Assembly (NCBI GenBank): GCA_023078555.1
Contig: CM041204.1
Location: 34,923 to 98,922, forward strand
DNA: 64,000 nucleotides
Direction: 5' to 3'
DNA from: Ulva prolifera
Taxonomy: Eukaryota > Chlorophyta > Ulvophyceae > Ulvales > Ulvaceae
The position numbers and the translations under genes are program-made. The stretch's first letter is position 1. Every line of letters begins with the position of its first letter. Positions 1 through 64,000 of the stretch are shown in pieces. The notes below the pieces were generated by a model that had not been told where the DNA came from, did no database searches, and saw only the letters and a list, made by a program, of their open reading frames with translations.

Positions 1-352
1 GCAGCAGTGTGGAGGTGCACGAGAATCATGGGAGAAGTGGTAGCATCAGGCGATGTCAGGTCGCACGAGCACAGGCTCGAGCGGCACAACAGCGATATCT
101 TCCGTCTTACTTCTTCTGTGCATATAGATGTGTGTCATGTAAAGTAAACTAAAAGAATTTAGTGAGCCGTATCCTGATGAGGAAATTGACACCTCCAAAT
201 CAATGGGACCACGTGTGCCGTGTACAGGGAGGTTCGCACCACTCTTGGCACCGGCGTGCCTCCCCATAACACATGTCAGAGCTCTGCAGGAGGCAATTCT
301 GGCGCAGACATGCTCCCGTGGAGACGGGGGGCGGCAGGGGGGAGGGGCGCAC

Positions 353-1434
353 ATGGCTCGGGGAGGAAGCACTTGGTGAGGAACACCTCCGCATCGAAGA
401 ACGGCTGCAGGTCTCCCGCCCTGGTGAACAGGTTCTTGCCAAACAGAGTACAGCTGCACGCACACCGGGGCTGTTATGCTTATGGGCATAGCGTGAACGG
501 GGCTGTGCTCACATGCATCCATGATACGTGATGTCTGACATCCAGGAGGCCTGAAGCAGGAAAGGGCAGGGCCGCACTCGCCGTCGACTGACTCATTGAA
601 CACAAAGCAGTCCTCGTTTGCCTGGCATGCTCCGAGGCAGTTGGTATCTAATTGGTAATCAAGTTGGTCAGCGTAGAAGAAGTCCAGTTCAATGTCGTCA
701 TTATCCGCATTCCTGCCAGCTGACAGTCCACCAAGTCGCAGATTGATGACTGTTGGATCACACGCCGGGGGCTCTGCAGGTCAGTGCGGATAATTTGAAT
801 AGTGCAGTGTGCCTTGCCATGGCTAATGGCCTCCATAGCAAGCGTGAATGGCCGTTGAGGGCGCGCATTGTGATTGTACAGTACCGGACATGGAACAGCC
901 AGCAGCAGCAGTGGCAGGTCATGACCGTGCATGAGATTCGACCGGTGCACAGTTGGGACAGGTCTGGTCACAAAGATGTACCTGTGACCCCGCTACCTAG
1001 ACTCCTACGACTCCTATGCTATTCATCTTATAATCTGTGCATACGTGTGCTGAAAACAAATTTGCTAGAATTGGGCGCACATGCCTAGGGCATTACACAG
1101 CTGCTGTTATACAGCTGCTGTCCCCGACAATGCCCAGAGTGCAATGAGACACTGATGATGATATTATGCGGGCGCAGCCTAAAAGCATTGTGAGGATGTC
1201 ATGATGTGGACGCCTCCTGCGTTCGAAAATCACCCATGCAAGTGAGGACCGCTCCACTGGGCCACGATGCAGGGATCCTCTGACTTTTGGGTCGACACTG
1301 GCTGAATGAGGAGGTTTTCTCGACACACTGGTCATCCTCACTGCAGCAAGGCCTGATTGTTCCAGAGGCAAGTCCTTCGCCAGCGCACTTTTGCCACCTC
1401 CCGACGCATTGGCCATTGCAAGTCAAGTCCTGAC
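353..1434 (-). CDS. CBM1-like/PAN-like modular protein, array copy V (3' end outside window)
   Basis: Three exons are visible. C is 1234-1434, A is about 530-773 and B is 353-470; the D exon would lie before base 1. C has the fungal-type cellulose-binding layout: W-x2-C-A-G-E-G, a CC pair, then FSQC. That is the CBM1 spacing, with Phe replacing the usual Tyr. A begins ACDP and contains C-x3-C-x5-CFxF, a PAN/Apple-like pattern. B is a 39-residue Cys-rich piece ending FLPEP. Junction phases agree: C starts after a TAG acceptor in phase 1, B runs 0 to 1. The family parallel is CBM1 plus PAN in oomycete cellulose-binding lectins; a polysaccharide-binding secreted role is inferred. The 5' exon with any signal peptide was not located. 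Confidence 0.6.
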
Positions 1435-2572
1435 CTACACATATGCAGGCGTTGATGCAGAAGAATAATGGAGGGCGGCAAAAGTTTCTTACATATATCG
1501 CTGCAAATGGAAAACTGTGCGCAGTTTGCGCTGCCGAGGAAAATTGGTCACAAGCGTGTACATCGCTGCTTTCGTCGCTGGAAATTGCTCAACGCGAGAT
1601 ATCGTGCCTCCAGAACAATCTCATGCATCTAAAAGTATGTTTATGTCAGCCTGTGTTCACTCAACAGATTGGCCGCGGCTATGGAGCCACGCACACAGCG
1701 CGATTGCGGAGCAGCAGCAGCACCTATCACCACCTTCAACCTGAACAGCAGTGCTGCAGCTGCGATGGACACAAAAAGTTGCCGCATGACTAGCTGCACT
1801 GGCCTCTACCTACATATGGTCTGGTACATTGAAAAATTCCATGCGCTGGCTGTGCAGTGCCTGGAATACACACGAGTGGCAAGGGAGAAGATGCGGCAGA
1901 GGCTGTGACCATAGCCGTGGTGCCGTAGAATCTTTACCTTGACCGGATTTTGATGTGGACCTCACGTGTTTTCTCAAGTGCAATTTGCAAGCGCGGCCGA
2001 TTGTTCGAGCACAGTCAATTGTGTGATCGCATGCGGCCGATGTACTCCCACATATAGCGACCTGAAAGTGAAATCGATGTCATCTTTGCAAAATGCTTTA
2101 GGGCTCGCATCACGAACCTTTGTTTCAGGCGTGCGAGTTGCTTTACTGTTCGCGCGCGACCGATGCGCAGTTCGTTCGATTGGGCGGCAGGTGGTCCTTG
2201 TGTGCACTTTGCCGTAAGCTACTGGTCCATAGCATGTGCTACAATTTAGCATGTATTCCACTCTTCTGCTCTGTCTTGATAATTTACGGGCGTCGCTCAC
2301 GAGCGCCCAGGCCATGTCATGCGCAATCGTGCCACCGTAATTCTGCTTGCAGAGCATATGCATGCTCCATAACATATGTGTAGGGGTGCAATCGCGTGGC
2401 CCGCCTAATTCGCTGCTGGGCTGACCTGTGCTCGCTGTGCGCAAGCAGAAGTGGGCGGAGCTGGGTGGGGGTTTCACTTGCAATTGACCACATCCGGCGA
2501 GGAAATTGGACACAGATTCCACAGCCTTGGCCGCGGAGCATGGTTCACTGGACAATTGATGCATCTCCAGCT

Positions 2573-3490
2573 GTTTATGCCCACAGCTTGCCATCGAGGA
2601 TCACGGGGACCTGGAACTCCAGTCATGCAAGCACGTATACAAGGTGGAAGGATCCCACCACTGCCAGCACTGTCAAAATCTGAGATGGGAGTACCTTGAG
2701 TATGGTCTTTGCACAGGTGTTGTGGTCTACGGGCTTCAATATCTCATGAGCAGGAGAGCAATTTGAAGCTTCCATGACGCACCGGCCTGGTGGCTGGTGC
2801 TCGTGCCATGGATGCTTCGTGAGGCTGTCCTCCAGAATGCTGATGGCTTGCGAGCGTAGCAAGCCAGGTCCAGACGCCTTGATAGTATGCATACTCGCAG
2901 GTCCTCTTGATGTTTGCACCAGCGCAGTCAGTGCAGGCCTTGCAGTACTGAGCAAGTGGTGGTGTGGTGGTGTGACGCCTGCGGTACATTCCTGCTCTGG
3001 GTGTTTGGTCTTCAGCCGAGAATCACAGGAACACCAGCACCACTCCGCAAAAGTGCGGGAATCAGCGTGATTGCAGCAGTGTAGTTTCCCTGGCATCTAA
3101 CATGCCACCACGAGGTGACTACAATCGCCTGCAGATGTCCTGTGATGTGCTTCGTCAGACCAAGGCAGTACACGTTGCATCCATGATCCAGACAAACACA
3201 GTATGTCAGTAAGGCTGTGGTGTCATGGCTGTTTCAATTGCCGCTCGGGGTACTGCTGATGTGACAGTGAGTCATGGCACAAGCTTCACGGGCAGATGCC
3301 ACATCTACACTGACATGTGACAGGATTTCGTGAGGAACACATTGAAATGCTGCTCCCGCATTGCCAACACCCGTTTACAACATCCTATCGAGAACTCATC
3401 TTTGCTTCTGTGTATCCATTCTGCCAGAAGATGCTTAGACTTGCACCAGACTCAGCAAGACCATACATGTACATAGAGCATCCTTTCATC
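2573..3490 (-). repeat. Duplicated upstream segment of array (copy 1)
   Basis: This stretch aligns by eye over about 0.9 kb with 8244-9110, with shared blocks such as the region around 2740 matching 8380 and around 3010 matching 8620. It lies between the D exon of copy IV and the C exon of copy V, so it is the presumed promoter and 5'-exon region of copy V. On the minus strand both copies carry a short C-x-CSC motif followed by LKTK; a third, weaker match is at 7049-7250. A coding first exon may be hidden here, but I could not define its start. Confidence 0.55.
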
Positions 3491-3866
3491 GGCAGATCCA
3501 ACACAAACTGTACTAAAAGCATGCAACTCGAGGCGAATTCACCTGCCCACAATACTTTCCAGCTTGACATCTGTCTTCCGCAACGCCCCAATTGTAACCC
3601 GCCTGCCCGGCAAGCATACACGTGCACACACTCACTGACATAACATTTGGCAGTACCAGCGAATCAAACAGGGACCGCTATATTTGCCAGGTCACTTGGA
3701 TCACCAGAACACTGCTCTCCTACCATACCAAACAAAAACTGTCGCCTCACCTTGCTCAAGCATCATGTACGATTCCTCAACACACCGTACCGCCCACTAC
3801 ATCTATGTCAGACACACCTGCGACTACACCGCATAACGCAGATGAATTCACTGCGTAGGAGCAGCG

Positions 3867-5944
3867 CTACAGGCAGGCCTCAATGCTGTACACCTGCGGG
3901 AGCTCGTCGAGGAGGTCGCTGCGGTAGTTGCGCGTGCCGGGGCCGCGGGGGTACAGCAGCGTGACGCGTTCGGACGCCGCGTCAATCGCAAACCCGATGC
4001 AGCCGCCGAGGCGGTCGCGGTTCAGGCGGCACGCGTTGATCGCGGCCGTGAGGGTGTAGTCCGCGGGGGTGACGGAGAAGGAGCTGAAGTCGCTGTTCGC
4101 GTCCATCTGGTGGAACAGGCCGTCGGTGGCGGTGAGGGGGTTCACCAGCCGCACCTCCCGCGTCGCTGGGTCGCACACTGCACGGCAGCACACACACCGA
4201 TCAGTGGCCTCTCGCCAGAAGAACATGAACCATGTGGCCGGATGGCGGATTTTACGAGGGTGTGTGTTGGCCCGTGGACAGGTGGCATTGTGAGGCCTTG
4301 CTTGGATCTACTGCTGCTGATCGCTCGCGGTCGGAGGGGTCAGTCACGTGGAAGCAGAGGAGCTGGTGCATGACCCGCGGCAAGCGAGTGTGGCCTCAGG
4401 TGATGGCGCCCCAGGTGGTGTGCATGCGATCTATGCATGCACTCATGTTGACGTAGTCATTCGTGCCACAGACAGCGGAAACAAGCGCAGCATGACACTG
4501 ATCTGGTGCGGTGCGGGCGTCGCAGTGGTCGAACGCAACAGCAGAGTTTATTCCTGTGGTCAGTTTCACGGATGGCAAGGGCACAAAGCCCTAGCAAATG
4601 GAGACAGCATGAAAGAATGGCAGTACACAGTGGCGCAAGGTCGAGAAGAAGGGGCGTACGTGGCTCCGGGAGGAAGCACTTGGTGAGGAAGATCTCCGAA
4701 TCGAAGAACGGCTGCAGGTCGCCGGCGGTGGTGAAGAGGTTCTTCCTGAACAGAGTGCAGCTGCACGGACACCGGGACTGTTGGGGCCGTGCCGGTGATC
4801 ACATCCACGGCCGCAATGGTGTCGGTCATAGAGCCCAGACACACAAATGAATAACAGATGAGCAACTCATCATGCCTATGTTCCAGGTCTGATCATAATG
4901 ACAGGGATGAGTGAATGTGGAGGAGGTAGGGAGCTCTGGCACACACTGTATGCTGTCGGGCAGCGTCCGGATGCTGAAGGCAATTGTTGGATGTTCTGGG
5001 CGACAGGGCAGGAATATTGAGAAAGAATGACATGGCTGTGCTTCAGCACCACATCTGGTTCAGCGGCCAACCGCTGCAGCATGTTGCCGGATCAGTCACT
5101 GGATCCGGTGATGATGCAGAGCAGCGTTCGTAGCTGCGCACGCAGAGGGAGCGAGAGTCAAATGTGTGGGACTTAAGAAACCCTGTCGGAGGAGTAGTCA
5201 AAGGGGCAGGTACTGGCAATCACTGGTGCAGAGGGAGGGGCAGCTCACTCAAGGTCGACTGACTCGTTCATGGCAAAGCAGTCCTCGTTGTCTAGGCACT
5301 CCTGCAGGCAGGTGGTGCCTGCGAAGTCGAGCTCATCTGCGAAGATGAATGCCAGCAAGATGCGGCCGTTAGTTGCAAACCTGCCGGCTGACAGGCCGCT
5401 GAGCCGGGCGACGATTGTCGTCGGGTCACACGCTGGGGGATCTGCATAGCGGTGCAGTGAGATGTGATGGCCGTGCTGCGAAAGAGGTCATGACCGTGTG
5501 CTAGAACGTCACTTTTGAACACTACAGCGAATCATAGTGGACAGCGGCGGATCGCAATTTGGGACTGTGCAGTTGTGTGCATGTGTGTGATCACCCTTGC
5601 ACTGCTTGGCGCCCTGAGTCTGCTGCTTGCTTAAGTCCTACCGCAGTATGCTCAAAGTCACGAAGCATGTACCTTTACGAAATTCCCATGACCACCAGAC
5701 ATGCGGCCCAGTGTCTACATGCTTGTCGCTGTCCAGGACATACCGGTGCAGCTGAGGATGTCTCCGCTGGGCCAAGATGCAGGGACGTCCTGAGATACTG
5801 GCCGACACTGGCTGAATGCGGTAGTTTTCTGCACGCAATGGTCATCTTCGCTGCAGCAAGGCCGCATCGTTCCTGATGCGATCCCTTCGCCAGCACATTT
5901 CTTCCAGGTTGCTACGCACGAGCCGCTGCAGACCAAGTCTTGAC
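3867..5944 (-). CDS. CBM1-like/PAN-like modular protein, array copy IV
   Basis: All four modules are present: C 5744-5944, A about 5245-5441, B 4660-4777, D 3867-4177. C carries CSGSC, W-x2-C-A-G-E-G, CC and FSQC (CBM1-like). D begins CDPATREV, contains INACRLNRDRLGGCIGFAID (PAN-like) and ends YSIEACL followed by TAG, the same stop position as in copies I and III, so D is the true C-terminus. Acceptors and donors fit: ACAG before B, GTACGC after B, GCAG before D. The A exon reads into TGA where the other copies have the last conserved Cys; a donor GTGAGC overlaps this point, so either splicing removes it or the copy is broken. A secreted cellulose- or glycan-binding role is inferred. Confidence 0.6.
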
Positions 5945-7772
5945 CTACAGTTTAACAGATTGAGGGACATGTTGTGCGACACTGCGGCGGTACCGTATAA
6001 ACGCAACTGAACAGCGTCACGCTGACGTGCTGATATGGACAATATTCCTTACGTTCGGCCGGGCGAGAACAGATGTATGTGGTAGGTCCCCATTGAATGC
6101 AGCAAATGCCCTGATCGGTTGTGGGAGACTTGCCGTACACCCTTGATCACTTTGCATGTGTGGCATCAACATGTCGCATCGATGGTATTCATTCCTGTCT
6201 CGAGAGAAGCACCTGTCACCACGGTCAAAGTCAACACAGCTGCAGCGGCAAACACCGAGACAGCCTGCATGTTGTAGCTTGATGCCTTCAACCTGCACGC
6301 AGCAAGGAGTACACCCTCTGCCTGTGAAGTGCTGGAGGGATCTCATGTTTGAGCAGCGCAGGCACTGTCAGCTTGCCAGGTAGCCGATGACGGACTGCAC
6401 CTTGATACCTTCAGACTCTGTGTAAATGGGGACAGCTTGACGTAGATGTTGATGATGTGTGAGCTCGGGTTTATGCAGTACTTGACAATCTCACGCACGT
6501 CTGTCCTGATGTTTTCAATTGATGGACTTACTGTGCGTTTCCGCGATATATAAACACATGCGGTAATCGCTGGGTCATGCTCTGCAACCTGAGGCTCGCA
6601 TCGCGATGGCAGGTACCATTTCTGTGATAAAATTTCGCTATGCGGTCCGCGATGCTCCGACTCGCGCGCTCCTGCTGTCGTGTCACAGCCTTTCAAAGGC
6701 AACTTGTCGTCTTTAAATTGCATTCGTAAATACTTGGTGTATTCATGATCGCAGTCTGCTGCGCACCAGAGCATGACCGTGGGGTAGTGTCAATCATTCA
6801 ACCGAGTCTTCGTCTGCGTAGAGTTTGCGCTTTCTTGGACATTGTTCTTGGACATCAATTTGTTCAAATAAAATAGGTGACTTCTGTTGTCAAGCCAACT
6901 CATGACAGTGAGGATTGTGGCTCGATTCGTTGGAGCGTCTCCATTAGGCTTGAGGGGTCAGGTTGTCAGACTGCCCACATGTTCTCCAGCTGCACCACAC
7001 CGGAAGGCACCAACATGTACACGTTAGGCTCAGTTGAACCAGCCAGCCCTAGGACAATGCACAGCCGGCGTACACTTGCCTGCAGTGTATGTAGTACAGC
7101 ATTGGGCATGTGCAAGTGAATCCAAACAGAGCTGTCCAGTGCGGATCGTTTGTTGGGTTACAGTCTGCGTTCCTGACTTGCAGTTTGTTTATGGAATCAC
7201 AGGAACAACATTTCAATGCTTGACAGCCAACAGCACAAACATGCATGATGACATGCACACGCATACACCCAGGCATGCTCCCGAGGCCCCCACAACCAGG
7301 GCACCCTGCGCATGGCCACAAGCGGCTCACAACAAACATCAGCAAAGGAAACCCACAAACCAAGGATCGTGCTACAGCATGAAACTACGATGTGCTACCA
7401 GCGGCCTACCACATCTCCACACCCAGCCCATCAGGACACAGATTTGAGGCCACACAGCGATGAGCTCCAGCTCACCCTGGGCCACCGACCCAGTGTGACA
7501 CCATGACAATGCCTCAATCGGGCTGTACTCTATTGCTCCCGCTTCAAAGGAACCCTAAACAGTGCCCTGAAATAGGACTGCCACAGCTTGTGAGGGCTTG
7601 TGACCACAACTTGTGACCACAACACGTGAGGGCTAAATGAGGACTGCGCAACACAGCAGAGCCTCAGCCACGCCTTGCTTGCGACTCTGCATGTGCCCCG
7701 GCCCTCCCCTAAGCCCACACCCTGCACCGCCCTGTGCACACGCAGGCCAAGCTCGGATGCGGAACACCCCAG
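5945..7772. other. Spacer between array copies III and IV
   Basis: No complete gene is seen. On the minus strand 7049-7250 has a weak match to the upstream segments at 2573-3490 and 8244-9110, including a CCSCDS motif, so this is probably the 5' region of copy IV. The remaining sequence has short open frames only, with no recognisable domain. Confidence 0.4.
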
Positions 7773-8087
7773 CTACGGGCAGTCCTCGATGTTGTACACC
7801 TTCGGGTTGACGCCGTTGTAGTCGATGGTGAGCGGCCCGCGGGGGTACAACAGCGTGACTGTGGTGTCCGTGCGGGCCGGGGTGAGGCGGCTCAACCACA
7901 AAACCGATGCAGCGGCCGGGGCGGCCGTCGTTGAGGCGGCAGGCGTTGATGCCGGCGGTGATGGCGTTCGAGGCATCCGTGAGGAAGAAGTTGGCGGCGT
8001 CAAAGTCGAAGAACTGCTGGTGGGGCCCGCCGTCGGCGGGTTCGATGGAGTTCACCTGGCGCACCTCCCGCGTCGCCGGGTCACACA
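7773..8087 (-). pseudogene. Array copy III: isolated D exon, frameshifted
   Basis: Only the C-terminal D module remains. It starts after a GCAG acceptor with VCDPATREVRQVNS, keeps INACRLNDG and CIGFVVE, then changes frame before VTLLYPRG and ends YNIEDCP-TAG. The single-base frame change lies near 7880-7890. No C, A or B exon exists between this D and the D exon of copy II at 9.7 kb; instead the duplicated upstream segment (8244-9110) sits directly before it. This looks like an internal deletion of C-A-B followed by decay. Confidence 0.65.
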
Positions 8088-8243
8088 CTGCATGCTGGTA
8101 CACCCTCTCTGTGACACTGAATGCATGGGGTCTGTGGCCGGGGGTGTACGTGCCGCCCCGAGCCGCACATCGCAGGCCGGCACGCTCTCTCAGCACAGCA
8201 CGGTGCCCATGAATTGCAATGATCGATGTTGTATTGCAATCCG

Positions 8244-9110
8244 TTTGCCTGTTTGCCTGACGCCTGTGTTCGAGTCACGCGGACCTGGGTGTCCAGTCAC
8301 GCAAGCGACAATTGTACAAAGTGTGATGGGCAGTGTAATTGTTGTACAGCTGGTGTGGTCCATGAGCTTCAGAATCCCATGAGCAGGAGGGCAATACGGT
8401 CTTTTCACAGTACAACCTGCCACAGAATGTTGATGGCTTGCGAACATGGCATGCCAGGACTAGACGCCTGAACACGCACTTATACTATGCATGCTCATAG
8501 ATGCTCTCTTCTTTGGCTCTGGCGCATTCGGTGTAGGCCGTGTAGTGCCGCGATGACTGAAATGGTGGTGTATGGCACACCTCTAGCCCATTCCCAGCTC
8601 TGACTGTTCGCTGTTTGGTCTTGAGTACAGATCCACAAGAACACAAGCACTGCTCCACGAGAGTACGGACTGCAGCCTGATTGCGAAATCTATTCCTGGA
8701 ACTCACTTGTACCCAAAAACACGGGTGGACTACACTTGCCTGCAAAGGTTCCGTGATGCACTGCCTTCGTCCGACCCATGCAGTACGTGTATTACCCACG
8801 ATCCAGACAAGCCTGTACTTCTGTGAGGCTGCGTTGTAATCGCTGCTTAGACTACCACTCGGCACTGTGCATGTCAGAAGGTGCACGAGAAGAGGCTACA
8901 ATGCCACGGTTTTTGATTAACACAGTAGAGTGCTGTTTATGGCCGCACTGGCATTACAATCATCCTATCGAGCAATCATATTCGCTATTGTGTATTGGCT
9001 CGACTAGAAGCCTTGACTTGCTTCTGGTCGAGCAAAGAAACAGATGCTTGGACTTGCACCAGACTCTGCAAGAGCGTACATCTATGTGGAAACTGGTACT
9101 GTGCCAAGCC
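8244..9110 (-). repeat. Duplicated upstream segment of array (copy 2)
   Basis: This is the counterpart of 2573-3490. It lies immediately upstream of the orphan D exon of copy III, in the same orientation and with the same block order, which supports the deletion model for copy III. Confidence 0.55.
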
Positions 9111-9577
9111 CCAATTATTTGCTGTTGGGGCACAAACTTGATGCGCTACTAGACTAGGTGACAGTGCGACGGCAGAAACAGCCTGTTTGCATCACAGGCG
9201 CATGCAGTCAACCACCACTGAGGTTTTCATGCTCCTCTGGCCTGCGACATCACTCTATCGCTGTATTCTACTTGGCAGATGAACAGAAAAATATCCTCAC
9301 TTCTCGCAGGCCTTGTCTCACTCTTGCTGCATACGGCCTCCATCCTGAGGCAACATGAACTTGAATCAAGCCGCACACCCCAGTGTGTGCCTAAACAACA
9401 TGCGCCAGCCCGCATGAGCCTGCCCGCAACTGTTACCAATCCTTTGCGCTACGCCACCCAGGGTCCGTCCACGTTGTTACCGTGCTGTTCCTCCACAGCT
9501 GCGTGCGGATCAGGCGCACGGCCCGTGCCTGTCCCAAGCAACACTTGTGCGGCTGCACCGCAGAGGCGCGCAGACGA

Positions 9578-9672
9578 GTGTTGGGTCGTCAGGCCCGAGC
9601 ACGTGTAACAATTCTGAATATTCAGGTCTAATTTCTGGGTGTAGCCCTGACAATGCTGCAAAGCGACCCGCG
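9578..9672 (-). mobile_element. MITE-like element, ~95 bp, inverted copy
   Basis: Its reverse complement matches the elements at 56589-56686 and 59975-60071. It begins GTGTTGGGTCG on the plus strand and keeps the interior GAATATTC block. The far terminus is degenerate (CGACCCGCGAC). It lies just downstream of the D exon of copy II. Confidence 0.65.
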
Positions 9673-9704
9673 ACTGCGTCTGTGCCGAAGCTAACGCCAG
9701 AGCT

Positions 9705-11765
9705 ACAGCAGCCTCGATGCTGTACAACCTGGGGGGTCTCATCGAGGAGGTCGCTGCGGTAGCGCTTGGTCCTGGGCCCGGCGTTGTACAGAAGAGGTCA
9801 CCTTGTTGCCACGCGTGTCGGTGGCGGCTCGACCGCAAAGCCGATGCAGGCCCGCCGCGACGCGCGCGCTGCAGTCGGCCGCGTTGATGGCCGCCGTGAG
9901 GGTGTAGTTCAGGGGCGTGACGTAGAAGAGGCGGGTGTCTTTGTACGTGTCCATCTGGTGAAAGCCGCCGTCCGGCGCCATGATGGGGTTGATTTGGCGG
10001 ACCTCCCGAGTCTCCGGGGTCACACACTGCATGCCAGCAGAATCTTACAAGAGTCCTGTGCCTTCTCACAAAAGCAGTTGAGGGGTGAAGCACGGGTACG
10101 GGGCACGTGCGTCACTGTAGCCGCAGGGCCGCTGTTGGATGCGATTGGTTGACACGGAAACGTCGGCGCAACGATATAGATGGCCGAGTTGGCATCATCT
10201 GGGAGCAGGGGAACAAGGCGACGGCGGCTGCCGACGGATTGCGAGCGTAATGCTGAGTTTGCGGCGCCTACAACATGCATGAGCGAAGGTGCACAGGTGG
10301 CCAAGTGGACAGTCAAACCCAGGACCGCTGCGCCGCTTCTCAACAAGGCAGTAAGAAGCATGCGCATGGCAGGGAAAGGTAGCACGCAGCGCAAGCCTGA
10401 GTCGGCACAGACTCCATCTTAATGGAAGCAGCAAGAGTTGGGGGGGGAGGGGGGGGAGGCGCACAGGGCTCAGGGAGGAAGCACTTGGTGAGGACGATCT
10501 CCGAATCGAAGAACGGGCTGAGTTTGGCGGCGGTGGTGAAGAGGTTCTTGCCGAACAGAGTGCAGCTGCATGGGCACCGGGGCTGTTGATTACGGGGACG
10601 AACGCGCATACCGACAGACAGGCAGGCGTCGGCATGCAGCACCGTGATGCACATGCAACACCGTCACATGCAGCACCATGATGCACATGCACAGCATGCG
10701 TTCAGGTGATGATGTTCACACTCCAGCTATGTACCAGCCGACCGCTGAAGCAAGTGCTGGAAGAGCCGGCGTGCACAGCAGCTGCTGAGGCGATTGCCTG
10801 CGCGGCAATGGTCACGACCTGGGAATCTGATGTCCATGTCATGCCCGACATCGAGGTCGTGTCCGATATGCTTACACGTAGCGACCGCGAGTCATCCCCT
10901 GCCCTTGTCAGCAACTCGTGTGCACATGGCTGTGGACATGGCCAAGCAGTTCTCCACGTGGAGGACAGCTCACAAAAGACCTACGAGGCGTTCACAGGAG
11001 GTGAACTGGGGGGGTGGCGCACTCTCCATCGACTGTTTCGTCAAATGCAAAGCACTCTTCGTTAGCCTGGCACTCTTGCATGCAGGTGGTGTCCTTGATG
11101 GACAACTCTTCGATGTGGAACTGCTCCAGCTCGATGGCTTCGTTGTCTGCGAATCTCCAGGCAGAGAGCTCAACGAAACGGGCGGCGATGGCTGTCGGAT
11201 CACATGCCGGGGGATCTGCAGACCAGTGCAATACAGTCGTCCATTTTTGTCAGGGCTGATTGACTGCTTGTGACTGCTGTATTCCTGGGTTACTGCAGAT
11301 GGTTCACAACGACCGTGTCAGGACTGTAGAAGAGCGTTTGGGTGTTCATCGTGATTCCAGCAGAGGTTCGCAAGGGCGTGGATGAAAATGCAGAAGGCCA
11401 GTCGTGAGGTCAGCGCTGCTGCTCTTTCGTCGCCAAGATGACAACAACACAAATTTCTCATAGCATGAACCAATCTCAGTCACAAATCTATCACATGAGC
11501 AGTTTGTTTGCTGCTTGATGGCGCAGCTCGGTTCAGGTGTAGTCGGTCACTGTCCGGGACGAACCTGTGCAAGACAAGATGTCTCCGCTTGGCCAAGACG
11601 AAGGGATGACACCGGACTTGGGGCGGCACTGACTGAACTTGGAAGTTTTTTCCACACAGTGATCGTTGTCACTACAGCAAGGCCGCATCGTGCCAGTGGC
11701 GATTCCTTCGCCAGCGCATTTCTTCCAGGTCCCGACGCATGAACCAGTGCAGACCAAGTCTTGAC
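9705..11765 (-). pseudogene. CBM1-like/PAN-like modular protein, array copy II, D exon damaged
   Basis: C (11565-11765) is intact, with CTGSC, W-x2-C-A-G-E-G, CC and FSQC. A (11007-11215) is intact, with ACDPTAIAARF and C-x3-C-x5-CFAF. B (10465-10582) is intact, with ACAG acceptor and donor GTGCGC after FLPEP. D (about 9705-10026) starts normally (ETREVRQINP, FHQM, YTLTAAINA), but the conserved CR-L-x-GGCIGF segment is spread over different frames, and the terminal YSIEA block is shifted so the conserved stop is lost. Upstream exons are intact and the C-terminal module is frame-broken, so this is a recently disabled copy or carries assembly indels. Confidence 0.6.
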
Positions 11766-13698
11766 CTGCACATCAATGCAAATTGAGAGATACTTGTCGC
11801 GACGGTCGCGTTCGCGAGGTGTCACGCCTGTTAATCCGTGAGACAGTCACTGGCGATGATACAGCTAGCAGCATTGCAGATGAACCGTGACACAAGGGCG
11901 GTTGCATCTAGCCAAGAATGAACATGGAGAAACATAGCGAATACATACTTCTACGTGTAGCTGATGTGCACGCCAGAGTTTCACATGAGACGCTGCAGCA
12001 CCGCGATGCATCGCGATGCACACAATGTGAGAAGCACACCTGTCACCACCTTCACACATAGCAGCACTGCTGCAGCGGAGAGTACAGAGAGGAATTGCAT
12101 AAGACAACGTTGCAATGCCGACCTGTACCAGTACGTCGAGTGAACTGCCTATCGCGACATGCCATTCGTTGGGGTTAATTTCGGATACCAAAGCCTTGCA
12201 AGGCCCTGCCAGTGTGCCACATAACTGTGACGATGAACAATACCTTGATTCCTTCAAAACCAATTCTGCTTGTGTATCGGAGTAGGAACACTCTTTCCTC
12301 GTTCGTATGCTCAGAAGTGTGTTTGCACACTCGGGCTTGCTTCAGATGGGTTTGGCGCAACTGTGCGGAAATTCGCCATATATATAGGTGGGTAGCGTCT
12401 AAATATCAGTCTGGATTCGCATTGCGATGGATAGTTTCATTTCTGCGATAGAATTTCGCTGTGCGTCTCGCGATGCTCCGCCTCGCTCGCTCCTGCCGTC
12501 GCTCCGCAACCGTCCAATATCGCGTATCGGGCTGCTGGGACAGTAATACGCTATGTTCAGTCGGTCGCGTCAGTTGATCAACTCGCATTGATGTTCTGCG
12601 TTGTTGATGGGTTGATGGTTTTTATTGGACAATACGTGTCGTCCGACGAAGGCAGAAGCGTCATGCAGCCGCATTGACGATTCTAGAGGGAACGTATTCA
12701 GTAACTATGCAGCTATGTACTCGATGCTCGATTTCGGTGACATTCCCAGAAATGCCAGAAGCTTAGCCGTGACCCTCCAGCCATGAGCGCAAGCAAAGCT
12801 GTACGCCTGCGCGTGCAACACGTTCGCAGGCAATAGGATAAGCGGAGCCACCCATCAACACAAGGTTGGGAGATAATGGAATCGCTGTTTTCGGCAGCGT
12901 GCTCCACACAGTAAGGAGCCATAATCTCGTATGGCCATGTCCGATGTTCAAACTTACACAGTCAAACATTGAAATGAGGCACCGCATTACTGGAAACATC
13001 CACCTAGCCTTGTTGTCCTGGACTGAACTAACACAGGCATTTGGCCATTTCCTCCCACTACATGCATGTACGAAGCACAAACCTGCTTTTGCATGCTCCC
13101 ACACTGTCTACAGGGCTGCCACAGCATCACGGTGTGCACCAGGGCAGCAGCATCGACACAACAGCCACCGAGGCTCCAGCCGCATCTGCTGTGCAGTGCA
13201 CTCGGCCTCTCGCAGCTCCTGTGTGCCACGCTGCCAGGGCACTGCAGCAGCACCATTACCCCACAGCCACCTGGGACTGAAGATATAGCAATACACTACG
13301 TTCCTGATGTCTCTGCCATTCAGATGTCTAACACATTCAAGCAGAGGTGCTACGGTGGTCCGGGGCAGTGGCCACTGCGCCACGCGCGTAAGCATCTTCA
13401 CGGGCGCCATCGTGACCTGAGGCTCGGAAGGAGCAGCTCCTCCTCGAACAGCACCACCGAATGCCATCGGCCCCGCTGAACCCCCCAGCCCTGGCACCGT
13501 CCCACCCACATGGCTGCACGGCAGCGTGGCTAGCATCGCAACCTCACTGATTCATTGATTTTCATCGATTATCTGGCGACTTCCAGGGCAGGGCGGTGCA
13601 TTTCACAGAGCTACACTGACCCTGCCTGCTCAGCAGCACGTTGGAGGCGCTGCTGGATGCTGCTGGACGCTGCGACGCACCCGCGCCCTGGACCAGGG
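11766..13698. other. Spacer between array copies I and II
   Basis: This 1.9 kb stretch lies upstream of copy II and should hold its promoter and any first exon. I see only short open frames without a recognisable domain, and no clear match to the duplicated upstream segments of the other copies. Confidence 0.35.
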
Positions 13699-15870
13699 CT
13701 ACAGGCAGGCCTCGATGCTGTACACCTCCGGCTTCTTGGCGAGGAGGTCACTGCGGTAGTTGCGCGTGCCGCGGCTCCGGTTGTACAGCAGCGTCACGAC
13801 GTCGCCGTACTCCGGTTCGCCGGCCTCGATCGCGAAGCCGATGCAGCCGCCGAGGAGGTCGCGAGTGAGGCGGCACGCGTTGATGGCGGCCGTGAGGGTG
13901 TAGCTCTGCGGCGTGACGTAGAAGTCGCGCTCGTCGCTGTCGGCGGCCATCTGGTGGAAGCCGCTCGGGTTGTTCGGCGTGATCAGGGGGTTGACCTTCC
14001 GCACCTCGCGGGTTGCAGGATCGCACACTGCACACCGGGACACTCTCAGCCTCTCAGTGGAGTGCAGTGGGGTGTTGGCACAGACAGGATCGATGCAATG
14101 AACTCCTGGTTGGAAGTGCTGCTGCCTCAAAGGATCCGAGCCTTGTTCAGCGGCACATGTGGCATGAAGGCTTAAAACGGCAAGGCGTGGGGGCAGCAGA
14201 ATCTGCTTAGTAGCACGTTACGGCAGTTCACAAAAGCTCACCGCTGCTGAGCAGCGTGTGGGGCTTGTCATTGTACAGATGGCTGCCAAAGGGGGCCAGG
14301 GGGGCGCACAGGGTTCCGGGAGGAAGCATCTGGTCAGGAAGATCTCCGAATCGAAGAAGGGCTGCAGTGTGGCGGCGGTCGAGAAGAGGTTCTTGCCGAA
14401 CAGAGTGCAGCTGCATGGGCACGGGGGGCGTTACAACAAGCATGCTGGTGAATGCGCGGGGGCAGACAGCAGCGACGACTCGCCAAGCACGACCGCACGA
14501 ATTTCACTTCCCAGTTTGAGGCCTGTCAGTGCACGCGAGGTTGCAGCCTCACACTGCGAGAAAGTGGTCTAATGTGGGCAGGGAGCATGCATCGCCACAG
14601 AGCTGGTCACTGCTAGTGAGATATCGGGGCATGGCAAGCAGGGCAAGCGCACACCACACCCTGTGCACCCATTTCCCAGGTGACTCCTGATGAGGCACCA
14701 CATGCCAGTGTCGGTGTACATGGTCATGCATGCACAGACGCCAGCCGTGCCACTACAGCAGAAGCTCTATGGCTATTTCTGGGAGCAGTGCTTCAGCAGG
14801 ACCAAAGTGCTGCATGCAAAAGCACGATCAGAGCTGGAACGCACTCCGCATCGGCCGTGATGTCGAAGGCAAAGCACTCCGGATTCTCCTGGCACTTCTC
14901 CAGGCAGCCGGCCTCGCCGTCGATGTAGTCTCCATAGAAGAAGTCGAGCTCTATGGGCGCGTTGTCGACCTGCAGGTTGGCTGACAGGCCGCCCAGGCGG
15001 GCCGAGAAGGCTGCCGGGTCACACTCCGGGGGCTCTGCACGCAGCTTCCATTGGGCATTGCATGTAGTTACAAAGGACAGAGGCCGGGCACGAGGCATGC
15101 ATGTACGTATGCTGACAATGCTTCAATTGATGACTGCTGGCTCTGCTCTGGTGTTGCAGTACACCGCCGTGAGCTCACCCGACCTGGTCGCACACGAGGA
15201 TGGATGATCGATGCTTCACTCCATGGGTCCACAGTGAGAATGGCGATAGCACGATGTGGGGGGAGGCGGCTGCTCTCCACCGCTGCGGTGCGGAGCATTG
15301 TATGGTGAGTGATGACCAGAGCTGCGCCGCTTCATTGAGCAAAGGGCATGGCCGGGAAACATGTACATGTCGCTGCTTTGCGCCGATGCTGCGAGTGCGA
15401 ACATCGCTCAGTCAGTTTCAATCACTCGCCGATTCTGGTTGCCTTCCAGATGTGATTTAGTAGAGATGTACTGGAGTGGCATGGCAGTCACCACGGCGTG
15501 CATGGCTGGACATGGCATCTCGAGAGGCTCATTATCGCGGGAACAGGTGAAGACGCTGGAGAACAATGCCGGGGTGAGTGCCCAGAACAATGCTGATCAT
15601 CATTCGCATCAGTGCAGTACGGCAGTTGACACGGCACACTGAGTGCATCTGTGACCGAGCTGGACATGTTCTGGTGCATATGTCCAACGTGACAGATTGC
15701 AGGGGCTCTCACCTGTGCAAGTGAGGATGGCTCCGCTCCAGGATGCAGGGATGTCCCGAGCCTTGGGCCGGCACTGGCTAAACCCGGAAGATTTCTCGAC
15801 ACAATGGTCATCATCATTGCAGCACGGCCGCAGCGTCCCAGCGGCGATGCCTTCGCCCGCGCACTTTTTC
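13699..15870 (-). CDS. CBM1-like/PAN-like modular protein, array copy I (5' end lost in gap)
   Basis: C is 15713 to the gap at 15870, A about 14841-15034, B 14310-14427, D 13699-14027. C retains KKCAGEG, CC and FSQC and has donor GTGAGA. A reads ECDPAAFSARLGGL with C-x3-C-x5-CFAF. D is the best-preserved one: CDPATREVRKVNPL, INACRLTRDLLGGCIGFAIE, VTLLYNRS, YSIEACL, TAG. The B exon lacks the expected AG acceptor: where the other copies have ACAG before CCCCGG, this one reads AACG, with an in-frame TAA just upstream. The copy therefore needs a non-canonical acceptor, exon skipping, or is defective. The N gap removes the start. Confidence 0.55.
15061..15095 (-). mobile_element. Short non-LTR retroelement 3' tail in intron
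   Basis: The reverse complement matches the 3' tail block at 21230-21347 (GGCCTCTGTCCTTTGTAACT followed by ACAT). It lies in the intron between modules C and A of array copy I. It is a tiny 5'-truncated insertion. Confidence 0.55.
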
Positions 15871-15970
15871 NNNNNNNNNNNNNNNNNNNNNNNNNNNNNN
15901 NNNNNNNNNNNNNNNNNNNNNNNNNNNNNNNNNNNNNNNNNNNNNNNNNNNNNNNNNNNNNNNNNNNNNN
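15871..15970. other. Assembly gap (100 N)
   Basis: One hundred N bases. The gap cuts exon C of array copy I and separates the gene array from the retroelement region, so continuity across it is not proven. Confidence 1.
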
Positions 15971-16239
15971 GGAAGCCCGCCACCCCGAAGACGGCGTACC
16001 ACGTTAATGACCTGTCCTGCTTTTTGCACGCACACCACAATGCTCTTGGGGTCTGACTCGTGCGGCCGCTGTGTCCCGATGCCAGCTGCCCGGCCCAGAG
16101 TGTTCACAACAAAAGCACAGTGCATGATTCAAAACGCCCTCCGGGCGACTTCTCCATCTCCGGGTCCGGTGCGCGAGTAGCGCGCGCCCGGCCTTATGCC
16201 GGGCTTGTTGGTGCGAGGCAGTAGCTGTGTTGTGGAGTG

Positions 16240-16342
16240 TGGTGTCTGGTCTGGTTCCGGCTCCTACAGTCCGGTGTGCGTCGTGGGGTGTGGTGTCTGG
16301 TCTGGGTTCCGGCTCCTACAGTCCGGTGTGTGGCGTCTCTGC
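16240..16342 (+). repeat. 51 bp tandem repeat, two units
   Basis: Two near-identical units start at about 16241 and 16292, each with GGTGTCTGGTCTGG and CCGGCTCCTACAGTCCGGTG. The repeat lies upstream of the retrotransposon coding region and may be part of its 5' end. Confidence 0.6.
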
Positions 16343-16576
16343 TCTGTATTCCGCGTGGGTACACTGGGCTGGGGAGCCCTTGTTGGGCATCCGTACGTGG
16401 AAGTGCTGTCAAGTGTTCTCGGTGCTACGTGTTGCAGTCTCCTGCGCGGTCCTGTTTTTGATGGTGTGGTTATGTTGGGGGGCGGGCGGTGTCCTCCCCC
16501 TCCCCCATTCTGGATGTCTGCTTGACTAGTATGTGGTGGCTGGTGCAATGTCGCACAGCACGGGCGTAGTTGTCCA

Positions 16577-19500
16577 ATGTGCGCATGCCTCGTTTTCGAT
16601 CCGTACCGCAACAGCCTGGTCCTCTCCCCTCCAACAACACGACTCTCTATGACTGAGACAGTGAACGCGCCTGTGATGCAACAAACCGGCATAAGGCATC
16701 AGCAGCACAATGAGCATGAGGAGGTGATGCAAGTTGTGCCACCAAATCGCGTAGTGTTCTCTTTCTTTGGCCCTTGTGACGTTGTCTGCCACACGGGCGC
16801 ATTCCTCTCCGTGACCTCACACAGCGCCACCCTCTCAATGCTTCAGGCCGCCCACCGTACACGACACAGAAATAAAACAACTGGGCAGCCATTCCTCCTG
16901 TTGTCCGTCTACAGAAGACTCGACATCGCGAAAATTATCGCACAGGGCGTGGTTCCTTTTGCCAAGCATGCTCAGAGGCACTGCTTCCTCGGGCTGCCGC
17001 ACGGCTCCCTCTACCAAAATAGAACTCACATACATGATGTATCCACAAGGCGATGGCCGGAACAAACCACTCCGCGCTCGCCCCCACCCTACCACCACCG
17101 AACCTGCAACCGCGGCCAACCGCTTTGCACCTCTCGCCTCTGCACATGACAACCAGGCGGGTATATCTAAAGCACCAACATGTGTCACGCTTGGAAGCTT
17201 AAATGTGAATGGTATGTTTACACAATCCTTGTCCATCTAAACATGTGGATGTTTGTGCATTTCTGTCATCAAAACATGTGGACATTTGTTCAGTCCAAGA
17301 AACCTGGTGCGACTTGTCGGACACAGAGAAAACTTCTATGCTTGCCGCGCACGGGTATACTGCATATGGTGCTCCGGGATACACAACTCAAACAAGGACC
17401 GGCGGCGGGCACAGGCATCATTGTTGAAGACACACTGTCCACCCTTACACACACACTATCCTGGGGTTCCAAGAAAATCATCAGACGGATCCTGGGTACA
17501 TTGTGCGCCGGCGACACACAACCAAGACTGCAATCGGAAGTGTATACATTCGGCCGTGGCAACACGCCCGTCCGGCAGACAGCGACAGGTTTGCTGCTGA
17601 GCTGGAAGCTCTCACACGACATACACTACTTGACTGACAAGGGATTCCACATCATTGTGTGCGGGGACTTCAACGCCAGGATTGGGAATGCACAAAACTC
17701 ACATCATATTCCGCTACATAATGAAACGTTCCGTAACTCACAGGGCTGTCGCCTAATAAACATGGTAGAACAATGCAACATGCATGTCATGCACAACCAC
17801 ACTGCCTTTTCGCCGACGTGCATGCATGCCGGCGGCACCTCTGTTGTTGACTACTGTCTGACGAGCTCTGCATGTAGGGACCGTTGCAGTGCACCTGCAA
17901 TCCACTCTGCTGGGCAGTGTCTCTCTGATCACGCGCTGCTCACACTATCACTGTCACTGCCACATGCCACACACAGAAGCAAGCGCAAATGCGCCCGATC
18001 ACACAAAAAACGGTGGAATAGGAAAGCAATGCACAACGAGGAGACAGTCGCAAAATTTGAGACAGCCCTGCAAGCGCCCCTTGCGCAGTTGCTGCACGAC
18101 ATGGACTCATGTAGCATGCCGCATGCTGAAGCTGCCAACACTTTCACATCTGCCCTGGCAAACATCCTACGTACCGCAGGAGAGCAATGCTTTGGGAAAC
18201 ACCAGGTACGGACCCATCGCGTGCAATGGTGGAACAAAGAATATGCAGACCTCAGACGCGAATGCTGGACCCTGAGACACATTGCCGGACCGGCAGCGAC
18301 ACACGACAATAGCATTCCAGCAACGCCGAGGTGCAAAGAACCAGCTGAAACGCGATCTTAAACGTGCATACACCAAACAGCAAGCCAACCATGTCTCTAA
18401 AACGTGCACGCCAGGACTTGAGTCTAAAGTTTCATGGGTGTCTGCGAAACGTTTTGTTGAAACTGCTAACCAGGGGTGGCTCGACGGCCGAGCACCCCGT
18501 GCCTTCTGTTATGTCTGGGGGAGTCCCCTGATAATAGACACAGTGATGCAGGTTTTCTCGAATCACTACCAATCTGAAATGAACCCGGTCCCACATGCCA
18601 CATTCTGCGAGCAAACTGATGCACATGTCAGAGACACATTGCACGCATGGCGCCAAAATGAGCCTCAACACAACCAAGAGATGGATGATGCCTTCACACT
18701 TCACGAACTTCAACAAGCACTTGCTACAATGCACAACTGGAAAGCCGCAGACCACGATGATATCATCTGCGAACTACTGAAGGCCGGGGGGCCGCAATTG
18801 CAAACCGTCGTCCTGCAGCTCCTCAATTTCTGCTGGACGCACGAAACCATTCCCAATGCGTGGTCACTCGGAACAATTGTAAGCCTCCACAAAGCCGGGG
18901 ATGCAACAGACCCCTCCAACTACCGGGGTATCACACTGCTTTCAATATTCCGGAAGCTTTTCAGCACACTACTCAGGTCCCGCCTCCAAAACAATATAAC
19001 CCTCCATGAGTCCCAAGCCGCATTCCGCGAGGATCGCGGCTGTGTAGACCATGTCCACACCTTTGCACGCATTGTCCGGGCGGCCGCCGCGGCGGACACT
19101 CCACTTTATGCTTCTTCCTGGACATCCGGAAAGCATATGATACTGTGTGGCGCGACGGTCTGTTGTACAAACTACTCCAGAAAGGAGTGACAGGCCGCCT
19201 CGGTCGGGTCATCGCACACATGCTCTCAAACACGAAATCGAGGGTGCGCTTCCAAGACCAGGATCACCATACTTCCCCATCACCCTCGGGGTCGGCCAAG
19301 GCGACCCCCTGTCAACCATTCTCTTTGATGTGTTCATTGATGATCTGCTTGCAACACTGCACACCCGTCCAAAAGAACTCTGCATTCCCCTTGACTCACC
19401 AGACACCGATAAAATTTCCGGACTCACTTATGCAGATGATGTCAATGCAATGTCCTTGACACCGGCAGGGCTTCAGGGACATATTGATACAATCGATAAA

Positions 19501-20380
19501 TGGTTGTTTCAATGGCGCTCCTTACCAAATGTGTTGAAGTCTAAAACTATGGTGTTCAATCAGCCGCAGGGCGGCGCACCAGTTGTCTTCCAGCTGCGGG
19601 GGTCGCAGTTGGAGACTGTTCACACCTACAAATACTTGGGTGTTTTCTTCAGTCAAATGGCTCTTGGTCTGAACATATGCATCATGTACGCGCAAAGATG
19701 AACAAGGCACTTGGCGCGTGGCGGCCAGTGCTGCGTTGCCACTACCTCCCGGTGACCGCCCGGCTCCGCCTTGTTTATGCGTTCATATATACTCCTGCTT
19801 TGTATGGGGCTGAGGTATGGATTGGCCCAAAACTGAACTCGACAAACTTGATACCATCTGTAAAAAGGCAATCCGCATGGTGTTTGGTCTGCACCAGTTC
19901 GATTGCAAGGAGATTCTTTTTTCCGACACGGGCCTCCTGCCTGTGAGCTCAATGATCAAGGCAGCTAAACTTTGCTGGTACGCAAAGCTGACACACATGG
20001 GGGCGGAGCGATTCCCGGTTGCGGTGGAATCCACCGCGATTCGGGGTCACTCTCAACGGGGGCCGGGGGGGCGGGGACTTTCATTCCCGCATCACGGCCA
20101 TTGCGGCAGAACTGAAACGATATGCACACATCAGACTTGCCTTACAGGCTCCACCCGAGCCTGAGCATCGCCGCCGACGTGGGCCACCCAGGGTGTCCAA
20201 ACGTCTCGGCATGCATGATCAGCCGTCCAACAAAGCCCTCTCACAATCACGTACTCAAATCTTACCCGTGAGAAGGTCGTGGCTGTCATGTGGTTGGCAT
20301 ACCTTGAACAACGATTTGAGAAGCGTGGTCGCGACAATAAGGTCACTGGAGAGTGGTTGCGTGGTGTGATAACACACTAA
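16577..20380 (+). pseudogene. APE-type non-LTR retrotransposon (endonuclease + reverse transcriptase), frameshifted
   Basis: Coding blocks follow the order of a LINE second ORF but in changing frames. Endonuclease: SLNVNGMF near 17190, VQETW near 17297, CGDFNARIG near 17665, SDHALLTLSL near 17930. Reverse transcriptase: NYRGITLLSIF near 18918, FLDIRKAYDTVW near 19117, GVGQGDPLS near 19290, and catalytic YADD near 19430. The C-terminus reads EQRFEKRGRDNKVTGEW and ends at TAA 20380. Frame changes near 17230, 17430, 18300, 19130, 19700 and 20050 mean it cannot make an intact protein. Sequence before 17180 may be 5' UTR or ORF1-like and has no recognised motif. The clade is not assigned. Confidence 0.85.
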
Positions 20381-20914
20381 CTAGGGTCACTAGCCCCGTT
20401 TATGGACTCCGTTGAGCCCGGTCTTGTGCGTGTGCTAATGTCTGCTCGTTCGGTCTGTCTCCTTCTTGTGAGGCACCGTAGTGAAAAGCATTTGGAATAT
20501 TCACGTGCTGCTGATGTCTTCACATCCTACATCGCACGTGCACCCATCGGGGCAGTTCTGCCACCTGTCCCAGTGGCACATCGTGATCGCATGTCTCCGC
20601 CGTTGCGGTTTTGGTGCGGCAGTTGCTCGCACGCCAGGTCCTTATGACAGTGCCTCTGGTGTTTCGTGGTCTGATGTAGCGGTTGTTCTCTTGTCGGTGT
20701 TGATGGTGTTGGTGGTGATGCTGGGGTGTGGGGTGTTGCAAATCGCCCGTCCCCTCTCGGTGAATTGGCTGCATTCTGTGGCGCAAGTCAGAGTTTGCGG
20801 CAGCATGTTGCTTGGATGCCTCTTTCGGTCCCGGATTTCGGAGTTGTCAATGTCCAAATGGATACGGCTATGTAATCATGCATACATACATTATCTAACT
20901 ACATACATTATCGC

Positions 20915-21196
20915 TTGTACGACCCTGATGCGTATAGTTTTGTGCCGTTGTCGCATGAGACGCATGGTCGATTGGGACGGCCTGCCATGAATCACTTGAA
21001 TCGGCTGGCGGAGGTTGCGTCTCGGTGTGGCAAGGTGAACCGTGCTTTGTTTGTGACGAATGCTCTGCGCCGGTTGAGTGTGGCGTTGTGCAAGGGGAAT
21101 GCTCTTGTGCTCCGTGCGGGGCTTCAATCTTTGGCTGGCATCACCGGCCGAGCTGTGGTACGTGCTCGTGCCCGGCCTAGTGCCATGACTGCCTGA
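20915..21196 (+). pseudogene. C-terminal fragment of a second non-LTR retrotransposon
   Basis: A 93-residue open frame reads DAYSFVPLSHETHGRLG, then LRRLSVALCKGNALV, and stops at TGA 21196. From memory of the family, this F-x-P-x3-E-x2-GRLG ... LSVALCxGN pattern is typical of the extreme C-terminus of reverse-transcriptase polyproteins common in algal and protist genomes. No reverse transcriptase core precedes it here; 20402-20914 holds only short frames. The frame is followed directly by the 3' tail block, so it is a 5'-truncated insertion. Confidence 0.6.
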
Positions 21197-21347
21197 GTGG
21201 ATTTGCGTGTGTATTCCTGGCAACGGCTCGCTTCCCGGCCTCTGTCCTTTGTAACTACATACATACCTGGAAAGCGTGAGTGGATTTGCGTGTGTATTCC
21301 TGGCAACGGCTCGCTGCCTGGCCTCTGTCCTTTGTAACTACATACAT
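21194..21347 (+). mobile_element. Tandem pair of retroelement 3' tails
   Basis: Two copies start at 21194 and 21277, 83 bp apart. Each runs TGAGTGGATTTGCGTGTGTA ... CCTCTGTCCTTTGTAACTAC and ends in an ACATACAT microsatellite. The second copy is flanked by TGGAAAGC on both sides, a likely 8 bp target-site duplication. It abuts the left end of the duplicated kinase segment at about 21348. Confidence 0.65.
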
Positions 21348-24300
21348 GGAAAGCAAGAGATCTCCAAACCGTATATGGGGACTGCAGAGTATAAAACGGC
21401 AACACACGGTTGCCGCTGCATGTGGGGCCATATTCTAGAGGAAAGCCGCAAAATAGTTGGTTTGGTCAACCTACAAGCCACTGTAAGCCTGCGGAGTTGA
21501 ACGTTGTACGTAGCAACGTTGAGGCTTAGCACACCTGAAAAGAGCTTGGCAAAGATGGCCTCGAAGGTGTCTCCCCCGTATGGGTGCGCCCCGGTCGCGG
21601 CGTAGAGCAGCGTCGCGCCCATGCTGTACACGTCGCTGCGCCGCTGCGCGTTGCCCAGCAGCTGCTCCTTCGACGCGTACCCCGGCGTCCCCTTGGCCAC
21701 ACCCTTCACCATTGTCTGCATCGCTGTTGTGATGGATGACCGCACGCACGTGGGCAGCCGCTTTGCCAGCCCGAAATCCGCCAGCCGCACGCTGTGCTGC
21801 GCTGCGTCGCCGTCCCCACCGTCGCCCTTCGAGGCCTTGCTGGAGGGCGCCAGGAGGATGTTGCCGGGGGTGACGTCGAGGTGGAGGCAGCGCGCGCTGC
21901 GGTGCACGGCGTCCAGCGCGGAGCACAGCATGAGGCCCAGCGTGACGAGGTCCAGCGGCGGCAGGCCGGGCAGCTTGCACTGCTGCTTCGCACGTGGCAC
22001 AAGCTCCGCCAGGCTCCCTTCGCACAGCTCCATCAGCAGCCTGTGGTTGCAGCAGGTAGCCCAGTGAAGAAGTGGATCGGTAATTGGACAGCCATAGACG
22101 TTAGCACACGTTGTAGGAGCACTCAGTAGGCTACGTATACTGGCGAGTCGACGCCCGGTGGCACAGGTGATGCGTATCTCAAGACGTCTCAGTCATCTGA
22201 TCTCGGGGCATGTACCAATGCTAGCAGAAGCGTGCACAGCTGTATTACAGCCAGCAATCGCACCAGAGCTCGGTGTCAGTCCAGCAGTAGCCATGCAGTT
22301 TGCACACGTGCGGGCTCGCAACTCCCGCGATGTACGACGTTGACACAACCTGCTTCACCGCTGCCATTTCCTTCGCGCCCGCACCGGCCGGCAGCGGCAC
22401 CTGCTTCACCGCGAGTCGTCGCCCTCCTAGCCACCCCTCCTGCACCGTACCTTCCCCCCCGGCCCCCAGCTGTTTCCCCAGTGTCACATCGGAGCTCCGC
22501 ACAAGGCGCGGCGCGTAGCCATGGCTTTCCGCCGAGACTACCATCGAAACGGTGTCATTTTCTTCCAGCACCGCATCCTCCGCTAGAGGCGCGTGGCACA
22601 AAGTGCACTGCCCATCCCGCACGAGCTGCTGTGCTCCGGTGTGCGAGACGGCGAAGCCGCAGCACGGCAGCGTGACGGGGCGGAGGGGGCCCTCCGGCAT
22701 GAGGGGCACTCCCAACACGAGGCAGGCGGTGACGGCCAGGCGGCCCTTGTTGATAGCCTCCTTCAGGGCTGCCGCCAACGTCTCATTGCTGGCCGCGGCT
22801 GCGCTGCCGTCTGCCTCAGCCAGCTCGTCCAGCGCCTGCACGCATGGGGACCATGCATCGGGCAACGTCTGGTTGCTTTCACATGCAGTGATTCGGAGCA
22901 TGCCCCAGCGCACGCAATCTTGGCACAGCACGGCCAAGCATGTACGCAAGCCTGATCATTTATGCATGGCAGGGTGCATAGCATAGCTGATCTGACCACA
23001 CGCTTGTCGATAAGTGAGAGCCTTGATGTGTCCTGTGAAACCACGCTAGCCGTCGGGGCACTGCCGAGATGTTGAGGAGACTGCAAATCTAGACATCGCA
23101 GCACAGCACATCATCCTATGTATCGCTGGCCAAGCCAATGGGCCCCACCTGCGTGCACATGCTGTCATATGGGTCACACATATGTTGTCCCGGTGTTCTG
23201 TAGTTGTCGGTATCAAAGGATGATCCCAAAAGACTCAGTTCGATAGATCCTTGTGGACTGGACACATCATGATGAACAAAGGCATGCATGTGGCTGGGTG
23301 CTGACCTCGAGGATGCGCCCGGACTGCATGCTGGCGGCGGCGCCGGCGGGCATGCCGCAGAAGCGCTCCAGGCAGCCCTTGATCTGATCGATGTCCGCAC
23401 TCATCTCGCGCTGCATCGCTAGCATCTGCCGCGAGAAGGAGTCGACTGTGAGCTGCATGTCCACCGCGTCCATCAGCTGCTCCAGCCCTTCCCCCAGCCG
23501 CAGCTGCAGCGCAACGCACCCCTCCACCACCTTTTGCGTGCTCTCGGCATTCAACTGCAGCATGCTGTCATGCATGGTTCCCATGCACTGCTCAATGTCG
23601 GCGACGGTCGCGGTCGTGGAGGCCATGGACTCGACGGTGGCTTGGAGGTGGCTGAGGTGCACAGCGGCATCGCAGGAAGAGTCCTGGAGGGAGACGGCGC
23701 GGCTCTGGAGTTCGGCGACGGCAGTGGAGACGTTGGCGGCAGAGGCGACGGAGACAGTCAGCAGGGGGAGCAGCTGCTGCACGTTCTGCATGATTGAGCG
23801 CATGCGCTCCTGCAGCAGCGGGAACTTCAAAGCAGTACAAACAGAAGTTACTTTCAGTTGTTCATGACGCCATGTGAACGTTGACATGGCACTGCACAAG
23901 GGGCGGCTATTGGAATTTGAATGCATGATGATCTGCAATCATCGTGTGCAAGCATGTAAGGGAGAACCGTTAGCCCCCCTGTTCAGTGAGCATGCGGCAC
24001 TCTGCCTTTACGTAAGTTCTTTGGTCGCCTATGATGTAACAGTACGACCTCCTGATGTGCACGATCAGCTTGCAGCGTTCATACTTGACAATCGCAGCGG
24101 GCAGCAGGCAGCGCACCGTCTCGCTGCGTATGTTCCACAGCGAGGCGGCGGCGCCGCGGTTGTCGTACTTCGACAGCTTGTTAGAGGCCACCCCCACGAG
24201 CGCCCCCAGCTCTCGCACCACCGGCTCCGCATGCGCCGGGACATTTGCCTTGACACTCTCCAGCACCTTGGCGACGTTCTGCATGAACCTGCACTCCAGC

Positions 24301-24360
24301 TGCAACGTCAGCGTTGAACTGACTTCCCACTGCTGGGTAAGATGTCAATGTTGAACATCA
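21348..24360 (-). repeat. Segmental duplication, copy 1
   Basis: This is nearly identical to 32560-35921, apart from a 295 bp insertion in the other copy and small indels. It covers four exons of the kinase gene with their introns. Similarity starts at AAGCAAGAGATCTCC on the left and ends after AAGATGTCAATGTTGAACATCA on the right. Confidence 0.9.
21535..24288 (-). pseudogene. Truncated protein kinase gene, duplicate copy 1
   Basis: Four exons splice in frame: 24063-24288 (helical, FMQNVAKVLESVKAN), 23306-23809 (168-residue coiled coil), 22264-22835 (U-box/RING-like CCGFAVSH ... CTLCHAPL, then glycine loop GAGGEGTV and AVK lysine), and 21535-22040 (HLDVTPGN, DFG in ADFGLAK, TPGYASKEQ, SDVYSMG). 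Junction phases 0, 0 and 2 match on both sides. The exon carrying the rest of the C-lobe, present in the other copy at 32187-32491, is missing: beyond the donor at 21534 lies intron remnant and then retroelement tail at 21347. Copy 1 keeps the invariant Asp in SDVYSMG but lacks the end of the fold, so activity is unlikely unless a downstream exon lies beyond the retroelements. Confidence 0.75.
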
Positions 24361-24604
24361 TGATGCACCCATGTGGCCAGAAGTGTCTACAGATGTTCTA
24401 GAGTACACGGGAGCAGACTAATTAGTTATAACATAGCACATGGGTCCATTTTGTAGTATTGTCTTCTCCCGTAAATAGCACATTGGTCCATTCCAAATCA
24501 ACATCCATCCACACAGCCGCACTGCCGCAGTCTCACAGACACCCTGTTGGCCGGCAGGGCGCATGCAGGGGCCTCTCGTCTGGGGTCAGCTGCAGGGAAT
24601 CAAG

Positions 24605-24900
24605 GTGATCTGTTACAAGGACAAACGCGGCGGGACGGGCAGCGATGCGAAAGAAGCAAGCAGATCAAGTACAAACCCAGACACCCACGCAACACACACA
24701 GAACTCATCACGTGCCCAGAAATCGACGTCGCACCCAGAACCTCAGACCGCTACACGCCGACACCCCCACACGCACCCAAACAGACACACACCGCCCCTT
24801 CCTTTGTAACACACACCGCCCCACACAGCACCCCACACCACAACGCTTGTCCCCGCACGACAGAGCCACGCCCGACGAAGGACCGCCCGAGGCTGCCGGT
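24605..24900 (-). mobile_element. SINE-like element, older copy
   Basis: It begins (plus strand) TGTTACAAGGACAAACGC and continues with GGGCAGC-x-GCGAAAGAAGCAA, matching the element at 35167-35461. It is followed by a C/A-rich low-complexity body. Read on the minus strand it ends in the same CCTTTGTCCTTGTAACA-type tail as the local retroelements. The right boundary is approximate. Confidence 0.55.
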
Positions 24901-25198
24901 CCGGGCCGCCTGACTGCCGGGGGCCTCCCCCGTCCCAAACCCCACCCCATCCCACCCCCAGACCCACAGCGCATGCGCACCCTGCCAGCGCACCCTGCCA
25001 GCCTGGCAGACCGCCACGCGGCCCAGTTGGCCCGCGTTGCATCGCACCGGAGACGATGCGGTTTCCAGGCTGCTCCTGCGGGGAGTGCATTGTCATATGC
25101 ATGCACATGCCATCGAAGGCATCCCGGACGCCCAACAGCCAGAGGCCATTGGCCGTTGCACCACGTGGCGTCAAGCAGGCGGGACACACTGAACGGGG

Positions 25199-25264
25199 CG
25201 TGGCACAAGGACGCACTGGGCGTGGCACAAGGACGCACTGGGCGTGGCACAAGGACGCACAGGG
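25199..25264 (+). repeat. 22 bp tandem repeat, three units
   Basis: CGTGGCACAAGGACGCACTG repeats at 25199, 25221 and 25243. It lies in C/A-rich, gene-free sequence. Confidence 0.85.
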
Positions 25265-27640
25265 ACAAACGTGGGGTGGCGGGAAGCACCACGAAAAGAA
25301 CGAGCATCGTTAGATCACAATCATGGATTTAGACAAGACATCCTAGCTGGCTGTACAGGCACCGCTCGCCTGCAGACGCAGCTGGCGAGCACGCGGGCGC
25401 GGTATTGCGCACACCACAGCGTGGCTGCGCTCAGCACATCGGCTCATGCATACATTCTGACGCACGCGTTTGTACGCGGGCGCTGCCTCACATTCGCAGT
25501 TGAGTCATGATATTGCCGACGCTAGCTGCGAACACCGAGTCGGGGACCGACCTGTATTAATTTACGCACTGTTATGTACATATCAGCCCGAGATGCACGG
25601 TATGTAGCGTAAACATTACACGGCTAGTCTGGCAGTGTTGAAGACAAGTCTTGGACGAGTGTCTCGGCGGCACAGTCTACGTCGGCTTTCAAACTCGTCG
25701 TTGACTGTTCACAGCGAAGGCAACGGGCATAGAAACCCATAGCAAAGGTCAAGTGCCGAATGCATGATTTAAGGTTCCTCTACAGGTGCATCCGTTCATG
25801 TTGACAATTCTAGCGACCTCGAGAGCCATGGGCAGGTCCAGACTCTGACTCTAGGCACCCAGCGCAGGTCTGCGACCATCGCGCTTCCTCAGAAATACTA
25901 TAGTACAAGGCCAGCGTCAGCGCATTCTAGGCTACGAGCATTGGAATCATTCCCGTGTCTGGTGCACTGGCGATGTGCCGGAATTGCGAGAACCAACAGC
26001 ACGCAAAGGACCCGGATGTGATCGAGAGACACGCTACAAGCTAGCACAGCGCACATTGCGAATGTTTTCCTCTCTCCATCGCGAGCTCTATACAGCTTGA
26101 ATAGCGTATATGCCTCTCTGATGATCAGCTGAATGGCACTGTCTGCGCCAGAGGGCAGCAGCTCCATGCTCCAGAGCGAGAGCAGCCAACTTGACCCTTG
26201 GCGACGCCGAAACTGCGAAGTCCGCGCCGTGTATCGCCCAGGCAGTGATGAGCCTTTCAGCAAAACGCTGCTGTACGCGCGTTATACGTCGCTGTCGATC
26301 CTTCCCACGTTTGTCAAAGCCGAGACAAGAGCTCGAGTGGACTGGCAGTCCACAGTTGGAGACTCTGCAGACAGACTTACAACGGCAGAGATGCATGGTG
26401 ACTTTTTGTTTCTCCATCTACAATTACCAGGATGCCGTTTGGTGCTCCTTTCCAGACCCATGGCGGGCGACGGTAGCACACGGTGTGGCTAGAGGCTACA
26501 TTCGCGAATGATCATTGCTGAACCGGTCGTTGCGGGCAGCATCCTGTGCGCCATGACCCCCACCCAGACAGACGCGTTTGGATCGGCCACGCATCTCATG
26601 CAAGCCTTCAGAACGCACTGACTCAGCGATGGCAATTTTTGCCGCGTGTCACCAACCCCCGCATGCGTATGCCTAGGCAGGAAGCTTCCACGGCCATGTC
26701 TGCAGAGCCGTGAAACGCCCTGAATAAGGCCTATAACCCATGTTCAGTGCACTTGCTCAGTCAACATCTGCGTTGCGCCGGTTTGATGTGGTACTGTCTC
26801 AAGTTTCTGCGAAGCTGCCGTTTGGGCGCTAGTGCTGTGCTGCACGGGGTGGCGTTGGTGTACAAGTGCCGCATCATGAGGCTGCTATGTGGGAGCAGCT
26901 CTGCATGTGTTGTGGCGGTGCTGTGGGGCCCGGGGACGGAGGGGTTTCGGGCACGGACGGCCCTTCGCGCTGCCCTTGACCAGCACCACCCCGTGCGCAG
27001 CTTCAGAGCACCACGTCCACACTCATCGCACAGATTATTCTGGCTGAAAGGCTTGCTCGCAGCGCAGGCCTGCCCAAGCCGCAGCTGTGAGACGTCGACG
27101 TCTCGCCTGGATCCAGGCCACCCGGACTCCGGATCCAATCCAGGCCCTTGACGGCAGCAAGCGCTGCTTCCGCCCGCGAGCATAGCAGAGGCCGTCTCAT
27201 ACCATAGCAGCGCAGCACACGGCACGCCATTTGGGGGCACACAAACTTACTGCTGTGGGATGTTGTTTGGCCAGCCCGGCCATCCATGCACTTGCAATAT
27301 TGGGGGCTCCTTGGGAGTGAGCCGCAGTCTGAGACGCTAGCTTGTATGCGGACATGTCTTTGCGGAGAACCAGGAGTGCGCAGGCAGCGTTAGCAGCCAG
27401 CTGTGTATGGGCGAGTGACGGAATCGGTTTTGCTTGTGCCGCTTTTCGTTTCTTGTCATGCGCAAATCTCCCGCGTTGGTACCTGCCCCTCTGACTTTGT
27501 CCAAGTGACACCCTTATCTTGCTGTATTGCAGTATGTCGGGTCTGCCCCTGAAACGCGATCACAGCATCACACCCATGTGATGGCATGTTATGTGCCCGT
27601 TACATCGGTTGGCTGCAATCTTGGTTGTTGCAATCCATAC
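25265..27640. other. Gene-free interval
   Basis: Open frames on both strands reach about 120-160 codons (for example around 26100-26500 and 26760-27240) but overlap one another and show no domain or matched splice junctions. I see no supported gene here. Confidence 0.45.
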
Positions 27641-27667
27641 ACGTCAAAATGTGTGGTCCTTGATGAA

Positions 27668-27921
<254 letters not shown>

Positions 27922-28069
27922 CGCATGAGCAGAAACCAAGGCAGAGCCATTGCACACACCATGAGCCACACAGAAACCAGCCCCCATGATCAAATTACCC
28001 ATTGATGCAAGTGGCAAGGGATCCGGATATGATAGCTGAAGGAGGTGACGCAAACCCGGGCTCATGGCG

Positions 28070-31000
28070 TCACGGCTCATTCAGATCGGGTGCGCGGTTC
28101 ACATGCGTGCGCACGGCGGTGACGGCCCCCCCGGCCTCCACAGCGATGCCTCTGTTCGTCTCCACTGCGAAGTCCTCGGCAGACAGGGTTGAGCCTGCCC
28201 CGGTGACGAGCACCGCGTGGTCTCGGAAGTCAGCGTCATGCCGCGAGAGAGACATGGTGGCCGTCGTGTGGCGCACAGTAGCAGTGGCACCGCCGCTCAC
28301 CACGAGCATGCAGTCGTGCAGGGCCACACGCTCCAGCACAACGCGGCAGTGGCGGCTGTGGCAGAACAGCATCCCCCCTGCAACACACCAAGCAGCTCAT
28401 ATGTATGCTCAAGTAAAAGCTAAGTGAGTTGGCCGCTATCCTGNGTTAAGTGTCATGAGCTTGCCGCTATCATGGCCATCGCATTCCGTGCGCATGCGAC
28501 ATCGTGCCTGCAGGGCGTCTTCAGGGAACTCATGCATACGCCAATACCATGATCTGGTGCGACAATCCATTGTTGTGGGGCCAATATTAATTAATGTGAC
28601 TGGAATGTTCAAAGGCACGCCGGCAACGGACCACGGGAGGCGCGCCGGCACTGTGAGCATGCATGTGCCTTACCCTCGATTTCGACGTCGTTGAGCACGG
28701 TGCCGCTTGATCCCCCAAGAAAGAGAACCCCGTTCTGGTGCAGCTGCAGGGTGACATTGGAGACTGTCGCGCCGCCCTGTGCCAGAATCCCCGCCATGTG
28801 AACCCTCAAATTCCCAGCCTGCGCCCCGAGAGCCGAGGCCACTGTTTGCAATGCTATACGGCCGAGACTGGTGTGGAGGTCGGAAGATAGCTTCTGCTTC
28901 CCAGCTCGTGGACCGTAGGGTGAAAGATTCGGGAAGGAGAAGATTCGGCCCGGGTGGCTCTTCGAGAGCCGGGACACGAGGTGCGCCAGCGTCTCGATGC
29001 CCGTGATGTCCTGTACATGCATGCACGTATGCGTTGTAGCTAGAGAATGCATGCACGTAGACATGCGCAGCAGGATCTCATCTGAGTCAGCGTTCATTCA
29101 CGCACAGCGTGTCCTCATGCGTGTCCTCATGCGCATGTGCTGCGATCACACACATGCGTCAGCGCCTTATGCATGGAGGGGGGGGACGTCCGTTGGGATG
29201 CAGAATCGTAGCGTTGTCCACCCGGCCGTCACCCCCCCCCAGCGTGCCTACACCACCCGCCCCCCACACGACAAACACCAGCAAACATGTCATCGCCCAG
29301 GGTAAAGATTGCCACCCGGCAGGGCGCAGAGGAAGGCACCTGGCGCCGTCACTGACAGTGGACACAGTCAGTTATGATGCTGATCTTTATATGAGAGAGT
29401 GAACGGAAGAAGACAAACACCAAAACCAGATCTGTATACGTACGAACGCGCCATACGTACTCCGCAGCGTACGCCTGTCTGGCCCCTGGGCGCCGCAGCC
29501 TACCATCACGATGTCCGCAATTCACTGGCAGGCGAAAACAGTGGCAGTGTCTCAAAGCTGCAGGCGTAGAACCTATCGACGTGGAACCACCTGACCCTTT
29601 CATCAAATCTTTTAATCTACTACCTAGTAGGTATACGTATTGTGGTCCTGTGAGTGCCACACACTGCAGCTGCAGGGAGATGCCCTGTTGAATCATACCT
29701 CCAGTTGATCACCAGGCCAATTCGTAGCTCCTGGAGCACGCAGCAGCGATGGGGATGATGCAGAGGCGGTTGCCGCCCCGCCCGGAGCGTACGCGGGCCT
29801 CGGCAGGGGCCGCAGCGCGTCCAGGTCAGCATGGCCGCATGCAGGGGCGGAAAGCCGTGAGGGTGCCGGCAATGAGGCCTGCCGGGCCCAAGCGGGCACG
29901 TCGGCCAAAGTTTCAGGCGCGGGGACAGGAGAGGGGAGGAACCGCAGCGAGCTGTCGGTCGTGGCACTGCGCTGCATCGGCACCGCCGTGGCTGCAAGCA
30001 TGGGCACATAGTTGACACATCAGCTTTAAATGTGAGCCTCACGCAAGCCACATGGACTTCATCCTGGCCGGCGGCCGGCATGCAGTTCCGGGTGGCCAGT
30101 GGCCTGCCGGACGCAGCTGTGAAACTGTCGCGAAGGGACCCGCCCCCTATCCCTGCCCCCCCACCAGCTACAGCCAAAAGCTGGCATTTGCTGTCACTTC
30201 TAAATCATGCATCCCGGGCCCGAGCTTGCGGTCGCGTGTACCCATACTGCCATGTCATGGCCGCAGAGCCAAGGGAACATGTTCACTGCAAGCACATACC
30301 GAAGGAATGTACAGCACTGACCATAGAGCAGCACAAGCTATAGCACAGCCACGCCAGATCGCCCTTTGCAACAACTTGCAAATGGTATATTCTGCACAGC
30401 CTGTGCAGAAAGGCAGAGTGCGGCTGTCTGTCATGGTCCATGAGCCAATGGAAACAATCCATATTCCATGTACTTGAATGTGATGTGACATGTAGCACTG
30501 ACAATACAAGGGAGAGAATCGATGCGGCGGTGCAGGCCTAGGTTGAAGTTGCCAGGCGCACCATGTGAGCCATTGACTTGCATCCAGTCTCCGATGAGCG
30601 TCGCTCCCTCTTCCACGGCGATCCCCGCCGCGGCCAAGATGTGGGTGTTTAACATGTGCAGGTTGGAAGCCACCCCTGTGACCACCACCGCGTGGCCATT
30701 GAGCATGGACGTCTCCGAGTGGCACGCCTTTGTGGCGTGCAGCTCGACCGTGGCGCCGCCACGAACGATGAGCTTGCAGTGGTCCAGAGTCACACCATAC
30801 AAAGCGAGGCGCAGTTGGGCCCCCCGCAGATGATGTACCCTCCTGCAAAATAATCCAGGTTCATGTTGACTGTTTACTCCAGGTCCGAGGCCTGGGCTAT
30901 AAAATGGACTAACTCGAATGATGCGCCGCGAGCTGAAGCAGGTTGAAAACGCCGTGTTGGGGACGACACCATAGTACGTCTACTAAGCTAGAAACACAAT

Positions 31001-32074
31001 GACGAAAGGCAGCATGTACATACACATCTACATGGCCGAATCATTTGAATCACACCGATCGGAGCACAATCGCAGTCCATGCAGTACAGCTAGGGCCTAC
31101 TGCTACCAGTAGCCTGAGAGGGGGCCGCTCGTGCCTTGAATGACACAGTTCCTGAACACCGTGTCGCTTGTCCCATCAAGTATGATGACCCCAGCATGGC
31201 TGAGCTGCAGGCACGCGTTGTCCACCGTCGCGCCACCCCTGTCCAGCACCACCCCCCATTCGCAGCCCTGGAGCGTCGCATTCATGTACACTGGGCACGG
31301 TCTTCAGGCCAGAATACTTGCTCTTTGCGGGGGGCTGCCCAGGCAGCAGGGGCTGCCTAGGCAGCAGGTGCGAGACGTCGCGGCCCTTGACGGCCGCCAC
31401 CGACGCGTCCGTGCGCTCGAGGGGTAGCGGCTGCTGGAAATGTCTGAAGCCCCACGAGAATACATGGCCGGGGTTGCTTGCTTCAGGCGACTGAACAGCT
31501 GCCCAACGGTGTGAATGTTGCTGATGTCCTGCACAGCTTCAGGCTGCTCATGAGAACTGTTGTCTCTGCGGCATGCCAAATCATCTCCACTCGACGATAG
31601 GGCACGATATTATATTTACGGGACAAAGCCAAGGCTACAGGGACGCAGTCCAGTCAGGTCATGCATACACGGGTGGGCAGGAGCACTACTGAAAATCAGG
31701 CACATCGATATCCCTGCTCAGGCAAACTTGCTCTCGAGGCATCACATATCCAGATGTGCAAGCTACGGCTGGCCACCGCACATACAAAACGTAACCACCA
31801 GCACGTGTGGTAGTCTGCGCGGCGCTCCTAGATGTAGACCGGCGCCATGTGCCTGAAATGTGCACAGTCCGATGTGATCCGGTGGAATCGTGATGGCACG
31901 CGGTGGTGCCAGTGCGGCATACCTCTTGAACTTCTGCCTTTGCAATTGGCCGCGCTCCACACACTGTGTCTGATGATTGCTCTCGCGTGGACGCGTCCAA
32001 GTCACGGGTAACAAGCGCACCTGCACCACCCAACTGTGCAGGTTCATGCCCCCCGGCACTCACATCAGAGGCAG
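28070..32074 (-). CDS. Right-handed beta-helix region (two tandem blocks), probable 3' part of the kinase gene
   Basis: Six exons splice in phase: 31923-32074, 31107-31528, 30508-30842, 29699-29991, 28674-29010, 28070-28377 (TGA). Exons 2-3 and 5-6 are paralogous blocks. Each starts DI-x2-I-x-T-x2-L-x-SRL and proceeds to short Gly/Val-rich repeats such as VVLDRGGATV, GVIILDGTSDTVF, CKLIVRGGATVEL and GIAVEEGATLIGD. That is the periodic pattern of parallel beta-helix (pectate-lyase-like) coils. Donors such as GTAAGG at 28668-28673 are strong. Exon 31107-31528 has an in-frame TGA near 31304 with coding-like sequence in a shifted frame around it. Beta-helices often bind or process polysaccharide; function here is unknown. 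The junction to the kinase exon at 32187-32491 could not be matched in phase, so a separate gene is possible. Confidence 0.6.
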
Positions 32075-32186
32075 CTGGTCAGAGGCACTAGTTGACATTG
32101 TTTGACTGCAGGCTGCTGTGACTCGTGAGGTTGAGCACCACTCGTAGCTGCAGCAGGCTTGACATTATGCTTGCCTGCTCTGTTAC

Positions 32187-35100
32187 CGGTGTAGAGACAA
32201 CCGCCAGCGGCTCCTCATGATCAGGAGTAGCCTCAAGGACCCCTGCAGCACCAGTGCTTGCAAGCCCGCGTAGGGGCGGCCGTGGCCTCATGCCGACGGA
32301 GATGTGTCGATCGCCAAAGGCGATGAATTGAGTGGAGCAGCCTTCAGCGAGGAGAGCGACCTGGATGGCCATCAGCTGCTGCTGCACGGACGCCAGGGGC
32401 GGCCTGTCGGCAGCCTCGATGGCTGTCATGGATGTGATGAGCTGCTTCAGGGCAGGAGGCTCCACGTAAGCAGGCACTGGCATCGGAATCCCTGCAGCAG
32501 CAGACCTACTTCAGCAGTGCTAGCATTCAACTCATAAGTTGCGGTACGCAAAGAAATACTTGGCAAGCAAGAGATCTCCAAAATGCACATGGGGACTGCA
32601 GATTACAGAACGACAGCATACTGTTGCCGCTGCATGTGGGGCCATGTTCTAGAGGAAAGCCGCAAAATAGTGGGTTTGGTCAACATGCAAGCTACTGTAA
32701 GCCTGCGGAGTTGAACGTTGTACGTAGCAAAGTTAAGGCTGCGCACACCTGAAAAGAGCTTGGCAAAGATGGCCTCGAAGGTGTCTCCACCGTATGGGTG
32801 CGCCCCGGTCGCGGCGTAGAGCAGCGTCGCGCCCATGCTGTACACGCCGCTGCGCCGCTGAGCGTTGCCCAGCAGCTGCTCCTTCGACGCGTACCCCGGC
32901 GTCCCCTTAGCCACACCCTTCACCATCGTCTGCATCGCTGTTGTGATGGACGAGCGCACGCACGTCGGCAGCCGCTTTGCCAGCCCGAAATCCGCCAGCC
33001 GCACGCTGTGCTGCGCCGCGTCGCCGTCCCCACCATCGCCCTTCGAGGCCTTGCTGGAGGGCGCCAGGAGGATGTTGCCGGGTGTGACGTCGAGGTGGAG
33101 GCACCGCGCGCTGCGGTGCACGGCGTCCAGCGCGGAGCACAGCATGAGGCCCAGCGTGACGAGGTCCAGCGGCGGCAGGCCGGGCAGCTTGCACTGCTGC
33201 TTCGCACGTGGCACAAGCTCCGCCAGGCTCCCTTCGCACAGCTCCATCAGCAGCCTGCGGTTGCAGCAGGTAGCCCAGTAAAGAAGTGGATCGGCAATTG
33301 GACAGCCATAGACGCTAGCACACGTTGTAGGAGCACTCGGTAGGCTACGTATACTGGCGAGTCGACGCCCGGCGGCACAGGTGATGCTGATCTCAAGACG
33401 TCTCAGTCATCTCATCTCGGGGCATGTAACAATGCTAGCAGAAGCGTGCACAGCTGTATTACAGCCAGCAATCGCACCAGAGCTCGGTGTCAGTCCAGCA
33501 GTAGCCATGCAGTTTGCACACGTGCGGGCTCGCAACTCCCGCGATGTACGACGTTGACACCACCTGCTTCACAGCTGCCATCTCCTTCGCGCCCGCACCG
33601 GCCGGCAGCGGCACCTGCTTCACCGCGATTTGTTGCCCTCCTAGCCACCCCTCCTGCACTGTACCTTCCCCCCCGGCCCCCAGCTGTTTCCCCAGCATCA
33701 CGTCGGAACTCCGCACCAGGCGCGGCGCATAGCCGTGGCTCTCCGCCGACACAACCTTCGAGACAGTTTCATTCTCTTCCAACAGCGCGTCCTCCGCCAG
33801 AGGCGCGTGGCACAGGGTGCACTGCCGATCCCGCACGAGTTGTTGCGCTCCGGTGTGCGAGACGGCGAAGCTGCAGCACGGCAGCGTGACGGGGCGGAGG
33901 GGGCCCTCCGGCATGAGGGGCACTCCCAACACGAGGCAGGCGGTGACGGCCAGGCGGCCCTTGTTGATAGCCTCCTTCAGGGCTGCCGCCAACGTCTCAT
34001 TGCTGGCCGCGGCTGCGCTGCCGTCTGCCTCAGCCAGCTCGTCCAGCGCCTGCACGCATGGGGACCATGCATCGGGCAACGTCTGGTTGCTTTCACATGC
34101 AGTGATTCGGAGCATGCCCCAGCGCACGCAATCTTGGCACAGCACGGCCAAGCATGTACGCAAGCCTGATCCTTTATGCATGGCAGGGTGCATAGCATAG
34201 CTGATCTGACCACACGCTTGTCGATAAGTGAGAGCCTTGATGTGTCCTGTGAAACCACGCTAGCCGTCGGGGCACTGCCGAGATGTTGAGGAGACTGCAA
34301 ATCTAGACATCGCAGCACAGCACATCATCCTATGTATCGCTGGCCAAGCCAATGGGCCCCACCTGCGTGCACATGCTGTCATATGGGTCACACATATGTT
34401 GTCCCGGTGTTCTGTAGTTGTCGGTATCAAAGGATGATCCCAAAAGACTCAGTTCGATAGATCCTTGTGGACTGGACACATCATGATGAACAAAGGCATG
34501 TGGCTGGGTGCTGACCTCGAGGATGCGCCCAGACTGCATTCTGGCGGCGGCGCCGGTGGGCATGCCGCAGAAGCGCTCCAGGCAGCCCTTGATCTGATCG
34601 ATGTCCGCACTCATCTCGCGCTGCATCGCTAGCATCTGCCGCGAGAAGGAGTCGACTGTGAGCTGCAGCATGTCCACCGCGTCCATCAGCTGCTCCAGCC
34701 CTTCCCCCAGCCGCAGCTGCAGCGCAACGCACCCCTCCACCACCTTTTGCGTGCTCTCGGCATTCAACTGCAGCATGCTGTCATGCATGGTTCCCATGCA
34801 CTGCTCAATGTCGGCGACGGTCGCGGTCGTGGAGGCCATGGACTCGACGGTGGCTTGGAGGTGGCTGAGGTGCACAGCGGCATCGCAGGAAGAGTCCTCG
34901 AGGGAGACGGCGCGGCTCTGGAGTTCGGCGACGGCGGTGGAGACGTTGGCGGCAGAGGCGACGGAGACAGTCAGCAGGGGGAGCAGCTGCTGCACGTTCT
35001 GCATGATTGTGCGCATGCCCTCCGAGGGAGTCCTGCAGCAGCGGCTAAAGCAGTACAAACAAAAGTGACCTCCTATTGTTCATGACGCCAAGCGAGAACG

Positions 35101-35848
35101 TTGGCATGGCACTGCAAAAGGGGCGGCTTTTGGCATTTGAATGCATGATGATCTGCAATCATCATGTGTTACAAGGACAAAGGCAGCAAGGCGGGCAGCA
35201 CCGCGAAAGAAGCAAACAGGCGAAGCAAACACACAGACACCCACGCACGCGAAACCCACCACGCCCAAAAGAAAAACCCATCACCAGCACAGCAAAAGAC
35301 ACAGATCTGCAGACCGCAAAGCACACACCCACACACCCATGTGCACAAACCCAAACCTACACACGCACGCACAGACCCCACGGCCGACACACAACATAAC
35401 AACCACCAACACCACAACGCCCGCCGCCGAACGACGGGGCCAAACCCAACACACTGCTGCCTGATGATCTGCAGTCATGGTGTGGAAGCATATTAGGGAG
35501 ATGAGTTGTTCCCCCTGTTCGGTGAACATGCAGCACTCTGCCTTTACTGTGGTCGCCTTCGCTATAACAGTACGACCTCCTGATGTGCAGGAATGTCACT
35601 GTTACAGGCACGGCCAGTGCACGATCAGCTTGCAACGTTCATACTTGACAATCGCAGCGGGCAGCAGGCAGCGCACCGTCTCGCTGCATATGTTCCACAG
35701 CGAGGCGGCGGCGCCGCGGCTGTCGTACTTCGACAGCTTGTCAGAGGCCACCCCCACCAGCGCTCCCAGCTCCCGCACCACCGGCTCCGCGTGCGGTGGC
35801 AAGTCCGCCTTGACACTCTCCAGAACCTTGGCAACGTTCTGCATGAAC
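32187..35848 (-). CDS. Protein kinase with N-terminal helical/coiled-coil and U-box-like segments (copy 2)
   Basis: Exons: 35623-35848, 34516-35019, 33478-34049, 32749-33254, and about 32187-32491. The first four match copy 1 in length and phase. The fifth adds the end of the C-lobe, with SMTAIEAADRPPLASV containing the subdomain XI Arg. Order in the protein: helical N-terminus, 168-residue coiled coil, CCGF/C-x2-C U-box-like stretch, glycine loop GAGGEGTV, AVKQV lysine, HLDVTPGN catalytic loop, ADFGLAK, TPGYASKEQ. Oddities: the catalytic loop has Leu for Arg and Thr where Ser/Thr kinases usually have Lys, and SGVYSMG has Gly for the invariant subdomain IX Asp. The open frame of the fifth exon reaches TAG near 32088. 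Exons upstream of 35848 are not identified. A tyrosine-kinase-like family pseudokinase or signalling scaffold is inferred. Confidence 0.75.
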
Positions 35849-35921
35849 CTGCAACCCAGCCACAGCGTCGGCGTTGGACTGAGTTCCCACTGGCTGGGTA
35901 AGATGTCAATGTTGAACATCA
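32560..35921 (-). repeat. Segmental duplication, copy 2
   Basis: Partner of 21348-24360 in the same orientation. It contains one extra insertion (35167-35461). The sequence left of 32560 continues into kinase exon 5, absent from copy 1. Confidence 0.9.
35167..35461 (-). mobile_element. SINE-like insertion with target-site duplication
   Basis: Copy 1 of the duplication lacks these bases (empty site near 23928-23950). In copy 2 they are flanked by 35146-35166 and 35462-35482, near-identical 21 bp blocks starting TGATGATCTGCA. The element starts TGTTACAAGGACAAAGG on the plus strand, so on minus it ends in a tail resembling the local LINE tail. The body is C/A-rich without a long meaningful frame. 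A long target duplication and shared tail point to LINE-mediated insertion. Confidence 0.8.
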
Positions 35922-36460
35922 CTAGGAGAATGGCGACACACTGAAACGGATCCGGGTGTCGTCCGCCAGATTCCGAAAGTCCGTTCACTCTCTGATACCT
36001 CTCCGACGTCATCGGATGCGAGCAGTCGGATGGACCTTGGACTTTGGCACCGAACCATCCGCCGACCCAGGTATATTCCGCCGGACTGTGGACGTACCTT
36101 ACCGCTGCAAGTGGCCTTCGCATGTCTGCGCCGGCTGCCATGATACGAGGTCACTTCGGGCCAAGCCCGCGCTGACAGTGGATCGAATGATACTATTGGT
36201 TACTTTATTACTACATGCGGATCTGGAAACGACTGGATTGGACACGGTGCAGGTATATGTGGACCCATACTCATGGCAACTGACATCGACTTTGGGCAGG
36301 AGACGAAGCGGCAGGAAGCTGGAGGCAGGCTCACAACAGCGGTGACTTTTTGCATCGCCCAAGATAGCGTTGGTCCGTATGTCAGGCTCGGCAGCAGTCC
36401 TTGTAGTGTTGGTCGTCGCCCTGTGAAAGGTGGCCGGGAAAGCGTGCCCATAGGTTCCTG

Positions 36461-37022
36461 GACACGAATGCATGCGGTGGTCCAGAGTGGCCATTCGGCG
36501 AATGGCCACTCTGGCGGAGTTACGTCATCATGCTCCAGGTAAGGCGTGCGCCCGTCCTCCTGGACACGAATGCATGCGGTGGTCCAGAGTGGCCATTCGG
36601 CGAATGGCCACTCTGGCGGAGTTACGTCATCATGCTCCAGGTAAGGCGTACGCCCGTCCTCCTGGACACGAATGCATGCGGTGGTCCAGAGTGGCCATTC
36701 GGCGAATGGCCACTCTGGCGGAGTTACGTCATCATGCTCCAGGTAAGGCGTGCGCCCGTCCTCCTGGACACGAATGCATGCGGTGGTCCAGAGTGGCCAT
36801 TCGGCGAATGGCCACTCTGGCGGAGTTACGTCATCATGCTCCAGGTAAGGCGTGCGCCCGTCCTCCTGGACACGAATGCATGCGGTGGTACAGAGTGGCC
36901 ATTCGGCGAATGGCCACTCTGGCGGAGTTACGTCATCATGCTCCAGGTAAGGCGTGCGCCCGTCCTCCTGGACACGAATGCATGCGGTGGTACAGAGTGG
37001 CCATTCGGCGAATGACCGCTCC
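36461..37022. repeat. Palindrome array 1: six hairpins, 102 bp period
   Basis: Units start at 36461, 36563, 36665, 36767, 36869 and 36971. Each holds a 33 bp inverted repeat with a one-base centre, arms CCAGAGTGGCCATTCG. The last hairpin is degenerate and followed by CTCCAGCGCGG, also seen in array 2. Because 102 is divisible by three, frames stay open on both strands; these are not treated as genes. Confidence 0.9.
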
Positions 37023-37275
37023 AGCGCGGTTGATCTCACCCTGCCCTACCCGAGTGATCAGGCGCCTTTGCATTCGGGGCCCCCAACTTGGGTCGTGCTT
37101 CATGAAAGGGACAAACGGTGGATATAGTGTATGATACGGCTAACTTCCAGCGTTTGGAGTTCACCTGGCGTTTAAGTGCACCGCGTCCCTGCTGGCGTCG
37201 TATTCCTTCGCCTAGCTGCGCTGCTCGTGACCAGTTTCCGCTTCCGGCAGTGACCAAAATATTTATTTGCATACA

Positions 37276-40200
37276 ATGGATCCGCGCCATGCTGCAGCAG
37301 TTGCAGGACTGTCAAGTACCCAGAATGGGCCTACTTCCGCTCGCAGCGGAGACTTACTCGTTGGTCGCATGCGTACTCAGAGAATCCCTGTAGTGGGTAC
37401 TTTAATTTCAAGGGACGGGCGTTTTACGGATCGTGCCCGCGTCGGCCGCAACGACGGTCCACTGTCCGGTCCTGGGGTGTCGGTGTGGTGGTCCCTGGGG
37501 GTGGTTCTGCGAGACGACGTGGTGGAGAGTCGGACGAGGGAGCTGGGTACGGCCAAGGAAGTGATTGTCACTACCTGTCTCGCGCTCTCCTCCTGGCTGC
37601 ACGAGCAGGCAATGCTCGTGTCCTCGTGGGAGGGCACAGGGAAGACCCCACATGGCTGCCTTGTGCCCCGGCGGTGGAAGCCCCTGTTGGGAAAGAAAGA
37701 GGTGTGTGTGCCCGGTGTGCTGGTGGATCAGCTGAGCGCGATCTGCATTTACTGCCAGTCCACTGACACGGGGCCCAGCTAACCTGTGGAGTGGGGCCAG
37801 GACTCAGTGCCGCCATTTGTGCAGGTTGAGATCACCGGCCACGTATGTGAGTCTGGCCTCCCTAAGACCAGAATCACAGCGGAGAGAGATCCGGAACTTC
37901 GCCAGCGGTTCGATCTTCCTCAGATCAACGTGGGGGAAAAGCGCAAAGGCCCGGACCCCCCGCCTCCAGACGGTGTGCTCTCTGCACGCATGTTGTTATG
38001 TAACGCAGTCACGTATGCTGTCCCCACATCGTGCGCGGCATGGCCTCCGCATTCGTGCACAAGTGACATGGGTGTTCTCGGTGCAGTGTTTCATTGCTCC
38101 ACCCCACGACACGTCGTGTGGGCCTGGGCTTCCTTCATGTCTGGGCTGTCCCCTCATCGCACCAAGTTGTGGACAGCCGGAAAGGCTTCTCCCGCGGTGG
38201 AGGGTCACGGGTCCTCCAGGAGCAGGGAGAGACCCACATCCAACCTCCCAGAGGACCTGAACCCGCTGGTGGCGTGGGTGCTGTATGAACACGCACACTG
38301 CGCCCAGCTCGAGAGCATGGATGAAGATGAGCTCGAGCCGTGTCAGTCGATAGCACGGCACATTGGGGACCGGTGCCCCAGGATGTTGGCGAACACAAAC
38401 GGGGTCCCTGCACAGCCGGTTTTCCAGCTGACCTCGGGCGCGCCGGTGTTAGTCGACATGCACACCTCGCACTCGGACCTCATCAAAGCTTTCGTGCGCT
38501 CCGGTGACTTAACATGACTCCGGCATGGACAGGGGGACTGCCTGTTGGTCTGTGTGCTGTCCTGTTCTACCCGGCATTTGTGCCTTATCGCATGCATGAT
38601 CGTGGCCATGGTGCCCCGGGCCCTGTTTCTGTTGATCCCTCAAGACTGGCCTGTCACCGGCCTGGGCTCGAGCTCTGTAGTCAGGTCTCTTTGCGTGCAG
38701 GATGTCAAGATCCTCGGTGAGTTTGTCGCCGCGCTCGACAACTTAGGACCCTGGGTAGTGGCTTATGCGGCGGAGCACCCTCTGTTTGATTGTGCAGAGG
38801 TGCGAGGTGCCACTGACCTGTACATGCCATCGAGAGCTGCGTGTCTGTGCAGAGCTGTATATGCTTGCTGTTGCCCGTCCCCAATTGTTGAGTATACCTG
38901 GATCTCGCCGTGCAGGGTGACCGAGTAGCCCGAGCTCTCCGTCCGGCGTGGAGTTCTGTCCAGGCATTCAATTCCCACATCATGTGGGCATGTGAAGGGC
39001 TGCAGCTGACCTCTACGGAACTGGCGTCCTTCGCCACGAATGGGGTCCACCTGTTCATGCATGCTTATCGGCGCCTCGTCGCCGCGGCTGTGACAGGGGA
39101 CCCGGGGGCGCCTGTCCTGGAGAGGCGGCGTGTGCAGGACATTCCAGTCTTGGAGCCCAGCCTCCTGGATCCCGCCTTTGCCGCCATCCTGGTGTGCACG
39201 GTGAATACCAGCAGTGCGCTACCAACCTTTTCGTCTCCATTGTTCAGGATTCAGTTGTTACCTGCTGTAGCCCCCGAGGTGGGGCAAGACTCAGCTTTGC
39301 AGACAGTGCTCTCGTCTGAACCACGCGGTGCATCCAGGTTTGGTGAAATCGGGGTATGGTCAGCCCGTCAAGAGGCTGGCCGACGACCTGATCCCCTTGT
39401 GCCCGCCCCACACGCTGTGGCACTGGGCGCTCAGGAGCTGGCGGTACCTTAGCGTGGTGCAGAAAGACATCGCGGGGAGCAGTTCCGGGAAATCAGCATC
39501 CCCGTCGGTTGTCCGCCTTAGGCCAGGATCATTCCCCGGGATCAAGGACTGGGATTATGCCGGCGCTGAAGAGCTTGCCAAGCTGTCCTTGGCCAAGGGG
39601 ATGCAGAGCTCAAAGTGTTACATGTGCGAACCCCCGGTGATGGTCCCTACAGTGACCAGGAGTGTCTCTTGCAGAACATGCTCCCTGCATGTTCAGTCGT
39701 ATGCGTCTGAGTTCTGGCCATCAGATCCTCCTGTTCTTTCACCAACGGGAGCATGTGTTGCTGTTAGTTGATCCAGAGTTGACATGCACGGGCCCTGGGA
39801 CTACCAGCGTGTTCTGTTTGTTGTTGGCGACTCTGGTTAATTTTACAGGGCGGAGCTCAATAACATTCCCGAAGGTATCCTCGCCACCCTGCCCGAGGAC
39901 TTGCGGCAGCCGCCTGTCGTACCACCCCAGCCTACCCCTGGGGCAGGGGGTGCCGGTGACACCCCTGCCTCTGGCCAGCGCAACCGTCGACGAACCGGGA
40001 AGCACGAGGTAGCTAAAGCACGTACCAAGTCGCTATTGCTGCGTAAGATGGGCCTGCCACCAGCCAAGAAGGGGGACACAGCCGCTGGCGGCACCGACAC
40101 CGGCGGCAGCGACACTCAGGAATCCGGTGGGGACAGGGGCACCACCCGCCCTGCGTCCAAGGTGGCCACAGGGCCAGAGGTGCTCGGCCCGGGTGCCGCT

Positions 40201-41418
40201 GCGGGGCCGGGGCAGGGGGGGGCAGTCTCCCAGCCGGGGGGGGGATGCGTGTGGCCGTCCCGCAGAGGCTCTGCCGGTCACGGCAGTGACAGGGGGGTTG
40301 AGCCTGACTGTGGGGCGGGGGGTGGTTTGGGGGGGAAAGCAGCGGCGGTGGCAGATTCGGCGGCGAAGGCGGGATTGAACCCCACTGTGAGGGTGGCAGC
40401 CACTGGGGGGGCTGCGGAGGCATTGCCAGTCACAGCGCTGAAGGCGGGACTGAGTCCCGTGGAGGGGAGGGCAGCGGGGGGGGGAGACGCGGAGGCTACG
40501 GCAGGCTTGGCGGGGCAGGGCGGGTTGAGCCCAACGGTGGCGGGGGCGGGGGGGGGGGGGGGGGGGGGGGCGGGGGGGGGCTGGGCTGCGGAAGCTATGG
40601 CAGACATGGCGGCGCGTGGCGGGTTGAACCCACCAGTGGGGGGGGAAGTTGTGGGGGATGTTGCGGGGATCCCCTTGCAGGGTCAGGACGCTACAGGTCG
40701 TCCAGAAGTGGGCCCCTTTGGCCTGCCTGTCCCCGTGCCGGCGGGGGGACCGGCACCGACACCTACAGGGTTTATGCAACCGGACAGTGCGGGAGGAAGT
40801 GGGGGTCTGGTGTACGATCCGGTAGCAGACGCCATGTTTGCAGATGCTCTCGCTGAGGCAGTGCTGTATCCGGAAGACCACTCCTCAGACGATTTCGGAT
40901 CCATCAGCTTGGATGACGATTCGGTTCGTTCTGACCCAGCGGACCCCCGCTGCGCTGAGCACGAAGTGGCGGCAGAGGACCCTGAGACTAGGCCGTCCCA
41001 AATAATCTACCTGCACGATAGTTCGGGGTCAGTTCGTCTAACCGTGGACGAGTCCTTCGAGGAGCAGAAGACCACCCTGCACATGGCCGCCACTTTCGTA
41101 TCCCCTCCGGGTGGTTCGGTCGGGCGTGCAGCTCAACTGCGGCTCATTGTCGTGGCAGTGGACCTGATGTTGGTAAGCACCGCCGGCATGGGTTTGACTA
41201 AAGCGGAGCGCTTAGTCCGCATGAAGTCGATCATATCGGCTTACGGGCTCCAACCAGATGAAGGCACTGTATCCGAAGTTGTGTCACTGATTCAGACGGT
41301 GCGCTCCTCCAAGCAAACAACCCCCGCCACCCCCCCTGGCCAGTCTGTCGCATGGCCGTGGTGGGCCAATTCTCTACTCCCGCTCCCAAGGCAGACGTAC
41401 AGTACCCAGGGATGTTGA
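37276..41418 (+). CDS. Unknown multi-exon accessory protein of the transposon
   Basis: Exon 1 37276-37701 (start MDPRHAAAVAG, donor GTGTGT, phase 0) joins an acceptor at 37824 to VEITGHVCESG. Further coding-like blocks lie at about 38700-38860, 38960-39330, 39400-39650, and 39847-41418. The last exon starts AELNNIPEGIL, passes a basic stretch (QRNRRRTGKHEVAKARTK, possible nuclear signal), a long Gly/Ala/Pro low-complexity region with G tracts near 40551-40577, an acidic patch (SLDDDSVRSDP) and a helical tail (GMGLTKAERLVRMKSI) before TGA at 41418. No domain is recognised. Position and orientation, divergent from the transposase genes, suggest an accessory DNA-binding protein such as TnpA in other CACTA elements; this is inference. 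Internal exon limits are approximate. Confidence 0.45.
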
Positions 41419-41470
41419 CCGTGCAGGGACGCAATTCTACAGAGGGCAGCGAAGCCGTCCCAGCCCCGGA

Positions 41471-41570
41471 TCCTGTGGTGAATACTGGTTGATGAGCAAA
41501 GTCCCTGGGGGATGGGGGCCTGTGGTGAATACTGGTTGATGAGCTAAGTCCCTGGGGGATGGGGGTGCCG
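41471..41570 (+). repeat. ~49 bp tandem repeat, two units
   Basis: CTGTGGTGAATACTGGTTGA is repeated 49-50 bp apart, each followed by AAGTCCCTGGGGGATGGGGG. It lies just downstream of the stop of the unknown plus-strand gene. Bases 41571-42224 show no gene. Confidence 0.8.
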
Positions 41571-42224
41571 GTAGCACAGCTGCGTGGGAGTACACTTTAA
41601 TGCGGCGTGCAGTGTCCGCTAAGCCATCAAGCGTAGAACTTCCCGGCAGTATCAGCATAGTAACTTTGTTAATGCAGATGCTACGGGAATACGTCAAAAT
41701 TATTCCCATTTCGACGGTAATACAAGGACGGTGGGCCACATCACTGTACAGTGATGCACCCCCGTCTACTAGTGCCATACGCTCTGCTATAATGCAGGGG
41801 TTGACCGTTGTACCCCTCTAATCCTACAGCGCCGACCTGGTGTAGCCGTTGAGGATTGATAGTATTTTTTACACGAAATAACGATTAGAATACTGAGTCG
41901 AACTCCGTACGCAAACTGTGGCGTCTTGTCTTCTGTAGACAATGGGTTCAGAACAGTTTCAGCTGTGCCTGCCTGGCAGCAGCCCGCAGCGCTGCAGTCG
42001 AGACACCGAGGTTCAGTGCAGCTGCAGCGAAATGGCATCACCTGGCCTGTGGCGTCGGAATCTCCCGGATGCCACCCTTCAGTGTCTCATAAACGCGTCT
42101 TCAGCGATTTAGCCATCAGCTTGTTATACTGCTGTTTCAGGGTAGCCACTACCGGGCGCGCAGTCTCCAGGAAGGCGTCAAAGCGCGCCTGCAGGTACCA
42201 CTCCCTGCAGATCCAGCAGCTTCA

Positions 42225-42810
42225 TCAGGCAAAGGTCCCCACCGGGCCTCCAAGGGGGTGCCAGAGGATAGATGGTGACAATGCTGCGGTGGACATGGCA
42301 GGTGCATCGACTCGCCCGCACCTCAGCTGCTCTTCGGAAAAGTCTTTGAAGGGCGGTGTCTGGAGGTGGCGGTCCCACCTAGCGTCGGCTAGAATCTTGG
42401 TGGCATCCTCGACTGATAAGTGTCCCAACTTGTCGCCCCCTCTCCCGCCTCGGTGCCACTCTTGAATGAGGGCTCGAGTGAGGACGATACGGTACAGCAC
42501 CGCGTGCTGCACCTTGACGCGGTTGGTGAGTAACAGGACCCTTCGAGTCGCCTCGACACCGTGGATGTCACTGCTGAACACAGTTCCCCCCTCCTGTCGC
42601 ATGCGGTGGATGACGTCGCACACAGCGTCGGCCAGCATGCATGTGAAAACCCCGCAGTCGTGGCCGTTTGGTTGCTGCGGGGTTCCTCCTACCTGGACAC
42701 CATTGGGGGACGGTTATAATGCTAATGTTACGTCAACAGATCAAGTCCACCGCAGACCTTGGACGCGGGGTGGTTCCAAAGCAGTACGCTGTCCGGGTTC
42801 GGGCAGAGAA

Positions 42811-42848
<38 letters not shown>

Positions 42849-45458
42849 CAGGTGGGCGCAATCAGAGGGTGCTGTTGTGTCAACGATTGCAGTCCATTTG
42901 GTAATATGCGCGACTGTCAAGGGTCAGAGGACAGCATCTGTGTGGATGGTATCGCAGGAGAACAGTGGGACGTGGGCATTGTACCTTCGCCAACTTCAGG
43001 GTTATCCTAGCGGTGGATTCGGTCGGCCGGGTGGCCAGTCGGACGTTGTGTGGGCGGCCCACTGCTTTTACCCGAGGCCGGGTGGTAGATGCGGGGTCTT
43101 CCGGGGGGGAGGGGGCCCGGCCCTCGGGGTAGTCCAGCGCCATGCACAGAGCCTCACTCAAGACGTCCCTGGCCCGTTCAGCGGTGCCTGAGCCGGCGCT
43201 GATCAGGCTGTCAAAGAACGACACAGTCGGCGCCTTATTCTGCTTCATACGCCCTGCATTATGGCTGAAACGTCAGTAGTGGCGTTCAGCGGGCCTACTG
43301 TGGGGGGGGGGGGGGGGGGTATGGGGGGGCGGGGGGCAATATGACAGTCCTACGCACAGCAGGCTACCTCATCACAAAGTCTGCTGCGGCGGGAGAGCGT
43401 ACATGGATGCCAGATGACAGCCAACATCCAGTGGCCGTTCCGGGGGACAGGGACTAAGACACATTCTTGCTCAAAGGTGTGAGCTTTGAACAACCACCGC
43501 CCCATAAATCTGGTGCGTCCGCTTGACCAGTCTGCGTCCGCATCCCCAGTACATATCCCAGCCATATTCTGGCTAGGCGTTGCAATGACGCCCTGCCCGG
43601 CCAGTGCGACACACCTACTCAAGGCGTAGTCAACGTGTGTACTCTCGGCCCATGCGGTGGGCCAGCCTCTCGCGAGGGTTTCCAGACCGACTGTCACAGA
43701 CACCCGAGCATCCCCAAAATGCCCTAGTTGCAAGATCACACCCCCCACCACATTCGGGAACCTCCCCCCATCGTCGTCGTCGGAGGACACTACGGTCGGT
43801 TCAGCTGCATCCTGCGTTGTGTCGGCAGCGGATGTACCGGCGTCTTTGGAAGTGGACCCCCACTGCTGCTTCAGCTTGCCCGGAGGCTTTGCAGGGATGT
43901 TTGTGACCCAATCCGGCGGCACCACCGGAGGGTGTGCCAGGAGGGATGCTGACAGCCGCGGCTTATCCTTACCGGCGGCCGAAGGCTCCGGGACGTCCGG
44001 GGCAGGAGGAGGTGCGGACTGGATTGGCCCCTCTTGACCGGGTGCTGGACAAGCAGGCTCCGGAGAGGTCCGGAGCGGGGGGGGGGCCTCGCCGATGGAG
44101 CAGATGGCTGCACCGACTGGGGCAGGTTGGGGCCCCTCGCTAGGGCCATCATCAGGGGTGACGGATGGAACCGGATTGGCATCGGTGTCCGACCTCGCCT
44201 TATTGTCTCCTTCGGCAGGGGGGTCCGCAATGGGCCCTTCCCAGGCGGGGGGATCATCCGGGGGACCTGCCGGCCCCGCGTCTGCGGCAGCTAGTCTGGT
44301 TTCGATAGCTGTAGCGGATTCGTCCAGCCGCGGCGGCGGCAGACAGCCACTGGTCCGCGATGGCGACGGCGGCCTCACAGGGCCAACCGGCTGTGGGGAC
44401 TGCTGGGGCAACGCCACAGGGGGAACCCCTACTGCAGCCGGCCCCTCGGGCGGCGGATGATCCCGGCTAAGGATCTGCGCTACGGCCGCAGCCCCCCCCC
44501 GTGCGGCACCCCGTGCCCCCCTGGGCCACCTAATTCGGGCGGGCTGCTGAAGACTGGTGCCCCGATCTGCGCGCCCTCTACCCGGAGCCCGTGCCCCTCG
44601 TGCCTCGCCAACCCGCTGCTGCTGCCGCGGATGGGTGTGTCTGCCACGCCCCTGCCTTCGGTCACCCGGGCCTATGCTGGTGCCGCTGGACTCTGTTGGC
44701 GGCGGGGCAGCGGCTGCACCCGGTCCTGGGGCTGTGGCGGTGCCGGTGACGCCCCCAAGAGCGGCGTCGGGTCCCCCCCGGTCTTCACCGTGCGACCCGC
44801 CCGCCCCACCCCTCTCTAGCTGTAACGCCAACATGGGCGCCTGCAGAGGCCCCACATGAACCTCGGAGACAGGCCACTTAGGATTTGGAGTCCGTGCGAA
44901 GTTTGCCTCGCACTGTATCCACTCGCAGATCAAGTCTGTCCCGCCCGTGTGCCGCACACGTTCGAGCAGGCCGCCAGCGTCTTCTATGATGCCCGCGCCG
45001 ACCTGGCAAGACCGGTACAGCACGATCTCCTCTGGCTTGCACGGGGCCTTAGTATGGACCGCGCGCTCGAATGCGATCATCCGGAGGTCGTGCCAGAGGG
45101 ATTTCATCTTCTGCTCTACCCGCGCGGCGTGGTCGGCGGTGTGTGAAGCCTCTACACTCTCCTTCATCGCCCGGATCGAGTCCAGGTACATGTCTAACCC
45201 TTCCCCCCCGGCCTCCACTATAGAGCCCACCATGGTAACATCTACAGTCGTTAATAGGTAGGCGTTGGCCATGAAGTCTATCGGGAACCCGGGCTTCCGG
45301 GTACAGATCGTTAGTGCTGGGATCGGCTGGCCAGGCGTCCAGTTACCCTTCAGGGCGGTTTCCAGGAACCGCTTGAAAGACGAGTCACACTGACGGTTAC
45401 TACGAATTGTCGCAAGGTAGGCCCGCAAGTCCCCGTCCGTTATCATACTGGCACACAT
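42225..45458 (-). CDS. Ulp1/SENP-type (C48) cysteine protease of the transposon
   Basis: Three exons, all phase 0: 43368-45458, 42985-43239, 42225-42674 (TGA), about 931 residues from the ATG at 45458. The catalytic residues are in order: His in NGHWMLAVIW (end of exon 1), Asp in SFFDSLISAG (start of exon 2), and Gln then Cys in QPNGHDCGVFTC (start of exon 3). The N-terminal 250 residues are helical with charged stretches; the middle is a long Pro/Gly/Ala-rich linker. Ulp1-type proteases remove SUMO or process polyproteins; in CACTA- and KDZ-type elements they are commonly carried cargo. Introns contain pure G tracts on the plus strand. It follows the transposase gene head-to-tail, with about 350 bp between stop and start. 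Confidence 0.85.
42814..42847 (+). repeat. 34 bp poly-G tract
   Basis: Uninterrupted G run in the second intron of the protease gene. A second run is at 43302-43319 in its first intron. Confidence 0.95.
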
Positions 45459-45809
45459 CGTGTGGACTGTACACCGCACAGAAACGTTCTATCCGCGCTA
45501 TCGCGACGCAGTCTTCCTACATCAACTGCATCAGACCTTGCACCTACCATTAATCTGTCCGCTGGACCTGCGACGTGCACTAACAGACGACACCGACGCT
45601 TGAAGAGGGAGCGAAAGTGGCCACGAGCGCACGCCGCAGGACGTGGGTTGTATGGCTCCAACGAGGGTGGCGCCTGTAGACACGCACTGGCGGGGACTCT
45701 GGTCCCCCCCGTGGCCCTCTGGCAAGTATGGAAAATGCAAAGTGGGCACAACTGGGATTGCCATCAACTGGGATTGCTGACGAAGGCATTTGGCGGTGGT
45801 CTTGTACAA

Positions 45810-48800
45810 TTACACAGTTCGGCCAGAAGCCTTGTTCGCTGTGGACCAATACTGCACATTTTGTGCACCCCTCCGGACTGGAACTAACTGGCATGGAACT
45901 GCGTCCAAGTCTACGACGTATCTGCCGGCATATGCCCGAGACCCCCTGTTTGCACCCGCCACACCGAAAAACTCGGGGGGACGTTTCAACACGGGATCTG
46001 GGGCGCGGGCTCCCGGGGTGGCTGGCAAGGTGCAATTATACAGATCAGCAACCCCCAGGTACAATGGGTTTGGTTTCGCAACACATGACACGCAACACAC
46101 GCCATCCCGGGGCTGCAGACACGCCCTCGTGAAATACTGCAGTTCCCCGACGAAATACGTCACTGTCCCGCCACCCCCGTCCCCGTCCCCCCCAATGAGG
46201 TACCTCAAGAGGCACCACTTGTTGTCTTTCTTCCCTTGCGTACACTGTTGCGCGCAGCTGAACATGTCTGCAACGCGGGATTGCATCTGGTGGAACTTCA
46301 TAAGTGTCACTGTGCCCTCACGGCGAGCCTCATCAACACTGCCATCCACCTTCAGGCCCAGAGCTCGGTGGATGGCCACCTGACGTGCATAACCAACCCC
46401 CAGGCGACTGTGAGTTGGCCAGCCCTCGTCCTGTAGGGAGTCCTGATGGAAGAGGAGGTACGGCAACCCTGTCAGATTATCTCCCACAAAGTCCAGGGGG
46501 AGGACCGCCGCAGTCTCAGACTGGGCTAGGGCCCTGCCCACCCCCACGACCCTGCCGGTGATCCGGTCACTGTCAATTGGTTGCTCCCCGTCAGCGGATC
46601 TTCCATTGCGAGTTCGTGCCCGCCGGCGTTTCTCAGTCGCTATGGCATCTGACAGTGAAGTCATGGCAGCAGGCAGTGAAGCTGCATCATGCAACAGCCG
46701 CATACATGTGCGGCGCAGCAGTTCATCGCTCACATATACTTGTTCAGGGCAACGAGTCGATCGATACTTGATCAGTCTCTTCAGGAGCTGGACCATCCGC
46801 TCGATCCAGAATTCAAGACTGAAGAAGGATGCACCGCAGCACCTCACCTGATCCGGTAGGTGACTGGCCGCCAGATGCAGCTTGTACGTGCTGAGAGCAG
46901 CCCCTTCAAACGTCTCTTCCGCCAGTTTGGCGTACTGCAGCAGCAATCGCTGTGCTTCCGTGATTCGGGCCGGTGTGTGCTGACCCTCTTCATATCTGAG
47001 AAAGTAGAGGGCCCCTGCTCGCAGGAGCCCCCACGACTGCTCAAACACGCTGCGTATGCGTTTCTCGGAGGCTTTCCACGGGAGATCGTGCAGGAGGTAC
47101 AGCGAGAATGTCTCGGTGAAGGCCAGCCAGTCTTCCATGAGCCAGCGACTGCGGTGCCTACGCAAACAGTCACCCTGACTCAGACGGGATGCTTCAACAG
47201 GAGTGCACATGGTTCCTGTGTCCAAGTAACAGTCCGAAAAATGGCGCAGCCTCGGATGCGAGCAGGGTGTGCAGGCGATGGGACTGCGCACTTGGTGATG
47301 TCGGTGTACACCTTCTTGAAAAGAGAGGTCTGCATGATGTGGGGCGCTCTGGCAGCTATCGCCTTGACGACATCCTCTGGCAGTCGGAACAGGGCCCGGA
47401 GGCCAGTCAATGGCGCCTTCTTGGACTTCTTCCGGCCCAGGGGAGGGAGCCACTGGTTCCAGAAGTCCATGAGCACACCGAGCAGAAACACGTGCGCCAC
47501 TCCGAGCCGGAAGAAATGGCAGGGACTGCAACGCCACAGCGTAATTCATAATCAACTCCAGACTCAAGGGCGAGGCAGGCAGCAGCAGGCTGGGGGTGCT
47601 CGTACTTGAAGTAGGAGAGGAGACTGAACAGCGGAGAACCTTTCACCCCCAGTAGCTTGTACTCATCTTTGGCGAGCTTGGCCCTGGACTTCGGTGTCTT
47701 CCGGTCGCAATAGCGTTTCAAGGTTGGTGCGTGGACCTGCATTACCACAGGCCTGGCCAGGGTTACCACAAGAAAAGAGCCGTATCACCAACGACGCTTG
47801 TTCGGTGTCAGAGGGGTTGGCAAGATGAGTTGCGGCGCACAGAGGGGGGGCAGGGGAGTAGGCCGCATGTGCACAGTTTGCATTCGATGACACTGTAGAT
47901 GGAATTGCACCTGGGCAGCGATCGTGTCGCCCTTTCGGCCCCTGGCCAGGATCTCTGCCGCCGAGTACTTCAAGCGGTTGTCCGACTCCCAGGACGAGGG
48001 CTGCACATGCCGGGGCTCAGACCACGCGGTCCGTGGGGGGTTGCCACCAGTGTCCGGTTGTACACTCCCAGGCACCATCCGGGGGTTTGCAGCCGAGGAT
48101 GCTGCTTCTTCCTCCGGGGTGAGTGATTTCCCTTTCAGAGGCCCGTCGGCATAGCAGGGCACGGGCTGGTGCAGAGGGTGATGGTGTCCCATCCACCTGT
48201 GTGGCATGCATGATAGCAGTTATAAGCAGGACAGGTACGTGAGACAGCACTAGCAGGAAAGAGATTACAAACGTAAGTGAACACCCCGGACCTGACAGTG
48301 TTGGAGGGGTAATCCCACACGCCGTTTTGGGCACATCTGAAACATGCCCTCTTCGCTGTATGGCCGATGCTGTTGGTAAGTTTCTCCAGCCATGGGATAT
48401 CCCCCTCCACACAGCACAGCACCGGCCACACGTGCAGTACCTCGCCCCCGGGCAGTGTGATTTTGAGTGCCTCACCCCCAGCTCCTGCACTCCAGCCATC
48501 ACGTGGTGCGGGGGCCAGACACTACGTGATCGGGAACTGTACACATCACCCGGCAGTGACCAGGAAGACAAGGTGAGTGCGCGCCCGGATCATGCTTCTT
48601 GAAGAACGCCATCACGGACTCCAGAATGCTGGCCATGCATGTTGGTTCGGATGGCCCCTCCACCACTCCAAGGGGAATCCAGGCCACATTGGTACTTGAG
48701 AGATGGGGCGGCAGGTCAAGCAGGCGGATCCCCCAGATTGTGACACCGTGCTGCTTGTTGACGTACAGCTGGGCCCCGTCCCCCCCTGCAGGAAAAGCGA

Positions 48801-50326
48801 CTGTCGGGACACGAGGCAGAGGGTCTCAATTCGCGGAGTTGCATAGGCGTGCCGATGCGGTGTGATAGCCACCTGCTCAGATGAGGAGGTGGAGCGCACC
48901 GAGGCTGAACAGCAGGACAAGCTCCCTATGCTTTGGCTTCAGGATTTTGCCCCCACACGCCAGGTTGAGGGCCTTTCCAGCCGGGGAGTTGAGGAAGCTG
49001 CTTTTGTCTTTGACAGCTGTTGCCCTGGCTTCCCGTACGCTCGTCAGCAGCCCCGGCTGCAGGAGGAGGTCTTTCAGCGAGGCTTCTTCGCCAAAGAAGA
49101 AAGCTGAGCGCACAGGGACACCCTTCCCTGTGAGATCGACATCAAATCGCTGTTGACAACAACCTGGGGTTCCACAGGTGTCCGCCAGATGCTGGTGATG
49201 GTCACCCGGATCAAGTGGGGGGAACAAGGTCCAGCATTGGGGACAAACGTGGCGCGTTACAGAGGAAACAGGCGGGACACCCAAGACCGCCTTGACGAGG
49301 TGGAAGGAGGGAGGGAAAAAGTTTCCATCGGGTAGCAGGAGGTAATGTATGAACCTGCACCACGTGTCGACGACCACGTCTTGTATGCGGAAGAGGCTCT
49401 TCAACTGGGCAATCCACATGCACACTGTGAGGACGGTGAGGGCGCTGCCGGTGTATATGTGTTTCATGCGTTGCTCATGCCACCAGGCGCCCGTGCCCTT
49501 CCGGGCCCCTGTGGTGGGGTCCGGGCCGTCGTCATCCGCCTCCTGCATGTGCAACGATCAGGCGTGTCCTACGGAGGAGTACGAGCTGATTCACAGCATT
49601 GTATGTAATGGAAGATGTGGACACACCTCAGGTTCGTCTGAACTGTAGTCCGTCTCTGATGAAAAGGCAATGGAGTCGGCGTCTGAGAAGTCTGAGTCGT
49701 CGTCTGAAAATTGTGCGGGGCCCTCGGCGTGATCGCTTTCGGACGGTGGGGGCAGCTGTACACAATCCCAACACCTCGGAGTTGCATTGGGCGAGCAGGC
49801 AAGAAACAGCTGAGGGACAGGAGCGCTGACACCCATGGCCATCGTGATCACGAGCCGCTGTCATGCCGATCTGCATCATGATCAGGCAAACCGGGACTTA
49901 GCACGGTCAACTACCGAAGGTACGCACGTCGAAGAGGTCGTCGGAGTGGGCAGGCTCATCGGGGGGACCCCCCATGTCTGGAGGTGATGGGGATCTCCCA
50001 GAGGGACCGGCCCCGTCGTGTCTGCCGCTGCGGTCATCATCGGCAGTAGCGGAGGTCGGGCCAGCGGCTGGCCTCGAGTCTGGGCCCGCGTCGTCGTGTC
50101 CACCAGCGGCTCTCCGCGATGCGGCTGCTGCACTCAGTCGACGGCTGCAAGGACCGTGATGGTTTTGGGCGGTGTTGTGCCTCTGAAACTTCTCACCACA
50201 GCCTAGACACTGGTATTTAAACGGTTCCTTCCCCGTCGGCTCGGGAGGGATCAGGCGCTTACAGTTCGCTTTGGCAACCAATTCGTTCACCTCCGCCCTC
50301 TTCAGTCTATCCGCCGAACCAGCCAT
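45810..50326 (-). CDS. Tnp2-family CACTA transposase
   Basis: The first exon (ATG at 50326) encodes a zinc finger: YQCLGCGEKF ... NHHGPC. An acidic Ser/Asp exon follows (49650-49740). Then 49554-48877 carries HVCPQCWTLFPP, WWHEQRMKHIYTG and the typical H/C cluster. 48880-48540 carries QLYVNKQHGVTIWGI and a following leucine-rich strand; 48430-48260 carries VLCCVEGDIPWLEKL, GHTAKRACFRC and WDYPSNTVRSG; 47500-47250 carries AHVFLLGVLMDFWNQWLPP. The final long exon contains MEDWLAFTETFSLYLL, YKLHLAASHLPDQVR and FFSLEFWIERMVQLLKRLIK, the DUF4218-like C-terminal pattern of Tnp2 proteins, and ends at TAA/TAG near 45810. Exon limits are only partly defined. Reading frames are long and mostly undamaged, so the element may have been active recently. 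Confidence 0.8.
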
Positions 50327-50663
50327 GGTAGCCAGCCGGACTTAAGCATTCTTGTGAAGATGTTCAACGATAGCGCGGCCTCTGGTGTTTGTCGTCCCTA
50401 TGATGGCATTACGTCCCACGAAGACCTCCCTGTCGCATCCCATGTTCGCCCTGACGCCACAATCCCAGGCGAGGCGCCGGGGTATCGAGGCAGCCAAACC
50501 TTTGAAGGCGGACCGCGCGACGACGCTACATCGGCATACCATTCAAAGCACGGAGCAGCAAAGCATGTGCGAATGACGCGATATGTTAGCTGTGCCTACG
50601 ATACGACCATCCACAGTACGGGCCATAGACGTGTGTTAATTCCGCTTTGTCTAATCATCCACC
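50327..50663. promoter_or_regulatory. Divergent intergenic region in transposon
   Basis: These 337 bp separate the start codons of the transposase (minus) and the unknown plus-strand ORF. Both promoters must lie here if both start codons are right. No clear TATA or repeat is visible. Confidence 0.4.
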
Positions 50664-51386
50664 ATGTCCAACCTGCAGTTCACGTTCCTCCGCGCGGCGC
50701 CCGTCGTCATCGAGAAAGAAGTTGTAGATGACGCAGACAACGGAGCAGGGATGCTTGACGTGCTGGTCAGCAACGTGTGGAGCAGAGGTGCCGGCGTCGA
50801 CGGGTTGACTTTGACGTCAACCGTCGACAAAGACAGCTCCGTTGATATCGACAGTGTCGAGAAACTGATGACGTGCGTAAGGTACTTCTTCAGGAAAGGC
50901 ACTATCGCTGGACTGCTGAAGCCGCCCGTGCTGGTGAAGGCGCTGGGCAAGGGCAGAGGGAGCGTGGGACAAGCGTCGGCAGCAGTCGGCACTGCACACT
51001 CCACAGCTACGGCCTTGACTGCGGACCCGGAAGCTGACAGGCGGTGGGAAACGATGAAGGATGCGGTGATGATGTGGACGGAAGGGATGAGATCCAAGGT
51101 GGCGGGAATGGCCGATGCCCACACGCAAGGCAAGAAGGTGCAGGGACTAGTGAACCTGGCCCTCCCAGACGACGAGAAGGTGTGGGTCGGGAGTATTCTA
51201 ACGAAAACGCGGGCGGACGCACTCGGCAAAGCTGCACATGGGGTACGGCTGCTGTCTCCGACTAACAACGTGATTGCAAACTGGGGTCCACTACCACCCC
51301 GTCAGGCCCACGGGATCCCATGCCACCGACTGTCAGTGTTGTGTCTTGGCGCGTCAGAGTCGCCATTCGCGGTCAGTATGCAGTGA
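50664..51386 (+). CDS. Unknown 240-residue protein of the transposon
   Basis: One uninterrupted frame from ATG (MSNLQFTFLRAAPVVIEKEV) to TGA. Features seen: a basic helical middle (VRYFFRKGTIAGLLKPPVL), an Asp/Trp-containing segment (RRWETMKDAVMMWTEGMRSK) and KVWVGSILTKTRADALGKAA. There is no signal peptide, membrane segment or recognised family. It is divergent from the transposase with 337 bp between, suggesting co-mobilised cargo or a regulatory partner. The last 35 residues could be replaced by a spliced exon, because another frame continues to about 51470. Confidence 0.55.
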   Translation: MSNLQFTFLRAAPVVIEKEVVDDADNGAGMLDVLVSNVWSRGAGVDGLTLTSTVDKDSSVDIDSVEKLMTCVRYFFRKGTIAGLLKPPVLVKALGKGRGSVGQASAAVGTAHSTATALTADPEADRRWETMKDAVMMWTEGMRSKVAGMADAHTQGKKVQGLVNLALPDDEKVWVGSILTKTRADALGKAAHGVRLLSPTNNVIANWGPLPPRQAHGIPCHRLSVLCLGASESPFAVSMQ

Positions 51387-51596
51387 CGGGTATCGTGTAC
51401 AGGTCGGCAGAACAGGTGAAGCGTACAAAGCTGCGACTAATATCAATCATGCTTTCTACCGCCAGCACGCCCATTTGAACGCCGTGACCAAAGAGTGTGC
51501 CTCTGCTGATGCTCGGGTTATGCCGTGCCTGTTGCCGTGCCCATGCCGTACCTGCTGCCGTGTGTAACGACTGTGAAGTCAAGAGACATAGAAGAA

Positions 51597-51686
51597 GAGA
51601 TCTGTCGTCTACCCTTTAAGGTTCAGCTGCTTATATACTATGAGATCTGTCGTCTACCCTTTAAGGTCCAGCTGCTTATATACTAT
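51597..51686 (+). repeat. 45 bp direct repeat, two units, TATA-containing
   Basis: Two units at 51597 and 51642: GAGATCTGTCGTCTACCCTT ... CAGCTGCTTATATACTAT. Each includes a TATATA core. It lies 210 bp after the unknown ORF and may be sub-terminal transposon sequence or a duplicated promoter. Confidence 0.8.
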
Positions 51687-51969
51687 AAGACAGCCTGTGT
51701 ACGACACCTGCCACAGTGTGCTGAGCTCAGCCCACTGTTCCCCGTACTGTGACGTATCGTCACACCGTGCCCAACGGTGGCGGAGAAGGGAAGCACACAG
51801 TATCCGCCCAAACGGAGGTGACCCGATGTGCAGGAAGTATGCGAGACGGGCGTGGGACCATAACACGGGCCTGCGGAGGAATCCCAGCGCCCGCGAGCAG
51901 AGGAAGCTGCTCGCGGCAATGAATGTGTTCCAGAACACCAAGGCATGTCCTCCACCTTGGTCAGAGTTG

Positions 51970-52395
51970 GAGTGGCCATTCGCCGAATGGCCACCCCAGC
52001 GCGTCCTGCGTTGTGTTGCACTGCACGCGCCCGGAGTGGCCATTCGCCGAGTGGCCACTCCAGCGCGTCATGCATTGTGTTGCACTGCACGCGCCCGGAG
52101 TGGCCATTCGCCGAATTGGCCACTCCAGCGCTGTCATGCATGTGTTGCACTGCACGCGCCCGGAGTGGCCATTCGCCGAATGGCCACTCCAGCGCGTCAT
52201 GCATTGTGTTGCACTGCACGCGCCCGGAGTGGCCATTCGCCGAATGGCCACTCCAGCGCGTCATGCATTGTGTTGCACTGCACGCGCCCGGAGTGGCCAT
52301 TCGCCGAATGGCCACTCCAGCGCTCATGCATTGTGTTGCACTGCACGCGCCCGGAGTGTCCATTCGCCGAATGGCCACTCCAGCGCGGCGCGGCC
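51970..52395. repeat. Palindrome array 2: seven hairpins, ~64 bp period
   Basis: Hairpins start at 51970, 52034, 52098, 52163, 52227, 52291 and 52354. Arms are GGAGTGGCCATTCG with a single C centre. The spacer is about 35 bp, with CAGCGCGTCATGCATTGTGT and TGCACTGCACGCGCC. The core is the same as in array 1 but the spacer differs. Some arms carry single mismatches. Confidence 0.9.
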
Positions 52396-52539
52396 TGCTT
52401 GAATCCGCACTTGCATGGCCACTGACCTGCCATTCGGCGACTGTGTTCCAACCAATGTGGTTCGTGCGCAGTTCACCGTGAGAGGAGACCGCTTTCCCTA
52501 TCGATAGCGAACCCATGAAAACCCCCGAGGCCTGGGCCT

Positions 52540-52707
52540 ATGGAGGACGGTGAGTATGTGTGCGAAGGAATCGCCAAGGTTGCTGCGGCCCGGCGCGCCA
52601 TCGAAGGGACCGCTGACTCTCCCGTCCAACGGGGCAAGAGACAAAGGAAGACCGAGAAGGTACAATCTCACCACACGCTGTACTGCCCGCCTGAGGTTGG
52701 CCATTAA
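52540..52707 (+). CDS. Small basic ORF or exon, unknown
   Basis: 55 codons: MEDGEYVCEGIAKVAAARRA, then a basic stretch PVQRGKRQRKTEK resembling a nuclear localisation signal, with TAA after GH. A donor-like GTACAATC follows TEK, so it may be an exon. No family is recognised and there is no second exon I can prove; 52708-53600 has only short frames. Confidence 0.25.
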   Translation: MEDGEYVCEGIAKVAAARRAIEGTADSPVQRGKRQRKTEKVQSHHTLYCPPEVGH

Positions 52708-53600
52708 GTGGTACCGGGATTGTACGGGCGCCTGTGTGAGCGGCATGTGCCATCATTCGAGGCAGCCATGCGTGTACAGGCTCCTACCGCATCAAAGTCA
52801 GGAAGACGGGGCACTCATTCCAACAGCGGACGGCGCACAATGCTCGCTGACTTTTCTCCCCGGCGGCCAGGGCTAGAACCAAGGGCAGACCGCACTGCTG
52901 ATAAGGACAGTGAGCACCAGCCGGACGTGGAAGAGGTGGGGTCANCCCTCTAACCTGCCTCTCGAAGCCGAAGCTCCGAATCTGTCCGTGCGTACATCTG
53001 TGCCTCACCCGCGCCACTACAATCATGTAACACACCAGTGCCGTGCCTAGGGCATCAGCTGCTGCCCAACTTCCCTGTTCCGCATGCCTTTTCCATATTG
53101 CCAGCAGCTGCTTGAGGAATTCCCACATCATGTGGAGGCCTCGCACACATCCTCTGGAGTTAACTGGCAAGTCAACGATATCGATCAATGTGTGACAGAA
53201 CATCATGCGTACTTGGGTGCAGACAGACAGCAGTTCCACGATTTAGAATTGAATTCAATTCGATTCGAGTTGATGGATGCCCCAGGCTCGCCCATGCATG
53301 CAGGTTGCTTGAAATTGAGCCTCGAAAGCCTCTGTAGCCATTCAACTTCGCAGACAAAAGACTCACCAGCACACACACAGAAACCCGCCAGCTTGATTGC
53401 AGGAGTGAGCGCAAAGCGAAGGCTCCAAGAGACTCTGGCCCTGGCTCTCCGGAACAGCACGATCACTGCCTGCACACCTCGCTCGTAGCCTCCACGGACA
53501 CCTGCGTGCACCAGCCACAGGCGTCATCGCTCGATCGTCGACGCCCGCAGGACCGTATTCGTGCTCCGGAGCTCTGATATCCTGGCCTGCACTGCAACGC

Positions 53601-54008
53601 ATGATGCTCAGCTCGGCCACAAGTTCACGCAGCCGCAACGGCAGTGCCTCGAGCGGAAGTCAGGGTGCCCGGTCGCGGGTCGCGCTGCGCGCGCTGCTGT
53701 GCGTGCTGGGCCTGCTCGGCATCTCTAGCACAGCATGCCACGCCGCAGCACAGCAGCCCTCCACTGCGGGCGCCGAGGAGCTGCGGCGCGCGGATGGCGC
53801 CGCTGGCGGCAGCGTGACTGCACATATGCATGGCACTCATGCGCATGGCCCCGAGCGTCTCTGGCCTGATCGTGAAGCCGCCGCTGACGTCCGGGGTGCA
53901 GCGTCAGGGGAGGGGGAGGTCCGCTCCGAAGGGGGCGCAGGTGAGGGGGCAGGAGACGGGGAGCGCGCGTCGAGCTTGCCGACAGCTCAGGCTTCAGTGC
54001 ACTGGCAG
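53601..54008 (+). CDS. First exon of a secreted-protein gene (paralog A)
   Basis: ATG at 53601. A basic Ser-rich start is followed by a hydrophobic core, ALLCVLGLLGISSTACHAAA, a clear signal peptide with cleavage expected after the Ala run. The rest is low-complexity (Ala/Gly/Glu). The donor GTGAGT follows HWQ at 54008 in phase 0. The paralogous exon at 63657-63878 has the same signal peptide and phase-0 donor. The next exon is uncertain; the coding-like stretch from 54940 is a candidate but phases were not matched. Confidence 0.55.
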
Positions 54009-54563
54009 GTGAGTCTCTGCCCCCAGCTCGCCACCAAGTGCAGCTGCATGCATGGGGTGCATGCACCTGGGGCCACCGGTTGCATGCATGGGATCCTACG
54101 GACCCCGCGGTGCGCCCCCCGCCCACCGTGCACATCAGCACATCATGCTGACAGCTCTGTTCTTTGAAATGACGCAAGAGGACTCGATGATGTGAACACT
54201 TTCGCATCAGCTGATTGTGAAAGCCGGCTGGTGGCCACTTTGTGTGGCCACACTCAGAGACACGCCTGGCTACACACGTACATAACCAAAACACCCCGAA
54301 ATGCTTAATGACAATGGTCCGCATACTTTTTACAATCACTGACCAGACAGACAGGCCCGCGCGTGAGGGTGCGCCGAACTGCCATCTGTCGCACCGTGCG
54401 GCGTCGTCAGATTGCAGCCCAGTACGACCCTGTATGGATTTGGATTAACACTGTACAGCCGTAGCTTCCGCTCGTTGTATCCGAGGCCTGTGTGCTCACA
54501 GGACACATGAGCAGGTCTGCGCGCCTCCACCAATTGCCCTTCTGCCCCTATAGCTATATGCGC

Positions 54564-54568
54564 ATATA

Positions 54569-54637
<69 letters not shown>

Positions 54638-54661
54638 TATATATATATATATATATAGTAG

Positions 54662-54700
<39 letters not shown>
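54564..54700. repeat. AT microsatellite
   Basis: About 137 bp of (TA)n with occasional G interruptions. It lies between the signal-peptide exon and the Cys-rich coding stretch. Ile/Tyr-rich open frames across it are artefacts. Confidence 0.97.
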
Positions 54701-54934
54701 GGGCACCTTGATCTGCAATCGGCACCAGCACGCCCTGTGCTTGCAAGACGCCCTCCGTTCCTGCTGACCAGTCTGTGGCTTACAGAGTGTGTGGGGTTCG
54801 CCACCATCGCATGAGTCAGCACCGCGGGCCCATGGGGGTGGCCCTCCCGCTCTCGCAACACCGCAGCCCCCACAGCCCCTCACCCTGACTCGCCCCCTCT
54901 CGCCACCCGCAGCACCCGCTCCGACCTCGCCCAT

Positions 54935-56506
54935 GCAGGGAGCGGCTCGGGAGGCGTGCGCCAGATCCTCATGGCCAAGAAGGGCAAAGGAAAGATGGCG
55001 AAGAAGCTCGCTGCGCTCCCACGGTGCAACCGCTGCTTCATCACACAATGCTTCCGAAGCAAGAAGGCAAGGCAGCGATCCCGCTGCGTCGGCAAATGCA
55101 AGAAGAAGGGCCGGATGTTCACTTGCAGCTCGACGAAAGGCGACTTCAAGACGTGCATCCGGCAGGGACAAGTGCTGGGACGCGTCCTGCGACGACGACG
55201 AGTTCAACGTCCCGGTGGAGCCGCTCATCCCGCTTGCCGGAGTCGTCGTCTCCGCGCCGGTTCCGTACATCCGTGTGTCGTGACGACCAACCACCCGACC
55301 GGCTGCCCGGCCCCCGGCGCACCGATCTTACACGGCGGAGGCACCCTGCAGCTGGCTTCCAGCACCTGCGTCAGCCACGAACACCGCCTATCGGAATGCG
55401 AAAGCCCGTACCTTCCGTTCGGCTACTTGCAGTGTACAGTCAATTTGATAGCCCCATGAGAGGCTTCACCAGCGTGGTGCGCACTTGAGAATAGGCCGTG
55501 CCGATACGGCGAGTTGACGCCGCGGATCTCCCATTCACGGCCACCGGCTTTGAGCCAACTCCTGAGAGCGACAGGACTGACTACAGCCCTGACAACGTGC
55601 TCAGGATCCGCACGAGCCTGCCCGAACAGTCCGTCGAGGGTGATCGGCCGACCTATGCAATACAATGCGACGCTGACGGCGGAGCAGGGCGAGGTTGAAG
55701 TCACGATCGATGTCACGCTGGCCTACTTCCGCCCGCATCTCGGTGCTCGCTGACCGCTTCACGTACACCGGGGCTTACGCGGACGGCTACAGCGGGGCCA
55801 GACTATGAAAAAACTCAAAGCACCACGAAGGAAGAATACATTTTTGCGTTCGCCGGCGATGGGGATTATGACCCTCGGCTACCGCAGCTCGGGCCACCCG
55901 AACTTCACGCCAGATGACCGAGGCGGCCTCGATTACATGTACGTGTATCCTGGCAACGACGCCAAGAGGGCGTGGGGATTGCGTCTTACGTAATATACAA
56001 CAGCGATGCTGATGGCGGGAGCAGTGGTGATGGGTGAATACGACGCCATCGTTGGCGTAGACGGCAGCGATGCCGATATCGAGGCCGCTGCGTACGATTA
56101 CACGGTGGACGAGGAGGCGACAGAGTATTACTTCCAGTACAACAAGTACACCCTGGAGCCGGAGAGGCAAGACTGCGACCTGAAGTGCTCGTTTGAGGGT
56201 GGGGGGGTGCTGGGTAACGTGCGGGAATTATACGGGGTGGAAGGGCCGTACAGCGTGTACTACTTGAACCCGGTGCCCGAGCCTACTGCACAGCAGCTGA
56301 GGTTCAACCCCGAACGGATACAATTTCGACAGCAACTTGCTGACGCTGTGCCGACAGAAAACTGTCCAGCATGCCCTGTAGAGTACGGCGGACCGCCGGA
56401 CGGCGCCCCAATTGACATTGCCCGCGGCACGCCGCTCGAGCCCGGCCCGTTGAGGTGTTTCTGCGTGATGTGCCAGAGGAGGAGCGATTTGATGCTGGAG
56501 AGGTGA
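54935..56506 (+). pseudogene. Decayed Cys-rich and acidic coding stretch, frame-broken
   Basis: Coding-like pieces succeed one another in changing frames: a basic Cys-rich part at 54960-55160 (LPRCNRCFITQCFRSKKA, CVGKCKKKGRMFTC), then KCWDASCDDDEFNVPVEPL to TGA near 55283, NHPTGCPAPGAPIL, FEPTPESDRTDYSPDNVL, TLTAEQGEVEVTIDVTLAYF, RGGLDYMYVYPGNDA, and MGEYDAIVGVDGSDADIEAA continuing to 56506. Each piece looks protein-like (acidic, beta-rich), but single-base frame changes separate them, for example near 55168 and 55660. No family is recognised. It may be the later exons of the signal-peptide gene at 53601, a decayed intronless gene, or a gene hit by assembly indels. Confidence 0.4.
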
Positions 56507-56588
56507 GGGATACTCCGTATACGTAGAGTTACGGGAGAACTTCGAGGGTCACATGGAGTGTTGCACAGCACCTGGTGCCTGCACACGC

Positions 56589-56686
56589 GTGTTGGGTCGC
56601 TTTACGGATTTTCCAGGACTGCCACCCCGAAATTAGATCTGAATATTCGGAATTTTTCCATGCGATCGGGCCCAATGACCTAACAC
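56589..56686 (+). mobile_element. MITE-like element, ~98 bp
   Basis: It starts GTGTTGGGTCGCTTT and ends CAATGACCTAACAC, imperfect terminal inverted repeats. The interior matches the copies at 59975-60071 and 9578-9672 (CAGGACTGCCACCC, GAATATTCGGAATT). Confidence 0.75.
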
Positions 56687-57180
56687 TGCTGCACATGTGC
56701 ACGTGGTTCCGATTGGCAACTCGGGTGCAGAGGTTGTGTATGGTTTTGGGCAGCCACCGGCAGTGTCGGGTCGCCGTGCGGCATGTTCTAGGGCTGCCCG
56801 CCAGGAGTTCTAATTAAAGACATGGGTGTTGAGGATGTTTGATGTACTTGATCGGGCCGACCCGGATTTTTCACCTTGGCCTAGCCTCGAAGTAGTATGT
56901 AGGAATGAGTTGGACCTGTATGACATTTCAGTAAGGACTGCTTCAGATTCGTTGGTTGTGCATCGCAGAGGGGTTTGCATTTCCCTCAAGCATGCTGATC
57001 GTGAGGGTTCCTGGGGGGGTGCTTAAGAATTGGAGAAGGATGATGCCCATGCAGAGAAGATGCAGCCTGAGATAAGGTCAGAGCAAGTGCTGTTGTATCA
57101 GCGTCATAACAGTGGATAGACGCGTGTACAAACAATCTTAAAATGTTCTTGTCGAGCAGAAGAAGGGACTGTTCACATCA
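56687..57180. other. Gene-free interval
   Basis: Only short open frames. Nothing recognisable. Confidence 0.4.
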
Positions 57181-57452
57181 TGGGGCTGCTGCTGTGACCA
57201 AGCTCAGTCCAGAAAAGCAGCATGCATCGCTTGACGGCTGCAAAGATGCGCAGACACACAGATCCATGTGTGGCGGCCGGGAGTCTGTGTCACCTGTCGG
57301 TGGTGTTCTGGATTTCGCGTAGGTGTGACGGGAGCGATGGCGTGGGTGCTCTGGACCAGGTCGCTGGGTGTGTTCCCTGACCTCCTTGCTGCTTTCAAAG
57401 TTCGTAGGGCTGCCCGCCTGATGGCCTTTATCCTCGTACCACACAGCTCCAT
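57181..57452 (+). mobile_element. SINE-like element, plus-strand copy
   Basis: Its right end GCTGCCCGCC-x-GCCTTTATCCTCGTAC matches the reverse complement of the 35167-35461 element end (GCTGCCCGCC ... GCCTTTGTCCTTGTAACA). The body has the same G/T-rich low-complexity character (GGGTGTGTTCC, GGCGTGGGTGCT). The left boundary is approximate. Confidence 0.5.
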
Positions 57453-58601
57453 GGTGGGCGCATGCCGTAGCAGTGCGCGTGAGTAGAAGTTCTAGCTGAC
57501 GACGCCTGAATGAACGAACTTGAAGGCGGTGATCCACCCACTTCACTTCCTAGCTCAGCCGACATGCTGGAGCTATTGTGAGCACATGAGCAAGCATTCT
57601 GTGTACATGAAAGCGGAGATCATTTGACCCGTTTAAACTTAAATTTACTCCGATAGACATCAGACCCGGGAGTGGTAGGCGCCAGGTGGCATCTCCGATT
57701 TGTTCACGTTGGGCATGTTCCTGAACGGTTGTCGTGAATGGCGTCACTGACAACCTGGCATGCTGATTGCGTGTGAATACAGCGGATAGACAGGAAAGAC
57801 TGGAAAGAACATTGACGGCATGGCCTGGGCTGTATGTCCCAATGGCGCTCCTTGAGGCTGGCAGCGTACAAGCGAAGAGCATCGAATGAGCCAAATGCTT
57901 CCAAAGTGTAGTTAACACGGTGTGATCGTCATTGGCAAGGCTACTTCCCTGCAGCCGCACACAGGGCGAACACGCGACATGGGTGCCTTGCAGCGTGCCT
58001 GCAGAGGTTGCGTGTGCAGTCGCCGCGCACCAAGCAGGACTACGAATGCAATAGATAAGTCTCAAGCTTCTGGATCATCTACTGATGAGCCCTGTGCGGA
58101 CAAACGGTCGTTGCTGCCGCTCTTGGCGTGCTCGGCGACAAGAGCGAGAATCACCTGCTACCTCCAGCATCACGCAGACCCAGACGCGGAGCTTTATCTT
58201 GAGATTTTATGACAAGATGGAGCCAATCCATGTGCGCATGCGCCCAGTGCTTTCATCCTTTGACTCGAGATGTCGCGGAAGCTGCCTGCTGCGAAGACGA
58301 TCGATGATCCACCGAGATCCACTCTCGCTGCAGCCACGAAAAATTCTGCATAACAATCGCGAGACAAGAGTATGCGAGGTACATTGTCATGCGGCGACAT
58401 CAACAAGCACATTCGGCCACGAGGTCTGGCATTCCCTGAAGTTGCGCTGCAAAATAGAGCACGGGCCCGTATCAATTGCGGAGCCACCACGAGAAATTGC
58501 AGGTTCCGCGCAAGAGATTCGCTCAGAAAGAGGCAGGTGGTGCCCACGATCTGTTTCGTGGCAGATCCCGCCTGTGCGTGCCTCTCGCCATGCTCGAGAA
58601 G
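57453..58601. other. Gene-free interval
   Basis: Overlapping open frames of up to about 180 codons on both strands (58085-58624 plus, 58194-58637 minus) show no domain, signal or splice support. I see no gene I can defend. Confidence 0.35.
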
Positions 58602-58882
58602 TGTGGCAATATGAGCTCTGTTAGCTGCTATGATCACTAGTCATACAGTACAGACTCCTGTCAATTGCCAGTCAAAGATGTTACAGAATAACTATGCCGT
58701 GTGTCTCACCTGTGGCAATATGAGCTCTGTTAGCTGCTATGATCACTAGTCATACAGTACAGACTCCTGCACCACGTAGTACGCTCAGCACACTGTTCTC
58801 TGCTGTAGTCAGTAGACAGACACACACAAACAGCAAAGCATTCTCACCTGTCAATTGCCAGTCAAAGATGACCTGGAATTGA
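58602..58882 (+). repeat. Interleaved direct repeats
   Basis: A ~58 bp block (TGGCAATATGAGCTCTGTTA ... ACAGACTCCTG) occurs at 58602 and 58711. A 22 bp block (GTCAATTGCCAGTCAAAGATG) occurs at 58660 and 58850. The order suggests a local duplication with partial deletion. Confidence 0.85.
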
Positions 58883-59136
58883 CAGCTACGTCCTATATTC
58901 TGTGCTCTAGGCAGCCGACCTACGGTCTGCCCGCAGACTCACAGCCAAATGCATGTGATCTGCTGCACTCGCGTTATAACAGCTACGACACGCTTGCACC
59001 AGGGGAGCTCTGCTTCCCACACACCCCCTCAAGCGCTGTCCGTTTCAGCATCGATCCGACCACTGCCTCTCTGGACTTACGCTGGTCCCGTGATCCTATG
59101 CCCACTTAACGCGACACGAGTGGCCGCGACCTGACT

Positions 59137-59227
59137 GTGCAAGGCGGGTGTCGAACTACCGACCTCACGAACCCAACTTTTGTGGCAATCCAGTGATATG
59201 GCCGCTATACCACTGGATCCTTGCACG
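59137..59227 (-). repeat. tRNA-like sequence (possible SINE head)
   Basis: Read on minus, the ends TGCAAGG and CCTTGCA form a perfect 7 bp acceptor-like stem. An A-box-like AGTGGTATAGCGG follows, then TTGCCAC (a loop that would carry a GCC anticodon) and a T-loop-like GTTCGAC. The anticodon and T stems do not pair fully, so it is a tRNA-derived relic rather than a working tRNA gene. The 60148-60290 region shares GGATTGCCACAA and has GGGTTCGA. Confidence 0.4.
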
Positions 59228-59281
59228 TCGCGACGTGCAAGGATCCAGTGGTATAGCGGCCATATCACTGGATTGCCACAA
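59180..59281. repeat. 102 bp perfect palindrome, no spacer
   Basis: Bases 59180-59230 are the exact reverse complement of 59231-59281, with the centre at TCG/CGA. The left arm is the 5' half of the tRNA-like sequence on minus. Outside the arms complementarity stops. Confidence 0.97.
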
Positions 59282-59974
59282 GAAGGCTTGCATATCAAGG
59301 CGGAGTCGGCGAAATCTTGGGGCTGCGACTCAACACATACGTGCGGAAAATTTCCAACCATTTCAGTCCATAGTCTCAATTTCTGTCTCGAGCACAGTTC
59401 TGGCTGTTGGCACCACGCTGCAGCTGGGCTTCTAGTTAGTCTTTCTAGTTGGTCTAGCTATCTGTCTAGGAGCACCCATCGCAAATCATGCTTTTCGCCC
59501 AGGGCTACACGATGAGTCATCCATCGCATGCCCATGCGCAGAGCAAGCGCGTGTTGCTGCGGTCAAGCCCAGCACAGAGGCACTGTGTCTAGCCGTGCGT
59601 GGGTGTTGCTGCATGTGTCCGAGGCTCGAGCGATTGCATCCAATGAGCCTGCTGCAGGTGACGAGCGGCAACAGTTGTCCTGCGATCCACCTGTGCGCTG
59701 CAGCTAGCGCTGGACTGCATGCACTAGACCATGACGCCGGTGTGCGTTGATGTCTGCAGCAATGAACCACAGCTGCCTCACAATGCGCCGTTTGTCGAGT
59801 CTCCTCCAGCTCCTGCAGTCCACAAGGGCGTAAGTGCAACCACCTTGAAGCAGTGACCCCCGGACGACCGGAGATAGGGAGCTGCAGCAGGCCACTGCAG
59901 TCGCGATGCTCCCTTCCAGTGGCCCAGTTCGACCCAACCACTCCACAGAGCTCCTCTGACTGTGCTCTGGTGCA

Positions 59975-60071
59975 GTGTTGGGTCGCTTTGCAGCATTTCC
60001 AGGTCTGCCACCCGGCAATGAGGCCTGAATAATCGGAATTGTCAACATGATCGCGCCCGATGACCCAACAC
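59975..60071 (+). mobile_element. MITE-like element, 97 bp, best-preserved copy
   Basis: Terminal inverted repeats GTGTTGGGTC and GACCCAACAC are perfect. Flanks TGCTCTGGTGCA (left) and TGCTCTGGTGTA (right) agree at 11 of 12 bases and may be a target duplication. There is no coding capacity, so the element is non-autonomous. Confidence 0.8.
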
Positions 60072-60485
60072 TGCTCTGGTGTACATGGCCATACTGCCAG
60101 GGCAGTACGGCGGCGCAGTGAAGTAGAAGCCATGTCACTGCATTGCCACATTTATATCGTCTGCAGACCTGTGGCCATCCATTGACTTGGCAGCTGTACC
60201 ATTGGATTGCCACAAGACCTGCCCACGACAGCCTTGGGTTCGACTGCTGCCCCAATCGGCAATCAACTGTGAATCCAACTGAGCAACCGAGGGAGGGGCA
60301 GCGTAGAACTCTGGAATGGCAGTCCCTGATGATTTGCCGCTGCGAGCATGTACAGACATGCCACGCTGCAGCCCTGCAGCACTTGCCAACTGGCCGGGCT
60401 TGTCTGCATGCTTAGCGCGGGTGCAAGTGGTTTGTCGTGACTGTCAGCTGGTAGGCTGACAGGCCATTCAGTGGAAGTGGTCAGT

Positions 60486-60612
60486 GAATCGCTTCAAACC
60501 TCGCCTGCATTTGCTAGCTTGCTACTACCACTAGCAGACTGGCGTGCACGAATCGCTTCCAACCTGGCCTGCATGCGCTGGCTTGCTGCTACCACTAGCA
60601 GCCATGGCTGTT
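60486..60612 (+). repeat. 64 bp direct repeat, two units
   Basis: Units at 60486 and 60550 share GAATCGCTTC-AACCT-GCCTGCAT and CTACCACTAGCAG. No coding role is apparent. Confidence 0.8.
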
Positions 60613-63038
60613 TAAGAGTGAGACATCTCGGTACCGGCATCGTCTGGCTGCTACTGAAACACAGGTCAAATGGCATGTGATCTTCAGCGACAGTCAAGAG
60701 AAGGAGGCTGGAGATTTCTCAACGCCACCATTTACGGTTCTCTGACGTGAGTTGATGTATTGACTGCAGTGGTGCTGCTTCTGATACACATCCATGAAGC
60801 TGCACCACTGCCTGGGATGGTCAGCAGCCTGTATGGCACCAGGCTCACGCAGCTACAAGAGAGCCTTCCCGCGGATGCCTGAGTATACTGTTGCTGCGAT
60901 TCCTGACGAGTGTAAAACTCGAGTTTCCGTGCTCTGACGTCGTGACCCTTGCAGAAAAGGCGCCTTAGCATCACTGCCACAGTGGGAGCCACCAGGATCC
61001 ACGCACCTTGTCCGGCAGGAGTAGACATGGTCAATAGAAATGTCCTGAGATTGCTGCACGCTACATGTGCTGGGCAGCACAACGTCCGTCCTTCCAGCGC
61101 TAGCAGGTGTTCCGTATCAAGCTGCAGCCTGCACCAACGTCCCATCGTGTTTACGCCGACGTTCAGTGAATGGTATCATCAGCATTCGTCAGTGATAGTT
61201 CAGGCGTGTGCCTGCTCGCCGATGATGCCAGGCGCTCCGGAGAGTGTGCATGCGCGGCAGCGCGCATGCGGCACCAACATGTGCGCATGCATGAACATGC
61301 GCCAACGTAAGCCAGAAGCGAGCAACCGCTGCGAAACCTGGAGACCCAGAGTCACGCGAAATAAACATCCTTGACGTCGCATGTCTTGCTACCAGAGTCT
61401 CAAGCTGCAGTTGCCGCAGTTGACGACCGTCGAGGGCAATCCCGCGAAAAGTTGTCGCACCCGATCTTTACCCGTGCACTTATCTCGAGATACCCGTCGT
61501 ACTCATCATCGCACCCCGGCCTGGGCCATCTCGCACCGCCCCACATCGCCACGGCGCGAACTCTCCTCCCGTCGCCAAGGTAGCCTCGCGCCTTGACCAC
61601 TTCTACATGCATATTGCGCTGGGCACCTATTTGTGCACAACCTGTGCTCATGTCGTCCCCTCTGGTTCCTGGGGCAGGCCCGCGGAAGCGCAGCTTCAAT
61701 ATATTTGACATCACCGACGTACTGCGCCCTCACGCTGCTGGCTGGCCAAACACATATGCGTAAGTGCCTGCACTGATACATCGCTGCAGTTGCTACCTCA
61801 GTGGTTGGTTCATATTCTGGAAGCATTCTTGACCGGTCAAGAAGACTTGTGCTCGAGGCATCCGCAGCTGCCTCGCAGCCCTAGAGCTGCATCAGCAAGC
61901 AGTTGACGCTGCTCGCCGACTTCACGTGAAGTTCACGAGTATCTTGGGAAAACTACAACCTTCCGCGCCGGACAGTATGCAATTGCTTTGAAGCGTGCCT
62001 CGCAGATGCTGCTGCGCGTTTGACGACCTTCACGCGCCCAGGGTCTCAATATTCTGGTGCGCATTTCTCCGGACGCTGCTGCACTCGCCACTCAGTTCAG
62101 CAACCGATGGTATCTCGAGATACATCGGCGGCTGGGGCCCTGGCCGGCAACACTGTACGAAGCCGTGGCCACCCAATGGTGATTTCCAGCGCGCGCAGCG
62201 CTGCTGCATGCAGCATGCTGTTTCTGATTCCGTTGCCGTCCTGCTACTCAGCTGAGCCCAGCTCGGAATCCTCGGGTGTCGCGGAACTGAGCTCGGCTCA
62301 GGCCTGACGCCGGCTCAGCTGCAGGCCTGACGTCGACCCACACGGGATATCCATCATATGATGCATGACGTCGTGCGAATCCATAGTCTATCTCGAGATA
62401 GCGCGAGCCTTGAAACGTTTTTGCGCAGCTCGACGTTGCTCTGGTGTTCTTGCATGCTGACAGAGCTGGCATATCTCCTAGAGATACAGCCACCTATGCA
62501 TACCGGGTACGTACGCTGGTATGTGCGCTTGCCCATGCATATGACTGCAGGAGGCCTGATCGCCGACGCAAATTTCGCATACAATGTCAAATGCACAATC
62601 GAACAGCGGGCCTCTGGACTTTATGGCCGTGTGTTTCATGGCCACACGTGACGCCTCGCGCTGAGCGTGCTTACGTGGCGGCCAGTATTAGACGGACGTG
62701 GCAGTCAGACCCATTACCAGTTCAGACTTGTGAATCGTGGAGCCGGGCTGTGCACATATATATGGCTCGTATACGCCCCACATCACACAGAGAACTTCTG
62801 ACGTCAGCACGTGCCAAAATATGGTGCAACGAAAGGTCGCAATGTTGCATGCGTTCAGTTCCGTGGTTAAATATTTATATCACGTGCCTTCAAGCACTGG
62901 ATTACAAAAGAGTGATCATGAATGGGAGAAAACACAGAAACCGAATCACGTGCCTCCAAGCACTGGACATCATATGGCCCATGATCACATAGAGACCTTC
63001 TGACGTCAGCACGTGCTGACGTTCGTTGCACCATTTCG

Positions 63039-63075
<37 letters not shown>

Positions 63076-63656
63076 CCGCGTTCACAGGCAGAAATCCCTC
63101 GCGCCGACTTGGCATTGAACGCCCTATTGTACGCGCGTAGCACCATACCGATAGAAGCATTCACGGCCCCACATGCATGGGCATCCTTGCATGCTTGTGC
63201 TGTGTCCCAATGCTGTGACCGATACATATCACAGTATACCAGAATTGTGATCACAGATCTAGAACGGACTTCTCTGTCGCCCTGTATTCAGAGTGTGAAA
63301 TGGGCCTGATCAGACCTGTCCCTGCTGCAGCCGTGCCTAGGGCGCTTGAGCTTGCACATCGGCCGATGGAACGGCTTCAAGAGAAGTTCACAACCCAACG
63401 CCTGATCGCCACGCACCAAGAGCATTGAGCCGAAGCCTGCGAATTCCTCTACGAGTTGAAGAGACTCTCAGAGGCTAGAGCCTACGCCCTCTAGCACCGT
63501 GCCAGCAGCATCTTCATCGCGCGCACGGCAGCGACAAGCTAGCTAGCAAGGCCTGCTTGTTCAAAACAGTTGTGCACCGGCCAGAGGCTGCATCACTGGA
63601 CCGCCCGCATCAGCCTCCTACAGACTGAATACAGACGTCAATCGCAATCCAAAACA
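60613..63656. other. Gene-free interval with short palindromic motifs
   Basis: No gene is supported. The 12-mer palindrome TATCTCGAGATA occurs at 61481, 62111 and 62389, and a variant at 62472. A block with TGACGTCA next to GCACGTGC occurs near 62800 and 62999; CACGTGCC-TCAAGCACTGGA occurs near 62881 and 62948. A pure C run is at 63039-63074. Confidence 0.5.
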
Positions 63657-63878
63657 ATGATTCTCAGCTCCGGAGCAAGCGCACACGGCCGCGCCAGCGG
63701 CACCTCAAGCAGAGAGCACATTCCGCGGCCACATGCCGTGGCCTCAAGATCCAAGAGCACGATCCACATGCTGCTGTGCGTGCTGTGCGTGCTGGGCCTG
63801 CTCGGTATCTCTAGCACAGCATGCCACGCCGCAGCACAGCGGCCCTCCGCATCCATTGCAAACAATGCGACGATTCAG
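63657..63878 (+). CDS. First exon of a secreted-protein gene (paralog B)
   Basis: ATG at 63657 (MILSSGASAHGRASGTSS). A hydrophobic core, MLLCVLCVLGLLGISSTACH, is followed by AAAQ as in paralog A at 53601. A phase-0 donor GTGAGC follows ATIQ at 63878. Later exons lie beyond the window. The signal peptide and donor phase are conserved while the rest of the exon differs, suggesting a gene family that shares a secretion exon. Confidence 0.6.
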
Positions 63879-63896
63879 GTGAGCCTTCGCCCCGGC

Positions 63897-63992
63897 TGAC
63901 CGCTGAGTGCAGGTTCATGCATGTGACACTGCACCCCCCCCGGTCCTGTGTGTGTGTGTGTGTGACCGCTGAGTGCAGGTTCATGCATGTGA
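63897..63992 (+). repeat. 30 bp direct repeat around (TG)n
   Basis: TGACCGCTGAGTGCAGGTTC followed by ATGCATGTGA occurs at 63897 and 63963, separated by a C run and a TG dinucleotide tract. It lies in the intron after the signal-peptide exon. Confidence 0.9.
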
Positions 63993-64000
63993 TCATGACA

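Follow-up and report, generated by a model that had tools for sequence, protein, structure and literature searches.

Palindromic repeat arrays near both ends of a CACTA/EnSpm-type transposon in Ulva prolifera are candidate binding sites for an element-encoded protein

What connects two tandem arrays of different unit length that share a single palindrome in the genome of the green alga Ulva prolifera? The arrays lie in a 64,000-nucleotide stretch of contig CM041204.1 (hereafter, the window). Array 1 (36456..37021, + strand) consists of 5.5 copies of a 102-bp unit (98% matches), each with a palindrome of 27–33 bp, GAGTGGCCATTCG-N-CGAATGGCCACTC, and one ATGCAT; array 2 (51969..52387, + strand) consists of 6.5 copies of a 64-bp unit (96% matches) with the same palindrome and ATGCAT. 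An initial annotation of this DNA described one hairpin core at both flanks of one transposon, and we find that the palindrome is indeed present in both arrays and that both lie inside one element. CTCCAGCGCG, which was said to be common to the arrays, is present in both, in array 1 only at the inner end. When one unit per array was folded as DNA, the structures were stronger than those of 200 out of 200 shuffles (z = -3.9 and -4.5). From the comparative analysis described below, we consider it probable that the arrays are clustered candidate cis-acting binding sites for an accessory protein encoded by a CACTA/EnSpm-type transposon.

The element in the window is one CACTA/EnSpm-type transposon of around 18 kb that encloses both arrays. 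Its left terminus (35920..35939, + strand), where the similarity between copies begins, is the terminal inverted repeat CACTAGGAGAATGGCGACAC, which includes the half-site GAATGGCGAC; the copies show 3-bp duplications here. The window copy shows the left end only: it breaks off at an N in the assembly (52945), and in other copies the right terminus lies about 1.4 kb beyond this point, outside the window. Copies end in CACTAG..CTAGTG, with CACTAG[GA]AGAATGGCGACAC at both ends, and the terminal repeat CACTAGNAGAATGGCGACAC has 99 matches genome-wide (control, 0). The termini lie outside the arrays rather than well inside them, and the CACTAG ends and 3-bp duplications anticipated by the initial annotation are both found. 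Target duplications flank 17 of the 22 end pairs when all families are taken together: 11/14 in family A, to which the window copy belongs, 2/3 in B (including one degenerate terminus, CTAGGG, which was paired using a loosened pattern), 3/3 in D, 0/1 for C9:323136-341395 and 1/1 (GTG) for a 3.4-kb A derivative. Array 2 is absent from this derivative and could have been lost after insertion. The outer 150–450 bp of the elements form a TCCG/CGGA-rich zone (approximately 35920..36120 in the window, by motif count) that resembles classical CACTA subterminal repeats and is separate from the palindrome arrays; the first 150 bp of an identical copy (L001) contain 9 such motifs, compared with a background of 0.9 per 150 bp and a maximum of 5.

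Genes of the element occupy both strands. Gene 1 begins with an open frame (MDPRHAAAVAGLSS..., 37276..37779, + strand) that has no known domain and is conserved in families A, B and D; a long low-complexity frame, taken from the list of open reading frames and without a Pfam match (39841..41418, + strand), is possibly a later part of the same gene. The predicted Ulp1 protease is supported by a Peptidase_C48 exon on the - strand (42225..42713; PF02902, E = 1.7e-4, 22 bits against a cut-off of 20.7). Also on the - strand are a probable N-terminal transposase exon with a CPQC...H..C motif that appears zinc-binding-like by eye (48877..49557; one insignificant Pfam match, E = 1.1), an exon with the first D (GGDGAQ; 48499..48825), an exon with the second D and C(2)C (EGDIPW...CFRC; 48135..48521) and a C-terminal region with HLAASH and IERM (45810..47642). 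These motifs, recognized by eye against the description in PMC12730594, are those of a DDE transposase with C(2)C and H(3-4)H. The earlier label 'Tnp2' is thus supported by motifs and a weak DUF4218 match (E = 0.16) in the C-terminal region, but not by Pfam Transposase_21 (PF02992), which had no match in the element; no transposase family reached significance when single frames and joined exons were compared with Pfam. In the right-hand accessory gene, one exon (MCRKYARRAWDHNTGLRR..., 51826..51942, + strand) ends at a predicted splice donor, and the next (FTVRGDR...MEDGEYVCE..., 52472..52659, + strand) is out of frame in the window copy and open in 26/26 other A copies examined. Array 2 lies within the predicted intron between them (51943-52471). 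Neither gene 1 nor the right-hand gene has a DNA-binding domain recognized by Pfam, and a structure prediction for gene 1 (mean pLDDT of 39) was unusable and was discarded.

The arrays recur with the element. One palindrome arm has 404 + 400 exact matches in the 88.9-Mb assembly (reversed control, 0 + 2); the hairpin core has none in the viral_contigs set. The proposed genome-wide search for the hairpin core mostly bears out the association: among the first 100 arm matches listed, on contig C1, 16 of 17 clusters are at CACTAG termini. One cluster (C1:979078-980251) was considered as an orphan array, having no exact terminal repeat nearby, and was rejected as such owing to an altered-repeat terminus 1.1–2.2 kb away. 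Array position is nearly fixed, with the first palindrome centre 567–680 bp in from the left (28 ends) and 1898–2013 bp in from the right (26 ends), counts that include a few mutually duplicate ends; the right end of C1:9287868-9310889 has no palindrome within 3.2 kb. Array 1 starts about 0.54 kb from the left end, 5' of the first gene, and array 2 lies about 1.9 kb from the right end. The term 'sub-terminal' applies with reservations, since the TCCG/CGGA zone is further out and array 2 is some way in, in what is predicted to be an intron.

Within the units, the arms are far better kept than the spacers. Consensus hairpins of the two ends, left against right, match at 27/29 positions, compared with 28–34% identity between spacers; A and B left hairpins agree at 27/29 (spacers, 0.54) and A and C right hairpins at 25/29 (spacers, 0.63), with 13 of the 29 positions in these comparisons fixed by the search itself. 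The left end of family C was not found in the 5 kb searched (L073). The description of the spacers as unrelated is correct over most of their length, although most share ATGCAT, which occurs in 11 of the 12 arrays counted (background outside the element, 1.15 per kb). As was noted, the palindromes of the window have G at the centre in array 1 and C in array 2; across copies either base is seen at either end (73 GGC and 42 GCC among 118 left units; 143 GGC and 17 GCC among 160 right units). The centre base is thus not diagnostic, and we dropped it as a mark of inverted array orientation. A swapped-arm palindrome in L068 was also set aside, being a single site.

Tandem repeats of this kind could also be passive minisatellites, in which a chance palindrome was expanded by replication slippage or recombination and conservation reflects homogenization within each array rather than function. 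The near-identical units within an array agree with such an origin, as do the wide range in copy number (2–7 palindromes per left end and 3–10 per right end) and the length of the predicted intron, which changes across copies mostly by about one array unit. Homogenization should, however, affect spacers as well, whereas identity in the arms greatly exceeds that in the spacers between ends and between families; moreover, arrays built on different palindromes are found at both ends in two families. We regard this explanation as quite unlikely.

The initial annotation proposed that the hairpin is conserved while the spacers drift. It is the arm sequence that is conserved, not the pairing: only 11 of 110 deviating pair cells in families A–C are compensated, and we therefore rejected compensatory evolution as proof of structure. 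On the inward strand, C stands opposite A in 9/9 listed palindromes of L074 and 3/5 of L079. Some symmetric outer-arm variants, which we did not count, occur within one array of family D (L081). These patterns bear on the idea that the units act as RNA hairpins in transcripts, in a 5' leader and an intron, and might there control splicing or yield small RNAs, for example. Strong folding and the placement of array 1 ahead of the first start codon and array 2 in a predicted intron would suit such a role; the mostly uncompensated arm changes, the C–A oppositions, the lack of any Rfam match at gathering score in 35500-53500 and the resemblance of the arm to a DNA terminal repeat all speak against it, and we consider it very improbable.

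This resemblance centres on a half-site, GAATGGY, that is common to the arms of families A and D and to the terminal repeat. Of its 12 positions, the A arm shares 10 with the inner terminal repeat, a score reached by 5 and 1 of 2000 shuffled repeats, and this match is its best within the terminal 540 and 1800 bp. The 7-mers GAATGGC (A) and GAATGGT (D) each also occur in the terminal repeat of their own family (shuffles, 8, 26, 76 and 34 of 3000), and the full 12-bp D arm matches the terminal repeat no better than chance. Two exceptions to the agreement are L072, with GAATGGT in the repeat and GAATGGC in the arm, and C1:981326, with GAATGT in the repeat. Direct and inverted copies of one short motif are thus found close to both ends, as in TnpA-type repeats.

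Two elements of family D share the plan of two arrays, one at each end, with a palindrome of their own that is inside-out relative to that of A (828 sites genome-wide; control, 0). Among the first 100 D matches listed, 4/6 clusters are within 3.3 kb of a terminus; of the other two, one falls inside a terminal-repeat pair spanning 37 kb and one is 11 kb away from the single listed repeat in its neighbourhood. The D terminus at C1:795930 has no exact D palindrome nearby. Transposase segments of A and D are 65–83% identical, compared with 36–39% for gene 1 (two D elements), which indicates that change in the arrays followed that in the accessory gene more closely than that in the transposase. A 6.5-kb D element has arrays near both ends and no transposase match among the matches listed.

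Could the units instead be promoter or enhancer arrays that bind host transcription factors and drive gene 1 and the right-hand gene, with no role in transposition? Candidate host-factor sites are ATGCAT and an ACGTCA stretch in the left arrays. The recurrence of ATGCAT in otherwise unrelated spacers, the retention of ACGTCATC in the left arrays of A, B and L068, and the position of array 1 before, and array 2 inside, a predicted + strand gene are all compatible with this proposal. It leaves unexplained both the likeness of the arm to the terminal repeat and the presence of both arrays in the 6.5-kb element, and we judge it unlikely.

Under the favoured reading, of sites for an accessory protein, the working unit would be a half-site of about 12 bp starting with GAATGGY, of which the terminal repeat has a single copy towards its inner side, and which the arrays hold as closely spaced inverted pairs with ATGCAT nearby. 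An accessory protein may bind these pairs as a dimer; the most likely binder would be encoded by gene 1 or by the gene bearing array 2, because each of these genes lies beside an array. Bound protein might mark and join both ends for the transposase. As array 1 is upstream of gene 1 and array 2 is in a predicted intron, bound protein may in addition dampen transcription or splicing of the element itself. Against this reading, some elements lack an array, neither candidate gene has a recognized DNA-binding domain, and the agreement between arm and terminal repeat has the exceptions given above. More speculatively, and with considerable doubt, we suggest a single lineage in which the transposase core and terminal repeats stayed near-constant while the two arrays were repeatedly rebuilt from the terminal half-site (as pairs that diverge in one family and converge in another), along with accessory genes that change quickly, one of them with an array inside its intron; the arrays could then serve as a specificity code against cross-mobilization of coexisting families and as a feedback switch.

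PMC2613891 asks, as an open question, at what pace CACTA subterminal repeats and the accessory proteins that recognize them co-evolve. Several families coexist in the Ulva genome with the same layout and different, countable sites, which makes this question directly testable, and palindrome type plus terminal repeat provides a simple marker for sorting these elements. In literature searched by title or the start of the abstract, with subscription papers and Repbase reports set apart, we found no account of these arrays in algae.

Clustered sites near CACTA ends are of a kind already known from En/Spm TnpA and soybean Tgm. The maize TnpA motif is 12 bp in length and lies in the terminal ~200–300 bp; En/Spm is not known to have long palindromic tandem units. 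The Ulva half-site resembles the TnpA sites, which likewise consist of a short motif repeated directly and in inverted orientation close to either end; those sites are bound by an element protein that supports excision. TNPA recognizes the En/Spm subterminal repeats, where it can stop RNA polymerase (PMC2613891). Soybean Tgm/Tgmt* elements, as described in the same paper, have CACTA ends, a 3-bp target duplication, a length of about 20 kb and inverted pairs of short motifs that form many palindromes in unequal numbers at the two ends (2 stem-loops at the left and 12 at the right); the motif differs between families and a TNPA-like binding protein is presumed, all of which recalls the Ulva elements. 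Among the EnSpm/Plavaka (CMCT) transposons, the Ulva element resembles EnSpm families in its CAC..GTG ends, its 3-bp duplication and its DDE transposase, in which C(2)C and H(3-4)H are present, and differs from Plavaka, which ends in TGT or CATCA rather than CACTAG (PMC12730594); the word 'subterminal' is absent from that paper. EnSpm-Plavaka transposons occur in the green alga Auxenochlorella (PMC12633428). Chenopodium CACTA elements likewise have tandem repeats near one end, there a captured satellite near the 3' end (PMC8978399), and 'palindrom' and 'hairpin' are absent from the main text of that report. Tgm repeats are within 159 and 732 bp of the ends (PMC2613891), whereas the Ulva arrays are long-period tandem arrays at 0.55 and 1.9 kb, and the Ulva half-site also occurs in the terminal repeat. 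What sets the Ulva elements apart from Tgm and En/Spm is that the arrays are internal to a separate TCCG/CGGA zone, that one lies in a predicted intron and that the palindrome is turned inside-out between families.

A single palindrome, GAGTGGCCATTCG-N-CGAATGGCCACTC, underlies both tandem arrays of the window, as the initial annotation had proposed: array 1 on the left (36456–37021, 102-bp period) and array 2 on the right (51969–52387, 64-bp period). The palindrome arm has 404 + 400 exact matches in the 88.9-Mb assembly, compared with 0 + 2 for the reversed arm. Similarity among copies of the left region begins at the left terminus, CACTAGGAGAATGGCGACAC, at window position 35920. On the right, the window copy ends abruptly at a single N (52945), and other copies extend around 1.38 kb further, to ...GTGTCGCCATTCTTCTAGTG. 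The N is probably an assembly break, in which case the sequence to its right in the window may not be the element's true neighbour.

The terminal repeat, CACTAGNAGAATGGCGACAC, has 47 + 52 matches genome-wide (control, 0). Paired ends define 14 elements of the window’s own family (family A), 17.6–24.2 kb in length, 11 of which have identical 3-bp flanks; so do a 3.4-kb family A derivative (1/1) and elements of families B (2/3) and D (3/3). At C9:323136–341395 the flanks differ (left CAT, right GGG; 0/1). Over all end pairs, 17 of 22 show 3-bp target duplications. The element is CACTA-type and both arrays lie inside it; the termini and duplications anticipated by the initial annotation were found, and the contrary outcome that it named, termini well inside the arrays, did not occur. 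The window copy (flank at 35900–35919), the C9:323136 copy (C9:323116) and a C36 copy (C36:2521) have a left flank in common, which suggests segmental duplication or unresolved haplotypes; loci L007, L008 and L009 have another flank in common. Long C or G runs occur at window positions 27811–27920, 63039–63074, 40542–40580 and 42814–42847, two of them inside the element, and an 83-bp minisatellite unit (21194–21347) resembles, by eye, repeats beside a family B element on contig C1 (L062:1300–2001).

A further question was whether every hairpin array in the genome flanks such an element. The first 100 arm matches in positional order, all on contig C1 and not chosen by their surroundings, form 17 clusters, and 16 of these are at element ends: 12 at ≤2.5 kb from an exact terminal repeat and 4 at termini read directly (L062, L063, L066 and L067, the last degenerate). 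The sole exception is a lone arm at C1:3034001. Fetched loci contain 591 of the 804 arms, which is not a rate because these loci were chosen by similarity to the ends. Among ends with an intact terminal repeat (28/30 left and 26/30 right loci, the other six being left out; a few of the ends used duplicate each other), the first palindrome centre lies 567–680 bp from the left terminus, with 2–7 palindromes per end, and 1898–2013 bp from the right terminus, with 3–10.

Hairpins are kept while spacers drift, as had been suggested. Left and right consensus units agree at 27/29 hairpin positions in both family A and family B, with spacer identities of 0.34 and 0.28. Between A and B, hairpin agreement is again 27/29 at either end (spacers, 0.54 left and 0.76 right), and right arrays of C agree at 25/29 with those of A (0.63) and B (0.55). 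Unit selection fixed 13 of the 29 positions, inflating hairpin agreement, but agreement at the free positions still exceeds that of the spacers. With a looser anchor, hairpins were present at 312/315 sites; 110 of 3744 pair cells deviate and just 11 are compensated, which argues that selection, if any, would act on arm sequence and not on pairing. The description of the spacers as unrelated holds for their low left–right identity but not throughout: of 12 arrays counted, 11 contain ATGCAT, which has a background density of 1.15 per kb, and ACGTCATC persists in the left arrays of families A and B and in that of L068. In L068, one palindrome (C1:10621435–10621461) has the two family A arms exchanged and stands beside the ACGTCATC flank typical of family A left arrays; it is the sole match to this pattern in the genome at ≤1 mismatch.

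Searches with the protein of gene 1, the plus-strand gene after array 1, reached the distant family D at 34–39% identity over around 100 residues among the matches listed (36% and 39% in two that were aligned). Transposase segments of D and A are 75–83% identical over the first ~70 residues and 65–73% over the next ~65, among the matches listed (150 of 351 candidates scored). The D arrays follow the family A plan but use another palindrome, GAATGGTYGGTG-NNN-CACCRACCATTC (828 sites genome-wide; control, 0), in which GAATGG is outside and points inward, whereas in A it is inside and points outward. The element at C2:6944325–6962535 has five left copies (93-bp spacing) and four right copies (~66-bp spacing, one imperfect), and that at C2:3718496–3736605 has four clear left copies (67-bp spacing) and eight on the right. 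A 6.5-kb D element has arrays near both ends (15 palindromes at one and 2 at the other, among the matches listed) and no transposase match among those listed. One D left array (L079:592–990) mixes symmetric and asymmetric arms (CACCGACC, 2; CACCAACC, 3), and three D left ends (L069:1306–1395, L074:1473–1592 and L079:140–229) carry a separate 30-bp tandem repeat (GCGGAATGTCCTATGGCTTCCTTGGTGGCC-like) 110–235 bp from the terminus.

The arms also share sequence with the terminal repeats. In family A, 10 of the 12 positions of arm sequence GAATGGCCACTC are identical to GAATGGCGACAC within the terminal repeat (a score reached by 5 and 1 of 2000 dinucleotide shuffles), and nothing else in the 540 or 1800 bp nearest the termini scores as high. 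The D terminal repeat, CACTAGGAGAATGGTGAC (pattern CACTAGNNGAATGGTNAC, 121 matches; control, 0), has the 7-mer GAATGGT in common with the D arm (76 and 34 of 3000 shuffles), although the full D arm matches it no better than chance. The C/T agreement of arm and terminal repeat breaks in L072 and at C1:981326.

The outermost 150–450 bp are enriched in TCCG/CGGA motifs (5–9 in the first 150 bp of seven ends sampled; background, 0.9 per 150 bp, maximum 5), which makes the palindromes a second zone further inside. Array 1 precedes gene 1, whose first frame has its ATG at 37276. Array 2, with exon-like stretches on both sides, lies in a predicted intron of the right-hand gene: donor-like G(C/T)A(C/T)GT precedes it in 29/30 copies, the donor being GC, not GT, in most, and GCAG stands ahead of the next exon in 30/30. 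That exon is open in 26/26 A and 3/3 B copies, but not in the single C copy, and differences cluster at third positions (18/38 and 24/48). In family D, exon pieces identified by eye in two different elements include a related piece before the right array (L081) and another after it (L078). Minus-strand transposase exons encode GGDGAQ, EGDIPW with CFRC, HLAASH and IERM, fitting the DDE, C(2)C, H(3-4)H signature given for EnSpm and relatives in PMC12730594. The annotated Tnp2 transposase is upheld by its motifs, as read by eye, but not by Pfam, in which Transposase_21 did not match the element; DUF4218 matched the transposase region weakly (E 0.16). The Ulp1 protease was recovered with a modest match.

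Most likely, the arrays are groups of sites at which an accessory protein encoded by the element would act in the manner of TnpA in En/Spm, pairing the element ends; at the intronic array, the protein may block polymerase or splicing. Exceptions to the accessory-site reading are one D right end with no array within 3.2 kb, the D terminus at C1:795930, with no exact D palindrome nearby, and the 3.4-kb A derivative, from which array 2 is absent. Near its ends, the soybean element Tgmt* carries stem-loops (2 + 12) built from a short inverted motif, for which TNPA-like binding and motif–protein co-diversification are proposed in PMC2613891; TgmR* resembles Tgmt*, and binding of a protein to the subterminal repeats of TgmR* has been put forward as an obstacle to splicing of the host gene (PMC4219821). 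The arrays described here are therefore a variation on a known arrangement, set apart by being inner, long-period, partly intronic and inside-out between families, with a half-site in common with the terminal repeat.
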